This document shows positions 1-64,000 of a stretch of DNA of 64,000 bases, one piece after another. A program made the position numbers and the translations under genes. The notes beneath the pieces are model-generated. The model searched no databases. It was not told the origin of the DNA and saw only the letters and a list, made by a program, of their open reading frames with translations. This DNA is from SAR202 cluster bacterium bin22 (lineage in GTDB: Bacteria; Chloroflexota; Dehalococcoidia; Lucifugimonadales; UBA3495): contig MPMM01000001.1 in assembly GCA_002238505.1 (NCBI GenBank), positions 744,001-808,000 of the forward strand. The letters run 5' to 3'. How positions within the stretch are numbered: position 1 is the first letter of the stretch; each line of letters starts with the position of its first letter.

Positions 1-75
1 GATTTATCTCACCCCTCTCCTGGTTTTCTGCCAAAGGGAATTTGCTGGCTGGATGTGCCTCGGTAAGAAACCTGT

Positions 76-960
76 CTAGGCCCCTATTTTTTCTATCAGG
101 TAGCTCAGGGTTCCCTTGGGCACGGTAATCTCCACAGTGTCGCCAACGGTCTTGTCCAGAAGGGCCTGGCCCACCGGCGAGACCGTAGAAATCTTGCCCG
201 AGGATACGTTGGCTTCCCGCTTGTCCACCAGTGTGTAGTTGATTACCTTTCCGGACGTCACGTCTTTGATGGTGATGCTGCTTCCTACCACTGCCCGCTT
301 GCCCGAGTTGGCTTCGGCCTCGCCTGAGAGAATCTGCGCGTTCGACACTTCAGATTCCAGCTCCCGAATTTTGGCCGCTACAAAGCCCTGGCGTTCCTTG
401 GCGGCGTCCAGTGGCGCGTTCTCCCGGAAGTCCTTGCCTGCCATGGCTTCCTTTACTTCCTGGTCCGCCCTAACCTTTTCTACCTTGTACTTTTCAAGTT
501 CTTCTACCAGCCGCTGGTAGCCTTCCTCGCTCAAGCGTGGGCCGTTCGCCTGGCCGTTGGCGGCAATGCCCTGCTTGCCGGTTCCCGTTCGCCGGGCCCG
601 GCTGGCCCGCAGATGCACCGACAGGTTTACTTCCGTCCAGTCCTGCTTTCTGAGAAAAACCAGGAATTCCTTAACGGGGATAAGGCGTTTCTGGGCCTCG
701 GCTCCCCGCTGGGAAAATTCCCGCGCGTACTCTTCTACCAAGCTGGGGGACAAGTCGTTTACCTTGCGGTCTCGCCCGTACCAGTCTATGAATCGGATAA
801 TTTCCTGGTGCCCATCCATCGACTTCTTGGAGTTCTTGACATTCTTCTTTTCGATCACGAACAACCCAAGAGCGTCGTGCAAATTGTCGGGTATCACCCG
901 TTCGGGGGTGGAAACCGAAGCAGTGGCTGTTTCGGTGGAAGCGTTGTTGGGCGTTACCAA
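76..960 (-). CDS. GreA/GreB-type transcription elongation factor with N-terminal integrase-like domain
   Basis: The C-terminal half is a GreA/GreB factor, which binds the RNA polymerase secondary channel and stimulates cleavage of backtracked RNA. Residues about 143-215 form the charged coiled coil, with the catalytic tip GKDFRENA (D177 and E180 match the acidic pair of GreA). Residues about 220-294 are the FKBP-like domain. Residues about 28-118 (DWYGRDRKVNDLSPSLVEEY and on to FLVFLRKQDW) resemble the SAM-like core-binding domain of tyrosine recombinases, and a Gly/Ala/Arg-rich linker (120-140) joins the two. Plain GreA is about 160 residues, so this 294-residue protein is a fusion. The start is TTG, chosen for AGGAGG 8 bases upstream. 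No recombinase catalytic domain is present, so the N-terminal part is probably a DNA-binding or protein-binding module (inference). Confidence 0.85.
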   Translation of the reverse strand: MVTPNNASTETATASVSTPERVIPDNLHDALGLFVIEKKNVKNSKKSMDGHQEIIRFIDWYGRDRKVNDLSPSLVEEYAREFSQRGAEAQKRLIPVKEFLVFLRKQDWTEVNLSVHLRASRARRTGTGKQGIAANGQANGPRLSEEGYQRLVEELEKYKVEKVRADQEVKEAMAGKDFRENAPLDAAKERQGFVAAKIRELESEVSNAQILSGEAEANSGKRAVVGSSITIKDVTSGKVINYTLVDKREANVSSGKISTVSPVGQALLDKTVGDTVEITVPKGTLSYLIEKIGA

Positions 961-1476
961 GGTAATTACCTCCTGAAAACTATTGCGGGCGCGGCCCCGC
1001 CATCCGAATGGTCTCTAAAAAGGACGCTTCGCGGCGCACGTAACCGTTGCCATTGCCCGAGGCACGATACTATCCGCAGGAGTTTCCGAGTGAATTGTTT
1101 CCGAGAGGGAGAAGGAAAAGAGAGTTCGAAGAAGAATAGTAGTGGAAGCCAAACCCGTAAACTGCCGGGTTGAACCAAAACGGCTGGCGCGGGAGTAGAT
1201 CTGCGGCATACTCAGCGACTTGCGCCAACCGGGTCGCTCAGGATGCGGAACTCTTCTCACTGCTCTAAATTCCTTACGGCGCAAGTAGCGCAAAACCTGG
1301 AAATGATGTGGCCGACTTAACAACCAATATGGTATCAGCTATTGGAAATGCTGGCAATTAAATTTCTTATGGCGCCGCCGTCAGGCCCCTTCAATGAGCC
1401 GGGTATTTGCGCTGCCGGTGTATACTAGCCTTGCGTTGCCCGGAGGGGCCAGGAATTGAACTCGAGAGGACACAAA
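961..1476. other. Intergenic region between divergent genes
   Basis: About 515 bases separate the divergent GreA-like and quinone reductase genes. Open frames at 966-1178 and 1015-1323 are rich in Arg and Ser, lack family resemblance and have no ribosome binding site, so I do not call them. A TATACT at 1421-1426 could be the -10 of the quinone reductase promoter, but no matching -35 is visible. I see nothing else. Confidence 0.5.
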
Positions 1477-2445
1477 ATGAAGGCAATACAGATAGACGAA
1501 TTTGGCGGGCCGGAGGTAATGCAGTACCGGGAAGTCCCGGACATTTCTCCCGGCGACGCCGATGCCCTGGTAGAGATTCAGGCGGTTGGCGTCAACTTCA
1601 CCGACATTTACAGTCGGGCGGGAATAAACCCGGGCCCGCCCCTGCCCAGGACTATTGGCGTCGAAGGCGCCGGGGTGGTCAGGGCCGTCGGTTCCTCCGT
1701 TTCCGACCTGAAGGAAGGAGACGTGGTAGCCTACAGTAGCAGCCAGGGCTCTTATGCCGAGCAGGCTGTGGTAGCAGCTTCCCGACTGGTGAAAATGCCC
1801 GAAGGTTTGGGGGCCAGGGATGGCGCTGCCGCCATGCTGCAGGGGATGACCGCCCATTACTTGTGCCACTCCACCTACCCCGTTCAGGCCGGTGACAGGG
1901 TTCTTGTCCACGCTGGTGCCGGGGGCGTCGGTTTGCTCTTGATTCAGATGATCAAGAAACTGGGCGGGTATGTTTTCTCCACGGTTTCCACCGAGGAAAA
2001 GGCTGCACTGGCCCGGGGAGCCGGGGCCGATCACGTTATCCTCTACACGCAGGATGATTTTGCCGAAGTAATCAAGGACGCAACCAATGGTGAAGGTCTC
2101 CGGGCCGTCTATGACGCCGTGGGCCAGACTACTTTTGACAACAGCATTAGCTGCCTGGGCCGCCGGGGCTACATGGTGCTGTACGGCCAGGCCAGCGGCG
2201 TGGTCCCGCCGATGGACCCCAGGGTTCTCGGCAATGGTTCCCTCTTCCTGACCCGGCCGGGACTGGGAGATTACACCGTTACCACCGACGAGTTGCGCCA
2301 GCGGGCCGGAGATGTTCTGGGCTGGGTGAAGTCCGGTGAGCTGAAGCTTCGGGTAGAGCATATCTTCGCCTTGTCAGAAGCTTCAGAAGCGCATCGGCAA
2401 CTGGCCGGGCGGGCTACCACCGGCAAGCTGTTGTTGATTCCCTAA
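1477..2445 (+). CDS. NADPH:quinone reductase (zeta-crystallin type MDR)
   Basis: A 322-residue zinc-free medium-chain dehydrogenase/reductase. The GroES-like N-terminal domain begins MKAIQIDEFGGPEVMQYREV and contains GVNFTDIYSRAG, typical of quinone oxidoreductases, with no zinc-binding cysteine cluster. The Rossmann domain carries the nucleotide loop HAGAGGVGLLLIQM. Members reduce quinones or enones with NADPH in the cytoplasm; the substrate here is unknown. An upstream in-frame TTG at 1456 exists, but the ATG at 1477 has AGAGGA 6 bases before it and matches the family N-terminus. It stands alone on its strand. Confidence 0.9.
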   Translation: MKAIQIDEFGGPEVMQYREVPDISPGDADALVEIQAVGVNFTDIYSRAGINPGPPLPRTIGVEGAGVVRAVGSSVSDLKEGDVVAYSSSQGSYAEQAVVAASRLVKMPEGLGARDGAAAMLQGMTAHYLCHSTYPVQAGDRVLVHAGAGGVGLLLIQMIKKLGGYVFSTVSTEEKAALARGAGADHVILYTQDDFAEVIKDATNGEGLRAVYDAVGQTTFDNSISCLGRRGYMVLYGQASGVVPPMDPRVLGNGSLFLTRPGLGDYTVTTDELRQRAGDVLGWVKSGELKLRVEHIFALSEASEAHRQLAGRATTGKLLLIP

Positions 2446-2583
2446 CGGGTTCGGAACCGGCGCGAGTCATTTCCTCCCTTGGACGTGGTTGGCTTGCGGG
2501 CAACATTTCTGCCAGGATGTCAGGTCCCGCCGGTATTAAAAGGCTTCCATTGAAGAAATCCTGCCCTCCCGGTACGAATATCG

Positions 2584-2612
2584 TTGACCGGGTGGGGCAG
2601 GTTCCATATACT
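2584..2612 (+). promoter_or_regulatory. Sigma70-type promoter for the MIP18-like/Mrp pair
   Basis: TTGACC at 2584-2589 and TATACT at 2607-2612 are separated by exactly 17 bases. The predicted transcription start lies about 24 bases before the ATG at 2643. Confidence 0.7.
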
Positions 2613-2642
2613 GAATTCAGTCCAAAGGAATAAGGAGGCGCT

Positions 2643-2951
2643 ATGCCCGCCGAATTAAACAGCGAAGAGGTTTACCAGGCTCTCAAGACCGTTTATGACC
2701 CGGAAATTCCGGTCAACGTGGTGGACCTGGGCCTGATCTACGATGTCCAGGTGTCTGACGAGAACAATGTCTTCGTCCAGATGACCCTCACCTTTCCCGG
2801 CTGCGGCATGGGGCCCCATATTGCCCAGCAGGCCGAGTGGGCCATCCAGGACCTGGACGGCGTCGAAGAGGTAGAAATCGAACTGACCTTCGACCCACCC
2901 TGGTCGCCCGAAATGATCAGCGAAGAAGCCCGCATGATGCTGGGCATCTAG
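2643..2951 (+). CDS. MIP18/DUF59 (SufT/PaaD-like) Fe-S assembly protein
   Basis: A complete 102-residue single-domain DUF59 protein. The diagnostic YDPEIPVNVVDLGLIYDV segment and the cysteine motif FPGCGMGP are both present. Such proteins help mature Fe-S enzymes, together with Suf components or Mrp-type carriers. The start has AAGGAGG 5 bases upstream. The next gene, an Mrp/NBP35 ATPase, begins 68 bases downstream, and this pairing supports a shared cluster-delivery role. The many Fe-S proteins encoded nearby (SdhB, SdhE, NuoB, NuoI, MoaA) are plausible clients (inference). Confidence 0.9.
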   Translation: MPAELNSEEVYQALKTVYDPEIPVNVVDLGLIYDVQVSDENNVFVQMTLTFPGCGMGPHIAQQAEWAIQDLDGVEEVEIELTFDPPWSPEMISEEARMMLGI

Positions 2952-3019
2952 CCCGATTTCACCGGTTCCATTCCCCACTTGGCTCCGCAAGTCTTCATCG
3001 GACCACACTGAGAGGAAAT

Positions 3020-3829
3020 ATGTCCACGCCCCAGGAAAATGCCCGGCTGGAGCAGATTAAGCGCAGCTGGCAACAAAAACGGCAAATAACCGAAAATCTT
3101 TCCAGTATCAAAACCAAGATTGGCGTCTATAGCGGTAAGGGTGGCGTTGGCAAGACCACCGTTGCCGTCAATCTGGCAGCCACCCTGGCCCAGGACGGTA
3201 GCAAGGTAGGCCTCCTGGACGTGGACATTGACTGCCCCAACGTGACCAAGGTTCTGGGGCTCACCGACAAGGCCGACTACGTCAACGGTCAGATAATCCC
3301 CGCCGAGAAGTGGGGGGTGAAGGTCATATCCATGTCTTTCTTCCAGGAAAAGGAAGATGAGGCTATTATCTGGCGCGGGCCCATGATTCACAACGCCATC
3401 AACCAGTTTCTCCAGTCCACCGATTGGGGCGAACTGGACTACCTGGTGGTGGATATGCCGCCAGGCACCTCCGACTCTCCCTTGACGGTTATGCAGACCC
3501 TTCCCATGGATGGCTTCGTGGTGGTCAGCACCCCCCAGGAACTGGCCAACATCGACGCCAAACGCTGCATTAACATGATCCGGAAGTTGAACCTTAACGT
3601 CATCGGAATAGTCGAAAACTACACCGGCGAAATTTTCGGCCAGGGCGGTGGAGAAGACCTGGCCAGGGAAATCGACGCTCCTTACCTGGGTTCCCTGGAG
3701 CTGCGCTCCGCCTACCGGGACAGCAGGGGTCCCACGGCCCTGCTTGATTCGGAAGTAAGCGAAGAGTACGCCAACCTTGTAGATGGCATGAAGAACAGCC
3801 TCAAAGCGCTGGGGCGGGACCCAGCCTAG
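3020..3829 (+). CDS. mrp: Mrp/NBP35-family P-loop ATPase, Fe-S cluster carrier
   Basis: A 269-residue cytoplasmic ATPase of the Mrp/ApbC family, which binds a transferable 4Fe-4S cluster. A deviant Walker A (YSGKGGVGKTTVAVNLA) lies at about residues 38-52 of the chosen protein, followed by DVDIDCPNVTKVLG and VVDMPPGTSDSPL. The usual CxxC cluster motif of NBP35 is not obvious in the C-terminal part, so the cluster-binding mode is uncertain. I start at the ATG preceded by GAGAGGAAAT rather than at 2837, because the longer frame would overlap the upstream gene by over 100 bases. Confidence 0.88.
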   Translation: MSTPQENARLEQIKRSWQQKRQITENLSSIKTKIGVYSGKGGVGKTTVAVNLAATLAQDGSKVGLLDVDIDCPNVTKVLGLTDKADYVNGQIIPAEKWGVKVISMSFFQEKEDEAIIWRGPMIHNAINQFLQSTDWGELDYLVVDMPPGTSDSPLTVMQTLPMDGFVVVSTPQELANIDAKRCINMIRKLNLNVIGIVENYTGEIFGQGGGEDLAREIDAPYLGSLELRSAYRDSRGPTALLDSEVSEEYANLVDGMKNSLKALGRDPA

Positions 3830-3865
3830 ACCTCAAAGCGAAGGATCGGTAGGCGATTCCAAGGT

Positions 3866-3883
3866 CCCATTCCCCTGAATGGG
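3866..3883. terminator. Hairpin between convergent genes, possible bidirectional terminator
   Basis: A perfect 7-bp stem CCCATTC/GAATGGG with loop CCCT lies between the convergent mrp and accDA genes. Neither side has a good U-tract, so termination function is uncertain. Confidence 0.3.
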
Positions 3884-3974
3884 GCAAGGTCAGAGTAAGG
3901 GTGACATCGGACGATGCGCCACTTCTGGGCGGACCGCCAAATAGGTTGCAGGAAAGAGGGGAGGCGGACCGGCG

Positions 3975-5813
3975 TCAGTCCACTTCCATTGGCACTACCG
4001 GGGCTTCGGGGGCTTTCTCCGGAGCCCTTCTTCGTTTGGCCGGCTGGGCTGTGGGCGTCCGTCTCGTACCGGAGGTTATCCGGAGCAGAAGCTCCACTTC
4101 CCGGTCCATGGCCTCCTGGGAATAGGCGCTGGTCTCACCCATCTGCCGGAATCTCTTGTATCGCTCCGCCAGCAACTTGTTCCGGGAAGCCTTGGAAACA
4201 TCCCGCAGGTGCCGGTGAATCTCCGCCTTCAGTATCGCCGACCCTTCCCGGGGGCTGCTTTGTGAGCCCTCGAGGGGTTCTGGAACTATCGTATCGATAA
4301 TGCCCAGTTCCAGGCAGTCCCTCGCCGTAAGCATAAGCGTCTCGGCTGCTTCCCGGTCAATCTCAGGGTCCCTGTAAGGTCCGCCGGGAGCGCGGTTGAG
4401 GGTAATCGGCGAGAATACGGCGTACTGCTGCATAACTGTGCGGTCTGAAATGCCCAATGCCAACGCGCCCTCGTTGCCCCCTTCGCCCACTATGGCGGCA
4501 ACCACCGGAACCCTGGCATCCATCAGCATGGACAGAGTAGTGGCAATGGCGTTGCCCATGCCATGCTCTTCCGCCTCCAGTCCCGGGTCCGCCCCCTGTG
4601 TATCGATCAGGGTAACTACCGGCAGGCCAAACCGGCCGGCCAGTCCAATCAGGCGTTGGGCCTTCCTCAGCCCATTGGGATTCACATGGTACTTGGCGCC
4701 GTCCACCGAGTTGGGTCGCTGCTGCCCCACTACCGCCACTGGCCGGTCGTACAGGTAACCAACACCGGTTATCACCGACCAGTCGTCGCCGCTAAGTCTG
4801 TCTCCGTGAATTTCGAAGAACTGGTCCAGCATGTTTCGAATGTAGAATGCCGCCGAAGGACGCTCGCCGTGCCGGGTCGCTGCAACGGCATCCCATATCT
4901 CCGGGTCCGGGGCCAGCGGGGCGCGATTTCGGGGCGGATTCTTGAATTCACCCTTGCCCAGCTTCTGGCCGTTCAGCAGCCTCAACATCGACGCGAGCCG
5001 CAACTTCAGCGACTCCCGGTCCACCACGCTGTCCAGCAACCCGTGTTCCAGGTGCGATTCAGCCGTGTGGGCATCCTGGGGTAGCGGGGCCGTGGATAAC
5101 TCCCGCAGGGCTCGCAACGGCGAAAGGCCTATCAGGGAGCCGGGTTCCGCCAAGATGACGTCAGCGAGATTGGCAAAGCTGGCGTATGCCTGCCCGGTGG
5201 AGGGATTGGCCAGAACCACAATGAAGGGCAGTCCCTTGTCTTTGAAGCGGTTGGCGGCCGTCACCGTCTTGGCCATCTGCATCAGGGACAGAACACCCTC
5301 CTGAATGCGGGCGCCCCCTCCGGTTACCACCGCTACCAGCGGAAGCTCCTGTCGGGCGGCCTCCTCGAGTCCCAGGGCTATCTTCTCCCCCACGACGCTT
5401 CCCATGCTGCCGCCCATGAACCCGAAGTCCAGCACCACCAGCATGGCCCGCACACCGTCGATGCGGCAGGTGCCGGTTACCGTGGCTTCGGTAAGGCCGG
5501 TCCGGTTCTGGTCCTTGCTGACGAGGTTCCGATAAGAACCCCGCTGCGAAAAAGTTATGGGAGCAACGGAACTAAGGTACTTGTGCGTCTCTTTGAAGCT
5601 CTTCCTGTCGGCCAGCAGTTGTATGCGCTGGCGCGCAGACAGGGAATAGTGAAAACGGCAGAAGGGGCAAACTCGATAGCTCTGGTAGGAGGTGGACTCC
5701 CGTATCTCCTCTTCGCAAAACAAACAGCGGTCATGCACCGACGAGGGAAAGATTCGTTCCATCTTTCCCTGGCGGGTGAACAGGTGAACCAGGAGATTAC
5801 CTAGATTTCTCAA
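3975..5813 (-). CDS. accDA: Acetyl-CoA carboxylase carboxyltransferase, fused beta and alpha subunits (AccD-AccA)
   Basis: A 612-residue fusion of the two carboxyltransferase subunits, which transfer the carboxyl group from carboxybiotin to acetyl-CoA to make malonyl-CoA for lipid synthesis. The AccD part has a four-cysteine zinc ribbon (C30, C33, C49, C52) and the crotonase-like core GGSMGSVVGEKI with GGGARIQEG. From about residue 300 an AccA domain follows (ATRHGERPSAAFYIRNMLDQ, FEIHGDRLSGDD, GEGGNEGALALG). The C-terminus is a basic tail. The first start is TTG at 5813 with a weak binding site; an ATG at 5762 preceded by CAGGGAAAG is a good alternative that puts the zinc ribbon nearer the N-terminus, as is usual. 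Confidence 0.88.
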   Translation of the reverse strand: MRNLGNLLVHLFTRQGKMERIFPSSVHDRCLFCEEEIRESTSYQSYRVCPFCRFHYSLSARQRIQLLADRKSFKETHKYLSSVAPITFSQRGSYRNLVSKDQNRTGLTEATVTGTCRIDGVRAMLVVLDFGFMGGSMGSVVGEKIALGLEEAARQELPLVAVVTGGGARIQEGVLSLMQMAKTVTAANRFKDKGLPFIVVLANPSTGQAYASFANLADVILAEPGSLIGLSPLRALRELSTAPLPQDAHTAESHLEHGLLDSVVDRESLKLRLASMLRLLNGQKLGKGEFKNPPRNRAPLAPDPEIWDAVAATRHGERPSAAFYIRNMLDQFFEIHGDRLSGDDWSVITGVGYLYDRPVAVVGQQRPNSVDGAKYHVNPNGLRKAQRLIGLAGRFGLPVVTLIDTQGADPGLEAEEHGMGNAIATTLSMLMDARVPVVAAIVGEGGNEGALALGISDRTVMQQYAVFSPITLNRAPGGPYRDPEIDREAAETLMLTARDCLELGIIDTIVPEPLEGSQSSPREGSAILKAEIHRHLRDVSKASRNKLLAERYKRFRQMGETSAYSQEAMDREVELLLRITSGTRRTPTAQPAKRRRAPEKAPEAPVVPMEVD

Positions 5814-6401
5814 TTCCGCTACTCTGCCGGCCTTCAGCTACCTTCGTTTGGGCTGCCTTCCCGATTCCGTCACTGACTGTCGTTCTATTCTCTTGATCAG
5901 TCAGTTTAATCATACAACTTTGCGGGGTTTACGGGAAAGGTATTTCCCACTAGAAAGGCTGTTTTTCCTCCGCGCCCCCGTCGCAAGTCGGCAATGGACC
6001 AATTTGGTACTCCCTGCTCGTTTCACCGGGCCGAGACGATGGGAATTGGATTTTTCCTTCATCCAGATTGCTGCAAGGGGAATAGCCCGCCCCATCGGGA
6101 GCCAGGTTCAGGGCTACCGGGTAGGTGGCATTCATTGTATAATGGGCCAGCCTTCTCCCTTGGGAGATGGACTGCTTTACGCCTTGGGGAAATGGGAAAA
6201 CCGGTAACCCTGTAATTCCAGCACAGAACCTTTTGATCTGGGTTTCCAGCCAAAAGCAAATGTGTCCGGAATGCACAGGTCGCATCCCCCTGAGCGATAG
6301 CCAGAACTAACCTGGAGAACAGCCTCTGGCCGGGTCGAATTGCCAGGTAAGCGCAGTAAATCGACACCGGCCGCTGAAACTTAATCAGGCAGGAGATCAG
6401 C
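5814..6401. other. Intergenic region between divergent accDA and icd
   Basis: About 590 bases between divergent genes. Frames at 5848-6207 and 5950-6418 show no recognisable protein features or ribosome binding sites. Promoters for both flanking genes should lie here, but I cannot point to a convincing pair of hexamers. I see no RNA gene or repeat. Confidence 0.45.
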
Positions 6402-8630
6402 ATGCCAGAAACCGCCAAAATAGTTTACACGGAGACAGACGAGGCTCCCTACCTTGCAACCCACTCGTTGCTCCCTATCTTCCGGGCCTTTACCAAGGGC
6501 GCGGGGATTGAACTTGAAACATGGGATATCTCGCTTTCGGGCCGCATCATAGCCAACTTCCCAGACAAACTCACCGAAGAACAAAAGATTCCCGACTATC
6601 TGCGCATGTGCGGTGAGTTGTGCCTGGAACCTTCGGCAAACCTGGTAAAACTCCCCAACATCAGCGCCTCCATTCCCCAGTTGAAGGGGGCCATAGCCGA
6701 GTTGCAGAGCCAGGGTTACGACGTACCTGACTACCCCGACCAGCCGGCCAATGACGAAGAACGGGAGATCCAGGTGCGTTATTCCCGGGTCCTTGGCAGC
6801 GCGGTCAACCCCGTCATTCGTGAAGGAAATTCCGACCGCCGTTCCTCCACGGCAGTCAAGGAGCACGGCAAGCGGAACCCCCACCGGATGATGCAGGACT
6901 GGCCGGAGGTCTCCAAGACCCGCGTAGGCTACATGGACGGCGGTGACTTTTTCGGCAGCGAGCAGGCCGCCACCACCACGGAGGCCGGTTCGGCCACCAT
7001 CGAGTTCGTGGGAGCTGACGGCAGTTCAACTGCCCTCAAATCGGGAATCCCCCTCCAGGCCGGAGAAATTGTCGACTGCGCCGTAATGAATGTGCGGGCT
7101 CTCCGCCAGTACTATGGCGAGGAACTGGCCAAAGCCAAGGCTGAAGACGTCCTTATTTCTCTCCACGTCAAAACCACCATGATGCGGGTATCCGACCCCA
7201 TCATCTTCGGCCATTTCGTCTCGGTTTTCTTCCAGGACGTTTTCAACAAGCACGCTGAGGCGCTGGCCGAGGTTGCTGTTGACCCGGACAATGGCGTTGC
7301 GGAACTCCTTACCAAGATCCAGGACCTGCCGGACGCCAAGCGGTCCGAAATCGAGGCCGACATCCAGGCCGTCTATGACAGCAGGCCTGGCCTGTCCATG
7401 GTCAACTCCTCCCGAGGCATCACCAATTTGCACGTTCCCAGCGATACAATCATCGACGCCTCCATGCCCGTCATCATCCGTGATGGAGGCCGCAGCTGGG
7501 GCCCCGACAATGAACTGCACGACACCATAGCCCTGATCCCCGATCGCTCCTACGCCACCATTTACCAGGCGACCGTCGAAGACTGCCAGCAGAATGGAGC
7601 CTTGGATCCGGCAACCATTGGTAGCGTGGCCAATGTCGGGCTGATGGCTCAGGCGGCTGAAGAGTACGGCTCCCACGACAAGACTTTCGAAGCTCCCGGC
7701 AACGGAAGGATTCGGGTCGTGGACGCTTCCGGCAATGTCCTGCTGGACCAAGGCGTTGAGGAAGGGGATATCTTCCGGATGTGCCAGACCAAGGACGCCC
7801 CCATCCAGGACTGGGTCAGGTTGGGTGTGGCCAGGGCCAGGCTTACCGGGCAGGCGGCCATTTTCTGGCTGGATTCAAGCCGTGGCCACGACGCCGAGTT
7901 GATCAAGAAGGTAAACCAGTATTTGCCCAATCACGACACAACCGGCCTGGACATCAGCATTCAGCCGCCTCTGGAGGCTATCAAGAATACCTTGGCCCGG
8001 AGTCGTGCCGGTCAGGACACCATTGCCGTGACCGGCAACGTGCTCCGCGACTACCTGACCGACCTATTTCCCATCCTTGAGCTGGGAACCAGCGCCAAGA
8101 TGCTTTCGGTAGTCCCCCTGCTGAACGGCGGCGGCCTCTTTGAAACCGGCGCCGGCGGCTCCGCCCCCAGGCACGTCCAGCAATTCGAGGAAGAGGGTCA
8201 CCTGCGGTGGGATTCCCTTGGCGAGTTCTGCGCCATGGTCGCATCCTTCGAGCATTGTGGCGAGGCATTTGACAACGAACGCGCCAGGTTGTTGGCGGAT
8301 ACCCTGGACCAGGGTATTGGCCATCACCTGGATAACAATCGCGCTCCTTCCCGCCGGGTCAACGAACTGGACACCCGTGGCAGCCACTTCTACCTCGCCC
8401 TCTATTGGGCCGAAGCTCTGGCCAGCCAGGACAAGGACGCTGAGTTAAAGGCCCGTTTCACCGAAGTGGTTCAGCAACTGAAGGACAACGAAGAAAAGAT
8501 AGTGCAGGAATTGCAGGACGCTCAGGGTCAGGCCATCGACATTGGCGGGTATTACCGTCCCGATAGCCGGAAGGCTGAAGAATCCATGCGCCCCAGCGCC
8601 ACCCTCAACGCGATTATAGATGCCATCTAG
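6402..8630 (+). CDS. icd: Isocitrate dehydrogenase, NADP-dependent, monomeric type
   Basis: A 742-residue protein, the normal length of the monomeric isocitrate dehydrogenase family, which oxidatively decarboxylates isocitrate to 2-oxoglutarate in the TCA cycle. The N-terminus [20 protein letters not shown] and the substrate loop [12 protein letters not shown] (residues 136-147) are typical, as are [18 protein letters not shown] and, later, [20 protein letters not shown]. It is unrelated to the homodimeric Icd fold. GGAG lies 8 bases before the ATG. Malate dehydrogenase follows 77 bases downstream on the same strand, so the two TCA enzymes are probably cotranscribed up to the terminator at 9759. 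Confidence 0.96.
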
Positions 8631-8707
8631 CCTGCTGGTATCAACCTGGTCGCAGGTTCTGCAGGCCATTCTTTAGACGACCAAATAAGTATAGGAGTAC
8701 TAGCCAG

Positions 8708-9652
8708 ATGAGAAGCAAAGTGACTGTAGTTGGAGCCGGAAACGTAGGCGCCACTACTGTTCAGAGGATTCACCAGTTGGGTTATGCCGACACCGTGTTG
8801 GTTGACGTCGTTGAGGATTTGCCCCAGGGCAAGGCCCTCGACATGCTGGAATCGGGGCCTGTCATTGGTTCCGACGCCATGGTTACCGGTAGCAACGACT
8901 ACGAAGCAACGGCAAACTCTGACGTAGTGGTAATTACTGCGGGTATTGCCCGCCGCCCGGGTATGAGCCGGGACGACCTCCTGCTGACCAATATGAACAT
9001 TACCTCGGCAGTGACCGAGCAGGTGGTCAAGTACTCGCCCAACTGCATCATACTGGCGGTCACAAACCCCCTGGACGCCATGTGCCAGAACATCCTGGAA
9101 ACCAGCGGCTTCCCCCGTAACCGCGTTTTTGGCATGGCCGGAGTTCTGGACACTGCCCGCTTCCGGACCTTCATCTCCCGGGAATTGGACGTCTCAGTTG
9201 AAGACGTACACGCCTATGTGCTCGGGGGGCACGGCGACGACATGGTGCCCCTTGTTCGCTACACCACCGTTGGCGGGATTCCCATCAGCGAACTGTTGTC
9301 CGCCGACCGGATAGAAGCCCTGGTGGATCGGGCCCGCCAGGGAGGCGGTGAAATCGTGGCCCTTCTTAAGGCCGGCAGCGCCTACTACGCTCCCTCCGCC
9401 TCCATTACCCAGATGGTGGAAGCCATCTTGCTCGACAAGAAGCGGATACTCCCGGGGTGCGCTTACCTCGAAGGCGAATTCGGCATCAATGGTCTGTGCG
9501 TAGGCGTCCCCGTCAAGGTCGGCGCCGGCGGCATGGAGCAGGTCATAGAGATCAAGTTGACCGACGCTGAACAGAAGGCTCTGGAAGCATCCGCGGCCAG
9601 CGTCCAGGAATTGATTGACGTAATGCGGAATTCCAAGTCGGAGAATGCCTGA
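8708..9652 (+). CDS. mdh: Malate dehydrogenase (LDH-like type)
   Basis: A 314-residue NAD-dependent malate dehydrogenase that interconverts malate and oxaloacetate. The nucleotide loop [11 protein letters not shown] is at residues 7-17. Substrate-binding arginines are in ARRPGMSR (R82/R83 and R88, the arginine pattern that favours dicarboxylates over pyruvate), with D148/R151 in LDTARF and the catalytic histidine in GGHGDDM (H175). It belongs to the LDH-like MDH group. It follows icd and ends just before a strong terminator. Confidence 0.95.
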
Positions 9653-9758
9653 CCCATACGTGGCCATCGGTTTGCCAGTCCGGTGCGATTAAACGATTCT
9701 CCAGTCAATCCGGTAATCAGGAACCGCAACTGGAAGATTGCTAATCAGTTGATTTAAG

Positions 9759-9795
9759 ACGGCTTCGGGCAATATGCGCCCGAAGCCGTTTGTTC
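9759..9795 (+). terminator. Rho-independent terminator after mdh
   Basis: A perfect 12-bp stem (9759-9770 with 9778-9789) and a 7-base loop are followed by TTGTTCG. It ends the icd-mdh unit. Confidence 0.85.
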
Positions 9796-9872
9796 GTAGT
9801 CAATACTTATCACTTTAGTTATTGTAAAATGGATATACGAGGGCTAATAAATTTACTGGAGATAGTGCGATA

Positions 9873-11165
9873 GTGGCGGATCGAAGTTCGCGGGAAAAGG
9901 AACTCTTGGAAAAAGCGGCCCGTTATTTGCCCGGAGGCGGTTCGGGCAACACCAACTTTCCCGATTCGTTAAACTTCCTGGCCCGCGAGGGTCAGGGTAG
10001 CCACATATGGGATGTGAGTGGCAACGAGTACGTGGACTGGCTCATGGGTTCAGGTCCCATGGTCCTGGGTCACGCCCATCCTGCGGTTGTGGAGGCAGTG
10101 ATTGAAGCGGTGGGGCAGGGCAGCACCTTCTTCACCACCAACGAGAAGGCAGTGCTCCTCGCGGAAGAACTGGTCAACTCAGTGCCCTGTGCCGATAAAG
10201 TAAGGTTCACCACCAGCGGCACCGACGCCTGCTTCCAGTGCATGAGGGCCGCCAGGGCCTACCGGAAGCGCGAAAAGATCCTCAAGTTCGAAGGTGGCTT
10301 CCACGGCACCAGCGACTACGCGCTTATGAGCGTAACGCCCCCTTCCGCTGAAGAGTTCCCGGTGGCAGTCCCCAATAGTGGAGGCATCCCCAAAGCCATT
10401 CAGGACCTGATGCTGATCGCGCCCTATAACGACCTGGAAACCACCACTTCCATAATTGATGCTCATCACGATGAACTGGCAGCGGTAATCGTAGAGCCGG
10501 TCCAGCGGATAATCGCCCCCAAGGCAGGTTTTCTGCAGGGTCTGAGGGACATCACCGCACGGTACGGCATTCCCCTGATATTTGATGAGGTGGTCACCGG
10601 ATACCGGCTGGCTTATGGCGGCGCGCAGGTCCTCTACGGCGTAACCCCCGATCTCACATCTATGGGAAAGATTATGGGCGGCGGCTATCCCCTGGCTGCA
10701 GTGATGGGCCGAGAAGACATAATGTCGGTATATGATCAGTCAATGGTGGATTCCGACGACTACGTTAACCAGATCGGCACCCTGAACGGTAATCCCATCG
10801 CCTGCGCTGCAGGTCTGGCCACCCTTGCAGAACTCCGCAAAGAGGGAGCCTACGAGCGTCTCTGGAGCACAGGCAGGAAACTGCGGGACGGTCTGCTGGA
10901 GATTTGCGCAGAAAATGGGCTGGCAGCGCAGAGCGCGGGTGAGCCTCCAATCTTCGACATCTATTTCATAGATTCGCCGGTCAACAACTACCGCGATGGA
11001 CTGGCCGCCGACGGCACCTTGATGGCCCGGCTCAACCAGGCCCTGCTCGAGCGGGGGATTCTCAAGGGTTGGCCCCAGAAGTACTATCCATCCCTCGTCC
11101 ACACTGATGAGGACGTGGAACGAACCCTGGACGCCGTGAGAGAGGTGGCTCCCACCCTCGCCTGA
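9873..11165 (+). CDS. Class III PLP aminotransferase (glutamate-1-semialdehyde aminomutase-like)
   Basis: A 430-residue fold-type I PLP enzyme. It has YLPGGGSGNTNF near the N-terminus, the cofactor loop TTSGTDACFQCMRAARAYR, IFDEVVTGYR around the PLP-binding aspartate, and the Schiff-base lysine K266 in SMGKIMGGGYPLAA. The overall layout is closest to HemL and related omega-aminotransferases. No other haem genes are nearby, so a role in amino acid or amine catabolism is as likely as porphyrin synthesis. The start is GTG with TGGAG about 10 bases upstream. It forms its own unit between two terminators. Confidence 0.85.
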   Translation: MADRSSREKELLEKAARYLPGGGSGNTNFPDSLNFLAREGQGSHIWDVSGNEYVDWLMGSGPMVLGHAHPAVVEAVIEAVGQGSTFFTTNEKAVLLAEELVNSVPCADKVRFTTSGTDACFQCMRAARAYRKREKILKFEGGFHGTSDYALMSVTPPSAEEFPVAVPNSGGIPKAIQDLMLIAPYNDLETTTSIIDAHHDELAAVIVEPVQRIIAPKAGFLQGLRDITARYGIPLIFDEVVTGYRLAYGGAQVLYGVTPDLTSMGKIMGGGYPLAAVMGREDIMSVYDQSMVDSDDYVNQIGTLNGNPIACAAGLATLAELRKEGAYERLWSTGRKLRDGLLEICAENGLAAQSAGEPPIFDIYFIDSPVNNYRDGLAADGTLMARLNQALLERGILKGWPQKYYPSLVHTDEDVERTLDAVREVAPTLA

Positions 11166-11258
11166 CCGACAACCCCGTCACGGCACGCCGCCATTGCCAA
11201 GGGTACTTACCGAACCGTGCAGAACTGCGGTCAATAGATAGCAGGCCTAGGAATCTCT

Positions 11259-11294
11259 GGGGCAGCCACAAGGGCTGCCCCTGTTCTTGTTTCT
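11259..11294 (+). terminator. Rho-independent terminator after the aminotransferase
   Basis: A 9-bp GC-rich stem GGGGCAGCC/GGCTGCCCC with a 5-base loop is followed by TGTTCTTGTTTCT. It sits between convergent genes. Confidence 0.75.
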
Positions 11295-11353
11295 CCGCCC
11301 CGGTCCCTTTGCAGCATCCAGGTTTGCCAAGCGAGAGTCAGTCGGCGGTCCAA

Positions 11354-12109
11354 CTACTCCCAGGGCTCGTTTATCAGCACCAGTTCAGCCAGCAGCCCGT
11401 GCTCACATCCTAGTTTGTCCCCCGTTTGGCGGGCGTGGGCGGTAAGAAAATCAAAGGTCCTAGCGCCGGCTGGCCCCAAATTATCCAGGTAAGCCCGGTG
11501 CTGCCTCAGGGAGTCCATCCCCTTTTCCCAATTGCCCGTAACGTCGATTCCATGCCCAGCGAACGACTCGTCCACTCCCAGCACTACCGCAAAGCGGACA
11601 TCATTCCAGGGTTCCCAACCCTCCTCCAGCAATTCGGGGAAAATCCAGCGGTTTCCCGCGTCCCGGGCGGCGTCCAGAACCGCCAGGCCCACGCTGCGGT
11701 GGTCGGCCATGTTCAGGTGTCCGGAGGAAAACTTCAGGTGGTAGCTCAGGGTTACCAGGATGTCGGGTCGAAATTGTCTAATTACCCGGCTCAAATCCTT
11801 CCTAAGCGGCAACCCGTACTCGATAATTCCGTCCGCATAATTCAGGAACTCAACCTCATTAACCCCCACTACCGCTGCAGCGTTCACTTCCTCCACGGAC
11901 CGTAAGGGCCCCACCTCCGAGGGCGGCATACTGTCAATTCCCGCCTCGCCGCTGGAGACCATAACATAGACCACCTCTTTGCCTTGGGCAGTCCACTTCG
12001 CCACCGCGCTGGCGGCTCCATATTCCAGGTCGTCCGGATGGGCCACAATAGCCAAAGCCCGCTGCCAGTCTTCGGGTACGAGAGGTATGGCATCCTGTCT
12101 AGTAGTCAC
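11354..12109 (-). CDS. PIG-L/LmbE-family N-deacetylase
   Basis: A 251-residue zinc-dependent deacetylase of the PIG-L family, which removes acetyl groups from N-acetylglucosaminyl compounds such as mycothiol or bacillithiol precursors, antibiotics or GPI. The metal motif AHPDDLEYG lies at about residues 18-26 and the distal histidine motif in SSGHLNMADHRS. The substrate cannot be read from sequence. The start is GTG with AAGGTGA 5 bases upstream. It is single on its strand, downstream of the sdh operon terminator. Confidence 0.85.
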   Translation of the reverse strand: MTTRQDAIPLVPEDWQRALAIVAHPDDLEYGAASAVAKWTAQGKEVVYVMVSSGEAGIDSMPPSEVGPLRSVEEVNAAAVVGVNEVEFLNYADGIIEYGLPLRKDLSRVIRQFRPDILVTLSYHLKFSSGHLNMADHRSVGLAVLDAARDAGNRWIFPELLEEGWEPWNDVRFAVVLGVDESFAGHGIDVTGNWEKGMDSLRQHRAYLDNLGPAGARTFDFLTAHARQTGDKLGCEHGLLAELVLINEPWE

Positions 12110-12154
12110 GATTCACCTTTTGTCCCTTGCAATAACTGCTGATAAACTGACTCA

Positions 12155-12187
12155 CAACAAAAAGACGGCGCCAGCCCGGCGCCGTCT
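12155..12187 (-). terminator. Rho-independent terminator of the nadK-sdh operon
   Basis: A perfect 10-bp stem AGACGGCGCC/GGCGCCGTCT with a 5-base loop is followed on the minus strand by TTTTTGTTG. It lies 47 bases after the stop of the HdrB-like gene. Confidence 0.85.
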
Positions 12188-12233
12188 CTTGCTGGTTCAA
12201 ACCGCCTTTCCTGGGTCCGATATACCTTTTCGG

Positions 12234-13118
12234 CTACCTGCGAGCTCCCAGTTTTACCGTAAGGGGCTGGGTGCTCATAATATGCTTCTGCAAACCCAGG
12301 TCCTTGGGATCGATACCCATGGCCAGCCCTATGGCCTGGGGCAGGTGGAGAATGGGCAGGTCCACCTTGCGCTTCAACTGGGCAGACGCCTTGGGCTGGT
12401 AACCGTCCAGGTTCAGGTGGCAGAGGGGGCAGGGAGTGACCATAGCGTCAGCCCCCAGGTCCTTGGCCTCTGATGTGTGCTTGCCCACCATCGCCATGGA
12501 GTTTTTCTCGTTGATCGTAAGGATGGGAAAACCGCAACATCGGGTCTTCCCCTCAAAGTCCACTACAGTCGCGCCCAGGGTCTCAATTAGCGTCTCCAGG
12601 GACGTCTGACGCTCCGGGTGCTCCTCAATATCCAGGGCCTCGGTGGGACGGACTATGTAGCATCCGTAGAAAGGGGCCATCCGGATGCCGGCCAGCGGGC
12701 GGGTAACCAGTTCGGTTACCTTGTCCAGTCCAATATCCTCAATCAAAATCCAGAGGAGGTGCTTGGGCTCTGCCGTTCCCTTGTATTCCAGTCCTTCTTC
12801 TGCCAGGTGGTAGTTGATTTCGGCCAGGTAATCGGAATCCTTGGCCATCCGCTTGTTGGCCTGGCTCATTACTCCCTGGCACGTGCTGCAGATGGTCAGG
12901 ATGGGAAGTCCCATCTGCTCAGCCTTGGCAAAATTGCGGGCGTTAAGGGTGTCGGCAAAAAACTGATTCTTTTCCTGCATTACTCCGGCGCCGGTGCAGG
13001 TCCAGCCGGGAATCTCGTCCAGTTCGATGCCAATTCGTTCGCAAATCAGCTTTGCAGCCGGATAAAGTTCCGGCGCGGCTCCCTGGGAGACGCAGCCGGG
13101 GAAAAAGGCGTACTTCAC
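12234..13118 (-). CDS. Succinate dehydrogenase SdhE/HdrB-like subunit with two CCG domains
   Basis: A 294-residue protein with two cysteine-rich CCG domains: FFPGC, CTGAG and CSTCQG in the first; FYGC, CCGFP and CPLCH in the second. HdrB of heterodisulfide reductase and SdhE/MfrE of anchor-less succinate dehydrogenases or methylmenaquinol:fumarate reductases have this layout, in which the CCG motifs ligate unusual Fe-S clusters and pass electrons to quinone or thiols. It follows sdhA and sdhB and no SdhC/SdhD-type membrane protein is present, so I assign it as the third subunit of that complex. The start is GTG, because AGGAGG lies 9 bases upstream; the open frame extends to 13145 without a binding site. 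Confidence 0.88.
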   Translation of the reverse strand: MKYAFFPGCVSQGAAPELYPAAKLICERIGIELDEIPGWTCTGAGVMQEKNQFFADTLNARNFAKAEQMGLPILTICSTCQGVMSQANKRMAKDSDYLAEINYHLAEEGLEYKGTAEPKHLLWILIEDIGLDKVTELVTRPLAGIRMAPFYGCYIVRPTEALDIEEHPERQTSLETLIETLGATVVDFEGKTRCCGFPILTINEKNSMAMVGKHTSEAKDLGADAMVTPCPLCHLNLDGYQPKASAQLKRKVDLPILHLPQAIGLAMGIDPKDLGLQKHIMSTQPLTVKLGARR

Positions 13119-13190
13119 AGTCTGGTTCCTCCTGGTTTGGCGCACCCGATATACAGTGCCCCATCAAAAGAATCGCTCTTGAAAGATTTC

Positions 13191-14195
13191 CTAGCCGAAT
13201 GGAGAGTTTCTGCCGATCTGAGGACCGGCCAGGTCGGGGTCCAGCTTACGGAAAAGGCGGCGCACCTGCTCCACGTTTTCCACGTTCTTGTGGCGAATTG
13301 GCGGCATCTTGCCGTGGGTAAGCGCGCGCCAGCCTACCGGAGCGTAGCTTAGCATGGCCCCCACGTTGGTCACCCCGCCCACCGACTTGATGGGCAGGCG
13401 AAGCTCGTCCAGCCGACCGCTGTGCCCCACCGACTCGGTGAAGGCATTGGTGTGGCGGGCGCCGTTATTGTTGGTGAAACCGGCTTCAACCGCCTGTTCC
13501 CGCAGGGCCATAATCCGGTCCATGGGCGCCACGCCCTTGGGGCAAGCCTGAACACATTCGTTGCAGCGGGTGCAGTCCCACATGCCCGTTTCTTCGCTGA
13601 GGCTGCGCAACCGGTCGCGGGAAACCCCTTCTCGGTTGCCGTCCCTCGGGTCGGCAGTGAAGCGGTAGGCCTTGGCCAGCGCGGCCGGGCCCAGGAATGT
13701 GGGGTCAACCTCCAGGACTGTACAGTCGGAAACGCATGCGCCGCACATGATGCAGGCAGTAACGCCCGAAAGGTGCAGCATAGACTCGTTGGATGCTATG
13801 TATTCACCCTCCGGTTCCACGCCCGCGGGCTGCAGGTAGGGTTCCACGGCGCGGATCTTGTCCCAGAACATCTCAAAGTCCACTGCCAGGTCCTTGATTA
13901 CCCGCATCACTCCGGCTGGTTCCACTGTAATGGCGTTGTTTTCGTCAACGACAAGGGCAAGGGGTGTCTTGCAGGCCAGGCCGGCGTGGCCATTGATGCG
14001 CATGGCGCAGGAACCACAGATGGCGCTTCGGCAGGAACAGCGAAGGGTAAGAGTGCCGTCCATCTCCTCGCGGATCTTGATCAGCGCGTCCAGGACTGTG
14101 GCATTGTCCGCCACGGAAACGGCGAACTCCTCCCAGTAACTGCCGGGCTGCTCCGCTTCCGGATCGTAACGTCGTATTTTGATGGTAACGTCCAT
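13191..14195 (-). CDS. sdhB: Succinate dehydrogenase/fumarate reductase iron-sulfur subunit
   Basis: A 334-residue electron-transfer subunit, longer than the usual 230-250. An N-terminal plant-type ferredoxin domain carries a 2Fe-2S site (CSCRSAICGSC, C75). A bacterial ferredoxin-like domain has CIMCGACVSDC and CTRCNECVQACPKG. The extra length is a C-terminal tail of roughly 80 residues, which could contact the HdrB-like subunit (inference). The start codon lies 3 bases after the sdhA stop, so translation is likely coupled. Confidence 0.93.
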   Translation of the reverse strand: MDVTIKIRRYDPEAEQPGSYWEEFAVSVADNATVLDALIKIREEMDGTLTLRCSCRSAICGSCAMRINGHAGLACKTPLALVVDENNAITVEPAGVMRVIKDLAVDFEMFWDKIRAVEPYLQPAGVEPEGEYIASNESMLHLSGVTACIMCGACVSDCTVLEVDPTFLGPAALAKAYRFTADPRDGNREGVSRDRLRSLSEETGMWDCTRCNECVQACPKGVAPMDRIMALREQAVEAGFTNNNGARHTNAFTESVGHSGRLDELRLPIKSVGGVTNVGAMLSYAPVGWRALTHGKMPPIRHKNVENVEQVRRLFRKLDPDLAGPQIGRNSPFG

Positions 14196-14198
14196 TGG

Positions 14199-15878
14199 CT
14201 AATACTTCCTCTCCTCGGGCTGCCACTTGGTGATAGTGACGGGCAGGTAGGAAAGCTCCGGCCCCACCTCGCCCTTCTTGGCAACAATGTGCTTCAGCCA
14301 GTTTTCATCGTCCCGCTCGGGGTAGTCGGTACGGGCGTTCGCCCCACGGCTTTCCCTGCGTTCCACCGCGCTGTACGCAATGGTATCCGCCACGTCCAGC
14401 ATGAAACCCAGTTCCAGGGCGAAAATCAGGTCGGTATTGAAAATACGGTTCTTGTTCTCGACAGGAACCGTGGCATAGCGGTCCCGCAGTTCGGCAAAAT
14501 CGCGAACCGCCTCGCTGATGCTCTGCTCATCCCGGAAAACCGCCACGTTGCGGACCATGGACTCGCCCATGGCTTGCCGGATGGCTCCCCATCGGTCGCC
14601 GTTGTCCGGTCGGTCCAGCATCTCTTTGATTCGACGCTCTTCTCTTGCGACCGCTTCATCTTCACTGAAATCAACAAAGGGCAGGCTTCGGCAGGCTTCA
14701 GCGGCGTGATTGCCGGACCGTTCACCAAATACGATGGTGTCCAGCAATGAATTGGCCCCCAGGCGGTTGCCGCCGTGAACGCTGACGTTGGCGCACTCAC
14801 CGGCCGCGTATACCCCGGGTATGCTGGTCTGGCCGTCAATATCGGTCTTGATGCCGCCCATGATGTAGTGCATACCGGGCCGAATGGGCACGGGTTCCCT
14901 GATCATGTCCACCCCGGCCAGATCAATGCCAATTTCCCGTATTTGGCTGAGCTTTTCCATTATCAACGCTTCGCCCAGGTGAGTGCAGTCCAGGAAGACG
15001 CACCCGTTGACCCCGTTGCCGGCATTGATTTCTGTCTGCTCGGCTCGGGACACCACGTCCCGGGAGGCAAGTTCCATCATATTGGGAGCATACCTCTCCA
15101 TGAAGCGGTTGCCGTTCTTGTCCCTGAGGTACGCCCCTTCGCCCCGGGCCGCCTCTGAGAGAAGCACTCCGCTTCCGGCCAGGGTTGTCGGATGGTACTG
15201 GACCATCTCCATGTCCATCAGGCCTGCGCCAGCGTTGTAGGCCAGGGCCATTCCGTCGCCGGTCACGATCAGGGCGTTGGTTGAGGGCTCAAAAATGCGG
15301 CCGCAACCGCCTGTGCAGAAAATGATTGTCTTGGCGCGGATGGCATGAAGTTGTCCTGTCCGGATCTCCAGGGCCATTACACCTCCCACCTGCCCGTCCT
15401 CAATAATCAGGGAGGTAACAAACCACTCTTCGTAGCTGCGCACCTGGGACTTGATCAACTGCTCGAACATCACGTGGAGCAGGGCCTGCCCGGTGAAGTC
15501 GCCGACGAAGAATGTGCGGGCGCGCCGCTGGCCACCGAAGGCCCTTGTCCCCAGCCGACCTTCGTCGTCCCGGTTGAAGGTGACCCCCATATGTTCCATA
15601 TCAATAAGGGCGCTCCCAGCAGACCGGCACATAACCTCAATGGCGTCCTGGTCTCCCAGGAAGTCGCTGCCCTTAATGGTGTCGTAGGCGTGGTCTTCCC
15701 AGTCGTCGCCCCGGTCCAGCAACGCCGCGTTGATTCCACCCTGGGCCGCATTGGAATGGCTGCGTACCGGATGAACCTTGCTGATTATGGCAGTGTTGGC
15801 GCCGTTTGCGCTGGCGGCGATTGCAGCTCTCATCCCAGCCAGCCCGGCCCCAATTACCAGGACATCATGCTCAAGCAT
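14199..15878 (-). CDS. sdhA: Succinate dehydrogenase/fumarate reductase flavoprotein subunit
   Basis: A 559-residue FAD enzyme that oxidises succinate to fumarate or runs in reverse. The dinucleotide loop is VLVIGAGLAGMRAAIAA. H41 in VRSHSNAAQGG matches the covalently flavinylated histidine, and ELASRDVVSRAE contains the active-site arginine. HGGNRLGANSLLD is the C-terminal FAD contact. It lacks a Tat signal, so it faces the cytoplasm, unlike the MfrA type. It is the first structural gene of sdhA-sdhB-sdhE and lies 59 bases after the Nudix gene. Confidence 0.95.
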   Translation of the reverse strand: MLEHDVLVIGAGLAGMRAAIAASANGANTAIISKVHPVRSHSNAAQGGINAALLDRGDDWEDHAYDTIKGSDFLGDQDAIEVMCRSAGSALIDMEHMGVTFNRDDEGRLGTRAFGGQRRARTFFVGDFTGQALLHVMFEQLIKSQVRSYEEWFVTSLIIEDGQVGGVMALEIRTGQLHAIRAKTIIFCTGGCGRIFEPSTNALIVTGDGMALAYNAGAGLMDMEMVQYHPTTLAGSGVLLSEAARGEGAYLRDKNGNRFMERYAPNMMELASRDVVSRAEQTEINAGNGVNGCVFLDCTHLGEALIMEKLSQIREIGIDLAGVDMIREPVPIRPGMHYIMGGIKTDIDGQTSIPGVYAAGECANVSVHGGNRLGANSLLDTIVFGERSGNHAAEACRSLPFVDFSEDEAVAREERRIKEMLDRPDNGDRWGAIRQAMGESMVRNVAVFRDEQSISEAVRDFAELRDRYATVPVENKNRIFNTDLIFALELGFMLDVADTIAYSAVERRESRGANARTDYPERDDENWLKHIVAKKGEVGPELSYLPVTITKWQPEERKY

Positions 15879-15937
15879 ATTCCTTCAGTTATCTCCTAGT
15901 TCACGGCAGGCGCCTTGGGGCCCGCCAAATGTCTCGC

Positions 15938-16498
15938 CTAATTATCCACAGAACCGGCGGCGCCAACAACCCGCATCGCCTGCAACAATGAGGCGATACT
16001 CTTGGCGTCCTGAATTTCCCCTCTTTCGATCAACTCCAGGGTCTCGAAAAGGGGTACACGCCTTGTCTCCACCATTTCGTCGTAGTCCTGCTCCATGTCC
16101 GACGGCCGCAGGTCCGTGGCCAGGAAAACGTACATGTACTCGTCGCACCACCCCGGGGCCAGCCAGAAGCCGGCCAGTGGTTGCAGGGTATCGGCGACGT
16201 GGGATACTTCCTCTTGAAGTTCCCGCATGGCCGCTTCTTCCGGGGATTCACCTTCTTCAATACCCCCGGCAGGCACTTCCAGCAATGCCGACTCTGTTGG
16301 CTTGCGGTATTGGCGCACCAGCAGCACGTTCCCCTCGTTGTCGATGGGCACCATGCACACCGAATCCGAGTGCTCCACTACTTCCCGTACGGTCAACCGG
16401 CCATTGGGCATGCGTACCTGATCCTTGCGCAGCCGCAGGATAGTACCTTCGTAGTGAACGGCGCTCTCTATTGTAGTCTCTGTCAGGTCCTGTTCCAT
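15938..16498 (-). CDS. Nudix hydrolase, ADP-ribose pyrophosphatase-like
   Basis: A 186-residue Nudix protein. The Nudix box GGIEEGESPEEAAMRELQEE is complete except that the glycine after EE is replaced (EEVSH). The preceding VCMVPIDNEGNVLLVRQYRK and the EVPAGG entry to the box match the ADP-ribose/NDP-sugar pyrophosphatase group (NudF). It lies between nadK and sdhA in one apparent operon, so a role in cleaning up NAD-derived ADP-ribose would fit (inference). Confidence 0.88.
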   Translation of the reverse strand: MEQDLTETTIESAVHYEGTILRLRKDQVRMPNGRLTVREVVEHSDSVCMVPIDNEGNVLLVRQYRKPTESALLEVPAGGIEEGESPEEAAMRELQEEVSHVADTLQPLAGFWLAPGWCDEYMYVFLATDLRPSDMEQDYDEMVETRRVPLFETLELIERGEIQDAKSIASLLQAMRVVGAAGSVDN

Positions 16499-16569
16499 GG
16501 GTTAGTTCCCGGTCCCCGTGAAATCCTGTCCTTAATTCAGTCTCCGGGCCGGGTGTCGGCCTCGCCTGC

Positions 16570-17433
16570 CTACTGACCCCGTATGCTGAATCCCAGTCGC
16601 CTGGTCAAAGTCGCGTAAAAGTGGTTGCTGGGTTGCGCTCTCAAAAACCGTGCCTTCAATGGGCTCTGCTCGATCTCAACCCGGTCCCCTGGTTGCAACT
16701 GCCTCTCCATGTAGCCATCTACACTCAGCACGGCTTCCTGCGCCCCTTCGAGGTGGAGTCCGACCTTGGCCCGGGGCAGCAACACCAGCGAAGCCGACAT
16801 CCCTACGTGGGCTGCCACCGGCTTGAGGATTAGATCTTCTGACAGGGGGTCAAGGATGGGACCTCCCACTGCCAGGCTGTATCCCGTGCTGCCCGTCGCC
16901 GTCGCCAGGATGATGCCGTCAGCCCTGAGTGAGGCGACTTCCGCGCCGTCCACCGTAGTTCGGATGGTAACCACCCGCGACACCGAACCCCGGGTAAGGA
17001 CAACATCATTCAGCCCGTGAAATGGCCCCTCTACCTTGGGTAGAGCCGCGTTGCCAGACCGCACGATTCTCGCGCTGATCATGTTGTGTTTATCCACCCG
17101 GCCGTGACCATTGTAATAGGAAGGAAGCTTTTCCAGTGCATCGTGCACCTGGAGTTCCGTCATGAATCCCAGGCGTCCCATATTGATGCCTACCATCGGA
17201 ACATTAAGAGGAGCGGTAACCTGTACCGCTCGCAGCATGGTCCCATCGCCTCCGGTAGTTACAACCAGGTCAGTTGCCGTTACTTGCTCTCGCAGTTCCT
17301 CCAGATTCTCCGCCGGGGATATCCAACTGCTCTGCTCCAGTGAAAGTTCGTTAACAATGGCTGTGCTTAAGTCAAGCGCCTCTGGAATACGGGCGTTGTA
17401 AATGATGCCAACGGTTCTTATTTGGTTGGGCAA
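16570..17433 (-). CDS. nadK: NAD kinase
   Basis: A 287-residue NAD kinase that phosphorylates NAD to NADP. It has TTGGDGTMLRA (the GGDG motif), VGINMGRLGFMTEL, and the glycine-rich TATGSTGYSLAVGGP. NADP production fits the nearby NADP-type isocitrate dehydrogenase. The start is TTG with AAGGG upstream, and a strong promoter lies 50 bases before it. It is first in the nadK-nudix-sdhABE unit. Confidence 0.94.
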   Translation of the reverse strand: MPNQIRTVGIIYNARIPEALDLSTAIVNELSLEQSSWISPAENLEELREQVTATDLVVTTGGDGTMLRAVQVTAPLNVPMVGINMGRLGFMTELQVHDALEKLPSYYNGHGRVDKHNMISARIVRSGNAALPKVEGPFHGLNDVVLTRGSVSRVVTIRTTVDGAEVASLRADGIILATATGSTGYSLAVGGPILDPLSEDLILKPVAAHVGMSASLVLLPRAKVGLHLEGAQEAVLSVDGYMERQLQPGDRVEIEQSPLKARFLRAQPSNHFYATLTRRLGFSIRGQ

Positions 17434-17483
17434 GTTAATCGACCCTTGAGGGATGCAAACTTATTGCCGGGCCAGGATATGGC

Positions 17484-17512
17484 AGTCTAGCATTGCACAA
17501 ATTTAGTGTCAA
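17484..17512 (-). promoter_or_regulatory. Sigma70-type promoter of nadK-nudix-sdhABE
   Basis: On the minus strand TTGACA (17507-17512) and TAGACT (17484-17489) are 17 bases apart, and a TG one base before the -10 adds extended -10 character. The start site would be about 45 bases before the nadK TTG. Confidence 0.75.
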
Positions 17513-17656
17513 TTGACGCCGAATATCGTCAATATGGTTACGACTTCTCCATTCGGCATTCACCTGCTGCCGTACATGTACAGAGTCCCACGCCAATGCT
17601 CCCCACGGTGCAGCCATGCCGATTCCAGCCTTGCCCTCTTTGGATGTTCATACTAC

Positions 17657-19240
17657 CTAGGGAGCAATAATCCCGGGCAGTGCCGTCACCGCGCTTTCAG
17701 CCACCTCTACCACAGGACCGAAGAGCACTCCCAGCAGCACCGTGCAAATCGCGGTCACTGCCAGCGCCGTCAATGTCGGCCACGAAGCGGCGGAACGGCT
17801 TGATTCGGCATCAACCGGCGCAGTTCCCAGCGCGGATGCCGCCACTGATTCAGATTCAGGCGACAAAAACATCACCCTGATGATCCTGACGTAGTAATAG
17901 GCGGATATAACGCTGTTGACTGCCCCTATCAGCGCCAGCCACGCCAATTCGCTCTTGACGGCCGCCAGGAACAGGTAAATCTTTCCCACAAAAATGCCCG
18001 TTGGTGGAACGCCGATCAGGGCTACCAGGGCCAGCGCTAGGGTTACCGCCAGGAATGGAAAACGACGGAATACCCCGCCGTACTCCTCTATCAGGTCGCT
18101 GCCAATGCGCGAATGAATGGCCAGGATGGCGAAAAACGCCGTCAGATTGGCCGCCACATAAGCAACCAGGTAGAAAAGGACGCTGCTCGGTCCAAGGGTC
18201 GTAAAACTACCGTTGCCGTCCGAAATGCCGCTTCCCTGGGTGACCGCTGCTACTCCCACCAGTATGTAACCCGCGTGGGCTATCGTGCTGTAACCCAGCA
18301 AACGCCTGATGTTGGACTGGGCAATAGCCACCAGGTTTCCCACAGTCATCGAGATTGCCGCCAGTACTGCCAGCAGCATTCCCCAGTCTGCGTCAAACAG
18401 CAGAAAGCCGCTGTAGAGGAACCGGAGCAGCAGCGCGAACGCCACCGCCTTGCTGGCCACCGACAGGAAGGCAACCATCGGAATCGGCGCGCCTTCATAG
18501 ACGTCCGGAACCCACATCTGGGAAGGAATGGCCGACAGCTTGAAGGCAATGCCTACGGTAAGCACCGCTATTCCCACCAGTACCGCGTAGCTGCCAAAGG
18601 GGACGTCGTCCCGCAGGGGGCCGCCAAGCGCCAGTGCAATGCCGTCCAGTGTAGTGCTGCCGCTGAATCCGTACAGCAGCGCCATGCCATAAAGGGTCAG
18701 CGCCGAACTGATGGCCCCAATTATGAGGAATTTCATGCCTGCTTCGCTTGACCTGGAATTTGGCATGAATGCGGCAATCGCCACCAGCGGCAGGGTCGTT
18801 AATTCCAGGGCCACGTAGATGGCTATCAACTCCGTGGCGGAGGCCAGCAGCATCATACCGCTGGCCGACAGCAGCATTAGCCCGAAGAATTCCCCCCTTA
18901 ACCGGGGCAGGCTCTTTACATAATCGGCGGATGCCAGGAACACCAGCCCAAGGGAAACTACCACCAGGAGATTGAAAAAGAGGCCGAACCGGTCAACTGC
19001 CAGACTGCCGTGCAATATTCCCGTTTCCGCAACCAGATTCTGATCACCGCTGCCAAGAATCCCGCCCGTCAACTGGTCCAGTTGGGCCAGCGTAAAGGCA
19101 AGGGGCAAAGCCAGTCCAATCAGGGCAACCCAGGTCAGGATGCCCTTCCGCGAAAACACCAGGTCCGCCAGTATAACCAGCAGCCCCAGGCCAGCCATGC
19201 TCAATTGCGGCGAAATTAGAAAGATATCGTGCGGCGACAT
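17657..19240 (-). CDS. nuoN: NADH-quinone oxidoreductase subunit N
   Basis: A 527-residue polytopic membrane protein of the antiporter-like family, one of the proton-pumping subunits of complex I. Family features are YVALELTTLPLVAIAAF, the lysine-containing TM7-8 region AFKLSAIPSQMWVPDVYEGA, and NIRRLLGYSTIAHAGYILVG. It is the last gene of the nuo cluster. The ATG is preceded by AGGAACC. Confidence 0.94.
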   Translation of the reverse strand: MSPHDIFLISPQLSMAGLGLLVILADLVFSRKGILTWVALIGLALPLAFTLAQLDQLTGGILGSGDQNLVAETGILHGSLAVDRFGLFFNLLVVVSLGLVFLASADYVKSLPRLRGEFFGLMLLSASGMMLLASATELIAIYVALELTTLPLVAIAAFMPNSRSSEAGMKFLIIGAISSALTLYGMALLYGFSGSTTLDGIALALGGPLRDDVPFGSYAVLVGIAVLTVGIAFKLSAIPSQMWVPDVYEGAPIPMVAFLSVASKAVAFALLLRFLYSGFLLFDADWGMLLAVLAAISMTVGNLVAIAQSNIRRLLGYSTIAHAGYILVGVAAVTQGSGISDGNGSFTTLGPSSVLFYLVAYVAANLTAFFAILAIHSRIGSDLIEEYGGVFRRFPFLAVTLALALVALIGVPPTGIFVGKIYLFLAAVKSELAWLALIGAVNSVISAYYYVRIIRVMFLSPESESVAASALGTAPVDAESSRSAASWPTLTALAVTAICTVLLGVLFGPVVEVAESAVTALPGIIAP

Positions 19241-19255
19241 ATTGGTTCCTGCCCG

Positions 19256-20800
19256 CTACCTGTTCCCAGCCACCGCGACGGGCGCCGAGTTAATTGCGTC
19301 AACCATGGGAGTTATAGCTGTATCGAAAACTTCCGTCAGAATCGCCGGATAGACTCCCACCAGGACAATGCTGGCTGCCAACAGTACCAGTGGAATCGCT
19401 TCCAGGGGTGAAGCGTCGGTCAAAGAGTCAAAACGCTCTCTCGACGGACCAAAAAGGGACCGCTCCAGCATCCACAGTATGTATCCCGCTGCCAGGATAA
19501 TCCCCAGCACCGACAATATTGTCATCACCGGGAAAGCCTTGAACGCCCCGAAAAAGACCAGAATCTCAGATACAAACCCGCTCAACCCCGGCAGTCCCAG
19601 CGATGCGAATCCGGCTATGGCCAGTGCCGCCGCCGCCACCGGCATGCGTCCCGCCAGCCCTCCCAGGTCTGGAATATAGCGGGTATGCGCCTTGTCGTAG
19701 ATTAGCCCAACGCCAACGAACAGCAGGCCGGTAATAGTCCCGTGGGTGAACAACTGCATCGCGGCGCCGTTCAGTCCTGCGCCGGTCACTTGTCCCGCCG
19801 CCGCTCCCACCGAGCCAATACCAACCAGGACCAGGCCCATGTGGCTGACGCTGGAGTAGGCAATTAACCTCTTGAGATCGGTCTGGCGAATGGTTACCAC
19901 CGCGCCGTACAGTACGCTGATTACGCCCAGCAAAATCAGAAGCCAGGCAAAAGCCGTTACTTCCTCTGGGAACATTCCCACGTTTACCCGCAGCAGGCCG
20001 TAACCCCCCATCTTGAGCATCACTCCGGCCAGCATGACACTGGCTGCGGTGGGCGCGTCAGTGTGCGCATCCGGCAGCCAGGTATGTACCGGCCAGGTCG
20101 GCAGCTTCACCGCGAAGGCCGCAAAGAAAAGCCAGAACATGAGCGAGAGGGGAACTGCGGCATTCGAGGCGCTCAGCATGGAGCCTGGCTCCAGCAGGAC
20201 TCTCATATCGAAGGAACCCGACGGCTGGCTGGCAAATACCGCCACAATGGCCACCAGCATGAATGCGCTGCCCAATATCGTAAATATCAGGAACTTCATC
20301 GCGGAATAAGTCTTCCGCCCGGTGCCCCAGTTGGCGATGAGCATGTACATGGGCAGCAGTTCCAGTTCCCAGAAAAGGAAGAACAGCAGGAAGTCCAGCG
20401 ATGTGAAAACTCCCATTACCGCAGTCTGAAGCAACAGCAGCCAGATGAAATACTCCCTGACCCGTTCCTTCACCGACCAGGAAGCGATGATTGCGCAGAA
20501 ACCCAGCAGCCCGGTCAGCAGCACCATGGGAGCGCTGAGTCCATCCACGCCAAGCAGATAGCTGGCGTTAAGAGTCTCCGCTGAAATCCAGGTAAGCTTG
20601 TCAATCAGCTGGAACCGGTCTGCAGTGTCTCCCCGGTCGAAGGAAACAAAGACTGCCACAGACAGCAGCAGGTCGGCCAGTCCGACTGCGAAAGCAAAAC
20701 CTCGGACTAATCGGTCTCCCCGAACGAATAGCAGGATCGCCAGCGCTCCCAGCGCGGGCAGAAAGACGGTAAGTGTTAGCAGGCCCGGAATGCCGAACAC
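19256..20800 (-). CDS. nuoM: NADH-quinone oxidoreductase subunit M
   Basis: A 514-residue antiporter-like pump subunit. It has LLFFLFWELELLPMYMLIANWG (cut here only by motif limits), the conserved VKLPTWPVHTWLPDAHTDAP around TM7-8, and LKRLIAYSSVSHMGLVL. The GTG start lies 4 bases beyond the nuoL stop and has GGGAGGG upstream. It sits between nuoL and nuoN as in most bacteria. Confidence 0.94.
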   Translation of the reverse strand: MFGIPGLLTLTVFLPALGALAILLFVRGDRLVRGFAFAVGLADLLLSVAVFVSFDRGDTADRFQLIDKLTWISAETLNASYLLGVDGLSAPMVLLTGLLGFCAIIASWSVKERVREYFIWLLLLQTAVMGVFTSLDFLLFFLFWELELLPMYMLIANWGTGRKTYSAMKFLIFTILGSAFMLVAIVAVFASQPSGSFDMRVLLEPGSMLSASNAAVPLSLMFWLFFAAFAVKLPTWPVHTWLPDAHTDAPTAASVMLAGVMLKMGGYGLLRVNVGMFPEEVTAFAWLLILLGVISVLYGAVVTIRQTDLKRLIAYSSVSHMGLVLVGIGSVGAAAGQVTGAGLNGAAMQLFTHGTITGLLFVGVGLIYDKAHTRYIPDLGGLAGRMPVAAAALAIAGFASLGLPGLSGFVSEILVFFGAFKAFPVMTILSVLGIILAAGYILWMLERSLFGPSRERFDSLTDASPLEAIPLVLLAASIVLVGVYPAILTEVFDTAITPMVDAINSAPVAVAGNR

Positions 20801-20804
20801 CCTT

Positions 20805-22955
20805 CTACCCTCCCAACCCGGTACCGAACGCGATATAGCCCACCAGTATGAGCACTGCCCCCAGGACTATTACCGCGCCGTAAAACTGCACCTGCCCGGT
20901 TTGAAATTGGGCTGCCAGCCGCCCGAACTGGCGGGTTAGCCACCCGGTTAGGTCAACAATGCCATCCACCAGGCTCCGGTCCAGCCAGTCGGTAATCCCG
21001 GCAAAGAAGCGGTAGAAAATCCGCCTGACCAGCAATCCCTCGTAGAGTTCATCCACGAAATACTTGCGATACAGCAACGTGTAAATTATCCCGCCTCGCT
21101 CCAGGGGATCTGCCTGCTGTGGCGCAACATCCACGTGCGCGTGGCCGTGATCGTGATTGTGACCCTCCGAATGTTCTCCCCCGGCATCGCTTGCTTCCGC
21201 CATACCGGCCGGGCTGGTCATTCCTTCCTTCGCCCGAGCGTACAGCAGGTAGGCCAAACCAATTCCCGCCACGGCGACCGCCGTTGAAATCCCGGCAACT
21301 GCCCAATTGAAGGGCGGCGTCTCCGGATGCCCGTAAAGGACCGCCGACTCGACAAAGTATGAGAACCAGTGCCACGGTATGCCCAATAAGCTCTTGATCC
21401 ACTGGGGATTGGCTATGTAACCGGCCAGCACGGCAGCAATCCCAAGTACTGCCATGGGCGCCACCATCACCCGGGGCGACTCCGCCAGGTGGACTTCCTG
21501 GGACACAGCCGAAGGTTGTGCACTCCCGGACTCTTCCGCATCTTTCAGTTCCTGGGCTCCGCCGCCACGGAACTCTCCATGGAAAGTGAGGAACACCATC
21601 CGGAAAGTATAGAAGGCTGTCAGCAGGGCCGCCGCCACCAGCAGCGCCAGCACGGTCTGGGCAACCCAGGGATCCACTGGTCCTCCGCCCAACCACGCGG
21701 CGGTGATAATTTCGTCCTTGCTCCAGAATCCGGACAGCGGCGCAATGCCGACCAGGCTCAGTCCGCCCACTACCAGCAGGGCGTAGGTCCAGGGCATGAA
21801 GGTCCGAAGGCCCCCCATGTACCGCATATTGAAAGTTCCCGACGCATGGTTCACGCATCCGGCGCCCAGGAACAGCAATGCCTTGAAGAAGGCGTGGGTG
21901 AACAGGTGGAAAAGCGCCGGGCCAAAGGCGCCCAGTCCCAGGGCCGCCATCATGTAGCCCAGCTGGCTGATGGTCGAATAGGCCATCACCCGTTTGATAT
22001 CGTTCATAACCAGGCCCAGCGTAGCGGCGGCAAAGGCGGTGAATCCACCAACCAGGGCCACCACCATCATCGCGTCTCGCGCTTCCTGGAACAGCGGGAA
22101 GAACCGGGCCACCAGGAATACCCCCGCCGCCACCATTGTTGCCGCGTGAATCAGGGCGCTCACCGGCGTAGGACCTTCCATGGCATCAGGGAGCCATGAA
22201 TGGAGCGGGAACTGTCCCGACTTGCCTGCTGCCCCCGCGAATATCCCCAGGCAGATCAGGGTCAGGGCTGTGCCTCCCAGGACCGCGCCGCCGGTAGCCA
22301 AGGGCTGGGCAGCCTGCCATATGTCAGGAATGTGGAGGGCATTCAGCCCTTCCGCGGCAAACTGGGATGCGTGAAAGAACAGGTAAATGATGGCCAGCAG
22401 GAACCCCACATCGCCAATGCGGGTAACTATGAAGGCCTTCTTGGCTGCCGCTGCCGCCGAAGGGCGATCGTGCCAGAATCCAATTAGCAAATACGATGAT
22501 AAGCCTACAAGCTCCCAGAAGGCATAAAGCTGAACAATATTGGCGGATAGCACCAGTCCCAGCATGGACGCCGTGAACAGCGACATATAGGCGAAGTATC
22601 GGGCTATGCCGGGGTCTCCCTTCATGTACCCGAGGGAATAAATCTGGACCAGCAGACTCACGCCGCTGACCACAAAGAGCATCACGGCCGTCACCGGGTC
22701 CAGCAGAATTCCCACTTCGATAGCGGCATCGCCCAGGTCAATCCAGGTATGGGCGGCATAAGAGGCATCAGCGCCCTGGGCCACATTTACCAGGATTACC
22801 AGGGATAGCACGAGGGAAACTGACAGAGCGGCAATCAGCAGGTAGCCGCTTATCACCGCAATGCGATTGAAAAGCGGCCGGATTACCAGCGAAATCAACA
22901 GGAAGGACAGCAGGGGCAGCAGGAATATTGCCCAGACCAGTGGCTCGGCGACCAT
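20805..22955 (-). CDS. nuoL: NADH-quinone oxidoreductase subunit L
   Basis: A 716-residue antiporter-like subunit with a long C-terminal region including the lateral helix. Typical segments are LYAFWELVGLSSYLLIGFW, KSGQFPLHSWLPDAMEGPTP and VMAYSTISQLGYMMAALGLG. Residues about 590-615 form a hydrophilic loop with a cluster of histidines (EGHNHDHGHAHVDV), which is not part of the canonical subunit and might bind metal (inference). The ATG directly abuts the stop codon of the small upstream gene. Confidence 0.94.
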   Translation of the reverse strand: MVAEPLVWAIFLLPLLSFLLISLVIRPLFNRIAVISGYLLIAALSVSLVLSLVILVNVAQGADASYAAHTWIDLGDAAIEVGILLDPVTAVMLFVVSGVSLLVQIYSLGYMKGDPGIARYFAYMSLFTASMLGLVLSANIVQLYAFWELVGLSSYLLIGFWHDRPSAAAAAKKAFIVTRIGDVGFLLAIIYLFFHASQFAAEGLNALHIPDIWQAAQPLATGGAVLGGTALTLICLGIFAGAAGKSGQFPLHSWLPDAMEGPTPVSALIHAATMVAAGVFLVARFFPLFQEARDAMMVVALVGGFTAFAAATLGLVMNDIKRVMAYSTISQLGYMMAALGLGAFGPALFHLFTHAFFKALLFLGAGCVNHASGTFNMRYMGGLRTFMPWTYALLVVGGLSLVGIAPLSGFWSKDEIITAAWLGGGPVDPWVAQTVLALLVAAALLTAFYTFRMVFLTFHGEFRGGGAQELKDAEESGSAQPSAVSQEVHLAESPRVMVAPMAVLGIAAVLAGYIANPQWIKSLLGIPWHWFSYFVESAVLYGHPETPPFNWAVAGISTAVAVAGIGLAYLLYARAKEGMTSPAGMAEASDAGGEHSEGHNHDHGHAHVDVAPQQADPLERGGIIYTLLYRKYFVDELYEGLLVRRIFYRFFAGITDWLDRSLVDGIVDLTGWLTRQFGRLAAQFQTGQVQFYGAVIVLGAVLILVGYIAFGTGLGG

Positions 22956-23150
22956 CTAAAGTTTCCTCAGTATCTCTTCGGCCACGTGCTCACGGCCCTT
23001 GGGAACATACACATTGAATGGCGTCCGCTCACCCCAGTCGCGAATGTCGCCTTCCGGGAGAATGCGGGCCGGCAGTCCTTCCCCTTCGAGGACTTCTTTC
23101 CACATTTCCGCCATCATCAGGTTTGGCGTTTTCTTGAATTCAACCCACAT
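22956..23150 (-). CDS. Small DUF2007-like protein inside the nuo operon
   Basis: A 64-residue soluble protein beginning MWVEFKKTPNLMMAEMWKEV and containing LEGEGLPARILPEGD and PFNVYVPKGREHVAEEIL. The pattern of a helix carrying ...AEMWKEVLEGEGLPA followed by a strand ending in VYVPKG..AEEIL resembles the DUF2007 'putative signal transducing protein' fold. It lies between nuoK and nuoL, and its stop touches the nuoL ATG, so it is cotranslated with complex I. Function is unknown. A role in assembly or regulation of complex I is possible from position only. Confidence 0.7.
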   Translation of the reverse strand: MWVEFKKTPNLMMAEMWKEVLEGEGLPARILPEGDIRDWGERTPFNVYVPKGREHVAEEILRKL

Positions 23151-23189
23151 TTGCTTACTTCGACAGTTTTTCGAACTGCTAGGACTAGT

Positions 23190-23519
23190 CTAATGACGCA
23201 GCTGATTTGCTTCCGACAAGGAAACTGATTCGGTATTGCGATACATGGCGAAAACGATGCCCAGCCCCAGGGCAATTTCCGCGGCCGCCACCGTAATAAT
23301 GAATACGGCAAATACCTGACCGGTTAACACACTCCCAATTTCCTGGCGCAATGCCAGCGGAGCGACGTACTTCGAAAACGCCACCACTGTCAGGTTGACA
23401 GCATTGAACATGATCTCAATCGACATCAACACGGCGATGACGTTGTTTCGAGCCAGCGCGCCATACAATCCAATGGCGAAAAGCGCAGCCGCGACCACCA
23501 GCATTGACTCGAGGGACAT
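23190..23519 (-). CDS. nuoK: NADH-quinone oxidoreductase subunit K
   Basis: A 109-residue, three-helix membrane subunit. The conserved glutamate of the proton path lies in LMSIEIMFNAVNL, and a second acidic residue in AAAEIALGLGIV. I start at MSLESMLVV (ATG at 23517-23519) rather than 23561, because this matches the family length and places the start just after the nuoJ stop. Confidence 0.93.
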   Translation of the reverse strand: MSLESMLVVAAALFAIGLYGALARNNVIAVLMSIEIMFNAVNLTVVAFSKYVAPLALRQEIGSVLTGQVFAVFIITVAAAEIALGLGIVFAMYRNTESVSLSEANQLRH

Positions 23520-23523
23520 ACGG

Positions 23524-24087
23524 CTAGCTCCCTCGCGAACGGGCCAATGCGAGGCCGCCAATCAACGCAGCCAGCAACAGCAAAGATACCGCCTCGAAGG
23601 GCAGTACAAAGTCGCCAATCAACAATTCAGCCAGTCCCGTTTCCGGCGCTTCATATCCTGAGCCCAGTGCCCCGGCTGGCGCTCCGGCCACCGACTGCGT
23701 CTGGGCGGAATCCACCAGCTGGGAGGCTGCATTTGGAATGGGACGCCAGTCGGTGTTGATCGCTGCAGCTATCATGCCAACCAGCAACAGCGAAGCGCAC
23801 AACACCGCCGGAATCTGTAGTCGGTTAGGCAGGTTGCCCTCCCGCACGTTTCGGGTAAGCATGATTCCGAAAATAAACAATACTGAAATCGCGCCCACGT
23901 AAATCAGCACCTGGACCACTGCCAGGAACTCCGCGCTCAGCAGCACAAAAAATCCGGCCACCGAAATGAAAACCACCGCCAGCAGAAGGGCAGAGCGGAA
24001 CAAGTCCTTAACTAGCACTACTCCCAGAGCAGCCCCAATGGCAACTACGGATAATATCCAGAAGACCAGGTCCTGCACCAACGGCAT
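23524..24087 (-). CDS. nuoJ: NADH-quinone oxidoreductase subunit J
   Basis: A 187-residue membrane subunit with about five helices. DLFRSALLLAVVFISVAGFF and FLAVVQVLIYVGAISVLFIF are the recognised NuoJ segments, the latter around the pi-bulge helix TM3. A loop between the last helices is long and hydrophilic (about residues 120-155). AGGTGGGG precedes the ATG. Confidence 0.93.
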   Translation of the reverse strand: MPLVQDLVFWILSVVAIGAALGVVLVKDLFRSALLLAVVFISVAGFFVLLSAEFLAVVQVLIYVGAISVLFIFGIMLTRNVREGNLPNRLQIPAVLCASLLLVGMIAAAINTDWRPIPNAASQLVDSAQTQSVAGAPAGALGSGYEAPETGLAELLIGDFVLPFEAVSLLLLAALIGGLALARSRGS

Positions 24088-24144
24088 CAGGCCCCCACCT
24101 TGTCGGAAGCAAATGCAGTACGGCCGGTTGCAGCAATTCCCCTG

Positions 24145-24825
24145 TTAGGCTGCTTCATCGTCTTTCCGTACCGATGGGTCCGGTCCTTCCCCGCGGGTAT
24201 CTGTCCCCTCATTGTCTTGCTCGAAACGCATGCCTGCCTTTTCATGCTGATGCCATCGCCACGACTCGCGTCCAACTTCCCGCCAGCCCAGCGGCGGCCC
24301 GCCCCGCGGGTCATAGGAAAATCGGGAGTCGCCCTGCGATATGGTCGGCCTACGCCTGAACGAGTCTGCTTCCCCTTCGTAACCTTCTAGCTGGGGCCGG
24401 TACCACGTGCTGGGGTGCTTCTCCGCGTTGCGTAACTGGTCAATGGTTATGACCATATTCTTGCGGCTGTATTGACCCTGTTCAAATCCGCTTCCCATAA
24501 ACAGGGCATCGTAGGGACACGCTTCCACGCAAAGACCGCAGAACATGCACCGCTGAAGCTCAATATCAAACACTTCCAGCCGGTACTTCCCCCCTTCGGG
24601 AATCATTGTCCCGCTCGGCGAAGTCTCAATCTTGATTATGCCCAGGGGACAGTACTTGGCGCACGAAGCGCAGCCCGTGCAGCGCTCTTCGTACCAGACG
24701 AATTCCTCACCCCGGAACCTGGGATGCTGCTTGGCCCGTTCTTCCGGATACTGAATTGTAAACGGCTTTCTGGTCAGATTTTTCAAGGTGACCATCAGGC
24801 CCTTGATCATTGCCAGACCATACAT
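24145..24825 (-). CDS. nuoI: NADH-quinone oxidoreductase subunit I (2x 4Fe-4S)
   Basis: A 226-residue peripheral subunit with two ferredoxin motifs, CTGCASCAKYCPLG and CMFCGLCVEACPYD, which hold clusters N6a and N6b. After the ferredoxin core a tail of about 90 residues, hydrophilic and rich in Arg, Asp and Gly, extends beyond most homologues. Because nuoEFG are absent, the tail could shape the docking site for a different electron donor (inference). The start overlaps the end of nuoH by context: GAGGTGA lies inside the nuoH 3' end. Confidence 0.94.
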   Translation of the reverse strand: MYGLAMIKGLMVTLKNLTRKPFTIQYPEERAKQHPRFRGEEFVWYEERCTGCASCAKYCPLGIIKIETSPSGTMIPEGGKYRLEVFDIELQRCMFCGLCVEACPYDALFMGSGFEQGQYSRKNMVITIDQLRNAEKHPSTWYRPQLEGYEGEADSFRRRPTISQGDSRFSYDPRGGPPLGWREVGRESWRWHQHEKAGMRFEQDNEGTDTRGEGPDPSVRKDDEAA

Positions 24826-24826
24826 C

Positions 24827-26050
24827 TCAGATCACCTCAATGGTGGAAACCCCGGGCACTACCACATTCTGCGGTTGACGGGTCCGGAAGCTGACGCGTT
24901 CCTTGATCAGGTTTCCAAAAACCGCAATCGCAATGACAGTTACCGCCAGGTTGACCACGCCCATAATTGCCAGGTCCGTCACGGTCAAAACGCCGTCGTC
25001 GCCCCGCAGCAGGAAAACCTCCAGGGTAACGGCGATCAGGTTAACCATGGCCAGGGGCAGCAGGAATTTCCAGGAGAACGCCATAATTTGGTCAATTCTC
25101 AACCGGGGATAGGTGGCCCGGAACCAGATGAACAAAAACACGATTATGCCGGTCTTGATCAGGAACCACAGCCAGCCAAGGTATTCCGACCAGGGACCCG
25201 ACCATCCGCCCAGGAAGAGGGTAGCGGTAATAGCCGCCACTACGCCCACGCCACCAAATTCCGCCGCCTGGATCAGCGCGAACCTGACCCCACTGTACTC
25301 CGTGTGATAACCGGCAATAATCTCCGACTCCGCCTCCGCCACGTCAAAGGGAGACCGGTTAAGCTCTGCTGACATTCCCGCCATGAATACGAAGAAAGCC
25401 AGGGGCTGCACCAGGAAGAACGGCAGGGCCTGGGCCTCCACTATCGTTCCCAGTGACATCGAAGCTGCCACCATCACCACGCCCAGCAGGGATAATACTA
25501 CCGGTATTTCGTAACTTATCAGCACTGCCACTGCCCGGGCCGCCCCGAACATGGCATAGCGATTGTTGGAGGACCATCCCGCCATGAAAATTGCTACCGA
25601 CGTTATCGAGCTTACGGCCAGGATGTACAGGACCCCAACATTGAGACTGGCCAGCGCCGTATTCTTGGCAAATGGCAGTACAGCGGTCATCAAAATCAGC
25701 GGTGCAACCATCAACACCGGCACCAGCGAAAACACCACCCGGTCCGAACCGTCGGGCCGGAGGTCTTCCTTGGTCAACAGCTTGACCAGGTCCGCAATTG
25801 GCTGAAACAGGCCGAAGGGCCCCCACCGGTTGGGTCCCACCCGATTCTGGAATCGCCCCAGCAACCGTCGTTCACCCCAGGTAATCGCCGCCGCTCCCAG
25901 GAGGACCGCATTGACCAGGATGAACGCAAACACCAGGCCGGCGATCGCATAAGCTACCCAGCAGGGGAGCACGACGCCGACTATCTCATAAACCACTCGG
26001 TAAATCCCGTTGGCATAGAGAATGCTGTCGGAGGCTAACTGGCAACTCAC
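24827..26050 (-). CDS. nuoH: NADH-quinone oxidoreductase subunit H
   Basis: A 407-residue membrane subunit that forms the quinone chamber with NuoB and NuoD. Conserved segments are GERRLLGRFQNRVGPNRWGP, the acidic loop ELNRSPFDVAEAESEIIAGY and WFRATYPRLRIDQIMAFSWK. The GTG start overlaps the nuoD stop as GTGA, indicating translational coupling. Confidence 0.95.
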   Translation of the reverse strand: MSCQLASDSILYANGIYRVVYEIVGVVLPCWVAYAIAGLVFAFILVNAVLLGAAAITWGERRLLGRFQNRVGPNRWGPFGLFQPIADLVKLLTKEDLRPDGSDRVVFSLVPVLMVAPLILMTAVLPFAKNTALASLNVGVLYILAVSSITSVAIFMAGWSSNNRYAMFGAARAVAVLISYEIPVVLSLLGVVMVAASMSLGTIVEAQALPFFLVQPLAFFVFMAGMSAELNRSPFDVAEAESEIIAGYHTEYSGVRFALIQAAEFGGVGVVAAITATLFLGGWSGPWSEYLGWLWFLIKTGIIVFLFIWFRATYPRLRIDQIMAFSWKFLLPLAMVNLIAVTLEVFLLRGDDGVLTVTDLAIMGVVNLAVTVIAIAVFGNLIKERVSFRTRQPQNVVVPGVSTIEVI

Positions 26051-27153
26051 CGATCAACCTCTCCCATGTTAATGTCTATGCTTCCCAGGGATACAATCAT
26101 GTCCGCCAGTTTCCATCCCACCAGCAGGTGTTCGATTACGGTCAAATTTATCAGGGATGGTGACCTTATCTTACAACGGTATGGCGAAATACCGCCATCG
26201 CTGACCAGGTAAAAGGCCAGTTCCCCTTTGGACGCTTCTACCCTCCCGTAAGCCTCCCTTCCCGCCTCCGGCCGCAAGACCAGCGGCAAATCCAGCCGTA
26301 CCGGCCCGGGTTCAATCTGGGCGATGCACTGCTTGATGATACGGATACTCTGGTGCACTTCCTGGAATCGGACCCAAAACCGGTCGTAATTGTCCCAGTT
26401 GGAACCTATCGGGACGTCAAACTCAACCTGGTCGTAGGCGTCGTAGGGCTCCTGTTTTCTCCAGTCCCAGTTGACCCCGCTGGCGCGCAGGACGGGCCCC
26501 GAGACCGAATTGTTTATCGCAATCTCAGGCGGTATGGGGCTGACCCCTCGGGTGCGGACCATGAGGATTTCGTTCTCCAGGAGCAACTGCTCCATTTCCA
26601 CGAATTCCTCGGCAAAGTCATCCAGGAATCGGTTGAGGGCCGGCCAGAAGTCACGAGGGGCATCGGCAAACACCCCGCCGGGGCGCATGTAACTCACCGT
26701 AATCCGGGCCCCGCATAGCATTTCGAAAAGCTCCAGGATCCGCTCCCTGCTCCTGAACCCATACATCAGGGGTGTGCCGAAAGCCCCCAGTTCCTGGACA
26801 AAGAACCCCACGGCAATCAGGTGGCTGGCGATGCGTTGAAGCTCGGCGGTGAGGGTGCGCAGGTATTTGGCCCGGGGTGGCGGCTCAACACCCAGCAGCT
26901 TTTCCACTGCCAGGCAGTAGGCCTGGTTGTTTATCATGGACGAGGTGTAATCCAGCCGGTCAGTCAGGGTAACCACCTGAACGTAATTCCGTTCCTCAGC
27001 CAGCTTCTCGGTTCCCCGGTGCAGGTACCCGAAAACCGGTTCCACCTCAACAATGTCTTCGCCGTCAAAGGTAATCCGCACACGGAACACGCCGTGGGTG
27101 CTGGGGTGCTGCGGCCCCACGTTAACGGTCATTGGTTCGGTGCGGATTGTCAT
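26047..27153 (-). CDS. nuoD: NADH-quinone oxidoreductase subunit D
   Basis: The 49-kDa-type subunit that lines the quinone site, about 368 residues with the chosen start. It has NVGPQHPSTHGVFRVRITFD at the N-terminus (the quinone-binding histidines), RLDYTSSMINNQAYCLAVEK, and ends IVSLGSIDINMGEVDR. The frame opens at a TTG (27183), but MTIRTEPMTVNVGPQHP from the ATG at 27153 fits homologues best. Neither start has a clear ribosome binding site. Confidence 0.93.
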   Translation of the reverse strand: MTIRTEPMTVNVGPQHPSTHGVFRVRITFDGEDIVEVEPVFGYLHRGTEKLAEERNYVQVVTLTDRLDYTSSMINNQAYCLAVEKLLGVEPPPRAKYLRTLTAELQRIASHLIAVGFFVQELGAFGTPLMYGFRSRERILELFEMLCGARITVSYMRPGGVFADAPRDFWPALNRFLDDFAEEFVEMEQLLLENEILMVRTRGVSPIPPEIAINNSVSGPVLRASGVNWDWRKQEPYDAYDQVEFDVPIGSNWDNYDRFWVRFQEVHQSIRIIKQCIAQIEPGPVRLDLPLVLRPEAGREAYGRVEASKGELAFYLVSDGGISPYRCKIRSPSLINLTVIEHLLVGWKLADMIVSLGSIDINMGEVDR

Positions 27154-27244
27154 AGGAGAGGTGCTCGCCCAGGTTCCAGGCAAATAGTGGCCAGTTGTGC
27201 CTGTTTCCCATTGCCGGTGGCTCTTTCGTGGAGACTACTCATGC

Positions 27245-27688
27245 CTAGAGAAAGTCCTTCCTCAGCGGATGACCCTCGAACCCTTCCCAGAGCATTATTC
27301 GTTTCATGTTGGGATGGCCTTCAAAATGTATGCCCATCAAATCCCAGATTTCCCGTTCCTGGAAGTCGGCTCCTCGCCATACTGAATAGACGGAAGGCGC
27401 CCTCAGGTTATCGCGCCCAAATATTCTTGCCTTGAAAACGGCCGAACTCTGCTGTTTCAGGGAAGTCAGGTGGTAAACCAGGTCGAAGTATTCGACATAA
27501 TCCACAGCGCTGACGGAATTGAGGAACTGGAAATCATGGTCAGGTGAGTCTTTCAGGAACCCTGCCACCGCGTTTATTCGGGTGGGCCTGACCCAGGCGG
27601 AAACTTCATCAAAATCAACAACCGCGCCAGGAAATTCCTGGTTTACCGCCGCTGCCAAATCCTCACCGGATACCGCCCGCAATGCCAT
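27245..27688 (-). CDS. nuoC: NADH-quinone oxidoreductase subunit C
   Basis: The 30-kDa-type subunit, 147 residues, with the C-terminal signature DLMGIHFEGHPNMKRIMLWE followed by GFEGHPLRKDF. I use the ATG at 27688, just 2 bases past the nuoB stop region, with AGGAG about 14 bases upstream inside nuoB. The longer open frame to 27826 lies within nuoB and is not used. Confidence 0.92.
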   Translation of the reverse strand: MALRAVSGEDLAAAVNQEFPGAVVDFDEVSAWVRPTRINAVAGFLKDSPDHDFQFLNSVSAVDYVEYFDLVYHLTSLKQQSSAVFKARIFGRDNLRAPSVYSVWRGADFQEREIWDLMGIHFEGHPNMKRIMLWEGFEGHPLRKDFL

Positions 27689-27690
27689 GA

Positions 27691-28341
27691 TCAGTCTGAA
27701 GTCTCCTGGTTGAAAGCCGGCGAGTCCTGCCAGTTTCCTCCGCCCTTCCTCAGGTGGTGGTACTTCTTTATCTTTTCGTGAAGTTCCATTATCCCGTATA
27801 GCAGGGCATCCGGGCGTGGAGGGCATCCCGGCACATAAACGTCCACCGGAATAATGTGGTCAACCCCGGGGACTACGCTGTAAGACCCGTAGTAGGGTCC
27901 GCCGCTGGTAGCGCAAACCCCCATGGAAATTACCCACTTGGGCTCGGCCATTTGGTCGTAAATGCGCCGAATCGGCGGCGCCATTTTCCACGTAACCGTG
28001 CCCGCCACAATCATCAGATCCGCCTGGCGTGGCGAGGCGCGGAAGGCCTCCATACCAAACCTGGCAATGTCGAACCTTCCCATGGCCGTCGCCATCATTT
28101 CAAAGGCGCAGCATGCCAGTCCGAATGACACGGGCCAAAGGGCCGACTTTCGACCCCAGTTCACCAGTGCGTCCACCGACGTCACCAGGAGATTATTCTT
28201 CAGGTCGTCGGGAACTTCAATCGAGGGAACTTCAATGGGTTCGCTGGAAACCGCAATCAGTTCATTGACAATCTGACCCTCTTCCTGGTCAATTCCCCAG
28301 GTACGGTCGTGCAGTGGGCCCTGTGACGCAGACAGTTCCAT
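27691..28341 (-). CDS. nuoB: NADH-quinone oxidoreductase subunit B
   Basis: A 216-residue subunit holding cluster N2, the last electron carrier before quinone. The ligands are [19 protein letters not shown] and VPGCPPRPD. The N-terminus has about 45 extra acidic residues compared with typical NuoB of 160-190 residues. The start lies 3 bases beyond the nuoA stop. Confidence 0.95.
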
Positions 28342-28344
28342 AGC

Positions 28345-28731
28345 TTAATTCCCCCACTCCAGGTCCCGCTTGCGCCAGGCATAGGCCCAGCCGATCAGTA
28401 GAATGCCAACGAAAACGGCCATTTCAATCAGCGCGAACAATTCCAGGCTGATAAATCTGGTGGCCCAGGGATACAGAAACACCACCTCGACGTCAAATAT
28501 GACGAAGAGTATGGCGTATAGGTAGTACCGGAAGTTGAACTGGTTCCACGGCCCGCCTATCGTTTGCACTCCGCATTCGTAGGGTTCAAGCTTTACGGGC
28601 GTGGGGTTTTGAGGACGTATCTTCAGGCGGGAAAGCAGCCAGGATGCAGCTAACAGGCTGGTTGGGACTGCGAAAGCCACCAATGCGAAAATGGCAATCA
28701 ATCCGTATTGCCGAAAGTAGTCTTCAAGCAT
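28345..28731 (-). CDS. nuoA: NADH-quinone oxidoreductase subunit A
   Basis: A 128-residue membrane subunit with three helices. KLEPYECGVQTIGGPW and YLYAILFVIFDVEVVFLYPW are diagnostic. The ATG at 28731 is supported by homologue length; the open frame to 28875 crosses the promoter. First gene of the nuo cluster. Confidence 0.93.
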   Translation of the reverse strand: MLEDYFRQYGLIAIFALVAFAVPTSLLAASWLLSRLKIRPQNPTPVKLEPYECGVQTIGGPWNQFNFRYYLYAILFVIFDVEVVFLYPWATRFISLELFALIEMAVFVGILLIGWAYAWRKRDLEWGN

Positions 28732-28767
28732 ACAGCCCGGGCAGACCTCAACTTTAGCTGTCGAAAA

Positions 28768-28776
28768 ATTATAGCA
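28768..28776 (-). promoter_or_regulatory. Extended -10 promoter of the nuo operon
   Basis: The minus strand reads TGCTATAAT, a perfect extended -10 element, about 37 bases before the nuoA ATG. No good -35 is visible, as is common with extended -10 promoters. Confidence 0.65.
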
Positions 28777-28838
28777 TATGCCCCTCAAAGCCGATAGTGA
28801 AAAACTGCACAATCTATGGCAATCGCTCTTTCGATTAA

Positions 28839-29002
28839 GACTATGGGTGGCAGACATCTGCAAGGCATGAGTCATGTCGCCCTGAGCTTGCCGAAGGGCC
28901 TCAAATCCTGCCCAACTACCCAGTAGCAGGTCCGAAGACTGGTTTGCGAGATGGTGTTTGCATTCTTCAATCCTTCCGCCCCCACAATTTCCCTATAGCG
29001 CT
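28839..29002 (+). repeat. Dispersed 164-bp repeat, copy 1
   Basis: This stretch aligns end to end with 38193-38356 at the same 164-base length: GACTAT..GT.GCAGACATCTG at the left end, the core GCCCTGAGCTTGCCGAAGGG near 28880, and CCCTATAGCGC at the right end. The core recurs at least six more times in the window. It lies in the gap between divergent nuoA and the alpha/beta hydrolase. Confidence 0.75.
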
Positions 29003-29161
29003 AATACTCCGTTGCACAATCCAGATAATGGGCATTCACCCACATGCCCACACCCAGTTGTGGCTAACATCCGGCCCTGCCGTTAGAATATTCCCCGTCA
29101 ATATCTCGCCAAACCGAATCTCATAGTCGTACCCTTGACGACCTCTTTCCCTCGGAATTAT

Positions 29162-30016
29162 ATGGAATACGCCAGCAGGTACATCAGCGCCAACCGTATC
29201 TATCACCGCTTTCTGGAGTGGGGAGACACTGGGAAACCTCCCGTCATCATGATGCACGCCACGGGGCTTTCCGCCCACTCCTGGCTTCCCATCGCTGAAG
29301 GGCTGGCTACCGGTTATCATGTCCTGGCCCTGGACCAGAGGGGCCACGGCGATACAGACCTGTCAGACGTCGGATACAGTTTTGAACTGGTGGGGCAGGA
29401 CCTGGCCGCGGTAATCAAAGCCCTGGAACTGCCTTCCGTAAGGATCGTGGGCCATTCATCTGGCGGCCTGGCAACCCTGATTGCGGCCCACCTGACTCCT
29501 GGCAAAATTACCCAGGCCTGCCTTGTGGAGACCCGGGTGGGTGAAAGGCCGGCCAATGCGCCGCCTGGCGAACTCCAGGACCGGGCCCGCCGCACCCGTC
29601 AAAAGCGGATGGTGTGGGAAAGCCGGGAGGCCATGCAGGGCGCCTACCGCCAGCGCGCGGCATTCAAGGACTGGGATCTACGGGCGTATCAGGCCTTTAC
29701 TGAAGGCGGCTCCAGACTGCTGTCCGACGGGCGCGCTGAATTGAAGTGTCCTCCCGAAGTTGAGGCCCTCTTCTACGAAAAACGGGAGTCGCTCCAGGTT
29801 ACCCCCTTCTTTCGCGGACTTACCGGTCGGTTCCTGCTTCTTCTGGGCAGCTACCCCGAAGCCCAGACCCCGTCCGACACGGGCGTCCAACGTTTCCTCA
29901 GTGAAGTTGACTACTCCGAGGCAAAACCCATGGGCATGGGGTCCCACTTCCTGCCCATGGAACATCCAGCGGAAGTGCTGCGCGAGATTAAAGCTTTCTT
30001 CGACAGTGAGGACTGA
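29162..30016 (+). CDS. Alpha/beta hydrolase
   Basis: A cytoplasmic alpha/beta hydrolase of about 284 residues. The oxyanion region is VIMMHATGLSAHSW, the strand-loop LALDQRGHGDTDLS follows, and the nucleophile elbow is VGHSSGG. The catalytic histidine is probably in MGSHFLPMEHP. Substrate unknown. The frame opens at a TTG (29135); I prefer the ATG at 29162, though neither start has a clear binding site. It is coupled to the CoA-transferase gene, which begins 2 bases after its stop, so the pair may process an ester or thioester intermediate (inference). Confidence 0.85.
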   Translation: MEYASRYISANRIYHRFLEWGDTGKPPVIMMHATGLSAHSWLPIAEGLATGYHVLALDQRGHGDTDLSDVGYSFELVGQDLAAVIKALELPSVRIVGHSSGGLATLIAAHLTPGKITQACLVETRVGERPANAPPGELQDRARRTRQKRMVWESREAMQGAYRQRAAFKDWDLRAYQAFTEGGSRLLSDGRAELKCPPEVEALFYEKRESLQVTPFFRGLTGRFLLLLGSYPEAQTPSDTGVQRFLSEVDYSEAKPMGMGSHFLPMEHPAEVLREIKAFFDSED

Positions 30017-30017
30017 A

Positions 30018-31292
30018 TTGCCATCAGAAGACCCGGCGCCGGTTAACGGTTCGCCATCTGGCGATAAGACAGCATTTGGCCCCCTGCAGGGCCTCAAGGT
30101 GCTGGATCTATCGATAATTGTGGCCGGGGGGACGGCCAGCAGCCTGCTGGCCGACTTTGGCGCGGACGTTGTGAAGGTTGAACGCCCCGGCGGCGGTGAT
30201 CCCCTGCGTAACTGGGGCCCCTTCGTCAATGGCGTTTCCCTTTGGTGGAAAGTTCATTCCCGCAACAAGCGTTCCCTTACCCTCGACCTGGGGCAACCCG
30301 ATGGACAGGCCCTCCTCCTCGAATTGGCCGCCCAGGCGGACATGCTCATTGAAGGGTTCCGGCCAGGCACCCTGGAGCGCTGGAACATCGGCCCCGACCA
30401 ACTGCACCAGGCCAACCCCTGCCTGGTAATTCTCCGCTATTCCGGCTTCGGTCAAACCGGCCCTTATAAGGACAGACCTGGCTTTGGTACCATTGCCGAG
30501 TGCATGAGCGGCTACATTGCCATGACCGGTTTCCCCGAAACCCCGCCGGTCTTGCCGCCCATACCCCTGGCCGACGAGATTGCCGGTGTTTTCGGCGCTA
30601 TGGCCGGAATGATGGCCCTCTACCGCCGCCAGACCCTCTCCAATTCCCCCGATACAACAGGGACGGACAGGACCGGGCAGGTCGTTGACCTGAGCCTCTT
30701 CGAACCCCTTTTCCGTTTGTGCATCCCCCACATCCCGATGTATGACCTCCTGGGCATCGTGCGCGAACGGGTTGGCAACGACTTCCCCGACGCCGCGCCC
30801 CGAAGCCTCTACCAGACCGAAGACCAGCGCTGGCTCGGCCTGTCAGCCACCTCCCAAAGCACCTGGGAGGCCCTTGCCCGGGCCATGGGTCTGGACGACA
30901 CCCTCTCCGATCCCAAGTTTGAGAACAACGGGTCCCGCCTGGAGAACAAGGATGCGCTCAATGTTATTCTGCAGCAATGGCTGGGCAGTCGGTCTCAGGA
31001 CGAGATCCTCCAGATGCTGGTCCCCGCCGGCGGAGTCGTTGGTCCGGTGTATGACAGCGCCCAGATTGTGAACGACCCCCATTACCTGGATCGAGAGGAC
31101 ATCGTGCAGGTGGACGACCCGGAGATAGGCCAGACAGTCATGCCTGGCGTAATTCCCAAGTTCAGCGACACCCCAGGCGCCATCGAACACGCCGGCCCGG
31201 TCCTGGGTGAACATAATGAGCAAGTGCTGGGCTCATGGCTGGGCTATGACCCTCAACAGGTGGCGGACCTGGCCAATAAAGGCACCATCTGA
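30018..31292 (+). CDS. Family III CoA-transferase (CaiB/BaiF type)
   Basis: A 424-residue CoA-transferase that moves CoA between organic acids. The N-terminus GPLQGLKVLDLSIIVAGGTA and the segment FGADVVKVERPGGGDPLRNW are characteristic, with RYSGFGQTGPYKDRPGFGTI and GQVVDLSLFEPLF further on. The TTG start at 30018 is chosen because GAGG lies 6 bases upstream and it directly follows the previous stop; the open frame from 29760 is a shadow of that gene. Such enzymes are strongly expanded in some Dehalococcoidia and other degraders of organic acids. Confidence 0.9.
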   Translation: MPSEDPAPVNGSPSGDKTAFGPLQGLKVLDLSIIVAGGTASSLLADFGADVVKVERPGGGDPLRNWGPFVNGVSLWWKVHSRNKRSLTLDLGQPDGQALLLELAAQADMLIEGFRPGTLERWNIGPDQLHQANPCLVILRYSGFGQTGPYKDRPGFGTIAECMSGYIAMTGFPETPPVLPPIPLADEIAGVFGAMAGMMALYRRQTLSNSPDTTGTDRTGQVVDLSLFEPLFRLCIPHIPMYDLLGIVRERVGNDFPDAAPRSLYQTEDQRWLGLSATSQSTWEALARAMGLDDTLSDPKFENNGSRLENKDALNVILQQWLGSRSQDEILQMLVPAGGVVGPVYDSAQIVNDPHYLDREDIVQVDDPEIGQTVMPGVIPKFSDTPGAIEHAGPVLGEHNEQVLGSWLGYDPQQVADLANKGTI

Positions 31293-31384
31293 CCGTCCCA
31301 TCGAGCCTTTGTGCGGACCAACTCTCTAACTGCCACCGCCCATAACATGACATCCCAGTCACTCCCATCCCGTGAGGTTGACCA

Positions 31385-31999
31385 TTGAACGGCCGAAAGA
31401 AACTGCTTGTTGCAACCCATAACCAGGGAAAAGTCAGGGAATATGCTGCACTGCTCAGCGGGTTGCCCGTGGACCTGCTGTCCCTGGATGACCTTGGCAT
31501 CACCCACGACGTCGAGGAAACGGGTACTACCTTCCGCGAAAACGCCTGGCTCAAGGCTCATACCTATTCCCGGCTGGGCGAAATGCTCACCCTTTCCGAT
31601 GACTCCGGCCTTGAAGTCGATGCCTTGGGTGGCGAACCCGGTGTACACTCCGCTCGATACGGGGGCGACGCCTGCCATAGCGACGAGGAACGCGTGGATT
31701 TGCTCCTTTCCAATCTGCAGGGTGTGCCCTGGGAGCGACGGACCTCCCGGTTCCTTTGCTTTATCGCCATCTGCGATCCCGGTGGCGTCGAAGTGTCTGT
31801 GGTAGGTTCCGTAGCCGGGATGATACAATACCAACCGGAAGGAAACTTGGGATTCGGCTATGATCCGGTCTTTTATTTGCCAACTTTCGGTCGCACAATT
31901 GCCCAGATTCCGTTGGCTGAAAAGAACCTGATCAGCCATCGTGGCGACGCTGTCCATCGGGCGGCAATAGCCTTGGGACGCCTGGTAGGCGGAAGTTAA
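31385..31999 (+). CDS. rdgB: Non-canonical purine NTP pyrophosphatase, RdgB/HAM1 family
   Basis: A 204-residue house-cleaning enzyme that hydrolyses dITP, ITP and XTP to monophosphates. KKLLVATHNQGKVREYAALL, ETGTTFRENAWLKA, LSDDSGLEVDALGGEPGVHS and FGYDPVFYLP are the family motifs in the right order. The TTG start has GAGG about 8 bases upstream. moaA follows after 45 bases. Confidence 0.93.
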   Translation: MNGRKKLLVATHNQGKVREYAALLSGLPVDLLSLDDLGITHDVEETGTTFRENAWLKAHTYSRLGEMLTLSDDSGLEVDALGGEPGVHSARYGGDACHSDEERVDLLLSNLQGVPWERRTSRFLCFIAICDPGGVEVSVVGSVAGMIQYQPEGNLGFGYDPVFYLPTFGRTIAQIPLAEKNLISHRGDAVHRAAIALGRLVGGS

Positions 32000-32044
32000 C
32001 CTTCCCTGCTCTCTTATCCAGATCTTTTTTGCGGCTTTTGCGTT

Positions 32045-33061
32045 TTGACTATCCAGGATTCGTTTGGACGTCCCCTCAGGGACCTGAGGATATCCGTAAC
32101 TGACAGGTGCAATTTCCGTTGCACCTACTGCATGCCGGCCGAGATTTTCGGAGAGTCCTACCAGTTCCTGCCCAAGGAAGAGGTCCTCACCTTCGAAGAA
32201 ATTACTCGCCTTGCCCGCGTTTTTGTCGGACTGGGCGTCAATAAGCTCCGCATAACCGGTGGCGAACCTCTCTTGCGCACTGAACTGCCTCAGCTTGTTG
32301 CCATGCTTTACTCCATTGACCCTTCGGTTGACTTGACCCTCACCACCAACGCATACCTGTTGCCCCAGCAGGCTCAAGCGCTCAAGGACGCGGGCCTCAA
32401 GCGCATCACCGTCAGCCTGGACACCATCGATGACCAGATTTTCCGGGAAATGAACGGCCGGGGCTTCCCGGTTCAGCGCGTCCTAGACGGCATCGACAGC
32501 GCCGTCCAGGTTGGCCTGTCCCCCGTCAAGATAAACGCGGTAGTCCAAAAGGGAGTCAACGACCATACCGTCGTGGACCTCGCCCGGTACTTCAAGGGCA
32601 CCGGCCACATCGTCCGCTTCATCGAGTACATGGACGTTGGCAACCGCAATGGCTGGAAGTGGGACCACGTCGTTTCCGCCGCCGATATTGTCAAGCAAAT
32701 CGACGCCGAGCTGCCCCTCGAGCCGGTGGAAAGCAACTATCATGGCGAGGTGGCCAACCGGTACCGCTACCAGGATGGCGACGGCGAAATCGGTGTCATT
32801 GCCTCGGTGACCATGCCCTTCTGCGGTGACTGCACCAGGGCCCGCCTTTCCACCGACGGCAAAATCTATACCTGCCTCTTCGCCTCCGATGGGATGGACC
32901 TGCGCGACTTCCTTCGCGCCGGGGCCTCCGACGATGAACTGATAGAACGGGTAGCGGGAATCTGGAATCGCCGTTCCGACCGCTACTCAGAGGAACGCAC
33001 CGAACTGGCCCCCGTACAGAACGGCCGCCAAAAGGTGGAGATGTACCATATTGGCGGCTAG
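32045..33061 (+). CDS. moaA: GTP 3',8-cyclase MoaA, molybdopterin synthesis
   Basis: A 338-residue radical SAM enzyme that starts molybdenum cofactor synthesis from GTP. RISVTDRCNFRCTYCMP carries the SAM cluster; LRITGGEPLLR follows. The second cluster is at CGDCTRARLSTDGKIYTC, and the C-terminal double glycine (HIGG) needed for activity is intact. The TTG start lacks a clear binding site but matches homologues. moaC lies 510 bases downstream on the same strand. Confidence 0.95.
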   Translation: MTIQDSFGRPLRDLRISVTDRCNFRCTYCMPAEIFGESYQFLPKEEVLTFEEITRLARVFVGLGVNKLRITGGEPLLRTELPQLVAMLYSIDPSVDLTLTTNAYLLPQQAQALKDAGLKRITVSLDTIDDQIFREMNGRGFPVQRVLDGIDSAVQVGLSPVKINAVVQKGVNDHTVVDLARYFKGTGHIVRFIEYMDVGNRNGWKWDHVVSAADIVKQIDAELPLEPVESNYHGEVANRYRYQDGDGEIGVIASVTMPFCGDCTRARLSTDGKIYTCLFASDGMDLRDFLRAGASDDELIERVAGIWNRRSDRYSEERTELAPVQNGRQKVEMYHIGG

Positions 33062-33178
33062 CGGGTCAGGTGGCTGGTGGGCAGTGGTTAGGTTGTTCTT
33101 GCCCCGGCTACTCTAGTTCCGACAGGGAATAGGCAAATCAGGATTCTCAATTCATCCAGCTAGTCCGGAGGAAACAGG

Positions 33179-33481
33179 ATGATTCAGGACCGAGATGTGC
33201 AAAGCTTGTGGGATGCGGTTGAGGAGATCCGGAAAAAGATCGAGGCCATGGAAGGTACAGAGGCCATGGAAAGTACAGAGGCCGTGGGAGGGGCAGAGGC
33301 CGGAGGCGATGTGGAATTCGCCTTTGTCGCCAGCGCCACCTCAAACCGGAAGACCTTTCACCTTCGTGGCTGCAAGTTTACCCACGGGTTCATGAAGGCA
33401 TCCAATGGATTCCGGGCTTACCGAACCCACGCTGAGGCGGTCGAGGACGGCCGCGTACCCTGCAAGACTTGCGGCGCCTGA
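33179..33481 (+). CDS. Small protein with Ada-like zinc-binding domain
   Basis: A 100-residue protein between moaA and moaC. The N-terminal part is a helix followed by an acidic low-complexity stretch (MEGTEAMESTEAVGGAEAGG) encoded by imperfect 15-base DNA repeats at about 33247-33305. The C-terminal half, FVASATSNRKTFHLRGC through VPCKTCG, has the H-x3-C ... PC-x2-C pattern seen in Ada-like metal-binding modules attached to nucleases and other proteins. GGAGG lies 7 bases before the ATG. Function unknown. Confidence 0.75.
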   Translation: MIQDRDVQSLWDAVEEIRKKIEAMEGTEAMESTEAVGGAEAGGDVEFAFVASATSNRKTFHLRGCKFTHGFMKASNGFRAYRTHAEAVEDGRVPCKTCGA

Positions 33482-33571
33482 TCCCCGTTGCCCTTTTCAG
33501 AACGCCGCTGGTATCTTGGCCGGCCTGATGCAACGCCCTGAAGCAACAAAGCAGCCCCAGGAGTAATTCCC

Positions 33572-34090
33572 ATGCCCGAATCCAGCCGTCAACCCGTAAC
33601 TCCCGTTTCCGACGCCCTCACCCATCTGGATGACCAGGGGCGGGCCAAAATGGTTGACGTTGGGTGGAAGCCGGTAACCGACCGGGAGGCGATTGCTCGC
33701 GGCTCAGTGCGCATGCTCCCTGAAACGCTGCGCCTGATTATCGAAGGCCAAGTCAAAAAGGGTGACGTCTTCACCATCGCCCAGCTTGCCGGCATAATGG
33801 GCGCCAAGCGTACCTCTGAACTCATCCCCCTGTGCCACCCGCTGCCCCTCAACAAGGTTGACGTGGAACTCGAGGCCGACGAGGCCAACAGCAGCGTCAA
33901 CATCACCGCCACCGCCACCACCTCGGGCAAAACGGGCGTAGAAATGGAAGCCCTGACCGCCGTTTCCGTTGCCGCGCTGTCCATCTACGACATGTGCAAG
34001 GCAGTCGATCGGGGCATGCAGATTGGGTCCATCCGGCTGGTCAGCAAGCGCGGGGGCCAGAGCGGCGACATCACCCTGGAGCAGGTCTAG
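33572..34090 (+). CDS. moaC: Cyclic pyranopterin monophosphate synthase MoaC
   Basis: A 172-residue enzyme acting after MoaA. Features are [40 protein letters not shown] and [20 protein letters not shown] followed by [13 protein letters not shown] precedes the ATG. The rest of the pathway (MoaD, MoaE, MoeA) is not in the window. Confidence 0.95.
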
Positions 34091-34095
34091 GTCAC

Positions 34096-34476
34096 TTATC
34101 CGCCTCTCCTCCGCAGTTCCCCCGTCAGCATGTCTATTGCCGCGCTGGCGTAAACAACGTACTCCAACGGGCTCAGTTTCAGCGGCTGAAACTCCTCCAC
34201 CTGGTCTGCTTCGGCCATCCCCGCAATGCCCGAAATCGCCGTAATTTCCAGGCTGCACAGCCGCCCTTCCGGGTCAACAACCACGCAACCCAGGTCGCGC
34301 TCTGAAGAAAACCCCGGCTCCACTTCTACGGCTTGCAACGAGGTCATCCCCAGAAAGGATGGAAACGGCCTGAGCCGGCGCGCCACCTGCTCAAGGATCT
34401 CCTGCAGCTGCAGGGCCGTCTCCGCCAGCAGCGCCGAAACCCTTTCCTCAACTTCGCCATTCTCAATTTGGGCCAT
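34096..34476 (-). CDS. Hypothetical protein
   Basis: A protein of about 126 residues that I do not recognise. It begins with an acidic amphipathic helix (MAQIENGEVEERVSALLAET), has a central stretch including LGCVVVDPEGRLCSLEITAI, and ends in a helix SPLEYVVYASAAIDMLTGEL. No membrane segment or signal. Its stop faces the moaC stop 5 bases away. The start is uncertain because an open frame continues to 34611, and the binding site is weak. Confidence 0.5.
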   Translation of the reverse strand: MAQIENGEVEERVSALLAETALQLQEILEQVARRLRPFPSFLGMTSLQAVEVEPGFSSERDLGCVVVDPEGRLCSLEITAISGIAGMAEADQVEEFQPLKLSPLEYVVYASAAIDMLTGELRRRGG

Positions 34477-34808
34477 AAAGATTCCCGCCCGCCACCAGTT
34501 TGTTAGTTTAGGGGTAGGGTTGCCCGCCGATAGAAGCGCCACCCGCAGAGATAGCTCGCAAACTGTCCCTGCACCTGTCCCGCCATCCGTTCCGCCACCA
34601 ACTTGCCTCAATTTATAGCGCAGTCCGCGCGAGCAAGACCTATCAATAATTCGTGTGAATCCACCTGCCCACCATTTGACCGGGGCTCTTACCCCTCTGC
34701 TTGGAGCCTGTTTAACGGCCGGCAGAAATGGCTCGACAGCCTCATCTCATATGGTCTCCGAGAGCGGCCCCTCAACAATATAAGGCGCTCCCTGTGTCGC
34801 GATGGCAA

Positions 34809-34838
34809 TTGACACGCTTCCCGTTACGCCTTTAATAT
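34809..34838 (+). promoter_or_regulatory. Promoter of tRNA-Met
   Basis: A consensus TTGACA (34809-34814), an 18-base spacer and TAATAT (34833-34838), placed about 47 bases before the tRNA. Confidence 0.75.
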
Positions 34839-34885
34839 TATTGACCCAGGCAACACTTGGCGGCTGGTCGGTGTGCCTGCTCGGT

Positions 34886-34960
34886 GGCGACGTAGCTCAG
34901 TGGCAGAGCGGGCGCTTCATAAGCGCTAGGTCGTTGGTTCGAATCCATCCGTCGCCACCA
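34886..34960 (+). tRNA. tRNA-Met (anticodon CAU), elongator type
   Basis: A 75-base cloverleaf with the acceptor stem GGCGACG/CGTCGCC, a D arm, an anticodon loop TTCATAA giving CAU, T loop TTCGAAT and an encoded CCA. Base pair 1-72 is G-C, so it is not an initiator. The acceptor and D stems resemble elongator tRNA-Met; a lysidine-modified tRNA-Ile2 cannot be fully excluded. The T stem (GTTGG/CCATC) has one T-T mismatch. Confidence 0.9.
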
Positions 34961-35049
34961 ACCGCCCCAGTCGATTATACCTTCCTTTTCCCTGCCAACA
35001 TCCTTCCGCCACCGGCCGCGTTTCTTACCCCAAATCGTGGAGGGCCGCT

Positions 35050-35388
35050 ATGCCTCCCTTCCTCGTTCCCGGCCTTGGCAAAGAGGAAGCCAGCAATATC
35101 TGCATGAACCACTGCCGTGCCATGTGCTGCCGTGGCCCATTGCTGCTTGAACTGGCGTCAGAAGAGGTGGATAGCTTTCTCGCCAATGGAGAAAGACTTC
35201 ATGTGGAAGTGCGGCTAAATCGGGGAATGAACGAAGCGGCCTGGCTGAAGTTTGCCGATCACGAGGGGGAACGCTGTCCGATGCTGGATCCCGACTCTTT
35301 CGCCTGCCGCATCTACGAGGACAGACCGGCGCGCTGCCGGGAGTTTCCCGTTCGGAAGACGCCGGGGTGTGCCATATCAGGCGGCTGA
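35050..35388 (+). CDS. YkgJ-family cysteine cluster protein
   Basis: A 112-residue protein with the YkgJ/UPF0153 cysteine pattern: CMNHCRAMCCRG at residues 18-29, then GERCPMLD, ACRIYEDRPARCREFP. These proteins probably bind zinc or an Fe-S cluster; their function is not established. GGAGG stands just upstream of the ATG. It follows the tRNA by 90 bases and may be a separate unit. Confidence 0.82.
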   Translation: MPPFLVPGLGKEEASNICMNHCRAMCCRGPLLLELASEEVDSFLANGERLHVEVRLNRGMNEAAWLKFADHEGERCPMLDPDSFACRIYEDRPARCREFPVRKTPGCAISGG

Positions 35389-35439
35389 CGGAAGGCGAGA
35401 AAAACGCAGGCCCAGGCCATCAAGCCGCGAGCCCGCGTA

Positions 35440-36342
35440 TTACTCCTCGTTTTCCATCTGCTGGCCCAGTTCGTCGAGGAACCTTTCTATCTCCGGCGAA
35501 AGGTTGACATCAGTAGGAGCCCCGTTGCTGGCAGCTTCCTCCTCATCCTGCTGGGCGTCGTAGTACGCTTCCATCTGCTGGATGAGAGATTTCAACTCCG
35601 AATTTCGTTCCACCGCTGAACTCAGTTCCCGATACTGCCTCTGGCCCCTTCTCACCGGCGCCAGGTCCGATGGAATGTTGGGATATACGGAACTCAGGCA
35701 CTCAATCATACGGGAAGTGCCCGTAAAATCCTCTTCCAGCTGCAGGTATTGGGGCAGATGGACCATAAAATTTATGGTCTCAATGCCCAAGCGGTCGATG
35801 CCCTCCGACACCAGGTTCATTATGGTCGTCGGTCCCTGGTAATTGCTGCTTCGCAACTTCAGATTGGGAACGGCCTTGTTCTGGGGGACCTCGCCCAGCG
35901 ACCCTGTAACCAGCAATGGCCGGGTATGCGGGACCGCATCGTACATGGCGCCCAGGCGGCAGTACCGCTTCACCCCGAAATACTCCACAACTTCAAGAAT
36001 CGAATCGGTGTAGTCCTCGCTGCCCGCATGGGGTTCCATCATGTGGAGAAAAAGGTAGTCCGGGCCGTCGTCAGAGGTGGCGTAGCGAAGGTTGCTGTTG
36101 GGAATGGTTACCCTGCGTTCCCCCTGCACCAGCCGAATGTTGGGCCGATACCTGGTAAAGTCGAAGAAGTTCCCCGGACGCGACAGCTTGCCTAGATCCT
36201 TCGAACCCAGGTACCTTTCCAGCCGACTCAACGTCAGCGTACCTACGCTGCCCACGTCCACCCAGGGCCGAATCATTGCGAAAGCGTGCGGCTCCCGAAG
36301 CTCGGGGACCGGCTCTACTATTTCAAAAGCTCCGATTTTCAT
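35440..36342 (-). CDS. PAC2-family protein
   Basis: A 300-residue protein of the PAC2 (proteasome assembly chaperone 2) family: AFAMIRPWVDVGSVGTLTLS, the SNLRYATSDDGPDYLFLHMM region and GVKRYCRLGAMYDAVPHTRP followed by SNYQGPTTIMNLV. Actinobacterial and chloroflexal PAC2 proteins often occur without a clear partner. The C-terminal 70 residues are an acidic coiled segment. I start at MKIGAFEIVEP (36342); an open frame runs to 36408. Confidence 0.75.
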   Translation of the reverse strand: MKIGAFEIVEPVPELREPHAFAMIRPWVDVGSVGTLTLSRLERYLGSKDLGKLSRPGNFFDFTRYRPNIRLVQGERRVTIPNSNLRYATSDDGPDYLFLHMMEPHAGSEDYTDSILEVVEYFGVKRYCRLGAMYDAVPHTRPLLVTGSLGEVPQNKAVPNLKLRSSNYQGPTTIMNLVSEGIDRLGIETINFMVHLPQYLQLEEDFTGTSRMIECLSSVYPNIPSDLAPVRRGQRQYRELSSAVERNSELKSLIQQMEAYYDAQQDEEEAASNGAPTDVNLSPEIERFLDELGQQMENEE

Positions 36343-36424
36343 AGGGATATATTGCCAGAAATGACCTTTCAATTCAACCCGCCAGTTTTCTCCGGGAGCG
36401 CCTACCACTATCGACCAACCCCCG

Positions 36425-36600
36425 AGAACCGTTCACGGTCGGCCTCTCCAACCATCCCCCGCATCCCCCGAAGCCCGCTCCTAGTGAACCTATCCAACCA
36501 TCCTCCGCAATCGCCCGAAACCCGTTCGTAGTGAGCTTGTCGAACCATCCCGCGCAGTCCCCCAAAACCCTTCATAGTCGCCCCGGTCAATCAACCTGCC
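36425..36600. repeat. Degenerate tandem repeat, about 47 bp, four units
   Basis: Four diverged units with a period near 47 bases share the layout CCGTTC.TAGTGAGC..(T/G)TC.AACCATCC.CCGCA..CCCCCGAA. The third unit contains GTAGTGAGCTTGTCGAACCA, a relative of the interspersed GAGCTTGCCGAAGG core. Short open frames across it (36374-36590, minus) are by-products of the repeat. Confidence 0.55.
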
Positions 36601-36745
36601 TCGCCACCTCTGTCCCATCGACTGCTGCGCTATCCCTGGCAGCTTGAAGGTGCTTTCTTGCCCATAACCCGGTTCAGGCGTATTCTCTCAACAGATTCGG
36701 ACTCGCGCCGGCCTCCATCAGCTTCTACCTGAGGACGCTCCAACC

Positions 36746-38002
36746 TTGTCAACAGCTTCCCCATCCCGTCGCCGTCGTCCCGGCAGGTTCACGACACCCT
36801 TGGCGCGGATGGCTATGGCCCTGCGCTATCCCGACTTCCGTGTTCTGTGGCTTTCCACCGTTTCCAACCAATTGGGCTGGGGAATGCAGCAGGTCTTGCT
36901 GGGCTGGCTGGTGTTCGACATGACCGGAAGCGCCGGTATGGTGGGCGCCGTGTTTGCCGCCCGTTCTGCTCCCAACTTGATTGTCGGTCTCGTCGCCGGC
37001 TCCATCACAGACCGCTTCGACCGCCGTGCCATAATGCGCCTCTCCTGCGCTGCCATGCTGGTTCTCTCCATGCTGGCGTCCTGGCTCCTGTTTGCCGACG
37101 GGATGACTATCTGGCTGTTGTTGGGAACAACCTTCATGCTGGGAGCAGCCCAGGCCTTCTATATGACCTCCCGCCAGGTTTACGTGTACGACATTGTGGG
37201 AGGTCATCGCGCCATAAATGGCATAGCCCTGGTCTCCCTGGCCCAATGGGTGGGTGGGATAATCGGCTCGCTGCTGACGGGAGGCTTGATCGCCTTTCAG
37301 GGCCCCGCCGTGGCCTTTCTGGTCATGGGTCTCACCTATGGCGTGGGAATTGTCATAATGATCTGGCTCAGGCACGCCGGTTCATCCGCCCCCTTGTCCC
37401 GCGAGCCCATCCTGGAAAACCTGGTCAACTATTTCCGTGCTCTGAAAAGTAATCGTGCCATGCTCAGCCTGATTATCTCCACGGCCGGCGCGGAGGTTCT
37501 GGGTTTCTCTCACCAGGTAATGCTGCCCATTCTGGCCCGTGAAGTTCTGGGCGTGGGCGCCTTCGGGTTGGGCCTGCTCACGGCCTTTCGCTTCCTCGGC
37601 AGCGCCATTGGCGTCTTTACCGTCGCCGCCATGGAACGGGTCCGGCGCAAGGGCGTCCTCCTGCTTTGCATCATCGGCATGTTCGGCGTTGGTGAAATTC
37701 TGCTGGGACAGTCTCCCTTCTTCTGGGTGGCCGTCATCTGCGTGATGTTCATTAACCTGCTGGCCTCGGCCACCGACATCCTGCACCACACCTTGCTGCA
37801 ACTCAGCGTTTCCAATGAACAGCGGGGTCGCGCCATGGGTTCCTGGATCTTCGGTATCGGCATGGCTCCCCTGGGCCAACTGGAAGTAGGCTTCCTGGCC
37901 GGGGAAACCAACTCCAGGACCGCATTGCTGGTCAACGGGACCGCCCTGATCGTCCTTGCTGCCGTCATGGGCGCTCTCATGCCCCGTCTCCGCCGCCTCT
38001 AG
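36746..38002 (+). CDS. MFS transporter (EntS/MFS_3-like exporter)
   Basis: A 418-residue membrane protein with about 12 hydrophobic segments. SITDRFDRRAIMRLSCAAML is the loop 2-3 motif of major facilitators, and the layout (LGWGMQQVLLGWLVFDMTGS at the N-terminus) resembles the enterobactin-exporter/MFS_3 group. Substrate unknown. The start is TTG with GAGG about 11 bases upstream; MALRYPDFRVLW from an internal ATG is an alternative. It lies between two repeat-bearing gaps and appears monocistronic. Confidence 0.85.
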   Translation: MSTASPSRRRRPGRFTTPLARMAMALRYPDFRVLWLSTVSNQLGWGMQQVLLGWLVFDMTGSAGMVGAVFAARSAPNLIVGLVAGSITDRFDRRAIMRLSCAAMLVLSMLASWLLFADGMTIWLLLGTTFMLGAAQAFYMTSRQVYVYDIVGGHRAINGIALVSLAQWVGGIIGSLLTGGLIAFQGPAVAFLVMGLTYGVGIVIMIWLRHAGSSAPLSREPILENLVNYFRALKSNRAMLSLIISTAGAEVLGFSHQVMLPILAREVLGVGAFGLGLLTAFRFLGSAIGVFTVAAMERVRRKGVLLLCIIGMFGVGEILLGQSPFFWVAVICVMFINLLASATDILHHTLLQLSVSNEQRGRAMGSWIFGIGMAPLGQLEVGFLAGETNSRTALLVNGTALIVLAAVMGALMPRLRRL

Positions 38003-38127
38003 CCCACAAGACTCACTCCAGTAGTCCCTCGTTAACGTCATCAGTCCGTGCCTGTGACCCCCTTCAAGCCTTTCGTGGTAAGTTTGCTTAAACCAACCGT
38101 GGTGGGGCTGAAATGTTGACACTAACC

Positions 38128-38158
38128 CTTAGCCGTTCGTGGTGAGCTTGTCGAACCA
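38128..38158 (+). repeat. GTGGTGAGCTTGTCGAACCA repeat
   Basis: CCGTTCGTGGTGAGCTTGTC and the bases after it match the third unit of the array at 36425-36600 almost exactly. Same orientation. Confidence 0.55.
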
Positions 38159-38192
38159 CTCTCGGCCGGCAGGTCCATCGCCTTTCAGATTC

Positions 38193-38356
38193 AGACTATA
38201 GGTCGCAGACATCTGCAAGGCATAAGCCATGTCGCCCCTAGCCTGCCGAAGGGCCTAAAATCCTCCCTGACCTTCGGTTGCGGGCCCCAAAGCTCGTTTT
38301 CAGGTTGGTGCTTGGTCCCTTAAACCCTTGCTGTACAACAATCTCCCTACAGCGCC
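38193..38356 (+). repeat. Dispersed 164-bp repeat, copy 2
   Basis: It aligns with 28839-29002 over the full 164 bases, with scattered substitutions. Core GCCCCTAGCCTGCCGAAGGG at about 38234-38253. Same orientation as copy 1. Confidence 0.75.
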
Positions 38357-38406
38357 ATCGCCCTGATGCCGGCCCGCCCTTACTTTCCCAACTCTCCCCG
38401 ATAAAC

Positions 38407-38412
38407 TATAAT
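38407..38412 (+). promoter_or_regulatory. Probable -10 element of the luciferase-like oxidoreductase gene
   Basis: A perfect TATAAT lies 32 bases before the ATG at 38444. The best -35 at the 17-base distance is TTTCCC, which is weak. Confidence 0.45.
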
Positions 38413-38443
38413 CCGCCTAACGCAATCCAGAAGGAGGCGCCAT

Positions 38444-39634
38444 ATGATTACCAAGTTTGACAGCCTTTACGCCGGCCATGTGGACATGGACAACGTAGGC
38501 TATGGCGGGACTCCGGTTAATGACCGGTCCTTTTCCGACGAATACCTGGCAACCGCCTTCGATAAGGCTCAGGCCATCGCCCAGACCATGGACCGTTGTG
38601 GGTACGACACCATGTGGATGGCCGAGCACCACTTCCAGCCCGAAGGCTACGAGTGTATTCCCAACCTCCTGATGCTCAATGTTCACCTAGCGCATCTGAC
38701 CAAGTCTCTGAAATTCGGTTGCGGCTTCAATATTGCCCCCATGTGGAACCCCCTGCGGCTGGCCGAAGACTTTGCCACCGCCGACATTCTGACCAGGGGC
38801 CGTGTAATCTTCGGCGTTGGCCGCGGCTACCACACCCGCGAAGTGGAGACCTTTGGGTCGCCGTTGCAGGACCAGGCCGCCAACCGGGACCTGTTCGAAG
38901 AGCAGGTCGAGCTTATCCTCAAGTCCTTTAACGAGCGGTCCTTTTCCCACCAGGGCAAGTACTACACCATCCCGCCCCGGGTTCCCTACCGGGGTTACGA
39001 ACTTGAGGAAATCACCCTGGTGCCTCGTCCCAGGACCCTGCCGGTAGAGACCTGGCAGCCCATCCAGAGCGCCACCCCCCGCGCCCTGGACTTTATGGCC
39101 AAACATGGCATCAAGGGCATGCTGGGTGGTGGAGTTTCCGAAGGTGGCGCAATCTACGACGTCATTGCGGCCTACCGTGACGCCCTTGTCCGCGCCGGAC
39201 GCGATGACGCCCAACTGGGCGAGGATCTGGTCATCGGCTTCCACTTCTTCATGGCAGACACTCAGGAGGCCGCCATCAAGGAGGCCGCCAAATACTACGA
39301 AGAGAACCTCAAAATGTTCGGGCCCTTGCGCCTCGTCCGGTCCCTGACTGACGATCAGATTGAGGCAATGGGCGACCCCAGCCGCGCCCCCACGGCCGGC
39401 CTGCCCACCATTGAACGTGCCGTTGAACGCCAAGGCTTCCTGTGCGGCCCCCCGGAACTGATCATCGAGCAACTCAAGGAGTTGGAAGAACAATACCCTG
39501 GCCTGGAAAGGGTCGGTATGAGCCATCCCGTGGGCACGCCCGAGAAAATAATCCTGGAACAGCTTGAATGGTTGGCCCGGGACGTGATGCCCGCTTTCAC
39601 TAGCAAAGCCGAACAGGCCGTGCCCGCCGACTAG
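38444..39634 (+). CDS. Luciferase-like (LLM class) flavin-dependent oxidoreductase
   Basis: A 396-residue TIM-barrel flavin enzyme. MWMAEHHFQPEGYECIPNLL near residues 52-71 and FGVGRGYHTREVETFG match bacterial luciferase-like monooxygenases, which use FMNH2 or F420 to hydroxylate or oxidise substrates. The region RTLPVETWQPIQSATPRALD is also typical. Substrate unknown. AAGGAGG lies 8 bases before the ATG. Paralogue-rich families of these enzymes are reported for SAR202, which fits the genome type inferred here. Confidence 0.9.
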   Translation: MITKFDSLYAGHVDMDNVGYGGTPVNDRSFSDEYLATAFDKAQAIAQTMDRCGYDTMWMAEHHFQPEGYECIPNLLMLNVHLAHLTKSLKFGCGFNIAPMWNPLRLAEDFATADILTRGRVIFGVGRGYHTREVETFGSPLQDQAANRDLFEEQVELILKSFNERSFSHQGKYYTIPPRVPYRGYELEEITLVPRPRTLPVETWQPIQSATPRALDFMAKHGIKGMLGGGVSEGGAIYDVIAAYRDALVRAGRDDAQLGEDLVIGFHFFMADTQEAAIKEAAKYYEENLKMFGPLRLVRSLTDDQIEAMGDPSRAPTAGLPTIERAVERQGFLCGPPELIIEQLKELEEQYPGLERVGMSHPVGTPEKIILEQLEWLARDVMPAFTSKAEQAVPAD

Positions 39635-39754
39635 CTAGGACCATTGGAAACCGCCCTTGATCTTATGGGGAAGGGAAGTGCCCGCGATTTTCCAATCCGA
39701 CCTTCTCTTCCCCACGTAATTCCAAGTGACCCTTGAACCGAGGAACACATCAAG

Positions 39755-40459
39755 TTGGATTCTGATTCTCGCACCGGACTGTTGGCCTGGCTGCCGTTGG
39801 CGGCAGTCACCGCCGTTTTGTTCCTGGTGGTTGCCCTTTTCTGGCTGGTACAACCCCAATCCGACGTTTCCCGAAATGCCGTTTCGGCTGAAGCCGTTCC
39901 TTCCGAACGAGTCCAGCCCCGGCCCACCGCTACCTCGGCCCCAACCCCAACTCCTTCCGTGGTTACCCCTGCGGGTACCGTTGAAGCTCCGGGCTTTCGC
40001 GGCATAGTTCAATGGATCAACAGTGAACCCCTAGTCCTGGAGGAACAGCAGGGCAAAGTAGTCCTGATAGACTTCTGGACCTACTCTTGAATTAACTGCA
40101 AGCGAACCCTGCCGTATGTAAGGGACTGGTACGACAAATACACCGACCGCGGTTTGGTCGTGGTCGGCGTTCACTCTCCCGAGTTTGAGTTCGAGAAAAT
40201 CGAGTCCAATGTCCGGGAGGCTCTCCCCCCGCTGAATGTGGTCTGGCCCGTGGCCATGGACAACGAATTCAGGACTTGGCGGGCCTACAACAACCGCTAC
40301 TGGCCTCGCAAGTACCTCATCGACCAGGACGGAATGATTCGTTTCGACCGCATCGGCGAGGGCGCCTACCTCGAGATGGAACTTCACATCCGGAACCTTC
40401 TGGTGGAGGCTGGCGCTGACGTGTCTGATATCGCTGTGGGCGGGGTGGAAGCCCGCTGA
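39755..40459 (+). CDS. DipZ-like membrane-anchored thioredoxin, probable selenoprotein (in-frame TGA)
   Basis: The frame is open from a TTG (GAGGAA 9 bases upstream) to a TGA at 40088-40090, and then in the same frame to a stop at 40459. Around the TGA the protein reads VVLIDFWTYS-U-INCKRTLPYV; homologues have WTYSCINC, so the TGA replaces exactly the first cysteine of the redox CxxC. The rest is intact (GLVVVGVHSPEFEFEKIESN, YWPRKYLIDQDGMIRFDRIG), 234 residues in all with Sec at position 112. A hydrophobic segment (about residues 9-31) anchors it, followed by a Pro/Thr-rich linker, so the thioredoxin domain should face outside. A stem-loop after the TGA fits a bacterial SECIS. A nonsense mutation or sequencing error is the alternative. 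Confidence 0.8.
40091..40130 (+). promoter_or_regulatory. Candidate bacterial SECIS element
   Basis: Directly after the in-frame TGA, CCCT (40107-40110) pairs with AGGG (40121-40124) around the loop GCCGTATGTA. The loop starts with G and lies 20 bases from the TGA, within the spacing known for bacterial SECIS hairpins. The stem is short, so folding support is modest. Confidence 0.5.
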
Positions 40460-40567
40460 TTTCGGGAAACCCTGCCCTTGACTTGGTATTGAGCCGCGTT
40501 CCACTTCTAGGGAAGGCGGTTATCTTGTCGTCATCCATTACTAACGCTAACCCCAGGAGGTCAACCA

Positions 40568-42532
40568 TTGAGTTCGCAACCCATTCCCGGCGACTTGCCC
40601 CCACTGATTCCTCGCAGGCTGTTTTTCGGAAATCCCGACAAAGCCTCGCCCCAAATTAGCCCCGACGGAAGCCAATTAAGCTTCCTCGCTCCTGTTGAGG
40701 GTGTCCTGAATGTCTGGGTGGCCCCGGCAGACGACCCCACGGCCGCCAGGCCCGTTACCAGGGACACTGGGCGGGGCGTCCGACTGTACGGCTGGACTTT
40801 CAACGGTAACCAGATCGCCTACCTCCAGGACAGCGGCGGCGACGAGAACTGGCACATCTACGCGGTAAACCTCGAAACCGACGAAATACGCGATTTGACC
40901 CCGCTGGAGGGCGTCCAGGCTCAAATTAACCGGGACAGCCCCAAGCGCCCCGGCCATCTCCTCGTCGGCTTGAACGACCGCGATCCCCAGCTCCACGACA
41001 TTTACCTGCTCGACCTGGAGACCGGCCACCGCGAACTTGTCCAGCACAATGAGGGATTCGCCTGGTTCGTGGCCGACGATGACTTCAACGTCCGGTTTGC
41101 CGCCAGGCTCACCGCCGACGGCGGGTCCGAATACTTGAGCAAGTCCGATGCTGGCGATTGGGTGCACGCTTTCTTCATCAGCATGGAAGACGCCGTAACT
41201 ACTTCTCCCATCGAGTTTGACCGCACGGGGCAGGCGTTGTACATGTCCGACAGCCGCGACCGCGATACGGCCGCCCTCAAGTCCGTGGACCTTTCCACCG
41301 GTGTCCAGACGATTCTCGCATCCGACGACCGCGCCGACGTAGCTGACACCATGCTTCATCCTACAGAAAAGACCTTGCAGGCCGTGGCCTTCAATTACGA
41401 CCGCAAGACCTGGCAGGTATTCGACGACGCTGTTGCCGCCGACCTGGAATTCCTGGCCACCGTCTCCGGCGGCGACATTGAGGTCATCAGCCGCACCCTG
41501 GATGACACCTGCTGGATCGTTGCCTATCTTCTTGATGACGGCCCTGTTCGCTATTACCGTTACCTGCGCGAAACTAAGGCCACCCAGTTCCTCTTTACCA
41601 ACCGGGCGTCCCTCGAGGAACAGCCCCTCGTAAAGGTGCACCCCGCGGTGGTCCCCGCGCGGGATGGCCTTCAACTGGTTTGCTACTACTCGCTGCCTAG
41701 GGAGGCCGACCCCGAGCAGACCGGGGCCCCTTCCAGCCCTCTTCCCCTGGCCCTCCTGGTCCACGGCGGACCCTGGGCCCGCGACTCCTGGGGTTACAAC
41801 CCGGTGTACCAGCTTCTGGCCAACCGGGGTTATGCCGTCCTCAGTGTCAACTTCCGCGGTTCTACCGGCTTCGGCAAAAACTTCGTCAATGCCGCCAATC
41901 ACGAATGGGGCGGCAAGATGCACGATGACCTCGTCGATGCCGTCCACTGGGCCATCAGCCAGGGCATAGCCGACCCGGACCGGGTAGCCATCCTGGGAGG
42001 TAGCTACGGCGGTTACGCGACTCTGGTCGGCATGACGGCCACCCCCGAAGTCTTCGCCTGCGGTGTGGATATCGTCGGTCCCTCCAGCCTGGTAACTCTT
42101 ATGGAGAACATACCTCCCTACTGGCAGCCCACCATAGACCTGTTTACCAGCCGCGTGGGTGACTACCGCACCGAGGAAGGCCGGACCTTTCTCCTTGAGC
42201 GGTCGCCCTTAACCCATGTGGACAACATCCGAAAGCCCCTGCTCATTGGTCAGGGCGCCAACGACCCTCGCGTAAAGCAATCCGAGTCCGATCAGATCGT
42301 GGACGCCATGCAGCAGAAGGGAATTCCCGTCACTTACGTCCTCTTCCCCGATGAAGGCCACGGTTTTGCCCGTCCGGAAAACAATCTGGCCTTCTTTGCC
42401 GTGGCTGAGGCATTCCTCGCCCAGTGTCTCGGCAGCCGCTACGAGCCGCTGGGAGACGACCTCGCAGGTTCGTCCATAACCGCGCCCTCCGGCAGCGAAC
42501 ATGTTCCTGGCCTGAGCGCGGCCCTGGATTAA
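40568..42532 (+). CDS. S9 family peptidase (prolyl oligopeptidase/acylaminoacyl peptidase type)
   Basis: A 654-residue two-domain serine peptidase. The N-terminal part is a beta-propeller of WD40/TolB-like repeats (GRGVRLYGWTFNGNQIAYLQ and similar). The C-terminal alpha/beta hydrolase domain has HGGPWARDSWGYNP, the nucleophile S479 in GGSYGG, D566 in GANDPRV and H598 in DEGHGF. It cleaves oligopeptides or acyl-peptides in the cytoplasm; no signal peptide. The TTG start has AGGAGGT 6 bases upstream. Confidence 0.93.
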   Translation: MSSQPIPGDLPPLIPRRLFFGNPDKASPQISPDGSQLSFLAPVEGVLNVWVAPADDPTAARPVTRDTGRGVRLYGWTFNGNQIAYLQDSGGDENWHIYAVNLETDEIRDLTPLEGVQAQINRDSPKRPGHLLVGLNDRDPQLHDIYLLDLETGHRELVQHNEGFAWFVADDDFNVRFAARLTADGGSEYLSKSDAGDWVHAFFISMEDAVTTSPIEFDRTGQALYMSDSRDRDTAALKSVDLSTGVQTILASDDRADVADTMLHPTEKTLQAVAFNYDRKTWQVFDDAVAADLEFLATVSGGDIEVISRTLDDTCWIVAYLLDDGPVRYYRYLRETKATQFLFTNRASLEEQPLVKVHPAVVPARDGLQLVCYYSLPREADPEQTGAPSSPLPLALLVHGGPWARDSWGYNPVYQLLANRGYAVLSVNFRGSTGFGKNFVNAANHEWGGKMHDDLVDAVHWAISQGIADPDRVAILGGSYGGYATLVGMTATPEVFACGVDIVGPSSLVTLMENIPPYWQPTIDLFTSRVGDYRTEEGRTFLLERSPLTHVDNIRKPLLIGQGANDPRVKQSESDQIVDAMQQKGIPVTYVLFPDEGHGFARPENNLAFFAVAEAFLAQCLGSRYEPLGDDLAGSSITAPSGSEHVPGLSAALD

Positions 42533-42550
42533 GCGGCCAGAACCGGTCAC

Positions 42551-42585
42551 AAAAAGAAAAAGGGGCGGGATATAAACCCGCCCCT
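42551..42585 (-). terminator. Rho-independent terminator of the NHL-repeat gene
   Basis: A 9-bp stem AGGGGCGGG/CCCGCCCCT with a 7-base loop; on the minus strand it is followed by TTTTTCTTTTT. The stem sequence is shared with the palindrome at 43681-43709. Confidence 0.8.
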
Positions 42586-42623
42586 ACTGCTTCACTATTT
42601 ACCCTGACAACGGCTCCGCTGTC

Positions 42624-43622
42624 CTACAGATTAATCGCAGCCTCCGCATAGTCTCGTTCCTTGCTATAAACCTGAATGCGGTGGCGCACCGCCTCGGCCA
42701 CGTAGAGACGGTCATCGGCATCCACCCGTACGGAAATGGGTCGGTTGAACCGCCACTCCACCTCCATGTCTGTCCGCCGCCGCGCCTTGGCCACATCCGG
42801 ATTGGCGTCAATGTAGTCCTGCACCCAGGGCGAGGGCGTCTGGGCGTCACCCACCAGCGTCGCGAGGAACTTCCCGTCCGGTTCGTATATCTGGACCTGG
42901 TGGCTTCCCCAGTTGGCTACGTAAACGTCGCCGTCCGAGTCCACCGCAACATCTGTCGGCCGGCTCAGGCTACCCACGCCATCATCAGTGCCCTTGAACT
43001 CCGTCAGGAAGCGGCCGTCACTGCCGAGCTTCTGAACCCGGTCGTTCTTCCAGTCCGCGACATAAACGTTTCCTTCGGCGTCCAGGCACAGGCCCCAGGG
43101 CTTGTTGAACCGCCCCGGGCCGCTGCCTTCGCTGCCCAGGCTTGCCAGGTGCTGGCCGTCCTTGGTGAACTTCTGCACTCGGTGATTCTGGCTGTCCACG
43201 ATGTACAGGTTATTTTCGCCATCAATAGCGATACCCGAGGGGCCTCGCATTTGCCCTTCGCCGCTTCCCGCCTCGCCCCACTTGGCAAGGAACTGACCGT
43301 CCTTGTCCATCACCGTTACCTTGTTGGTGTTTTCGTCGGTAACGTAAATGTTCTCGTCGCTGTCCAGCGCAATCCCCATGGGCCAGACAAACTGCCCGTC
43401 TCCCATTCCGAATCGGCCAATATCAGCGATAAACTCATGGTTCAGCGTACACTTGCTGATCCGCAGGGTTATTTCGTCCACGCCCCGGTTCAGCACGTAC
43501 AGGGTGTCGTTGCTGCCCAGCGCAAAGTCCATGGGCACCAGGAATCCAACGCCCGAAGTGGAATACATGCCCAGGCAGTGGCTATAGTCGAAAACTCGCC
43601 CAGAGGCGATGGTCGTAAGCAT
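42624..43622 (-). CDS. NHL-repeat beta-propeller protein
   Basis: A 332-residue protein made of about six NHL repeats, each with the pattern GQF..P.GIA.D...N.Y V.D..N.RVQ (for example FVWPMGIALDSDENIYVTDE and MRGPSGIAIDGENNLYIVDS). It forms a six-bladed propeller likely to bind a ligand or partner; no catalytic motif and no signal peptide. GAGGAGG lies 6 bases before the ATG. It is the last gene of the minus-strand cluster with the DUF1501 and DUF1800 proteins. Confidence 0.88.
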   Translation of the reverse strand: MLTTIASGRVFDYSHCLGMYSTSGVGFLVPMDFALGSNDTLYVLNRGVDEITLRISKCTLNHEFIADIGRFGMGDGQFVWPMGIALDSDENIYVTDENTNKVTVMDKDGQFLAKWGEAGSGEGQMRGPSGIAIDGENNLYIVDSQNHRVQKFTKDGQHLASLGSEGSGPGRFNKPWGLCLDAEGNVYVADWKNDRVQKLGSDGRFLTEFKGTDDGVGSLSRPTDVAVDSDGDVYVANWGSHQVQIYEPDGKFLATLVGDAQTPSPWVQDYIDANPDVAKARRRTDMEVEWRFNRPISVRVDADDRLYVAEAVRHRIQVYSKERDYAEAAINL

Positions 43623-43678
43623 CTCTGCCTCCTCTATTTCGTCAAAAAAATACCAGAAAACCGCTGGCTGGCTACCGC

Positions 43679-43710
43679 TGTAGGGGCGGGTTTCAAACCC
43701 GCCCCTACTT
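43679..43710. repeat. Palindrome GTAGGGGCGGGTTT-C-AAACCCGCCCCTAC
   Basis: A perfect inverted repeat with 14-base arms and a single central base, lying between the NHL-repeat and DUF1501 genes. A second copy of the GGGGCGGG arm pair forms the terminator at 42561-42585. It could act as a terminator or attenuator in the operon, or be a REP-like repeat. Confidence 0.6.
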
Positions 43711-43736
43711 CATCAACTTGCCTCGACCAAGCAGGC

Positions 43737-44873
43737 CTACAGGAAGCCCATCTGTTCGTATTCGCCGCCCACGATGGGCTTGGCGTCCAGACCGAGCCAC
43801 CGCTCCGCAAAGGTCGAGTAGAACCCCCGGAAGTCGTAGCTGGGGACCAGGTCGCCTTCGAACAGGTCTTCGGCCTTCATGGAGGGGTATTCCCCGTACA
43901 TCCCCGGGTTCACCATGTCGCCCAGGGCAAACGCCACCCCGCCTCGGCCGTGGTCGCACCCGGTACCGTTATCCTGAACCCTCCGGCCAAACTCGGTGAA
44001 TACCAGCATTACCACGTTATCGGCGGCATCATGCTCCCGCAGATCCGCAAAGAAGTCATTAACCGCGCCGGAAACGTCGGTCCACAGCTTGGCGTGGGCG
44101 GGCAACTGGTTAAAGTGGGTGTCGAAGCTGCCATACTGGGTATAGAAAATCTGGGTTCCCAGATTGGCCATATGCACCTGCGCCACGCTCTTCAGGCTTT
44201 TGGCTATAGGGTTGTCCGCGTACTCGATGGTGGAGGAGTACTGTTCGGGCGCGGTCTTGATGATATCCGCTCCCTTAAGCGCGTCCCTGCCCGTCTGGCC
44301 CAGGTAGTCCATCGTCATCCCCGTGCCGATCGCCGGAGAATAGACCCTGGAAAACAACTCCAGCATCTGCTCCCGCTCTTCGCCTGCGCCGATGGCCGGG
44401 ATGTCGGTCAAGACCCCGTAGGAAGCCAGGTCGGAAACCGACGTTACCGGTACTCCCCGCAGGGCCATGGCCCGGGGCAGCCCTTGTCCAAAGTTAACGC
44501 CCTTCAGCACGTTCTCTCCCGCGGGGTCCAGGTCGCGGATTACGCGTCCCAGCCAGCCCTCGGTGCCCACCTTGTCCGGTTCGCAGGTGTGCCAGATGTC
44601 CATGGATCGGAAGTGGGATCGGGACGAATTTTCGTAGCCAATGCCGTGAATAATGGCCATCTGTCCCTGGTCCCACAGATCCTTCACCGGACCCATGCTC
44701 GGATGGAAGGCCAGGTCATCGGTAAACTTGATCAACTGGTCTTCCGGCAACCCCAGGTTGGGCCGGTTCTGCCGGTAGAGCGGATTGGTAAACGGTACTA
44801 CCGTGTTGAGATAGTCGTTGGCGCCGGAAAGCTGCAGAACCACCAGCACCGGGTCTTTCTTGGTCGAGGCCAT
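43737..44873 (-). CDS. DUF1501 domain protein
   Basis: A 378-residue protein of the DUF1501 family (sulfatase/alkaline phosphatase-like fold). DPVLVVLQLSGANDYLNTVV begins the domain, NSSRSHFRSMDIWHTCEPD is in the middle and FTEFGRRVQDNGTGCDHGRG near the end. Most family members carry a Tat signal; none is visible here. The ATG at 44873 has AGGAGGACGGC directly upstream, so I reject the GTG at 44909. The DUF1800 gene lies just upstream (stop at 44920), the standard pairing. Function of the pair is not established. Confidence 0.9.
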   Translation of the reverse strand: MASTKKDPVLVVLQLSGANDYLNTVVPFTNPLYRQNRPNLGLPEDQLIKFTDDLAFHPSMGPVKDLWDQGQMAIIHGIGYENSSRSHFRSMDIWHTCEPDKVGTEGWLGRVIRDLDPAGENVLKGVNFGQGLPRAMALRGVPVTSVSDLASYGVLTDIPAIGAGEEREQMLELFSRVYSPAIGTGMTMDYLGQTGRDALKGADIIKTAPEQYSSTIEYADNPIAKSLKSVAQVHMANLGTQIFYTQYGSFDTHFNQLPAHAKLWTDVSGAVNDFFADLREHDAADNVVMLVFTEFGRRVQDNGTGCDHGRGGVAFALGDMVNPGMYGEYPSMKAEDLFEGDLVPSYDFRGFYSTFAERWLGLDAKPIVGGEYEQMGFL

Positions 44874-44919
44874 GCCGTCCTCCTGATTTTGACTGAAATT
44901 GCCGGACACTCACACCGGC

Positions 44920-46323
44920 TTATGCAAACTGGAACTCCCGGGTCGCGGCAATCAATGCCAGCATGACTCCGGCGCGTTTTTCCGACTCGGCTGCGCCCTC
45001 TTCGGTATCCCAGGTGATGTCACCGCCCTGCTGCGCCTGCGTCAGCAGTTCCTGGAAGGTGCCGTCATCCACCTCTACCGGACCAACCAGGTCCAGGCAG
45101 GCGCGAACAAATTCGGCGGGACTCAGCGTGCCCCGTTCCCTCAGGCCTGCCATTATGGCCTTCACGCCGGGAAGGGAAGTATCCGAAAGCAGCTTCGCAG
45201 CGAAGTTCACTCTCCGCACCAGGGCGCCGCCGTCAATCCACTCGGAACCGGTATGCCAGCTTTCCACGCTGGGGGGATTCATCAGCTCCTGCCCTTGCCA
45301 GCCGCACTCAAATGCCAGCAGGGGGAATCCCGTTCGGGGCTGATTATAATTCCCGGCCATGCGGGCTGTGCTTATAACCAGTTCGGCCGGACTCTTCACG
45401 TGCTGGTAGCGGGCGTTCTTGAAGAAATCTGAGTTGAACAAGACCCGCAATATGGACTTGATATCGGCGTTCGAGTCCATGTAGGCCTTGACCAGGGTAT
45501 CAATCGCAGCCTGGTCGTTGGGCGGGGTGATATCCCACGCCGGAACCTGGGGCTCGTCGGCCACAAAGAAGTTGTACAGGTGGCGGGACAGGAAGCGGGC
45601 CGTGTCCTCCTGCTTCACGATAATGTCGATAATGTCGCTGCCATCGAAATTACCCGTCTGGCCAAGAAATTCTTTCTCCCCATAGTCATGGTCTTCTGGC
45701 CGGAACTCAAAGCTCCAGTAGAATCGGCCCACGGGCTGCCGGGGCGGTTTGGCTCCAATCGTCCAGCCGGTGAAAGCTCGGGAAGCTTCCTTGATGTCGT
45801 CCTCGGAGTAGTGACCCACACCCATGGAGAACAGTTCGAGCAACTCGCGGCCCCAGTTCTCATTGATTGAGCCATAATGGTTGCCGTTATTGTCCAGCCA
45901 GTAAATCATGGCCGGATTCTGGGCCAGTCTTACCAGCAGGTTGGGGAAGTTGGTCAGGCCTTCCTCGCGGAACATACCCACCTGTGCCAGCATTTCCGGC
46001 GGATTGTCCACCTTGGAATTGCCGGTGGCGAATAGCTGGTGCCAGAATAGGGCTATCTTTTCCTTCAACGGCCACTTGGTGTTTACCATCCGGTAAACCC
46101 ATTCCGTCTGTGCCGCCACAGGCGCCAGCGAGCTTTCAAACTGGGGGAAATAGCGATAAAGCTCGTCTTCGTCTATGCCCGAGTCTGCACCAGGGTTGAG
46201 CAACTCTTCCACCGTGGCTTCGTAGCCCTTGGCGCACCGCTCTTCCAGTTCAGCCCGGGAGGCGCCAAATCCTGCCCGGCGCATCAGGTGTGCCATTAAG
46301 GCAATGTCTGCTTGGTTCGGCAT
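44920..46323 (-). CDS. DUF1800 domain protein
   Basis: A 467-residue protein of the DUF1800 family. AHLMRRAGFGASRAELEERC at the start, KIALFWHQLFATGNSKVDNP, NENWGRELLELFSMGVGHYS, and FSDFF-like FNSDFFKNARYQHVKSPAEL are the family landmarks. It is the invariable partner of DUF1501 proteins and is presumed to act on or export a polymer. GGAGGAGAGG precedes the ATG. No signal peptide is visible. Confidence 0.92.
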   Translation of the reverse strand: MPNQADIALMAHLMRRAGFGASRAELEERCAKGYEATVEELLNPGADSGIDEDELYRYFPQFESSLAPVAAQTEWVYRMVNTKWPLKEKIALFWHQLFATGNSKVDNPPEMLAQVGMFREEGLTNFPNLLVRLAQNPAMIYWLDNNGNHYGSINENWGRELLELFSMGVGHYSEDDIKEASRAFTGWTIGAKPPRQPVGRFYWSFEFRPEDHDYGEKEFLGQTGNFDGSDIIDIIVKQEDTARFLSRHLYNFFVADEPQVPAWDITPPNDQAAIDTLVKAYMDSNADIKSILRVLFNSDFFKNARYQHVKSPAELVISTARMAGNYNQPRTGFPLLAFECGWQGQELMNPPSVESWHTGSEWIDGGALVRRVNFAAKLLSDTSLPGVKAIMAGLRERGTLSPAEFVRACLDLVGPVEVDDGTFQELLTQAQQGGDITWDTEEGAAESEKRAGVMLALIAATREFQFA

Positions 46324-46386
46324 ACCCTCTCCTCCATCAAATTCAACTATTAATTCTTTCCTGCAACCCGTTTAAGCCACTGCGCC

Positions 46387-46887
46387 TCAGCGGGCAGCGG
46401 CCTGTTGGGTGGCCATTTCCTCGTCCCATGGACCAGGAAAATGACCGGACATGCGTCCTTCACCCATAAATATATTCTCTTCCCGGTTCCACTGGCTGCG
46501 CGGCAATTCGTAGGAAACCTCGACGCCGTTGCCGTCCGGGTCGTTAAAGTAAATGCCTATGGAAATGCCGTGGTCCGAAATATGGCCGATGGGAACGTTC
46601 TTTTCCTTCAGCCGGTAGTACATTTCCTTAAGGTCGTCCAGGCTCTCCATCATCCAGGCCATGTGGTTAAGCCCCACCTGCCGGTTCTGGATGCCAGGGG
46701 CTTCCTCCCCAACCTCTATCAGGGCTACTTCGTGGGACTGTTCAATGTCTGCAGACATGAAAGCTGCCCGCCCCGGCCTGAAGTCATAGGTGTGCAGTCC
46801 CAGAATGTCTTCATACCATTGCTGGGAACGCTCGGCATTACGAACAAACAGGTTTACGTGACCCAGGTACTTGGGCTTATAGCTCAT
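46387..46887 (-). CDS. VOC-family (glyoxalase/extradiol dioxygenase-like) metalloprotein
   Basis: A 166-residue vicinal-oxygen-chelate protein. Two beta-alpha-beta modules start at YLGHVNLFVRNAERSQQWYE and VGLNHMAWMMESLDDLKEMY. The presumed metal ligands are the histidines in GHVNLF and LNHMAW and the glutamate in NGVEVSYE. It could be a dioxygenase or isomerase of a catabolic pathway; substrate unknown. GAGGTAGGGG precedes the ATG. It is upstream of DUF1800 on the same strand (63 bases). Confidence 0.85.
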   Translation of the reverse strand: MSYKPKYLGHVNLFVRNAERSQQWYEDILGLHTYDFRPGRAAFMSADIEQSHEVALIEVGEEAPGIQNRQVGLNHMAWMMESLDDLKEMYYRLKEKNVPIGHISDHGISIGIYFNDPDGNGVEVSYELPRSQWNREENIFMGEGRMSGHFPGPWDEEMATQQAAAR

Positions 46888-46932
46888 ACCCCTACCTCGC
46901 AGTTTACGCTGTGCGTATGAGAATCTAGCCTA

Positions 46933-46961
46933 AAATTACCACAAAGCCGTGTACCGCGCAA
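46933..46961 (-). promoter_or_regulatory. Promoter of the VOC protein gene
   Basis: On the minus strand TTGCGC (46956-46961), a 17-base spacer and TAATTT (46933-46938), about 46 bases before the ATG at 46887. Confidence 0.5.
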
Positions 46962-47020
46962 GAAATTCGTACCTGAAACAATGGCTGCCCGGCTTTCATG
47001 GGTGCACATTCGAAATTGGG

Positions 47021-47914
47021 TTACGCGGGATAATGTTCCAGCCACCAGCGGGCTATATCGATCCGCCTCGCAAACCACACCCCCTCAAATCCCAGGGCGT
47101 ATTCTATAAATTTTTCCACCGCCTGCGAACGCGACGGCCTTCCCGTAATGCGGCAGTGCAGCCCCACCGACATCATTTTGGGATGGGTTGCCCCCTCCCG
47201 ATAAAGACAATCAAACGAGTCCTTCAAGTACTCGTAGAAATCCCCGGTACTGACCAGCCCTCCCCTCCAGAATCGGGCGTCGTTGGTCTCGAAACTGTAG
47301 GGAATCACCAGCCAGGGCCGGTCTGCCACCTCCACGTAGTAGGGCAGGTCATCGTTGGTGGCCAGGCTGTCGTAGATGAACCCCCCTTCCTCCACAGCGA
47401 GTTCCCTCGTGTTGACGCTGGGGCCGTATCGGGTAAACCAGCCCAGTGGCCGCTCCCCCGTGGTGGCCGCAATGGAAGCCACCGTCTTGCGCATGTCCTC
47501 TTCTTCCTCTTCCCGGGACATGTGGTGGACTTCCGACCAGCGGTAGCAGTGCCCGCAGGGTTCGTGGCCCCGAGCCGTAATTTCCTGCGCCAGGTCCGGG
47601 TTCCGCTCCAGCGCCTGGGCACAGCAGTAGAATGTGGACTTGACCTCGTGCCGGTCAAACATATCCAGCAGCCTCCACACCCCCACCCGGCTGCCGTACT
47701 CAAAGAACGACTCGTTGTAAAGGTCCCTCTGCCCCGCCGGTATTGGCGAGGGCACCTCGTTATTGCTCTCGTGGTGGTCGTCGCCATCCAGCAGCGAATA
47801 CTCCGACCCCTCCTCGTAGTTAACCACCAGTGACACCGCGATCCTGGCCCCGTTGGGCCACTCAATCTGGGGAACATTGCGCCCATATCCAATAAAGTCT
47901 CGTTGCGTAGCCAA
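47021..47914 (-). CDS. Polysaccharide deacetylase-family protein (allantoinase PuuE-like)
   Basis: A NodB-fold protein of about 297 residues. ARIAVSLVVNYEEGSEYSLL, KSTFYCCAQALERNPDLAQE, GHEPCGHCYRW and RYGPSVNTRELAVEEGGFIY resemble the PuuE/uricase-associated deacetylase branch, which hydrolyses allantoin or related amides rather than chitin. The start is a TTG at 47914 with AGGAG 9 bases upstream; the frame opens earlier at 47941 without a binding site. Substrate is uncertain. It ends 130 bases from the VOC gene start and is read toward it. Confidence 0.85.
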   Translation of the reverse strand: MATQRDFIGYGRNVPQIEWPNGARIAVSLVVNYEEGSEYSLLDGDDHHESNNEVPSPIPAGQRDLYNESFFEYGSRVGVWRLLDMFDRHEVKSTFYCCAQALERNPDLAQEITARGHEPCGHCYRWSEVHHMSREEEEEDMRKTVASIAATTGERPLGWFTRYGPSVNTRELAVEEGGFIYDSLATNDDLPYYVEVADRPWLVIPYSFETNDARFWRGGLVSTGDFYEYLKDSFDCLYREGATHPKMMSVGLHCRITGRPSRSQAVEKFIEYALGFEGVWFARRIDIARWWLEHYPA

Positions 47915-48006
47915 ATCCTGCTTCTCCTGAACCCCTGCCAAGAATGATCAATTCCGGCCAATTATAGCCCCCCACCACAAACTTGTACCTCAACAACCCT
48001 TTAGAG

Positions 48007-48145
48007 ACTATCTCAAAATCCCTTCCCCCTTGAAGGGGGAAGGTTAGAGCCTGTCCTGAGCCTGCCGAAGGAATGGGGGTGAAAAGCAATCTCTTTTGCT
48101 GTCGCATTTTGCCCAATGCCTTACCTTGAATAATCTTGAGATAGT
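48007..48145. mobile_element. MITE-like element with inverted ends
   Basis: ACTATCTCAAAAT at 48007-48019 is matched in inverse by ATCTTGAGATAGT at 48133-48145 (12 of 13). Between them lies a copy of the CCTTCCCCCT/AGGGGGAAGG hairpin repeat. No open frame and no clear target duplication. The left end plus hairpin recurs alone at 53706-53757. Confidence 0.45.
48048..48072 (+). repeat. CCTGAGCCTGCCGAAGG unit nested in a second repeat
   Basis: The hairpin repeat normally continues GGTTAGGATGGGGGTG. Here GGTTAG is followed by about 25 bases containing CCTGAGCCTGCCGAAGG, and then by ATGGGGGTG, as if one repeat had inserted in the other. Confidence 0.5.
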
Positions 48146-48210
48146 TTATTAAAGACGTGCTGAGGTCTAACTGTCCTTCCAGACCATCGTAATGGCGGGC
48201 TAGGATTTAT

Positions 48211-48240
48211 CCGTCTTTCCGGCGGAAGCCGGAATCCAGA
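48211..48240 (+). repeat. CTTTCCGGCG(A/G)AAGCCGGAATCC repeat, copy 1
   Basis: A small hairpin (CCGGC/GCCGG) in a 30-base sequence that recurs at 53641-53670 and 60112-60141 in the same orientation, each preceded by a loosely shared ATGGGC..TTTA. Confidence 0.65.
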
Positions 48241-48433
48241 GCCTCTCTTGTACCATGCATCAAACCATTCGCAACCTGCCCGAACTTCACCTCAAGACCG
48301 GAATGCCGGTCCAAATTCAGCAGCCATCACTTCAAACCTGTTGGCCTTCACCAGCGCCAACCATATTTCCAGCGCAACACAATCGCATTCCAAATTCACC
48401 CAACAGGCTACTAACACCCCGCAATCCACAAGC

Positions 48434-48514
48434 CATGTCACCCTGAGCCTGCCGAAGGGCCTCAATCCCTTCCCGACTGTCCGCTAGCTGGCCTCAACTG
48501 TCCGCTAGCTGGCC
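48434..48514 (+). repeat. Dispersed core repeat with internal duplication
   Basis: A copy of the GCCCTGAGCTTGCCGAAGGG family (here CACCCTGAGCCTGCCGAAGG) followed by two adjacent copies of ACTGTCCGCTAGCTGGCC (48475-48514). Confidence 0.6.
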
Positions 48515-48554
48515 CCAAAGCCGGCTTGCGGGATGCAACCCCATCCAGCTTCCG

Positions 48555-48583
48555 TTGACACCGCTATCGGCCCTGTTTACACT
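48555..48583 (+). promoter_or_regulatory. Sigma70-type promoter of the M20 peptidase gene
   Basis: TTGACA at 48555-48560, a 17-base spacer and TACACT at 48578-48583, about 32 bases before the ATG. Confidence 0.7.
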
Positions 48584-48614
48584 CGCCAAAACTCAACACT
48601 GAAGGGGAGGGGCT

Positions 48615-49973
48615 ATGTCCAACTTGCAGGAACTTTTTGCCCAGGTTGACGGGATGACCGACGACATCATTGCCCTCGAGCGGGCGCTGGTTCAGATTCC
48701 CTCCGTCAACACCGGCTTCATGCCCACCGGTGACGAAACCCCGGTCTGCGAACTGTCCCGTGACTTCCTGGCTGGAGACGGCATCCACTCCGAAATCCTG
48801 GAATCGGCTCCCAATCGCGGCAACTTGATTGCTCGCATCGAAGGCCGCTCCGGCAAGGCGGGCCTCATGTTCATGTCCCACACCGACGTGGTCCCGGTGG
48901 AGGACGAGTCCAAGTGGCGCTTCCCGCCCTTCAGCGCCACCATCCACGACGGCCGCATCCACGGCCGGGGCGCCTCCGACTGCAAGGGACTCCTCACTTG
49001 CCAGCTTATGGCCCTCCGCCTCCTCAAGCGCAACGGTATAGAACTGGAAGACGGCCTGATCCTCGCCGCCGGCGCCGATGAGGAACACGGGGGCCGCTAC
49101 GGCTTCGGCTGGCTGGCCGACAACTACCCCGACAAGCTGGCCGCTCCCTACGCCGTCAACGAGGGCGGCGGCACCCCCGTCAGCGCCGCCGGTGCCCTCA
49201 CCTACATCCTCGGAGTGGGCGAAAAGGGCCGCCTCCAGGTGGAAATTGACATAAAGGGGACAAGCTCCCACGCCTCTGTACCCTGGCAGGGCACCAACGC
49301 CCTCTATCGACTGAGCACCGCCCTCAACGCCATTGAGGGTTACAGCCCCGAGCGGGACACCTCCACAGCCATTTTCGACCACCTCTCCACCTTCGCCATC
49401 GAGGACAGACCCTCCGCCGCCAACGTCGACGCCATAATCGCCGACATTGAGTCTGACAACCCTCGATTTGCGTCCATGCTCCGAGCCCTTTCTCGCATGA
49501 CCTTGACCCCAACCATGGTGCGCGGCGGCATCAAGTCCAACAGCGTCCCCGAGTCCATCCGCCTTACTTGCGACGTCCGGACCCTCCCCCACCAGGACGA
49601 GGAATACGTGCGCCGGCAACTGGACGATGTGCTCACCGACGTCCCCGGCGTTTCCTACGAAATTGACTACATGGCCCGGCCCAATTCTTCCCCCTTCGAA
49701 TCAGCCCTGGCCACCAGTCTCCGCACCATTACTGCCCAGGCCCTCGATCGGGACGACATTCAGTGGGTTCCCGCCATCAGCAACGGCTTCACCGACTCCC
49801 GTTTCACCCGGCCCCTGGGCACCGTCACCTACGGCTTCACCGGTTCCCACCCCGACGACGACCCCATGCTCAACTTCACCCACGGCACCAACGAATCGGT
49901 GGGAATCAAAAGCCTCGTAAGCGGCACCAAGATAATGCTGGGCATAGCCTGCGACATGCTCGCCGTGAAATAG
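48615..49973 (+). CDS. M20-family metallopeptidase (ArgE/DapE/ACY1-like)
   Basis: A 452-residue dizinc amidohydrolase that cleaves N-acyl amino acids or dipeptides. Metal and catalytic motifs are MFMSHTDVVPVE, the bridging aspartate in GRGASDCKG, the catalytic glutamates in GADEEHGG and the last histidine in FTHGTNESV. The dimerisation (lid) domain lies between about residues 195 and 330. No signal peptide. GGGGAGGGG precedes the ATG and a strong promoter is upstream. Confidence 0.93.
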   Translation: MSNLQELFAQVDGMTDDIIALERALVQIPSVNTGFMPTGDETPVCELSRDFLAGDGIHSEILESAPNRGNLIARIEGRSGKAGLMFMSHTDVVPVEDESKWRFPPFSATIHDGRIHGRGASDCKGLLTCQLMALRLLKRNGIELEDGLILAAGADEEHGGRYGFGWLADNYPDKLAAPYAVNEGGGTPVSAAGALTYILGVGEKGRLQVEIDIKGTSSHASVPWQGTNALYRLSTALNAIEGYSPERDTSTAIFDHLSTFAIEDRPSAANVDAIIADIESDNPRFASMLRALSRMTLTPTMVRGGIKSNSVPESIRLTCDVRTLPHQDEEYVRRQLDDVLTDVPGVSYEIDYMARPNSSPFESALATSLRTITAQALDRDDIQWVPAISNGFTDSRFTRPLGTVTYGFTGSHPDDDPMLNFTHGTNESVGIKSLVSGTKIMLGIACDMLAVK

Positions 49974-50216
49974 CCAGAGCATCCCACATGCCAATTCAAG
50001 AACCCCTCCCCCCTAAACGGGAAGGGTCAGAATGGCACGATCAGTTGCTTTTCAGCTTTGGGGAAAGCCCGTCTTTCCCGCGTCGGCGGGAACCTCGAGC
50101 CTGGAGGGAACTACGTTAGAGCTGGAATTCAACAATTGCGATAGCCCTCCCGGGAAGGCGGTGAAACCCTTCCGGTAGCCACCTCTAATCGCAGTATCCA
50201 GCCCAGCCAAAAGAAA
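49974..50216 (+). repeat. Intergenic gap with degenerate repeat copies
   Basis: 50003-50035 (CCCCTCCCCCCTAAACGGGA followed by AGGGTCAGAATGG) is a worn copy of the GGTTAGGATGGGGGTG hairpin family. 50069-50100 (CGTCTTTCCCGCGTCGGCGG) is a relative of the CTTTCCGGCGAAAGCCGG repeat. Nothing else is evident. Confidence 0.4.
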
Positions 50217-50243
50217 ACGGGCTGGCTCATCGAGCCAGCCCGT
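50208..50243 (-). terminator. Rho-independent terminator of the duplicated-domain gene
   Basis: A perfect 12-bp stem ACGGGCTGGCTC/GAGCCAGCCCGT with a 3-base loop; on the minus strand it is followed by TTTCTTTTGG. Confidence 0.85.
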
Positions 50244-50269
50244 AATTTAGCCTGACTTAACCTGGATGC

Positions 50270-51133
50270 TTATCTGGGGACCAGGTTGGGAGTGGCGGGT
50301 CCGTCCATGACCTCAACCTCGGAGCCGGGCTGCAGTTCGCGAGCCTTGGCCTCAAGAGAGGGCATGATGGAGTCAATCAGGTCCTGGTCGATGTCCGCAG
50401 CGATTCCGGGGTATCCGGCCCGCGCGATCATGTCCTTCAGGTCCTTGTTCTTGAACCGGTTCAGCGTCCATTCCAGGGTGTCGGGGACGAGGGTCCTGTC
50501 CCAGAAGATCCGGTGGTTCTTGTTCCGGGGGCCATAGTGGTAGTGGGGAGCGTCCCGGAAGCAGTCAAATGCCAGGAGTTCGGTCTCTTCGCAATAGGTC
50601 CGGCCAGGGGTTCCGGCAAGGTCGGCCAAAACGTGAATGGCCAGTCCGCCATCGCCGCCAGCCTGCTTGCGCAGTTCCAGCCCGAAGCGGATATTGCCTG
50701 CCTCGAATATGTCGTGACCGCGGTTGTGCTTCACGGTGTTGCGACCGTTGGCATAGACCTCGCGGGCGGTGGATTCCAATTCGCCCAGAACGGCCTCTAC
50801 CTCGCCCATGTTGACCTTGGCGGCTACGTCTTCGTAACCGGATTCCTTCAGCATGGTGGGCAGGTAATTGCGAATCTGCTTCACAGACCACATGATGGGG
50901 TTGCCATCAACGACGGGGTCCATGCGGCAAAGCCGATTTGTGCTTTCCGGTCCATAAATATAGCTTCTCTCGAGGTCGAAGCAGTTGAACCGCAAAAGAG
51001 TGGTGTCATTGGCTTCCACCAGGATAACCACGCCCTGGTCGGAGTGGTCCTGAAGGTTGCCGTCCCAAAGCTCGTGCTGTACGACAAAGCTAACAGCGCC
51101 GGCGTCGATCTTGGTCCTTGCAGCCTGCTGCAT
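50270..51133 (-). CDS. Protein of unknown function with two tandem homologous halves
   Basis: A 287-residue protein I cannot assign. It has an internal duplication: in the first half LLRFNCFDLERSYIYGPES leads to SVKQIRNYLPTMLKESGYED and ELESTAREV; in the second LLAFDCFRDAPHYHYGPRN leads to TLNRFKNKDLKDMIARAGYP and SLEAKAREL. Conserved points are F-x-C-F-x4-x-Y-x-YGP and the helical end. No membrane segment, signal or nucleotide motif. The ATG at 51133 has AAGGAGG 11 bases upstream; the frame continues to 51175 without a site. It has its own terminator and a probable promoter. Confidence 0.75.
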   Translation of the reverse strand: MQQAARTKIDAGAVSFVVQHELWDGNLQDHSDQGVVILVEANDTTLLRFNCFDLERSYIYGPESTNRLCRMDPVVDGNPIMWSVKQIRNYLPTMLKESGYEDVAAKVNMGEVEAVLGELESTAREVYANGRNTVKHNRGHDIFEAGNIRFGLELRKQAGGDGGLAIHVLADLAGTPGRTYCEETELLAFDCFRDAPHYHYGPRNKNHRIFWDRTLVPDTLEWTLNRFKNKDLKDMIARAGYPGIAADIDQDLIDSIMPSLEAKARELQPGSEVEVMDGPATPNLVPR

Positions 51134-51320
51134 AACGGGGAGTACCTCCTTCTTATATTCTTCCTCAGGATCCAAGGATGCCCGGATAGATTACAACACA
51201 CCACCGATTTCCGGCAAGTCAACACTTCACCAACCTGAAAGATCAGTTGCCTGCCAGCTTGTGCCTCGGAAAACCAGTGACGCTTTCTATCCTTAATTGC
51301 TCCTGTTCCCGTTGCGCCAG

Positions 51321-51351
51321 ATTATAACACGCAATACAAGCGGGATTGCAA
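51321..51351 (-). promoter_or_regulatory. Possible promoter upstream of the duplicated-domain gene
   Basis: On the minus strand a perfect TATAAT (51321-51326) with TTGCAA 19 bases before it (51346-51351). It would give a leader of about 180 bases. Confidence 0.4.
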
Positions 51352-51386
51352 TATTCTCTTGTGAGCTTGCGAACAGGTTCCTCAGC

Positions 51387-52232
51387 TTATTCCAGGTCTC
51401 CCCTGTACGCTCGATATGCCATGTTGGTAATTAAGCCGATTCGGTCCTGCCCCAGGTACTCGGTAAACTTGCCCAGCTTCACTTCGGAGGCCGTCTCATC
51501 CTCCGACTTCCCTGCGTCAAAGCCCTTGCGGATCTCGCCGTGCAGGTGGGCCATTAACTCCCTTGCCTCGTCAAAATCCTTCTTGGTGCCCACAGGCCCG
51601 TGACCGGGCACGATGGTCTCAAAATCAATCTCCCGCGTCTTGTCCATCACGTCCATCCACTTCGTAATGTGGCCATCGGGAAAGGCGGGTAGCACTCGAT
51701 GGAACGCAATATCCCCCGCATAGAGCACCCCGTCCTGAGGCAGGTGCAGAAGAATATCGCCGGCGCTGTGGGCCCTGCCCAGGTAGATCATGTTGATTTC
51801 TCGGTCGCCCAGTCGCAGGTCCATCCGGTCACTGAAGGTAACGTCGGGCAGCGTCATCCGTATTTGGGACAGCTCAGGATTCAGCTCCGGACGCCCGCTC
51901 GTGTACCGGTTCATGTTGGCGTCAAACTTTTCGATTAACTCCGTGCGGCAGTTTTCGTGGCCAATAATCGGCGCCGGCACAAAGTACTGGTTCCCAAACA
52001 CATGGTCCCCGTGGTAATGCGTGTCCACCAGGTAGCGGATGGGAGCCTTGGAGATGCTGCGGATTTCCGACAACAGCCTGGTAGCCAGCGAAGGCGTCAT
52101 CAGGGAATCTATGACAATAATGCCCTCTTCGCCAACTATGAACCCCGCATTGGTCGCCCCGTTTGGCTGAATAAACGCATACGCGTTGGCTGCAGTCTCA
52201 ATTACTCCCGTATCATACGATTGGGTAGTCAA
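51387..52232 (-). CDS. MBL-fold metallohydrolase
   Basis: A 281-residue metallo-beta-lactamase-fold hydrolase. VDTHYHGDHVFGNQYF holds the first metal site; AHSAGDILLHLPQDGVLYAG and TIVPGHGPVG hold the remaining ligands. The layout resembles QuinoproteinRelay/SoxH-like hydrolases often found near alcohol or sulfur oxidation genes. Substrate unknown. The start is TTG at 52232, because AGGAGG lies 8 bases upstream; the frame reaches 52286 but that would cover the promoter. Confidence 0.88.
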   Translation of the reverse strand: MTTQSYDTGVIETAANAYAFIQPNGATNAGFIVGEEGIIVIDSLMTPSLATRLLSEIRSISKAPIRYLVDTHYHGDHVFGNQYFVPAPIIGHENCRTELIEKFDANMNRYTSGRPELNPELSQIRMTLPDVTFSDRMDLRLGDREINMIYLGRAHSAGDILLHLPQDGVLYAGDIAFHRVLPAFPDGHITKWMDVMDKTREIDFETIVPGHGPVGTKKDFDEARELMAHLHGEIRKGFDAGKSEDETASEVKLGKFTEYLGQDRIGLITNMAYRAYRGDLE

Positions 52233-52270
52233 TGCCGTCCTCCTGAGTCCAAACTTTGAAGCGCCGCTAC

Positions 52271-52299
52271 AGTCTAAAAGGGTCAAATAGGGCCGTCAA
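52271..52299 (-). promoter_or_regulatory. Promoter of the MBL-fold gene
   Basis: On the minus strand TTGACG (52294-52299), 17 bases, TAGACT (52271-52276), about 38 bases before the TTG start. Confidence 0.68.
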
Positions 52300-52305
52300 A
52301 CCACA

Positions 52306-52314
52306 TGCTATACT
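52306..52314 (+). promoter_or_regulatory. Extended -10 promoter of the Nudix gene
   Basis: TGCTATACT at 52306-52314, about 35 bases before the ATG at 52349. It lies back to back with the divergent MBL promoter. Confidence 0.55.
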
Positions 52315-52348
52315 TCGCTCACCATTGCTGATTTCCGGGTGCAAAGAC

Positions 52349-53176
52349 ATGACAGAACTGCTGGAATCCACCACCAACCCCTTTGGCGGAATTATCCCCA
52401 ACCCCCAGGGCCTTCCTTCAGACCCAGACGATTTCAGGGACCGGCTGGCCCAGTCTCTGACCTCCTGGCGGGAGCAGGGATACAAGACGGTGTGGCTGGA
52501 AGTGTCCATCGGCCTTTCCGCTCTGGTTCCGGTTGCGGTGGCCGCCGGCTTCTCCTTCCATCATTCCGGGGAGCGACCCAACCTCTTTTCTCCCGGCATG
52601 GAAGATGATCAATACCTGATGATGACCTTGCAACTGGAGCCAGGGGCCTTCATTCCCCCCTTCGCTACTCATTACATCGGCATTGGCGGGGTTGTTCTCA
52701 ATGAGGCCCGAGAACTGCTGGTGGTATGCGAGCGGCACCGCAACCCGGGCCAGCCTCCCTTCTACAAGCTGCCCGGCGGCGCAGTGCATCCCGGTGAACA
52801 CCTGGCCGATGCCGCAATCCGCGAAGTCCTGGAGGAAACCGGCATCCACACTCAGTTTGAAGCCATGGCCTGTTTCAGGCACTGGCACGGATACCGCTAC
52901 GGCAAGTCCGACATCTACTTCGTCGCCCGCCTTAGCCCTTTGAGCAATGAGATCACCATGCAGGTGGAAGAAATCGAGGAGTGCCTCTGGATGCCAGTGG
53001 ACGATTACCTGGACTCCGATGCCACCAGCCCTTTCAACCGCCGCATCGTCCGGGCCGCCCTTGACCACCCCGGCATCAGGCCCGAAAGCCTGCAGGGATT
53101 CGACGACCGCGAACGCGAATTCTCCCTGCCCCACCTCCGCAAAATCCCTCCCCCCCAAAACGGCGAAAAACCATGA
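52349..53176 (+). CDS. Nudix hydrolase, NUDT6-like with N-terminal pre-Nudix domain
   Basis: A 275-residue protein. The Nudix box GGAVHPGEHLADAAIREVLE continuing ETGI is a perfect match to the consensus. The N-terminal 110 residues (FRDRLAQSLTSWREQGYKTV, AVAAGFSFHHSG, ATHYIGIGGVVLNEARELLV) match the pre-Nudix domain of NUDT6/FGF-antisense-type proteins. Substrate unknown. The start at MTELLESTTNP is preceded by only a weak site; the frame from 52256 crosses the promoter. Confidence 0.85.
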   Translation: MTELLESTTNPFGGIIPNPQGLPSDPDDFRDRLAQSLTSWREQGYKTVWLEVSIGLSALVPVAVAAGFSFHHSGERPNLFSPGMEDDQYLMMTLQLEPGAFIPPFATHYIGIGGVVLNEARELLVVCERHRNPGQPPFYKLPGGAVHPGEHLADAAIREVLEETGIHTQFEAMACFRHWHGYRYGKSDIYFVARLSPLSNEITMQVEEIEECLWMPVDDYLDSDATSPFNRRIVRAALDHPGIRPESLQGFDDREREFSLPHLRKIPPPQNGEKP

Positions 53177-53197
53177 TACCGGTGCCCGCCAACCAAT

Positions 53198-53306
53198 CCC
53201 CCCTTCCCCCTCGAGGGGGGAAGGTTAGGATGGGGGTGCCTACCCCAACCAACAAACCAATCCAAAGTCCCTTCCCCCTCGAAGGGGGAAGGTTAGGATG
53301 GGGGTG
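53198..53306 (+). repeat. CCTTCCCCCTCGAAGGGGGAAGG hairpin repeats, two copies
   Basis: Copies at 53198-53237 and 53265-53306. Each is a 10-bp hairpin (CCTTCCCCCT/AGGGGGAAGG) with the tail TTAGGATGGGGGTG, same orientation as the copies at 48005, 53493 and 53706. Confidence 0.7.
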
Positions 53307-53307
53307 A

Positions 53308-53492
53308 CCGCCTGCCAATCACCCTTCCCCCTCAACGGCGAAAGGCCAGAGCGGGCGTGCCCCCCAACCCACACACACAACCCCACCCCCCCCCCCCCGG
53401 GGGGGGGGGGTGGGGGGGGGGGGGGCCCCCGCCTGCCAATCACCCTTCCCCCTCAACGGCGAAAGGCCAGAGCGGGCGTGCCCCCCAACCCA
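53308..53492. repeat. 64-bp direct repeat flanking a C/G homopolymer palindrome
   Basis: 53308-53371 and 53429-53492 are identical. Between them 53381-53430 reads C4-A-C13-G12-T-G14-C5, an almost pure inverted repeat of C and G runs. It could be a true expansion or an assembly or sequencing artefact. Confidence 0.7.
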
Positions 53493-53757
53493 AAGTCCCT
53501 TCCCCCTCGAAGGGGGAAGGTTAGGATGGGGGTAACCGCCCTTCCACGAGCGCCCTCTGAACTCCACTCCAACCCGGCGAATGACTCTCGAATCAGCTCC
53601 TAAGGGCCCACCAAATTCATACCGATGGGCTGGGGTTTAACCGTCTTTCCGGCGAAAGCCGGAATCCAGGGATGCCTCAGGTCAGGCCTCGTTCCATACC
53701 CCAGTCACTATCTCAAAATCCCTTCCCCCTCGAAGGGGGAAGGTTAGGATGGGGGTG
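53493..53757 (+). repeat. Further hairpin repeats and CTTTCCGGCGAAAGCCGG copy 2
   Basis: Hairpin-family copies at 53493-53535 and 53706-53757, the latter preceded by ACTATCTCAAAAT as in the MITE-like element. The CTTTCCGGCGAAAGCCGGAA repeat lies at 53641-53670. No gene is supported between 53177 and 53952. Confidence 0.65.
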
Positions 53758-53952
53758 ACCGCACTTCCAGGTCCTCTCCAAAATCGCCTCCTCTTCCGCT
53801 TCACACCCGAGCAGCGTCACCCGTCTTCCGCGCTTCTCTCAAACGCCGAAGGGGCGGCCCTTCCGACCGCCCCGTGCAAAAACATCCGTCCAATCAATTA
53901 AACCTGTGTTCAATAAATTGCTGGCATCGTCCCTGTTATTAACCCCCGAAAC

Positions 53953-55578
53953 CTACCAGGCCGCCGCGTGCCCATCTCCCCTCGGGTCCGACGCGCCCTT
54001 CAGGACTCCCGTCTCCAGGTCTCGGACAATCAACTGCACCTTGCCATCATTGATTCCCGGCCGCCTTCTCACGACCCGGTGTCCCAGGGCTTCCAGTTCC
54101 TTGTCGATTTCCTCCGGCATCCCCGCTTCCAGCCTGAGTTCCATGGGAGTCTTCAGGCTGGCGGGGTCGGTTCCGGGGAAACTCCACCAGCGCGGCGCTT
54201 CCACCGCGTCCTGCGGGTCCATCCCGTGGTCAATCAGGTTGGAAAGCACCTGAAGCCCGCACTGCGGCTGGTAATCACCCCCGGGGGTGCCGCCAACTAT
54301 CGCCGGCTGCCCGTCCCTGAATGCCATATAACAGTTCAGGGTGTGCATTGTCCTCTTGCCGGGTTCGATAACGTTGGGGTGACCCGGTTCCAGGCTGAAT
54401 CCGCGCCCGCCCCGGTTGTTGAACAGAATTCCCGTACCCTCGGACACGAACCCCGATCCAAAGGAGTTGGAGAGGCTGTGTATCCAGGAAACACAGTTGC
54501 CGGCCCCGTCCGCCACGCAGAAGTACGTGGTGTTGCCGTCGCCGCTTTCACCGAAGGCCGGCTGCGTGTTGTTGGCCCGAGCCGGGTCTATTTCCGGCCG
54601 TCGCCGAGCAGCGTATGGCTTGGAGATCAACTCGTCCAGCGGCCACTCCACAAAGCGGGGGTCGCCGGCCAGCCTGTTGCGGTCTTCGTAGGCGATCTTC
54701 TTGGCCTCCGTCATCAAATGGATGGCCTGGCTTGAATTCTGGCCCATGGATCCCAGGTCAAAATCCTCAACCAGGTTCAGCATCTCCAGAAGCAGGAAGC
54801 CCTGGGTCGGGGGCTGCGTCTGGTACACCGTATAATCGCGATAAGTCGTGGCAATGGGGTCGTAAATATCATGCCGGTGTTCTGCAAAGTCCGACTCGGT
54901 GAACAGGGCGCCGGCCTTTCTCAAACCCGCCACCATCCGGCGCGCCAGGTCGCCCCGGTAGAACTCGTCAGCCCCGCCCTGCGCCACCTGTTGCAAACTC
55001 CGCGCCAGATCCCGGTTGACCAGCAACTCGCCTTCGGCCTTCATCCCTCCATTGGACCCATAAATGGCGGCGCTGGCCGGAAACTGGGACAGCTTGTCCA
55101 CCGCGTGGGCAAAATTGCGGCCGATTCCCGGCGATACCGGAAAACCCTCTTCCGCGTATCCAATGGCCGGCTCCAGCAGGCTTGCGAAGGGCATGGTACA
55201 GAATCGCCGGTGCATCTCCTCCCAGGCGGCAATTTCCCCCGGCACGGTAATGGAATGGGGTCCATCTATCGGCATGTACTCGTAGCCCTGCGACAGGTAG
55301 TAGTCGGCCGTGGCTCCCGTGGGCGCGGCCCCGCTGCTGTTAATGCCGGTAAGCTGGCCCGTAGCGGCCTCATGCGCCAGGATGAACGAATCTCCTCCCA
55401 TGCTGCACAGGGGCACCAGCGTAACGGTCTCCACTGCGGCCACTGCCAGGGCGGCGTCAAAGGCGTTGCCGCCCTCCCGCATAACCTGGATCCCCGTAGA
55501 GGCTGCCAGTGGCGAGTTGGAACAGACGATGCCCCGGCTGCCATAGACCAGACTCCTGGACAAGTTTCCAGTCACCAT
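53953..55578 (-). CDS. Gamma-glutamyltransferase family protein
   Basis: A 541-residue Ntn-hydrolase proenzyme. The N-terminal region GIVCSNSPLAASTGIQVMRE followed by GGNAFDAALA is the family start. Autocleavage should occur before the threonine in DGNTTYFCVADGAGNCVSWI, the nucleophile of the small subunit, and GGTPGGDYQPQCGLQV completes the site. No signal peptide is visible, so it is likely cytoplasmic, and some such proteins act on substrates other than glutathione (for example cephalosporin acylase-like or YwrD-type). GAGGAGGAG precedes the ATG. Confidence 0.92.
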   Translation of the reverse strand: MVTGNLSRSLVYGSRGIVCSNSPLAASTGIQVMREGGNAFDAALAVAAVETVTLVPLCSMGGDSFILAHEAATGQLTGINSSGAAPTGATADYYLSQGYEYMPIDGPHSITVPGEIAAWEEMHRRFCTMPFASLLEPAIGYAEEGFPVSPGIGRNFAHAVDKLSQFPASAAIYGSNGGMKAEGELLVNRDLARSLQQVAQGGADEFYRGDLARRMVAGLRKAGALFTESDFAEHRHDIYDPIATTYRDYTVYQTQPPTQGFLLLEMLNLVEDFDLGSMGQNSSQAIHLMTEAKKIAYEDRNRLAGDPRFVEWPLDELISKPYAARRRPEIDPARANNTQPAFGESGDGNTTYFCVADGAGNCVSWIHSLSNSFGSGFVSEGTGILFNNRGGRGFSLEPGHPNVIEPGKRTMHTLNCYMAFRDGQPAIVGGTPGGDYQPQCGLQVLSNLIDHGMDPQDAVEAPRWWSFPGTDPASLKTPMELRLEAGMPEEIDKELEALGHRVVRRRPGINDGKVQLIVRDLETGVLKGASDPRGDGHAAAW

Positions 55579-55634
55579 CTCTCCTCCTCAGGTCACTTCC
55601 ATTTAAATTCTTTCGCTCATCTCAAGCCACAAAT

Positions 55635-55892
55635 CATGCTGCCCTCAGCACAGCCAAAAGGCCGCAAATCCTTCCTTGCCGACATCCGCCGGGAAAAAGT
55701 CATGTCGCCCTGAGCTTGCCGAAGGGCCCAAAATCACCGCCACATTTCAAGGCAGGGGCTACTCTACCATTGGCACAGTTAGTCTCCCCGCAATGAAATC
55801 ATGCCCCCTGAACTCCCCGAAGACCCTCAAATCCCTCCTGCCGAAACCCCCAAGGCATTAAGTCAATGTCGCCCTGAGCTTGCCGAAGGGCC
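55635..55892 (+). repeat. Three copies of the GCCCTGAGCTTGCCGAAGGG family
   Basis: A degenerate copy at 55635-55663 and two good copies at 55701-55728 and 55865-55892. The two good copies are followed by the shared segment CCACATTTCAAGGCAGGGGC (at about 55740 and 55902), so the repeated unit is longer, about 165 bases. Confidence 0.65.
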
Positions 55893-55984
55893 TAAAGTCT
55901 CCGCCACATTTCAAGGCAGGGGCAACTCAACCATCACCACCATCAGTCCTTCCGCAATGGAAGCATCTCCCCACGCCCTGCCGC

Positions 55985-56347
55985 CTAACCCGATTCCTCG
56001 TCCCGGAAAGCATTGCAGGCCGTAGTCAAAGCCGCCGTGCCACCCATTACGAACGCCACACCCACCGTCTCCGCGATCTCCTCCTCCGTTGCTCCAACGG
56101 CCCGCGCCCGGTTGGCGATATTCCTGACTCCATCCGGGTGGGCCATAATCGCGTCGCACAGCATGGTCATCAACACCTTCACCTTATGGGGGAGGGCCCC
56201 ATCCGTCAGGACGTGGTTCCTGACGTCCATTATTTCCTTGTACAGTTCCGGCGAGTTGCTTTCCAGCTTGGCTTGCCAGGCTCCGGGATTGGGCAGAGTC
56301 ATCTTATCCATCGCATACGTTGTTAGTGTCTTGCCTGTGAACTCCAA
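55985..56347 (-). CDS. Carboxymuconolactone decarboxylase (AhpD-like) family protein
   Basis: A small all-helical protein of 120 residues. SPELYKEIMDVRNHVLTDGA, LPHKVKVLMTMLCDAIMAH and RARAVGATEEEIAETVGVAF give the CMD-domain pattern, ending with a helix containing AALTTACNAF. The CxxC of AhpD is replaced by a single cysteine before the conserved histidine (CDAIMAH), so disulfide reductase activity is unlikely. The start codon is TTG and weakly supported; MDKMTLPNPG at 56311 is an alternative. It lies just after the amidase gene stop on the same strand. Confidence 0.82.
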   Translation of the reverse strand: MEFTGKTLTTYAMDKMTLPNPGAWQAKLESNSPELYKEIMDVRNHVLTDGALPHKVKVLMTMLCDAIMAHPDGVRNIANRARAVGATEEEIAETVGVAFVMGGTAALTTACNAFRDEESG

Positions 56348-56366
56348 TGCGCCATATAGTCTGGAC

Positions 56367-57791
56367 CTAAATTGGCGGTTTCCGGTTATGCCAGGGTGTC
56401 GCCTGCTCGTAGGCGTATGCCACGTTTAGTACCGTTGCCTCGGCGTAGGGCCGCCCGGCAATCTGTAGTGCCAGCGGCAGTCCGCCCTCTCCCTCGTCCG
56501 TATATCCGCAGGGGATTGACAGGGCCGGCGCTCCGCTGAGGCTGTAGGGCCCCCGGAAGCTTCCCTCCACCAGCGCCCGGACCGCGGACTCCTTGCTGGC
56601 CACGCCGGTCGTAAAGTCCAGCTTTCCCGCCGGCGCCGACGACGTGGGTTGAATGAGTACATCCACCTCGTCCAGAAGGTCCAGCACCTGCTGCCGGATC
56701 AGGGCTCGCAGTTTCTGTGCCTTGTAATACGCCTGCCCTGGAATCAGGTTGCCCGCCATAAATGCTATGCGGGTGTTCAAGTGATAGTCTTCCGGCCTTT
56801 CCCGCAGCCATTCCGGACGCAGGCTGACCCGTTCCGTATGGGTTATGGTCCTCACAATGGCCCCGGTGTGCCTGGCCAGCGGCAGCGAAACTTCCCGTAC
56901 ATCCGCCCCCAGTTCCGCCAGCACGTCGGCCGCGGCAGCCACAGCATCCCGCGTCTGCAAGTCCAGCCCCAGGGCCGGGTCCATCAACTCCTTGACTAGC
57001 CCCACGCGAAGGCCGCGAATATTCCCGGTAAGGCCGCCCACGTAATCCGGCACCGACACCCTGCCCGTGTAGGGGTCATTGGGGTCATAACCCGCAATGG
57101 CCCCGATGGTAGCTGCGCAGTCAGTAACCGTGCGCGAAATGGGCCCAATCGTGTCCACCGACCAGGAAGCCCCGTCCACGCCATACCGGCTAACGCGCCC
57201 CCACGTAGGCCGTATGCCCACCAGGCCACAGTTGGCCGCCGGTCCCCGGATTGAGCCACCCGTGTCCTCACCCAGCGAAGTCGCGCATAAAAACCCGGCC
57301 GTGGCCGCCCCCGAACCGGTGCTGGAGGTCCCCGGGTTTCGCTCCAGGTCCCACGGATTCCGCGCCGCCCCAAAATAAGAGCATATGGGGTCGCCCATGG
57401 CGAACTCGCTCATGTTCAGCTTGCCCAGGATCACTGCCCCAGCCCGCCGCAGGTTCGACACCACCGTGGCATCAAAGTCCGGAACAAAGTCCTCCCGAAT
57501 CTTGGATCCGTCCGAATTCCTTACACCCCGGACGTATATCTGGTCCTTTATCCCAACTGGAACGCCGTGCAGGGGACCCCGGTTCTCGCCCCGTCCAATC
57601 TCATCTCCCGCCTGGCGGGCCTCCTCCCTTGCCTGGTCCCCGCAGACGGTAATATAGGCATTGAGTTTGCCGCCCACCTCTTCAATCCGCGACAGGTATG
57701 CGTCAACCGCCTCCAGCGGACTTACTTCCTTGCTCCGGATGGCTTTCCTCAACTCTGTGGCCGACAGGTACGGAATTTCGTTAGAATTCAT
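56367..57791 (-). CDS. Amidase (amidase signature family, GatA/AtzE-like)
   Basis: A 474-residue amidase with the Ser-cisSer-Lys triad: lysine in PVGIKDQ, the cis-serine in NPGTSSTGSGAATAG, and the nucleophile in GEDTGGSIRGPAANCGLVGI. It hydrolyses a carboxamide. The upstream gene encodes a GatC-like small subunit and overlaps it by 11 bases, as in GatCA and in the AtzG-AtzE amidohydrolase pair. With no gatB here and GTSSTGSG in place of the GGSSGGS seen in GatA, a stand-alone catabolic amidase is more likely than tRNA amidotransferase (inference). Confidence 0.85.
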   Translation of the reverse strand: MNSNEIPYLSATELRKAIRSKEVSPLEAVDAYLSRIEEVGGKLNAYITVCGDQAREEARQAGDEIGRGENRGPLHGVPVGIKDQIYVRGVRNSDGSKIREDFVPDFDATVVSNLRRAGAVILGKLNMSEFAMGDPICSYFGAARNPWDLERNPGTSSTGSGAATAGFLCATSLGEDTGGSIRGPAANCGLVGIRPTWGRVSRYGVDGASWSVDTIGPISRTVTDCAATIGAIAGYDPNDPYTGRVSVPDYVGGLTGNIRGLRVGLVKELMDPALGLDLQTRDAVAAAADVLAELGADVREVSLPLARHTGAIVRTITHTERVSLRPEWLRERPEDYHLNTRIAFMAGNLIPGQAYYKAQKLRALIRQQVLDLLDEVDVLIQPTSSAPAGKLDFTTGVASKESAVRALVEGSFRGPYSLSGAPALSIPCGYTDEGEGGLPLALQIAGRPYAEATVLNVAYAYEQATPWHNRKPPI

Positions 57792-57981
57792 CCTGCGCCT
57801 CCTGGCCGAGGAGTATTAGCGGCAAAGGTTCAATACCGTTGGCTCCTGGCACGTCGATTGCTGCCATTGCCTCCAGAATAGCGTTAAGACTGTAGCCCAC
57901 CTGGGTCAGTTCCGGCTCCTGAATATCCAGTCCCACGGAACGCCCCAAAGCATGGATTTCATCGTTGGTCAGGTCTGCCAT
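57781..57981 (-). CDS. GatC/AtzG-like small subunit
   Basis: A 66-residue helical protein, MADLTNDEIHALGRSVGLDI followed by SLNAILEAMAAIDVPGANGI and EPLPL, resembling GatC and AtzG, which wrap around and stabilise the amidase subunit. AGGAGG lies 4 bases before this ATG; the frame reaches 58002. It overlaps the amidase start by 11 bases, so the two are translationally coupled. Confidence 0.78.
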   Translation of the reverse strand: MADLTNDEIHALGRSVGLDIQEPELTQVGYSLNAILEAMAAIDVPGANGIEPLPLILLGQEAQDEF

Positions 57982-58206
57982 AAGACCTCCTGAAATCTTC
58001 AAAAAGCTGGCCTGTCAAGTAATCGCAATGGTAACATACGCCGAAACTTTTGGCCGTGCCAGGAAGTGGTTCCAGTTCCCTTCCCTGCCTGGACACTCTT
58101 ATTGACATAACCGCGATAATGATTGGGCCTCTCGTCGTCAGCGGCCCTTCCAGCGTCTTTCGAAAGCGGCGACTCCCTGCGAACCCTGCGCTATTGGAGG
58201 TTTACC

Positions 58207-58809
58207 TTGCTAGACCAGTCAAGGACCACAAGAAACTACCTCTCTCGGGTAAGGGGAATAGCATTGTTGCCCCACGAGCGGGTAGCCCGTGTCTTTTCGC
58301 TGGAAGAGGGGTTGTTGGACGAACCCACCGGCAATGGCCAGTTGCTTATCACCACCAACCATCGAATCCTGTTCTTTCGGGATGACGGCAGTTCCAGGGA
58401 AGCAACCCTTTTGCCCCTGGAGGAGCTGAAGGGAATCGTCGTTGATACCGCGCCCAGGGGAACCCTGTCCCCCCTCCGGGGCATCCTGACCCTGGTGGCA
58501 GCCCTGGCCTTCTACCTGCTGGTGGCCTACTGGATGGCAGACCAGTTCAGCGGGCCCGGCATCCCCGGTTTCAATATCGACTTTGTTCCCTTCGTCCTGC
58601 TGGTAGCCGTTCTGGTGGGCGCTTGGCTCTACTGGAGGCACAATGTCCGGCGCGCCGGCGGCAAAGTCACCCTGCAGGGCTCAAACTGGAACTTATCCTT
58701 TTCTGTTGTCGGCGCCGAGCGCATTCCCGACATCAACGACGTTGTGGAAAGCCTGTTCCTGTGCCGCGAGGAACGCTGGGACTCCCTCTCTGGCCCCCAC
58801 CCGGGCTGA
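58207..58809 (+). CDS. Membrane protein with PH-like domain, unknown function
   Basis: A 200-residue protein. The first half (LLPHERVARVFSLEEGLLDE, GQLLITTNHRILFFRDDGSS, LPLEELKGIVV) looks like a bacterial PH-like domain. Two hydrophobic helices follow (ILTLVAALAFYLLVAYWMAD and VPFVLLVAVLVGAWLYW), and a short beta-rich tail with KVTLQGSNWNLSFSV. Function unknown. The start is TTG with GGAGG 6 bases upstream. Confidence 0.72.
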   Translation: MLDQSRTTRNYLSRVRGIALLPHERVARVFSLEEGLLDEPTGNGQLLITTNHRILFFRDDGSSREATLLPLEELKGIVVDTAPRGTLSPLRGILTLVAALAFYLLVAYWMADQFSGPGIPGFNIDFVPFVLLVAVLVGAWLYWRHNVRRAGGKVTLQGSNWNLSFSVVGAERIPDINDVVESLFLCREERWDSLSGPHPG

Positions 58810-58930
58810 ACGCCCTTCCTTTGCCCTTCCCTCTTTCAGGGGCAATAGGAAATGGGCGTGTCGGGGATGTCCCATGTCCGGTTCCGCCCTCACAGCAAGC
58901 TATTACGCAACAAGGCGCAATCGGGCCCTG

Positions 58931-59995
58931 CTACCCCAGCGGTAGCGCCGGGTCAATGTCCAGGTCCAGCCCGAACTCCTCACCCCGGCTGTACTGGAAA
59001 TATGCACAGGCGGCAATCATCGCTCCGTTGTCCGTACACAGGACCGGCGGCGGAATTAGCACCGGCAGCGACGCCGCCCCGGTAATATCTGCCCTCAACC
59101 TGGCGTTGGCGGTCACGCCCCCGCCCAGCACAATTCCCCTGGCGTTGTACCGTTTCGCCATCTCCAGGGTTTTCACCACCATTACCTCCACTACCGAAGC
59201 CTGGAAGTTGGCGGCCATTTCCCCAACCAGCCGGTTAACCTTCTCCTCCACATCCTTGCTTCCGGCGGATTCCGGATCCCTCGGATACAATCCCTGCGCC
59301 TGGGCCAGGTGCAGCAGTGCCGTCTTGACTCCGCTGAAGCTGAAATCCAGCGTGTCCCGCATCCAGGCTCGGGGCAATGGCGGAAATTCGTCCCCTGCCA
59401 CTCCGTCCGACGCCTTCTGTATTTCCGGCCCGCCGGGAAATCCCAGCCCCAGAATGCGCGCCGCCTTGTCGAAGGCTTCCCCCGCGGCGTCGTCCCGGGT
59501 TCGCCCCACCAGCCGATACTGGCCGTGTCCCTCCATCAGGATCAGGTCTGTGTGCCCGCCCGACGCCACCAGGCAGGCCAGGGGAAACCCCGGACTATCC
59601 TCCGGTGGTTCCTCCGACCCCCGCGCCAGCCACGAAGCATAGATATGCCCCTCAAGGTGGTTAACCCCCACCAGCGGCTTGCCCAGGCTCAAGGCAAGGG
59701 CCTTGGCCGTATTCAGACCCGTCAGCAGGGAACCCGCCAGGCCGGGCCCGTAAGTTGCGGCAACCACGTCAACATCGTCCAGGTCCACCTGGCTGTCCGA
59801 TAGCGCCTTCTCCAGCGCCGGGGCCATGTCACGGATATGCTGCCTCGATGCCACCTCCGGTACCACTCCCCCGTAAGGCGCGTGCAGCTGCACCTGCGAT
59901 GAAACAATGTTGGACAGCAGCTGTCGGCCGTCTTCAACCACTCCCACTGCCGTCTCGTCGCAGGACGTTTCTATTCCAAGTATCTTTAGTCCCAT
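58931..59995 (-). CDS. tsaD: tRNA N6-adenosine threonylcarbamoyltransferase TsaD
   Basis: A 354-residue ASKHA-fold metalloenzyme that completes t6A37 modification of ANN-decoding tRNAs. It begins LKILGIETSCDETAVGVVED and has the metal motif NHLEGHIYASW, VEVMVVKTLEMAKRYN, VLGGGVTANARLRADI and CTDNGAMIAACAYFQY. Length and layout are normal. A serine-rich extension is absent. No tsaB or tsaE is nearby. Confidence 0.95.
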   Translation of the reverse strand: MGLKILGIETSCDETAVGVVEDGRQLLSNIVSSQVQLHAPYGGVVPEVASRQHIRDMAPALEKALSDSQVDLDDVDVVAATYGPGLAGSLLTGLNTAKALALSLGKPLVGVNHLEGHIYASWLARGSEEPPEDSPGFPLACLVASGGHTDLILMEGHGQYRLVGRTRDDAAGEAFDKAARILGLGFPGGPEIQKASDGVAGDEFPPLPRAWMRDTLDFSFSGVKTALLHLAQAQGLYPRDPESAGSKDVEEKVNRLVGEMAANFQASVVEVMVVKTLEMAKRYNARGIVLGGGVTANARLRADITGAASLPVLIPPPVLCTDNGAMIAACAYFQYSRGEEFGLDLDIDPALPLG

Positions 59996-60111
59996 TTGGT
60001 CTCTCTTCTATCCAGTTTGAAATCTCTCCGGCCCAACGCCTGTCTAATCGCCAATCTATCGGAACCCATCCTGACAGCGCAGCAGCGTATCAATGATGGG
60101 CCAGTATTTGA

Positions 60112-60141
60112 CCGTCTTTCCGGCGAAAGCCGGAATCCAGA
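60112..60141 (+). repeat. CTTTCCGGCGAAAGCCGGAATCC repeat, copy 3
   Basis: It is identical over 30 bases to 53641-53669 apart from the last base and is preceded by a similar ATGGGCC.GTATTTGA context. Confidence 0.65.
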
Positions 60142-60294
60142 AAGGCATTAAGCAAAATCCCTTCTCGGAACAACCCGTTTCTTAAATCTGCATTACCGCC
60201 CACTGGTCCCTTCCCTCTAGACACCGGAAAGTCGGCTCCGCTTCAAAAGCCTTGGATCATACCTGCATCCAGGTCGGCATGAATGCCCCTTAAT

Positions 60295-60951
60295 TCAGCC
60301 CCGTTTCTTAAAGAGATATGCTGCGGCTGCTTCAACAGTCTTGAACCTCGCCCTACTCGGCGGTCTGTCCAAATCGGCGTCCACCATTTCAGCAGTAAGA
60401 GTTACCCCTTTCGAAGTCTTGAAGCATGAAGCCAATATGGCTGGAGCCGTCTCCAAACGGCAATCATCTCCCACGAACACTCCGGCCAGAGAGTAACTTG
60501 GGTCCACAAATGCGCGTCGGGCATCATAATGCTCGTCATTCGCAACCAGCAGTCCTCCGGGCGCCAGGAATCTCCCACAACTTTGGGAAATCAGCCCGGC
60601 ATTCAAGGATATTAGCGAATCAAATGATTCTTTAGGTGCGGTGTCAAAGGTGTGGTAGTCCTGCTCGTAGCAACGAATGTCAGCCGGTTCGGGATACAAC
60701 TTGCTCCGGTCAATGTACTCTCGCAAGTCAGTATCGGCCAGCATCTTGCTTATGCCAGAAAGCGAATCCACATAGGAAACGTGGGGAAAGTACAGTGACG
60801 GTGTAACATCCAAATAGCTTCCAGGGTAAAGAACCCGCTTAATATTGAACGATTGCTTTACCTGCAAGAACACAGAATGCAGGCCCATATCGCCCGCAGT
60901 ACCGGTCCCATAATTGGCTTTATAAATGTCTAAAGGTCTTCTCGAAGGCAT
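60295..60951 (-). CDS. Conserved hypothetical, Rossmann-like protein
   Basis: A 218-residue protein with a Rossmann-like beginning: FNIKRVLYPGSYLDVTPSLY, then FPHVSYVDSLSGISKMLADT, and later FDSLISLNAGLISQSCGRFL and APGGLLVANDEHYDARRAF. This resembles S-adenosylmethionine methyltransferases without a firm motif GxGxG, so I give no activity. The ATG has no good binding site, and base use is somewhat less G+C rich than the neighbours. Repeat arrays lie both sides, so it may be a transferred gene (inference). Confidence 0.62.
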   Translation of the reverse strand: MPSRRPLDIYKANYGTGTAGDMGLHSVFLQVKQSFNIKRVLYPGSYLDVTPSLYFPHVSYVDSLSGISKMLADTDLREYIDRSKLYPEPADIRCYEQDYHTFDTAPKESFDSLISLNAGLISQSCGRFLAPGGLLVANDEHYDARRAFVDPSYSLAGVFVGDDCRLETAPAILASCFKTSKGVTLTAEMVDADLDRPPSRARFKTVEAAAAYLFKKRG

Positions 60952-61008
60952 CTTGAATCAGCTGAGCAAATTATGATCGGGGATGGACTATAAGTGGCCG
61001 ACACCATC

Positions 61009-61340
61009 CAGCCATAAATCATGTCGCCCTGAGCGCAGCCGAAGGGCCCCAAATCTCTCCCGACTGTCCGGTCAGAGGTACGAAAGTTGGTTGCAGGGCA
61101 TTCTAGTCTTGAATCCAAACTACAGGCGGCAACATCTCCCAAGCCATAAATCATGTCGCCCTGAGCTTGCCGAAGGGCCTGAAATCCCACCCCACTGTCA
61201 GGTCAGAGGTACGAAAGTTGGTTACAGGGCATTCTAGTCTTAAATCCAAACTACAGGCGGCAACATCCCCCAAGCCATAAGTCATGTCGCCCTGAGCTTG
61301 CCGAAGGGCCTGACAATCCACCCTCACTGTCGGCTGCGGG
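61009..61340 (+). repeat. 131-bp tandem repeat array carrying the dispersed core
   Basis: Two full units (61009-61140, 61141-61271) and a partial third (from 61272). Each contains CATAAATCATGTCGCC, the core GCCCTGAGCTTGCCGAAGGG and then GGTCAGAGGTACGAAAGTTG. Units A and B differ at only a handful of positions. A half unit seems to precede the first at about 60977. Confidence 0.75.
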
Positions 61341-61515
61341 TCCGAGAGCCAGTCTGCCCAACCAAAATCTCCCCGGGACGCCCTTCCCACCTTCCAGAAT
61401 CCCTCCCTTAACTCGCTCGCCGCCCCCCAACCGCTCCTCGCAACAAACACCGGGCTTGCCCCATAACCAGCTTCGAACACAATCATCGTATGTTTGCCCG
61501 TTTCACCAGTCAACT

Positions 61516-61544
61516 TTGCAGGACTAACCCGCAAATGCTATCAT
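61516..61544 (+). promoter_or_regulatory. Promoter of the CNNM/CorC-type gene
   Basis: TTGCAG (61516-61521), a 17-base spacer ending TGC, and TATCAT (61539-61544). The start would be near 61551, giving a leader of about 74 bases. Confidence 0.65.
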
Positions 61545-61559
61545 CCTTTACGGCAACAT

Positions 61560-61584
61560 CATCGCATCGCTTTCAAATGCGATG
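61560..61584 (+). promoter_or_regulatory. Inverted repeat in the leader of the CNNM/CorC-type gene
   Basis: CATCGCAT (61560-61567) and ATGCGATG (61577-61584) form a perfect 8-bp palindrome with a 9-base spacer, just after the predicted transcription start. It could be an operator or an RNA hairpin. Confidence 0.45.
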
Positions 61585-61624
61585 AACATTACTAACTGAT
61601 ATCAGGAGGCCTTAGAGTTCCAAT

Positions 61625-62908
61625 ATGGAATCTGACGATTTAGGTAGGTTAATTTTACTCGTAATCTGCCTCGGTTTGTCCGCCTTTTTCTCTTCCTCGG
61701 AGACTGCTTTCATTGCGCTTCCCAGGGCGCGTCTGCTTCACCTCATCAGTACGGGCCGTGCCAACGCCAAGTTGGTGGAACGCCTCATCCAGCGGCCGGA
61801 AAGGCTCCTGGCCACGGTTCTGCTCAGCAACAACCTCGTAAACACCGCCGCCGCTGCGCTGGGTACTGCCATTGCCCTGAGTTTGATCGAGAATGAAGGC
61901 GTCGCCGTGCTGGTGGCTACTGGTGGCGTTACCCTCCTCCTCTTGATCTTCAGCGAGACTTTGCCCAAGACCGTCGCCTGGAACCGGTCCGAAGCCCTCG
62001 CTCTCGCCTATGCCAGGCCACTCTCCATCGTGGAATTTGTCCTTTCTCCCGGGGTGAAGGTTCTCCAGTTGATAACCAACCTCTTCACCAGAATGCTGGG
62101 CATTACCAGTTCCACCAACGCAGTCAGTGAGGGTGAAATTCGCACCCTCATTGAAGTGGGCGCTCAAACGGGGGCGGTAGAGCAGACCGAAGCGGAACTC
62201 CTCGACAAGGTCTTTCGCTTTGGCGACCAGCAGGTCCAGGAAATTATGACTCCCCGCACCGAAATAGTGTGGGTGGAAGAAGGCACAACCCTGCGCAACT
62301 TCCTTTCCTTGTATGCCGAGCGCAACCACACTCGCTTCCCCGTGTTCGAAGGGGATACCGAGAATGTCAAAGGGGTCCTTTCCAACAAGGACGTGCTGCT
62401 GGCCCTTGGCAAGGACGAACTGGGTCTTGAAGACAGCGTAACCTCGCTCCTTCGCGACGCGCATTTCGTGCCTGAAACCAAGACGGTTGCCGATACCTTC
62501 TCGGAAATGCAACAGGCGGGTTATGGCCTGGTGCTTACCGTCGACGAATTTGGCGGCATTGCTGGCCTCGTAACCCTGAAGCAGATGCTGGAAGTAATTG
62601 TGGGCCAGGTTGATGAGGAGCGTGGGGAGTCCAACGAAGGCTACTCGCAGGTGGATGAGAATACCTACAGGCTGGATGCCAGCACCACGATCCTGCAGGC
62701 CAGGGACAGGTTCAACCTCAACTTCCCCGAAGGTGATTACCAGACGGTTGCGGGTTTCATTCTCGACCGCCTCGGCTATATCCCGGAAGCGGGAGAAATT
62801 GTCCAGTATGAAAGCCTGACAGTCACGGTCCGTTCCATGAGCGGCGTACGCATCGAGGAAGTCCTCGTCCAGCATCAGGAAGTTGTTTCGACAGAGGAAA
62901 CGGCGTGA
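61625..62908 (+). CDS. CNNM/CorC-type transporter (DUF21, CBS pair, CorC_HlyC)
   Basis: A 427-residue membrane protein of the HlyC/CorC family, related to magnesium and cobalt efflux proteins. A DUF21 membrane domain (residues 1-180, with SAFFSSSETAFIALPRARLL) leads to two CBS domains (MTPRTEIVWVEEGTTLRNFL at the first) and a C-terminal CorC_HlyC domain (FGGIAGLVTLKQMLEVIVGQ). AGGAGG is 15 bases from the ATG, an unusually long spacing. The stop overlaps the next start by GTGA. Confidence 0.9.
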   Translation: MESDDLGRLILLVICLGLSAFFSSSETAFIALPRARLLHLISTGRANAKLVERLIQRPERLLATVLLSNNLVNTAAAALGTAIALSLIENEGVAVLVATGGVTLLLLIFSETLPKTVAWNRSEALALAYARPLSIVEFVLSPGVKVLQLITNLFTRMLGITSSTNAVSEGEIRTLIEVGAQTGAVEQTEAELLDKVFRFGDQQVQEIMTPRTEIVWVEEGTTLRNFLSLYAERNHTRFPVFEGDTENVKGVLSNKDVLLALGKDELGLEDSVTSLLRDAHFVPETKTVADTFSEMQQAGYGLVLTVDEFGGIAGLVTLKQMLEVIVGQVDEERGESNEGYSQVDENTYRLDASTTILQARDRFNLNFPEGDYQTVAGFILDRLGYIPEAGEIVQYESLTVTVRSMSGVRIEEVLVQHQEVVSTEETA

Positions 62909-63534
62909 AGTTCTCCCTGGTCCGGCACGGCGAAACGGAATGGAATAAGCTGGGCCGGTTCCAGGGGCAGTACGACACGCAACTCAACGAAGCCGGCCTC
63001 GAGCAGGCCCGGGTCATCGCCCGCGCCTCCCGGGAGTGGGGAATCACCGCCATCTATTCCAGCCCCCTCACCCGTACCATGCAGGTAGCCACCGAAATGA
63101 GCCGCGCCCTCGACCTGCCCGTCCACACCCGCGACGGCCTGAAGGAACTGGCCCTTGGAGATCTGGAGGGTGTCGAAGGCGAGGAAATGCGTAAGGGCTG
63201 GCCCGAGGTTTTTTCAACCTGGAACAATCATCCTGAACGGGTGCTCATGCCCGGTGGCGAGTCCCTGGCAATTTTGGAAGACCGCTCGTGGCAGGTTATC
63301 CTGGACCTGGAGCAACAGCACCCGAAAGAGGCTCACCTGGCCTTGGTCTCCCACAACTTTGCCATCCGCGCCATCTGCGGCAAAATGCTCGGAATGCCCC
63401 TGGAGAACTTTCATCGCCTGCGCCTGGCCCTGGGTTCCGTCTGCACTTTTGAAAGCGACGAACGGGGACGTCGCCTCCTTGCTTACAACTCCACCGGTCA
63501 CCTCTTGCAGCCATCCGCTGCCGCGCCCGATTAG
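62905..63534 (+). CDS. Histidine phosphatase family protein (phosphoglycerate mutase-like)
   Basis: A 209-residue histidine phosphatase. FSLVRHGETEWNKLGRFQGQ holds the phospho-accepting histidine and LALVSHNFAIRAICG the second. The middle acid lies in KELALGDLEGVEGEE. It resembles GpmB/CobC-type phosphatases; substrate unknown. GTG start overlaps the upstream stop by 4 bases, so translation is coupled. Confidence 0.9.
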   Translation: MKFSLVRHGETEWNKLGRFQGQYDTQLNEAGLEQARVIARASREWGITAIYSSPLTRTMQVATEMSRALDLPVHTRDGLKELALGDLEGVEGEEMRKGWPEVFSTWNNHPERVLMPGGESLAILEDRSWQVILDLEQQHPKEAHLALVSHNFAIRAICGKMLGMPLENFHRLRLALGSVCTFESDERGRRLLAYNSTGHLLQPSAAAPD

Positions 63535-63545
63535 CAACGCAAACC

Positions 63546-64000
63546 ATGGCCGCAGTCTCCCACGTCGATAGCAAGGTATCCGCAGCCCTCAAACGGGCCG
63601 GTCTGACAGGACAGGGTCAAACCCTCGTGGTAGGAGTTTCCGGCGGCGCAGACTCCTCCACCCTCCTCTACAGCCTCCATCGTCTCCGCGAATCCTGCGG
63701 CATCGAACTCCACGTGGCCCACCTGAATCACGATTTCCGAGGCGACGAAGCCGACGAAGACGCCCGATTCGTGGGAGAACTGGCCGGTGAACTGGGCCTT
63801 CCCTTTTCCGTGGAGAAGCGCGATCCCATCGCCTACCAGCGCGAACGCCACATATCATCCTTCGAGCAGGGCGCGCGGGAAATGCGCTACCAGTTTCTGG
63901 CTTCAGTCGCCCGGGAAACTGGCGCGCCCGCCGTTGCCGTCGGCCATACCTCCGACGACCAGGCGGAAACGGTGCTGTTGCACATCCTGCGGGGCGCCGG
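63546..64000 (+). CDS. tilS: tRNA(Ile)-lysidine synthase TilS, 5' part (runs off the window)
   Basis: An open frame of 151 codons with no stop before the window edge. It begins MAAVSHVDSKVSAALKRAGL, and VVGVSGGADSSTLLYSLHRL is the PP-loop ATPase motif of TilS, followed by LHVAHLNHDFRGDEADEDAR and VAVGHTSDDQAETVLLHILR. TilS changes C34 of tRNA-Ile2 to lysidine so that it reads AUA. No ribosome binding site is evident, but the start lies 11 bases after the preceding stop. Confidence 0.93.
   Translation, partial: MAAVSHVDSKVSAALKRAGLTGQGQTLVVGVSGGADSSTLLYSLHRLRESCGIELHVAHLNHDFRGDEADEDARFVGELAGELGLPFSVEKRDPIAYQRERHISSFEQGAREMRYQFLASVARETGAPAVAVGHTSDDQAETVLLHILRGA

What the first reader, a model, noticed from the sequence alone, without database searches (positions are those of the whole stretch)
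39755..40459. DipZ-like thioredoxin with in-frame TGA at the first CxxC cysteine: probable selenoprotein
A single TGA interrupts an otherwise continuous 234-codon frame at the residue where homologues have the attacking cysteine (WTYS-C-INC). Both sides keep full family conservation over more than 100 residues. CCCT/AGGG with a G-first 10-base loop begins 17 bases after the TGA. A random nonsense mutation is unlikely to hit exactly that codon. A membrane-anchored UxxC thioredoxin would be an extracytoplasmic reductase or oxidase of high reactivity. UxxC thioredoxin-like selenoproteins are known from marine metagenomes, but I do not know of this architecture being described in this lineage.
Basis: partly seen in the sequence, partly recalled or inferred. 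Interest (0 to 1): 0.88.

Follow-up and report, generated by a model that had tools for sequence, protein, structure and literature searches.

The report
Selenium form of DipZ-like thioredoxin
A marine SAR202-type Chloroflexota bacterium uses the "stop" codon TGA to place selenocysteine at the reactive position of a membrane-anchored thioredoxin; its relatives switched between sulfur and selenium at this same site in at least three separate branches, so this is a real and apparently unlisted selenoprotein family.

Summary
The 234-codon frame 39755-40459 is broken once, by TGA 40088-40090, at the first cysteine of the CxxC motif (WTYS-U-INC). The genome has tRNA-Sec, selA, selB and a selD that itself carries an in-frame TGA. 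All six genomes that hold this gene in the same gene order have TGA at this codon; the protein after it is under strong purifying selection (dN/dS 0.06-0.11). Codons +1 to +13 after the TGA are unusually invariant (10/12 against 23/92 elsewhere, P=1.4e-4), as expected of an embedded SECIS. Cysteine stands there in other relatives. Two further Sec clades of the same domain exist in the order. The fold matches M. tuberculosis DipZ (44% identity), but the CcdA and C-terminal domains are missing and a single membrane anchor replaces them. The redox partner is unknown: DsbD/CcdA, VKOR and DsbB models found nothing. It is a new member of a known kind, UxxC thioredoxin-like selenoproteins. I found no published DipZ-like selenoprotein.

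The parts
39740..39745 (+). GAGGAA, likely ribosome-binding site, 9 bases before the TTG start
   Evidence: sequence; orthologues start at the aligned place with TTG, GTG or ATG
39755..40459 (+). gene for a membrane-anchored DipZ-like thioredoxin selenoprotein, 234 aa with Sec at residue 112, TTG start, terminal TGA
   Evidence: translation, orthologues, dN/dS
39782..39847 (+). N-terminal transmembrane helix (residues 10-31), signal anchor
   Evidence: helix 10-31 in the AlphaFold model; hydrophobic stretch in all group A members; orientation inferred
39983..40414 (+). thioredoxin/TlpA-DipZ domain (residues 77-220)
   Evidence: Pfam AhpC-TSA/Redoxin/Thioredoxin_8; phmmer 2HYX 6.7e-46; Foldseek 5CYY/2HYX 44% identity
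40088..40090 (+). in-frame TGA read as selenocysteine at the first position of CxxC (UINC)
   Evidence: TGA in all 6 syntenic orthologues
40091..40129 (+). stretch with strong synonymous constraint (codons +1 to +13), the candidate bacterial SECIS
   Evidence: 10 of 12 against 23 of 92 invariant codons, Fisher P=1.4e-4; rare codons TAT, GTA, AGG kept in all six
   Evidence: weak energy, not better than shuffles

Best explanation
The gene encodes a selenoprotein. UGA 40088-40090 is decoded as selenocysteine by the genome's own SelA/SelB/SelC/SelD set, guided by an RNA element in the codons just after the UGA. The product has one N-terminal membrane anchor, a flexible Pro/Thr-rich linker and a DipZ/TlpA-type thioredoxin domain with a U-I-N-C active site, most likely facing outward. 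Sec is the attacking residue: it forms a mixed selenenyl-sulfide with a substrate and the nearby Cys resolves it, making the protein a fast extracytoplasmic thiol-disulfide oxidoreductase. Shown: Sec machinery, conserved TGA/Cys exchange, purifying selection, synonymous constraint, fold. Inferred: actual Sec insertion, outward topology, reducing direction, substrate and electron donor.
For: tRNA-Sec 67.5 bits, full length, UCA anticodon; selA 541.7 bits; selB 348 bits, over the cut-off; selD 385.6 bits with TGA in CAGU and a typical SECIS. TGA at the same codon in 5/5 genomes of the genus and in a second genus, with the same neighbours. Cys there in other relatives. dN/dS downstream of the TGA 0.06-0.11. 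Synonymous constraint right after the TGA, ranked 3rd of 121 windows, whereas the Cys paralogues of family f2 show none (0.72 against 0.73). Two more Sec clades in the same domain family; selB over the cut-off in all 24 genomes checked. DipZ fold.
Against: The candidate SECIS is weak: best hairpin -5.2 kcal/mol or weaker in most members, short of the -7.5 of the published model (PMC13188914), -9.9 in one, and no better than shuffles. Some Cys homologues give equally good hairpins by chance. The Cys paralogues of family f1 also show some raised codon identity there (0.67 against 0.51). No known electron donor or oxidant (DsbD_TM, VKOR, DsbB) was found. No protein or RNA data.
Confidence: 0.88

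Rival explanations
1. Nonsense mutation: the gene is a pseudogene or makes a truncated 111-aa peptide.
For: Standard code gives two separate ORFs (39755-40090 and 40154-40459).
Against: Same codon TGA in six syntenic orthologues with dS up to about 1.3 in the region after the TGA; dN/dS after the TGA 0.06-0.11, like before it; no other stop or frameshift.
Confidence: 0.02
2. UGA is read by a mechanism without selenium (near-cognate readthrough inserting Trp, Cys or Arg, or a general reassignment of TGA).
For: The predicted SECIS is weak.
Against: TGA also ends this gene and others in the window, so there is no general reassignment. The single TGA sits exactly at the redox Cys, and the complete Sec machinery is present. 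Independent Sec clades, including selD and the NHL protein, have the same Cys/TGA exchange.
Confidence: 0.04
3. It is a selenoprotein but works as an oxidase/isomerase or a peroxide-reducing enzyme rather than a disulfide reductase.
For: UxxC with nearby conserved Trp/Tyr also occurs in Prx-like oxidoreductases (Pfam AhpC-TSA and Redoxin match); no CcdA/DsbD donor was found.
Against: No DsbB or VKOR re-oxidant was found either; closest structures are DipZ, ResA and YkuV thiol-disulfide oxidoreductases.
Confidence: 0.3

Closest known systems
DipZ C-terminal thioredoxin domain, M. tuberculosis (PDB 2HYX, 5CYY)
   Same: 44% identical over the domain, same fold, CINC active site aligned with UINC
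   Different: DipZ has Cys, an N-terminal CcdA-like membrane domain and a C-terminal Thioredoxin_10 domain; here Sec, one TM helix and no C-terminal domain
ResA / TlpA / CcmG-type membrane-anchored thiol-disulfide oxidoreductases
   Same: One N-terminal anchor plus a TlpA-like domain
   Different: About 25% identical; they use CxxC and receive electrons from CcdA (general knowledge), which was not detected here
UxxC thioredoxin-like selenoproteins listed in PMC13188914 and PMC2398784 (Trx-like 1, Prx-like thiol:disulfide oxidoreductase, Redoxin family UxxC, SaoT, HUIPC)
   Same: Sec at the first position of UxxC in a Trx fold
   Different: No DipZ or Chloroflexota entry is named there; no selenoprotein-specific NCBIfam model passes its cut-off (WAxxUGC_long 17 bits against 300)
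NHLRC2 / SOQ1 Trx-NHL proteins (6GC1, 7DJJ)
   Same: Related Trx domain; the same genome has a Sec form of this architecture
   Different: Fused to an NHL propeller; a separate deep branch in the tree

Membership tests
bacterial selenoprotein | Sec decoding set (selA, selB, selC, selD) in the genome | tested here: met
bacterial selenoprotein | in-frame TGA aligned with Cys of homologues and conserved in relatives | tested here: met
bacterial selenoprotein | SECIS hairpin fitting the bSECIS model (loop 3-9 nt, G in the first two, 16-37 nt from the UGA, at least 4 bp upper stem, MFE at most -7.5) | tested here: inconclusive
   geometry can be met (loop 23 nt after the UGA, first base G) but the energy falls short except in one orthologue; not better than shuffles; synonymous constraint supports some element
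bacterial selenoprotein | Sec shown in the protein | not testable with these tools
   needs 75Se labelling or mass spectrometry
DipZ | DipZ-type thioredoxin domain | tested here: met
   phmmer 6.7e-46 to 2HYX, Foldseek rank 1
DipZ | CcdA/DsbD-like multi-helix membrane domain | tested here: not met
   one TM helix only; no DsbD_TM in the genome
DipZ | C-terminal Thioredoxin_10 domain (PF17991) | tested here: not met
   absent in the window protein, present in Cys paralogues and in Sec clade C

The most novel reading that the evidence does not exclude
SAR202-type Chloroflexota run a selenium-based extracytoplasmic thiol redox system around UxxC DipZ-like proteins that lacks DsbD/CcdA, DsbB and VKOR. 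Cys and Sec were exchanged in at least three branches of this domain, so the electron donor or oxidant outside the membrane would be of an undescribed kind.
Probability: 0.2. Interest if true: 0.75.

Novelty: new member of a known kind. Interest (0 to 1): 0.57.

Why it matters
It adds a DipZ-like family to the known selenoproteins and shows repeated Cys/Sec switching at one catalytic residue inside one bacterial order, with close Cys relatives, and in one genus a Cys paralogue next door, as natural controls. Gene callers are likely to miss such genes: without Sec they see a short ORF and antisense ORFs. Uncultured SAR202-type bacteria thus appear to use selenium for redox chemistry that is probably extracytoplasmic.

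Tried and rejected
bSECIS-style hairpin scoring did not separate Sec from Cys genes reliably, and folding the stretch gave z=+0.67, so I do not rest the case on the hairpin. RF01852 rings for many tRNAs in every control genome; only the 67.5-bit hit with a full-length alignment and UCA anticodon is taken as tRNA-Sec. The second TGA reported for G021 is simply that gene's stop, overrun by the match. The TGA reported in G041 was not confirmed as an active-site TGA (one search reads only a CxxC copy there), so it was not counted. Paper searches for DipZ, SAR202, NHLRC2 or Chloroflexota together with selenoprotein terms found no prior report.

Full report
Observation. The sequence shows TGA at 40088-40090 in a frame that runs from TTG 39755 to the stop 40457-40459. 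Read as Sec, the protein is 234 aa with U112 in WTYS-U-INC. TGA is still used as an ordinary stop, also by this gene, so there is no general reassignment.

Sec machinery. The window lies in a 4.39 Mb, 58-contig genome (97% complete). It holds a tRNA-Sec with a full-length alignment and UCA anticodon at C16:857700-857792 (67.5 bits), selA at C16:826493-827845 (541.7 bits), selB at C12:84165-86021 (348.3 bits) and selD at C57:40142-41065 (385.6 bits). Two other RF01852 hits sit just over the cut-off (48.7 and 47.4 bits); I take them for ordinary tRNAs, since the model rings in all 14 control genomes. selD has its own in-frame TGA at the catalytic site (HCAGUAAK), followed by a stable GGACCUGGUACAGGUCC hairpin (-10 kcal/mol). 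selB is over the cut-off in all 24 relatives tested.

Conservation of the TGA. In the family (50 genomes) the orthologues in all five genomes of the genus and in one genome of a second genus (G021) have TGA at this codon and no other internal stop. G021's second TGA is its natural stop. The gene order MFS transporter - LLM-type flavin monooxygenase - this gene - S9 peptidase is the same in all six (product names by my reading of the sequences). Another genus (G019) has TGC there and a different neighbourhood. Many other DipZ-like homologues from several bacterial phyla and archaeal MAGs have Cys (81 CC against 4 UC motifs in 80 loci). After the TGA, dN/dS among the six is 0.06-0.11 at dS up to about 1.3, which refutes a pseudogene.

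The RNA element. Of 12 informative codons +1 to +13, 10 are identical in all six genomes, against 23 of 92 elsewhere (Fisher P=1.4e-4; permutation over any window P=0.006). They include codons rare in the rest of the gene: TAT (2 of 43 Tyr), GTA (3 of 66 Val) and AGG (3 of 56 Arg). The Sec copies in a second family show the same (0.97 against 0.79), while their neighbouring Cys paralogues do not (0.72 against 0.73). A caution: Cys paralogues of family f1 also show some rise (0.67 against 0.51), and Sec clade C, with three close sequences, is uninformative (0.89 against 0.85). The published model asks for at most -7.5 kcal/mol (PMC13188914), reached by only one orthologue. That review and PMC12013277 note that some bacterial SECIS elements do not fit the model.

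Repeated Cys/Sec switching. A search of 250 genomes of the order and reading of the loci gave two more Sec clades. Clade B is genus g18 of family f2: five species, about 230 aa, with a lipobox-like N-terminus; where the contig could be read (four of five), it lies immediately downstream of a full-length Cys paralogue. Clade C is genus g81 of family f34: three species, 412 aa including Thioredoxin_10. The maximum-likelihood tree of the domain needs at least four label changes, forced by well-supported branches, once the NHL-type proteins are included. The three DipZ-like Sec clades are therefore separate on the tree. Whether each is a gain, or some changes are losses, is not fully resolved, because support inside the A+C region is moderate.

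What the protein is. Pfam finds AhpC-TSA/Redoxin/Thioredoxin_8 only. The closest solved structure by sequence and by fold is the M. tuberculosis DipZ C-terminal part (2HYX, 5CYY; 44% identity). The AlphaFold model (mean pLDDT 73.6; domain blocks mostly 80-93, lower around the active site) has a helix 10-31 followed by a disordered linker and the thioredoxin fold. It lacks DipZ's CcdA part and Thioredoxin_10 domain, so it is DipZ-like but not a DipZ. It works most plausibly as an anchored extracytoplasmic thiol-disulfide oxidoreductase with Sec112 as attacking and Cys115 as resolving residue. That step is inferred from the fold, the motif and general knowledge of UxxC enzymes. The direction of electron flow is open: no DsbD_TM/CcdA was found in 18 genomes, no VKOR in the window's genome and no DsbB in eight genomes.

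Lineage. A study of the sponge Aplysina aerophoba reported that SelA and SelB co-occur in most symbiont bins but are missing from most related references, and its bins include SAR202 (PMC5649159).

Novelty. UxxC thioredoxin-like selenoproteins are well known from marine metagenomes (PMC2398784) and the 2026 inventory (PMC13188914). Neither names DipZ, NHL or Chloroflexota, no selenoprotein-specific NCBIfam model passes its cut-off, and the paper searches found nothing. These inventories do contain broad entries (Redoxin UxxC, cd02966 UxxC) that could include a relative. I file it as a new member of a known kind.

Noticed in passing
L053 1819-3414 (G000:C16, about 535300-536900, outside the window); L054-L062: A second selenoprotein: about 495 aa, thioredoxin plus NHL propeller like human NHLRC2 and plant SOQ1, with WTYC-U-INC (TGA). 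Matches with a TGA are listed in 43 of 50 family genomes; ten were read in full. It has a strong SECIS UUUCCGC-AGUU-GCGGAAA. No report of a Sec NHLRC2-like protein was found.
   Followed up: partly
L162 1481-3569; L163-L165: In genus g18 a full-length Cys DipZ-like gene is followed directly, with overlapping open frames, by the short Sec form: a natural Cys/Sec pair.
   Followed up: partly
L167, L168, L169: Sec clade C: full-length lipoprotein-like DipZ-like protein with Thioredoxin_10 and UINC; sister species G210 and G213 have Cys.
   Followed up: partly
L170 (G213:C91): The Cys copy in G213 is broken by a TAG inside the thioredoxin domain: decay or assembly error.
   Followed up: no
G000 and relatives: No DsbD_TM/CcdA (18 genomes), VKOR (own genome) or DsbB (8 genomes) although several extracytoplasmic-looking DipZ-like proteins are present.
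   Followed up: partly
window 40031-40504 (-) and 39635-40012 (-): Antisense ORFs over the Sec gene, longer than the pieces left by the TGA, might be called instead of it by standard gene finders.
   Followed up: no
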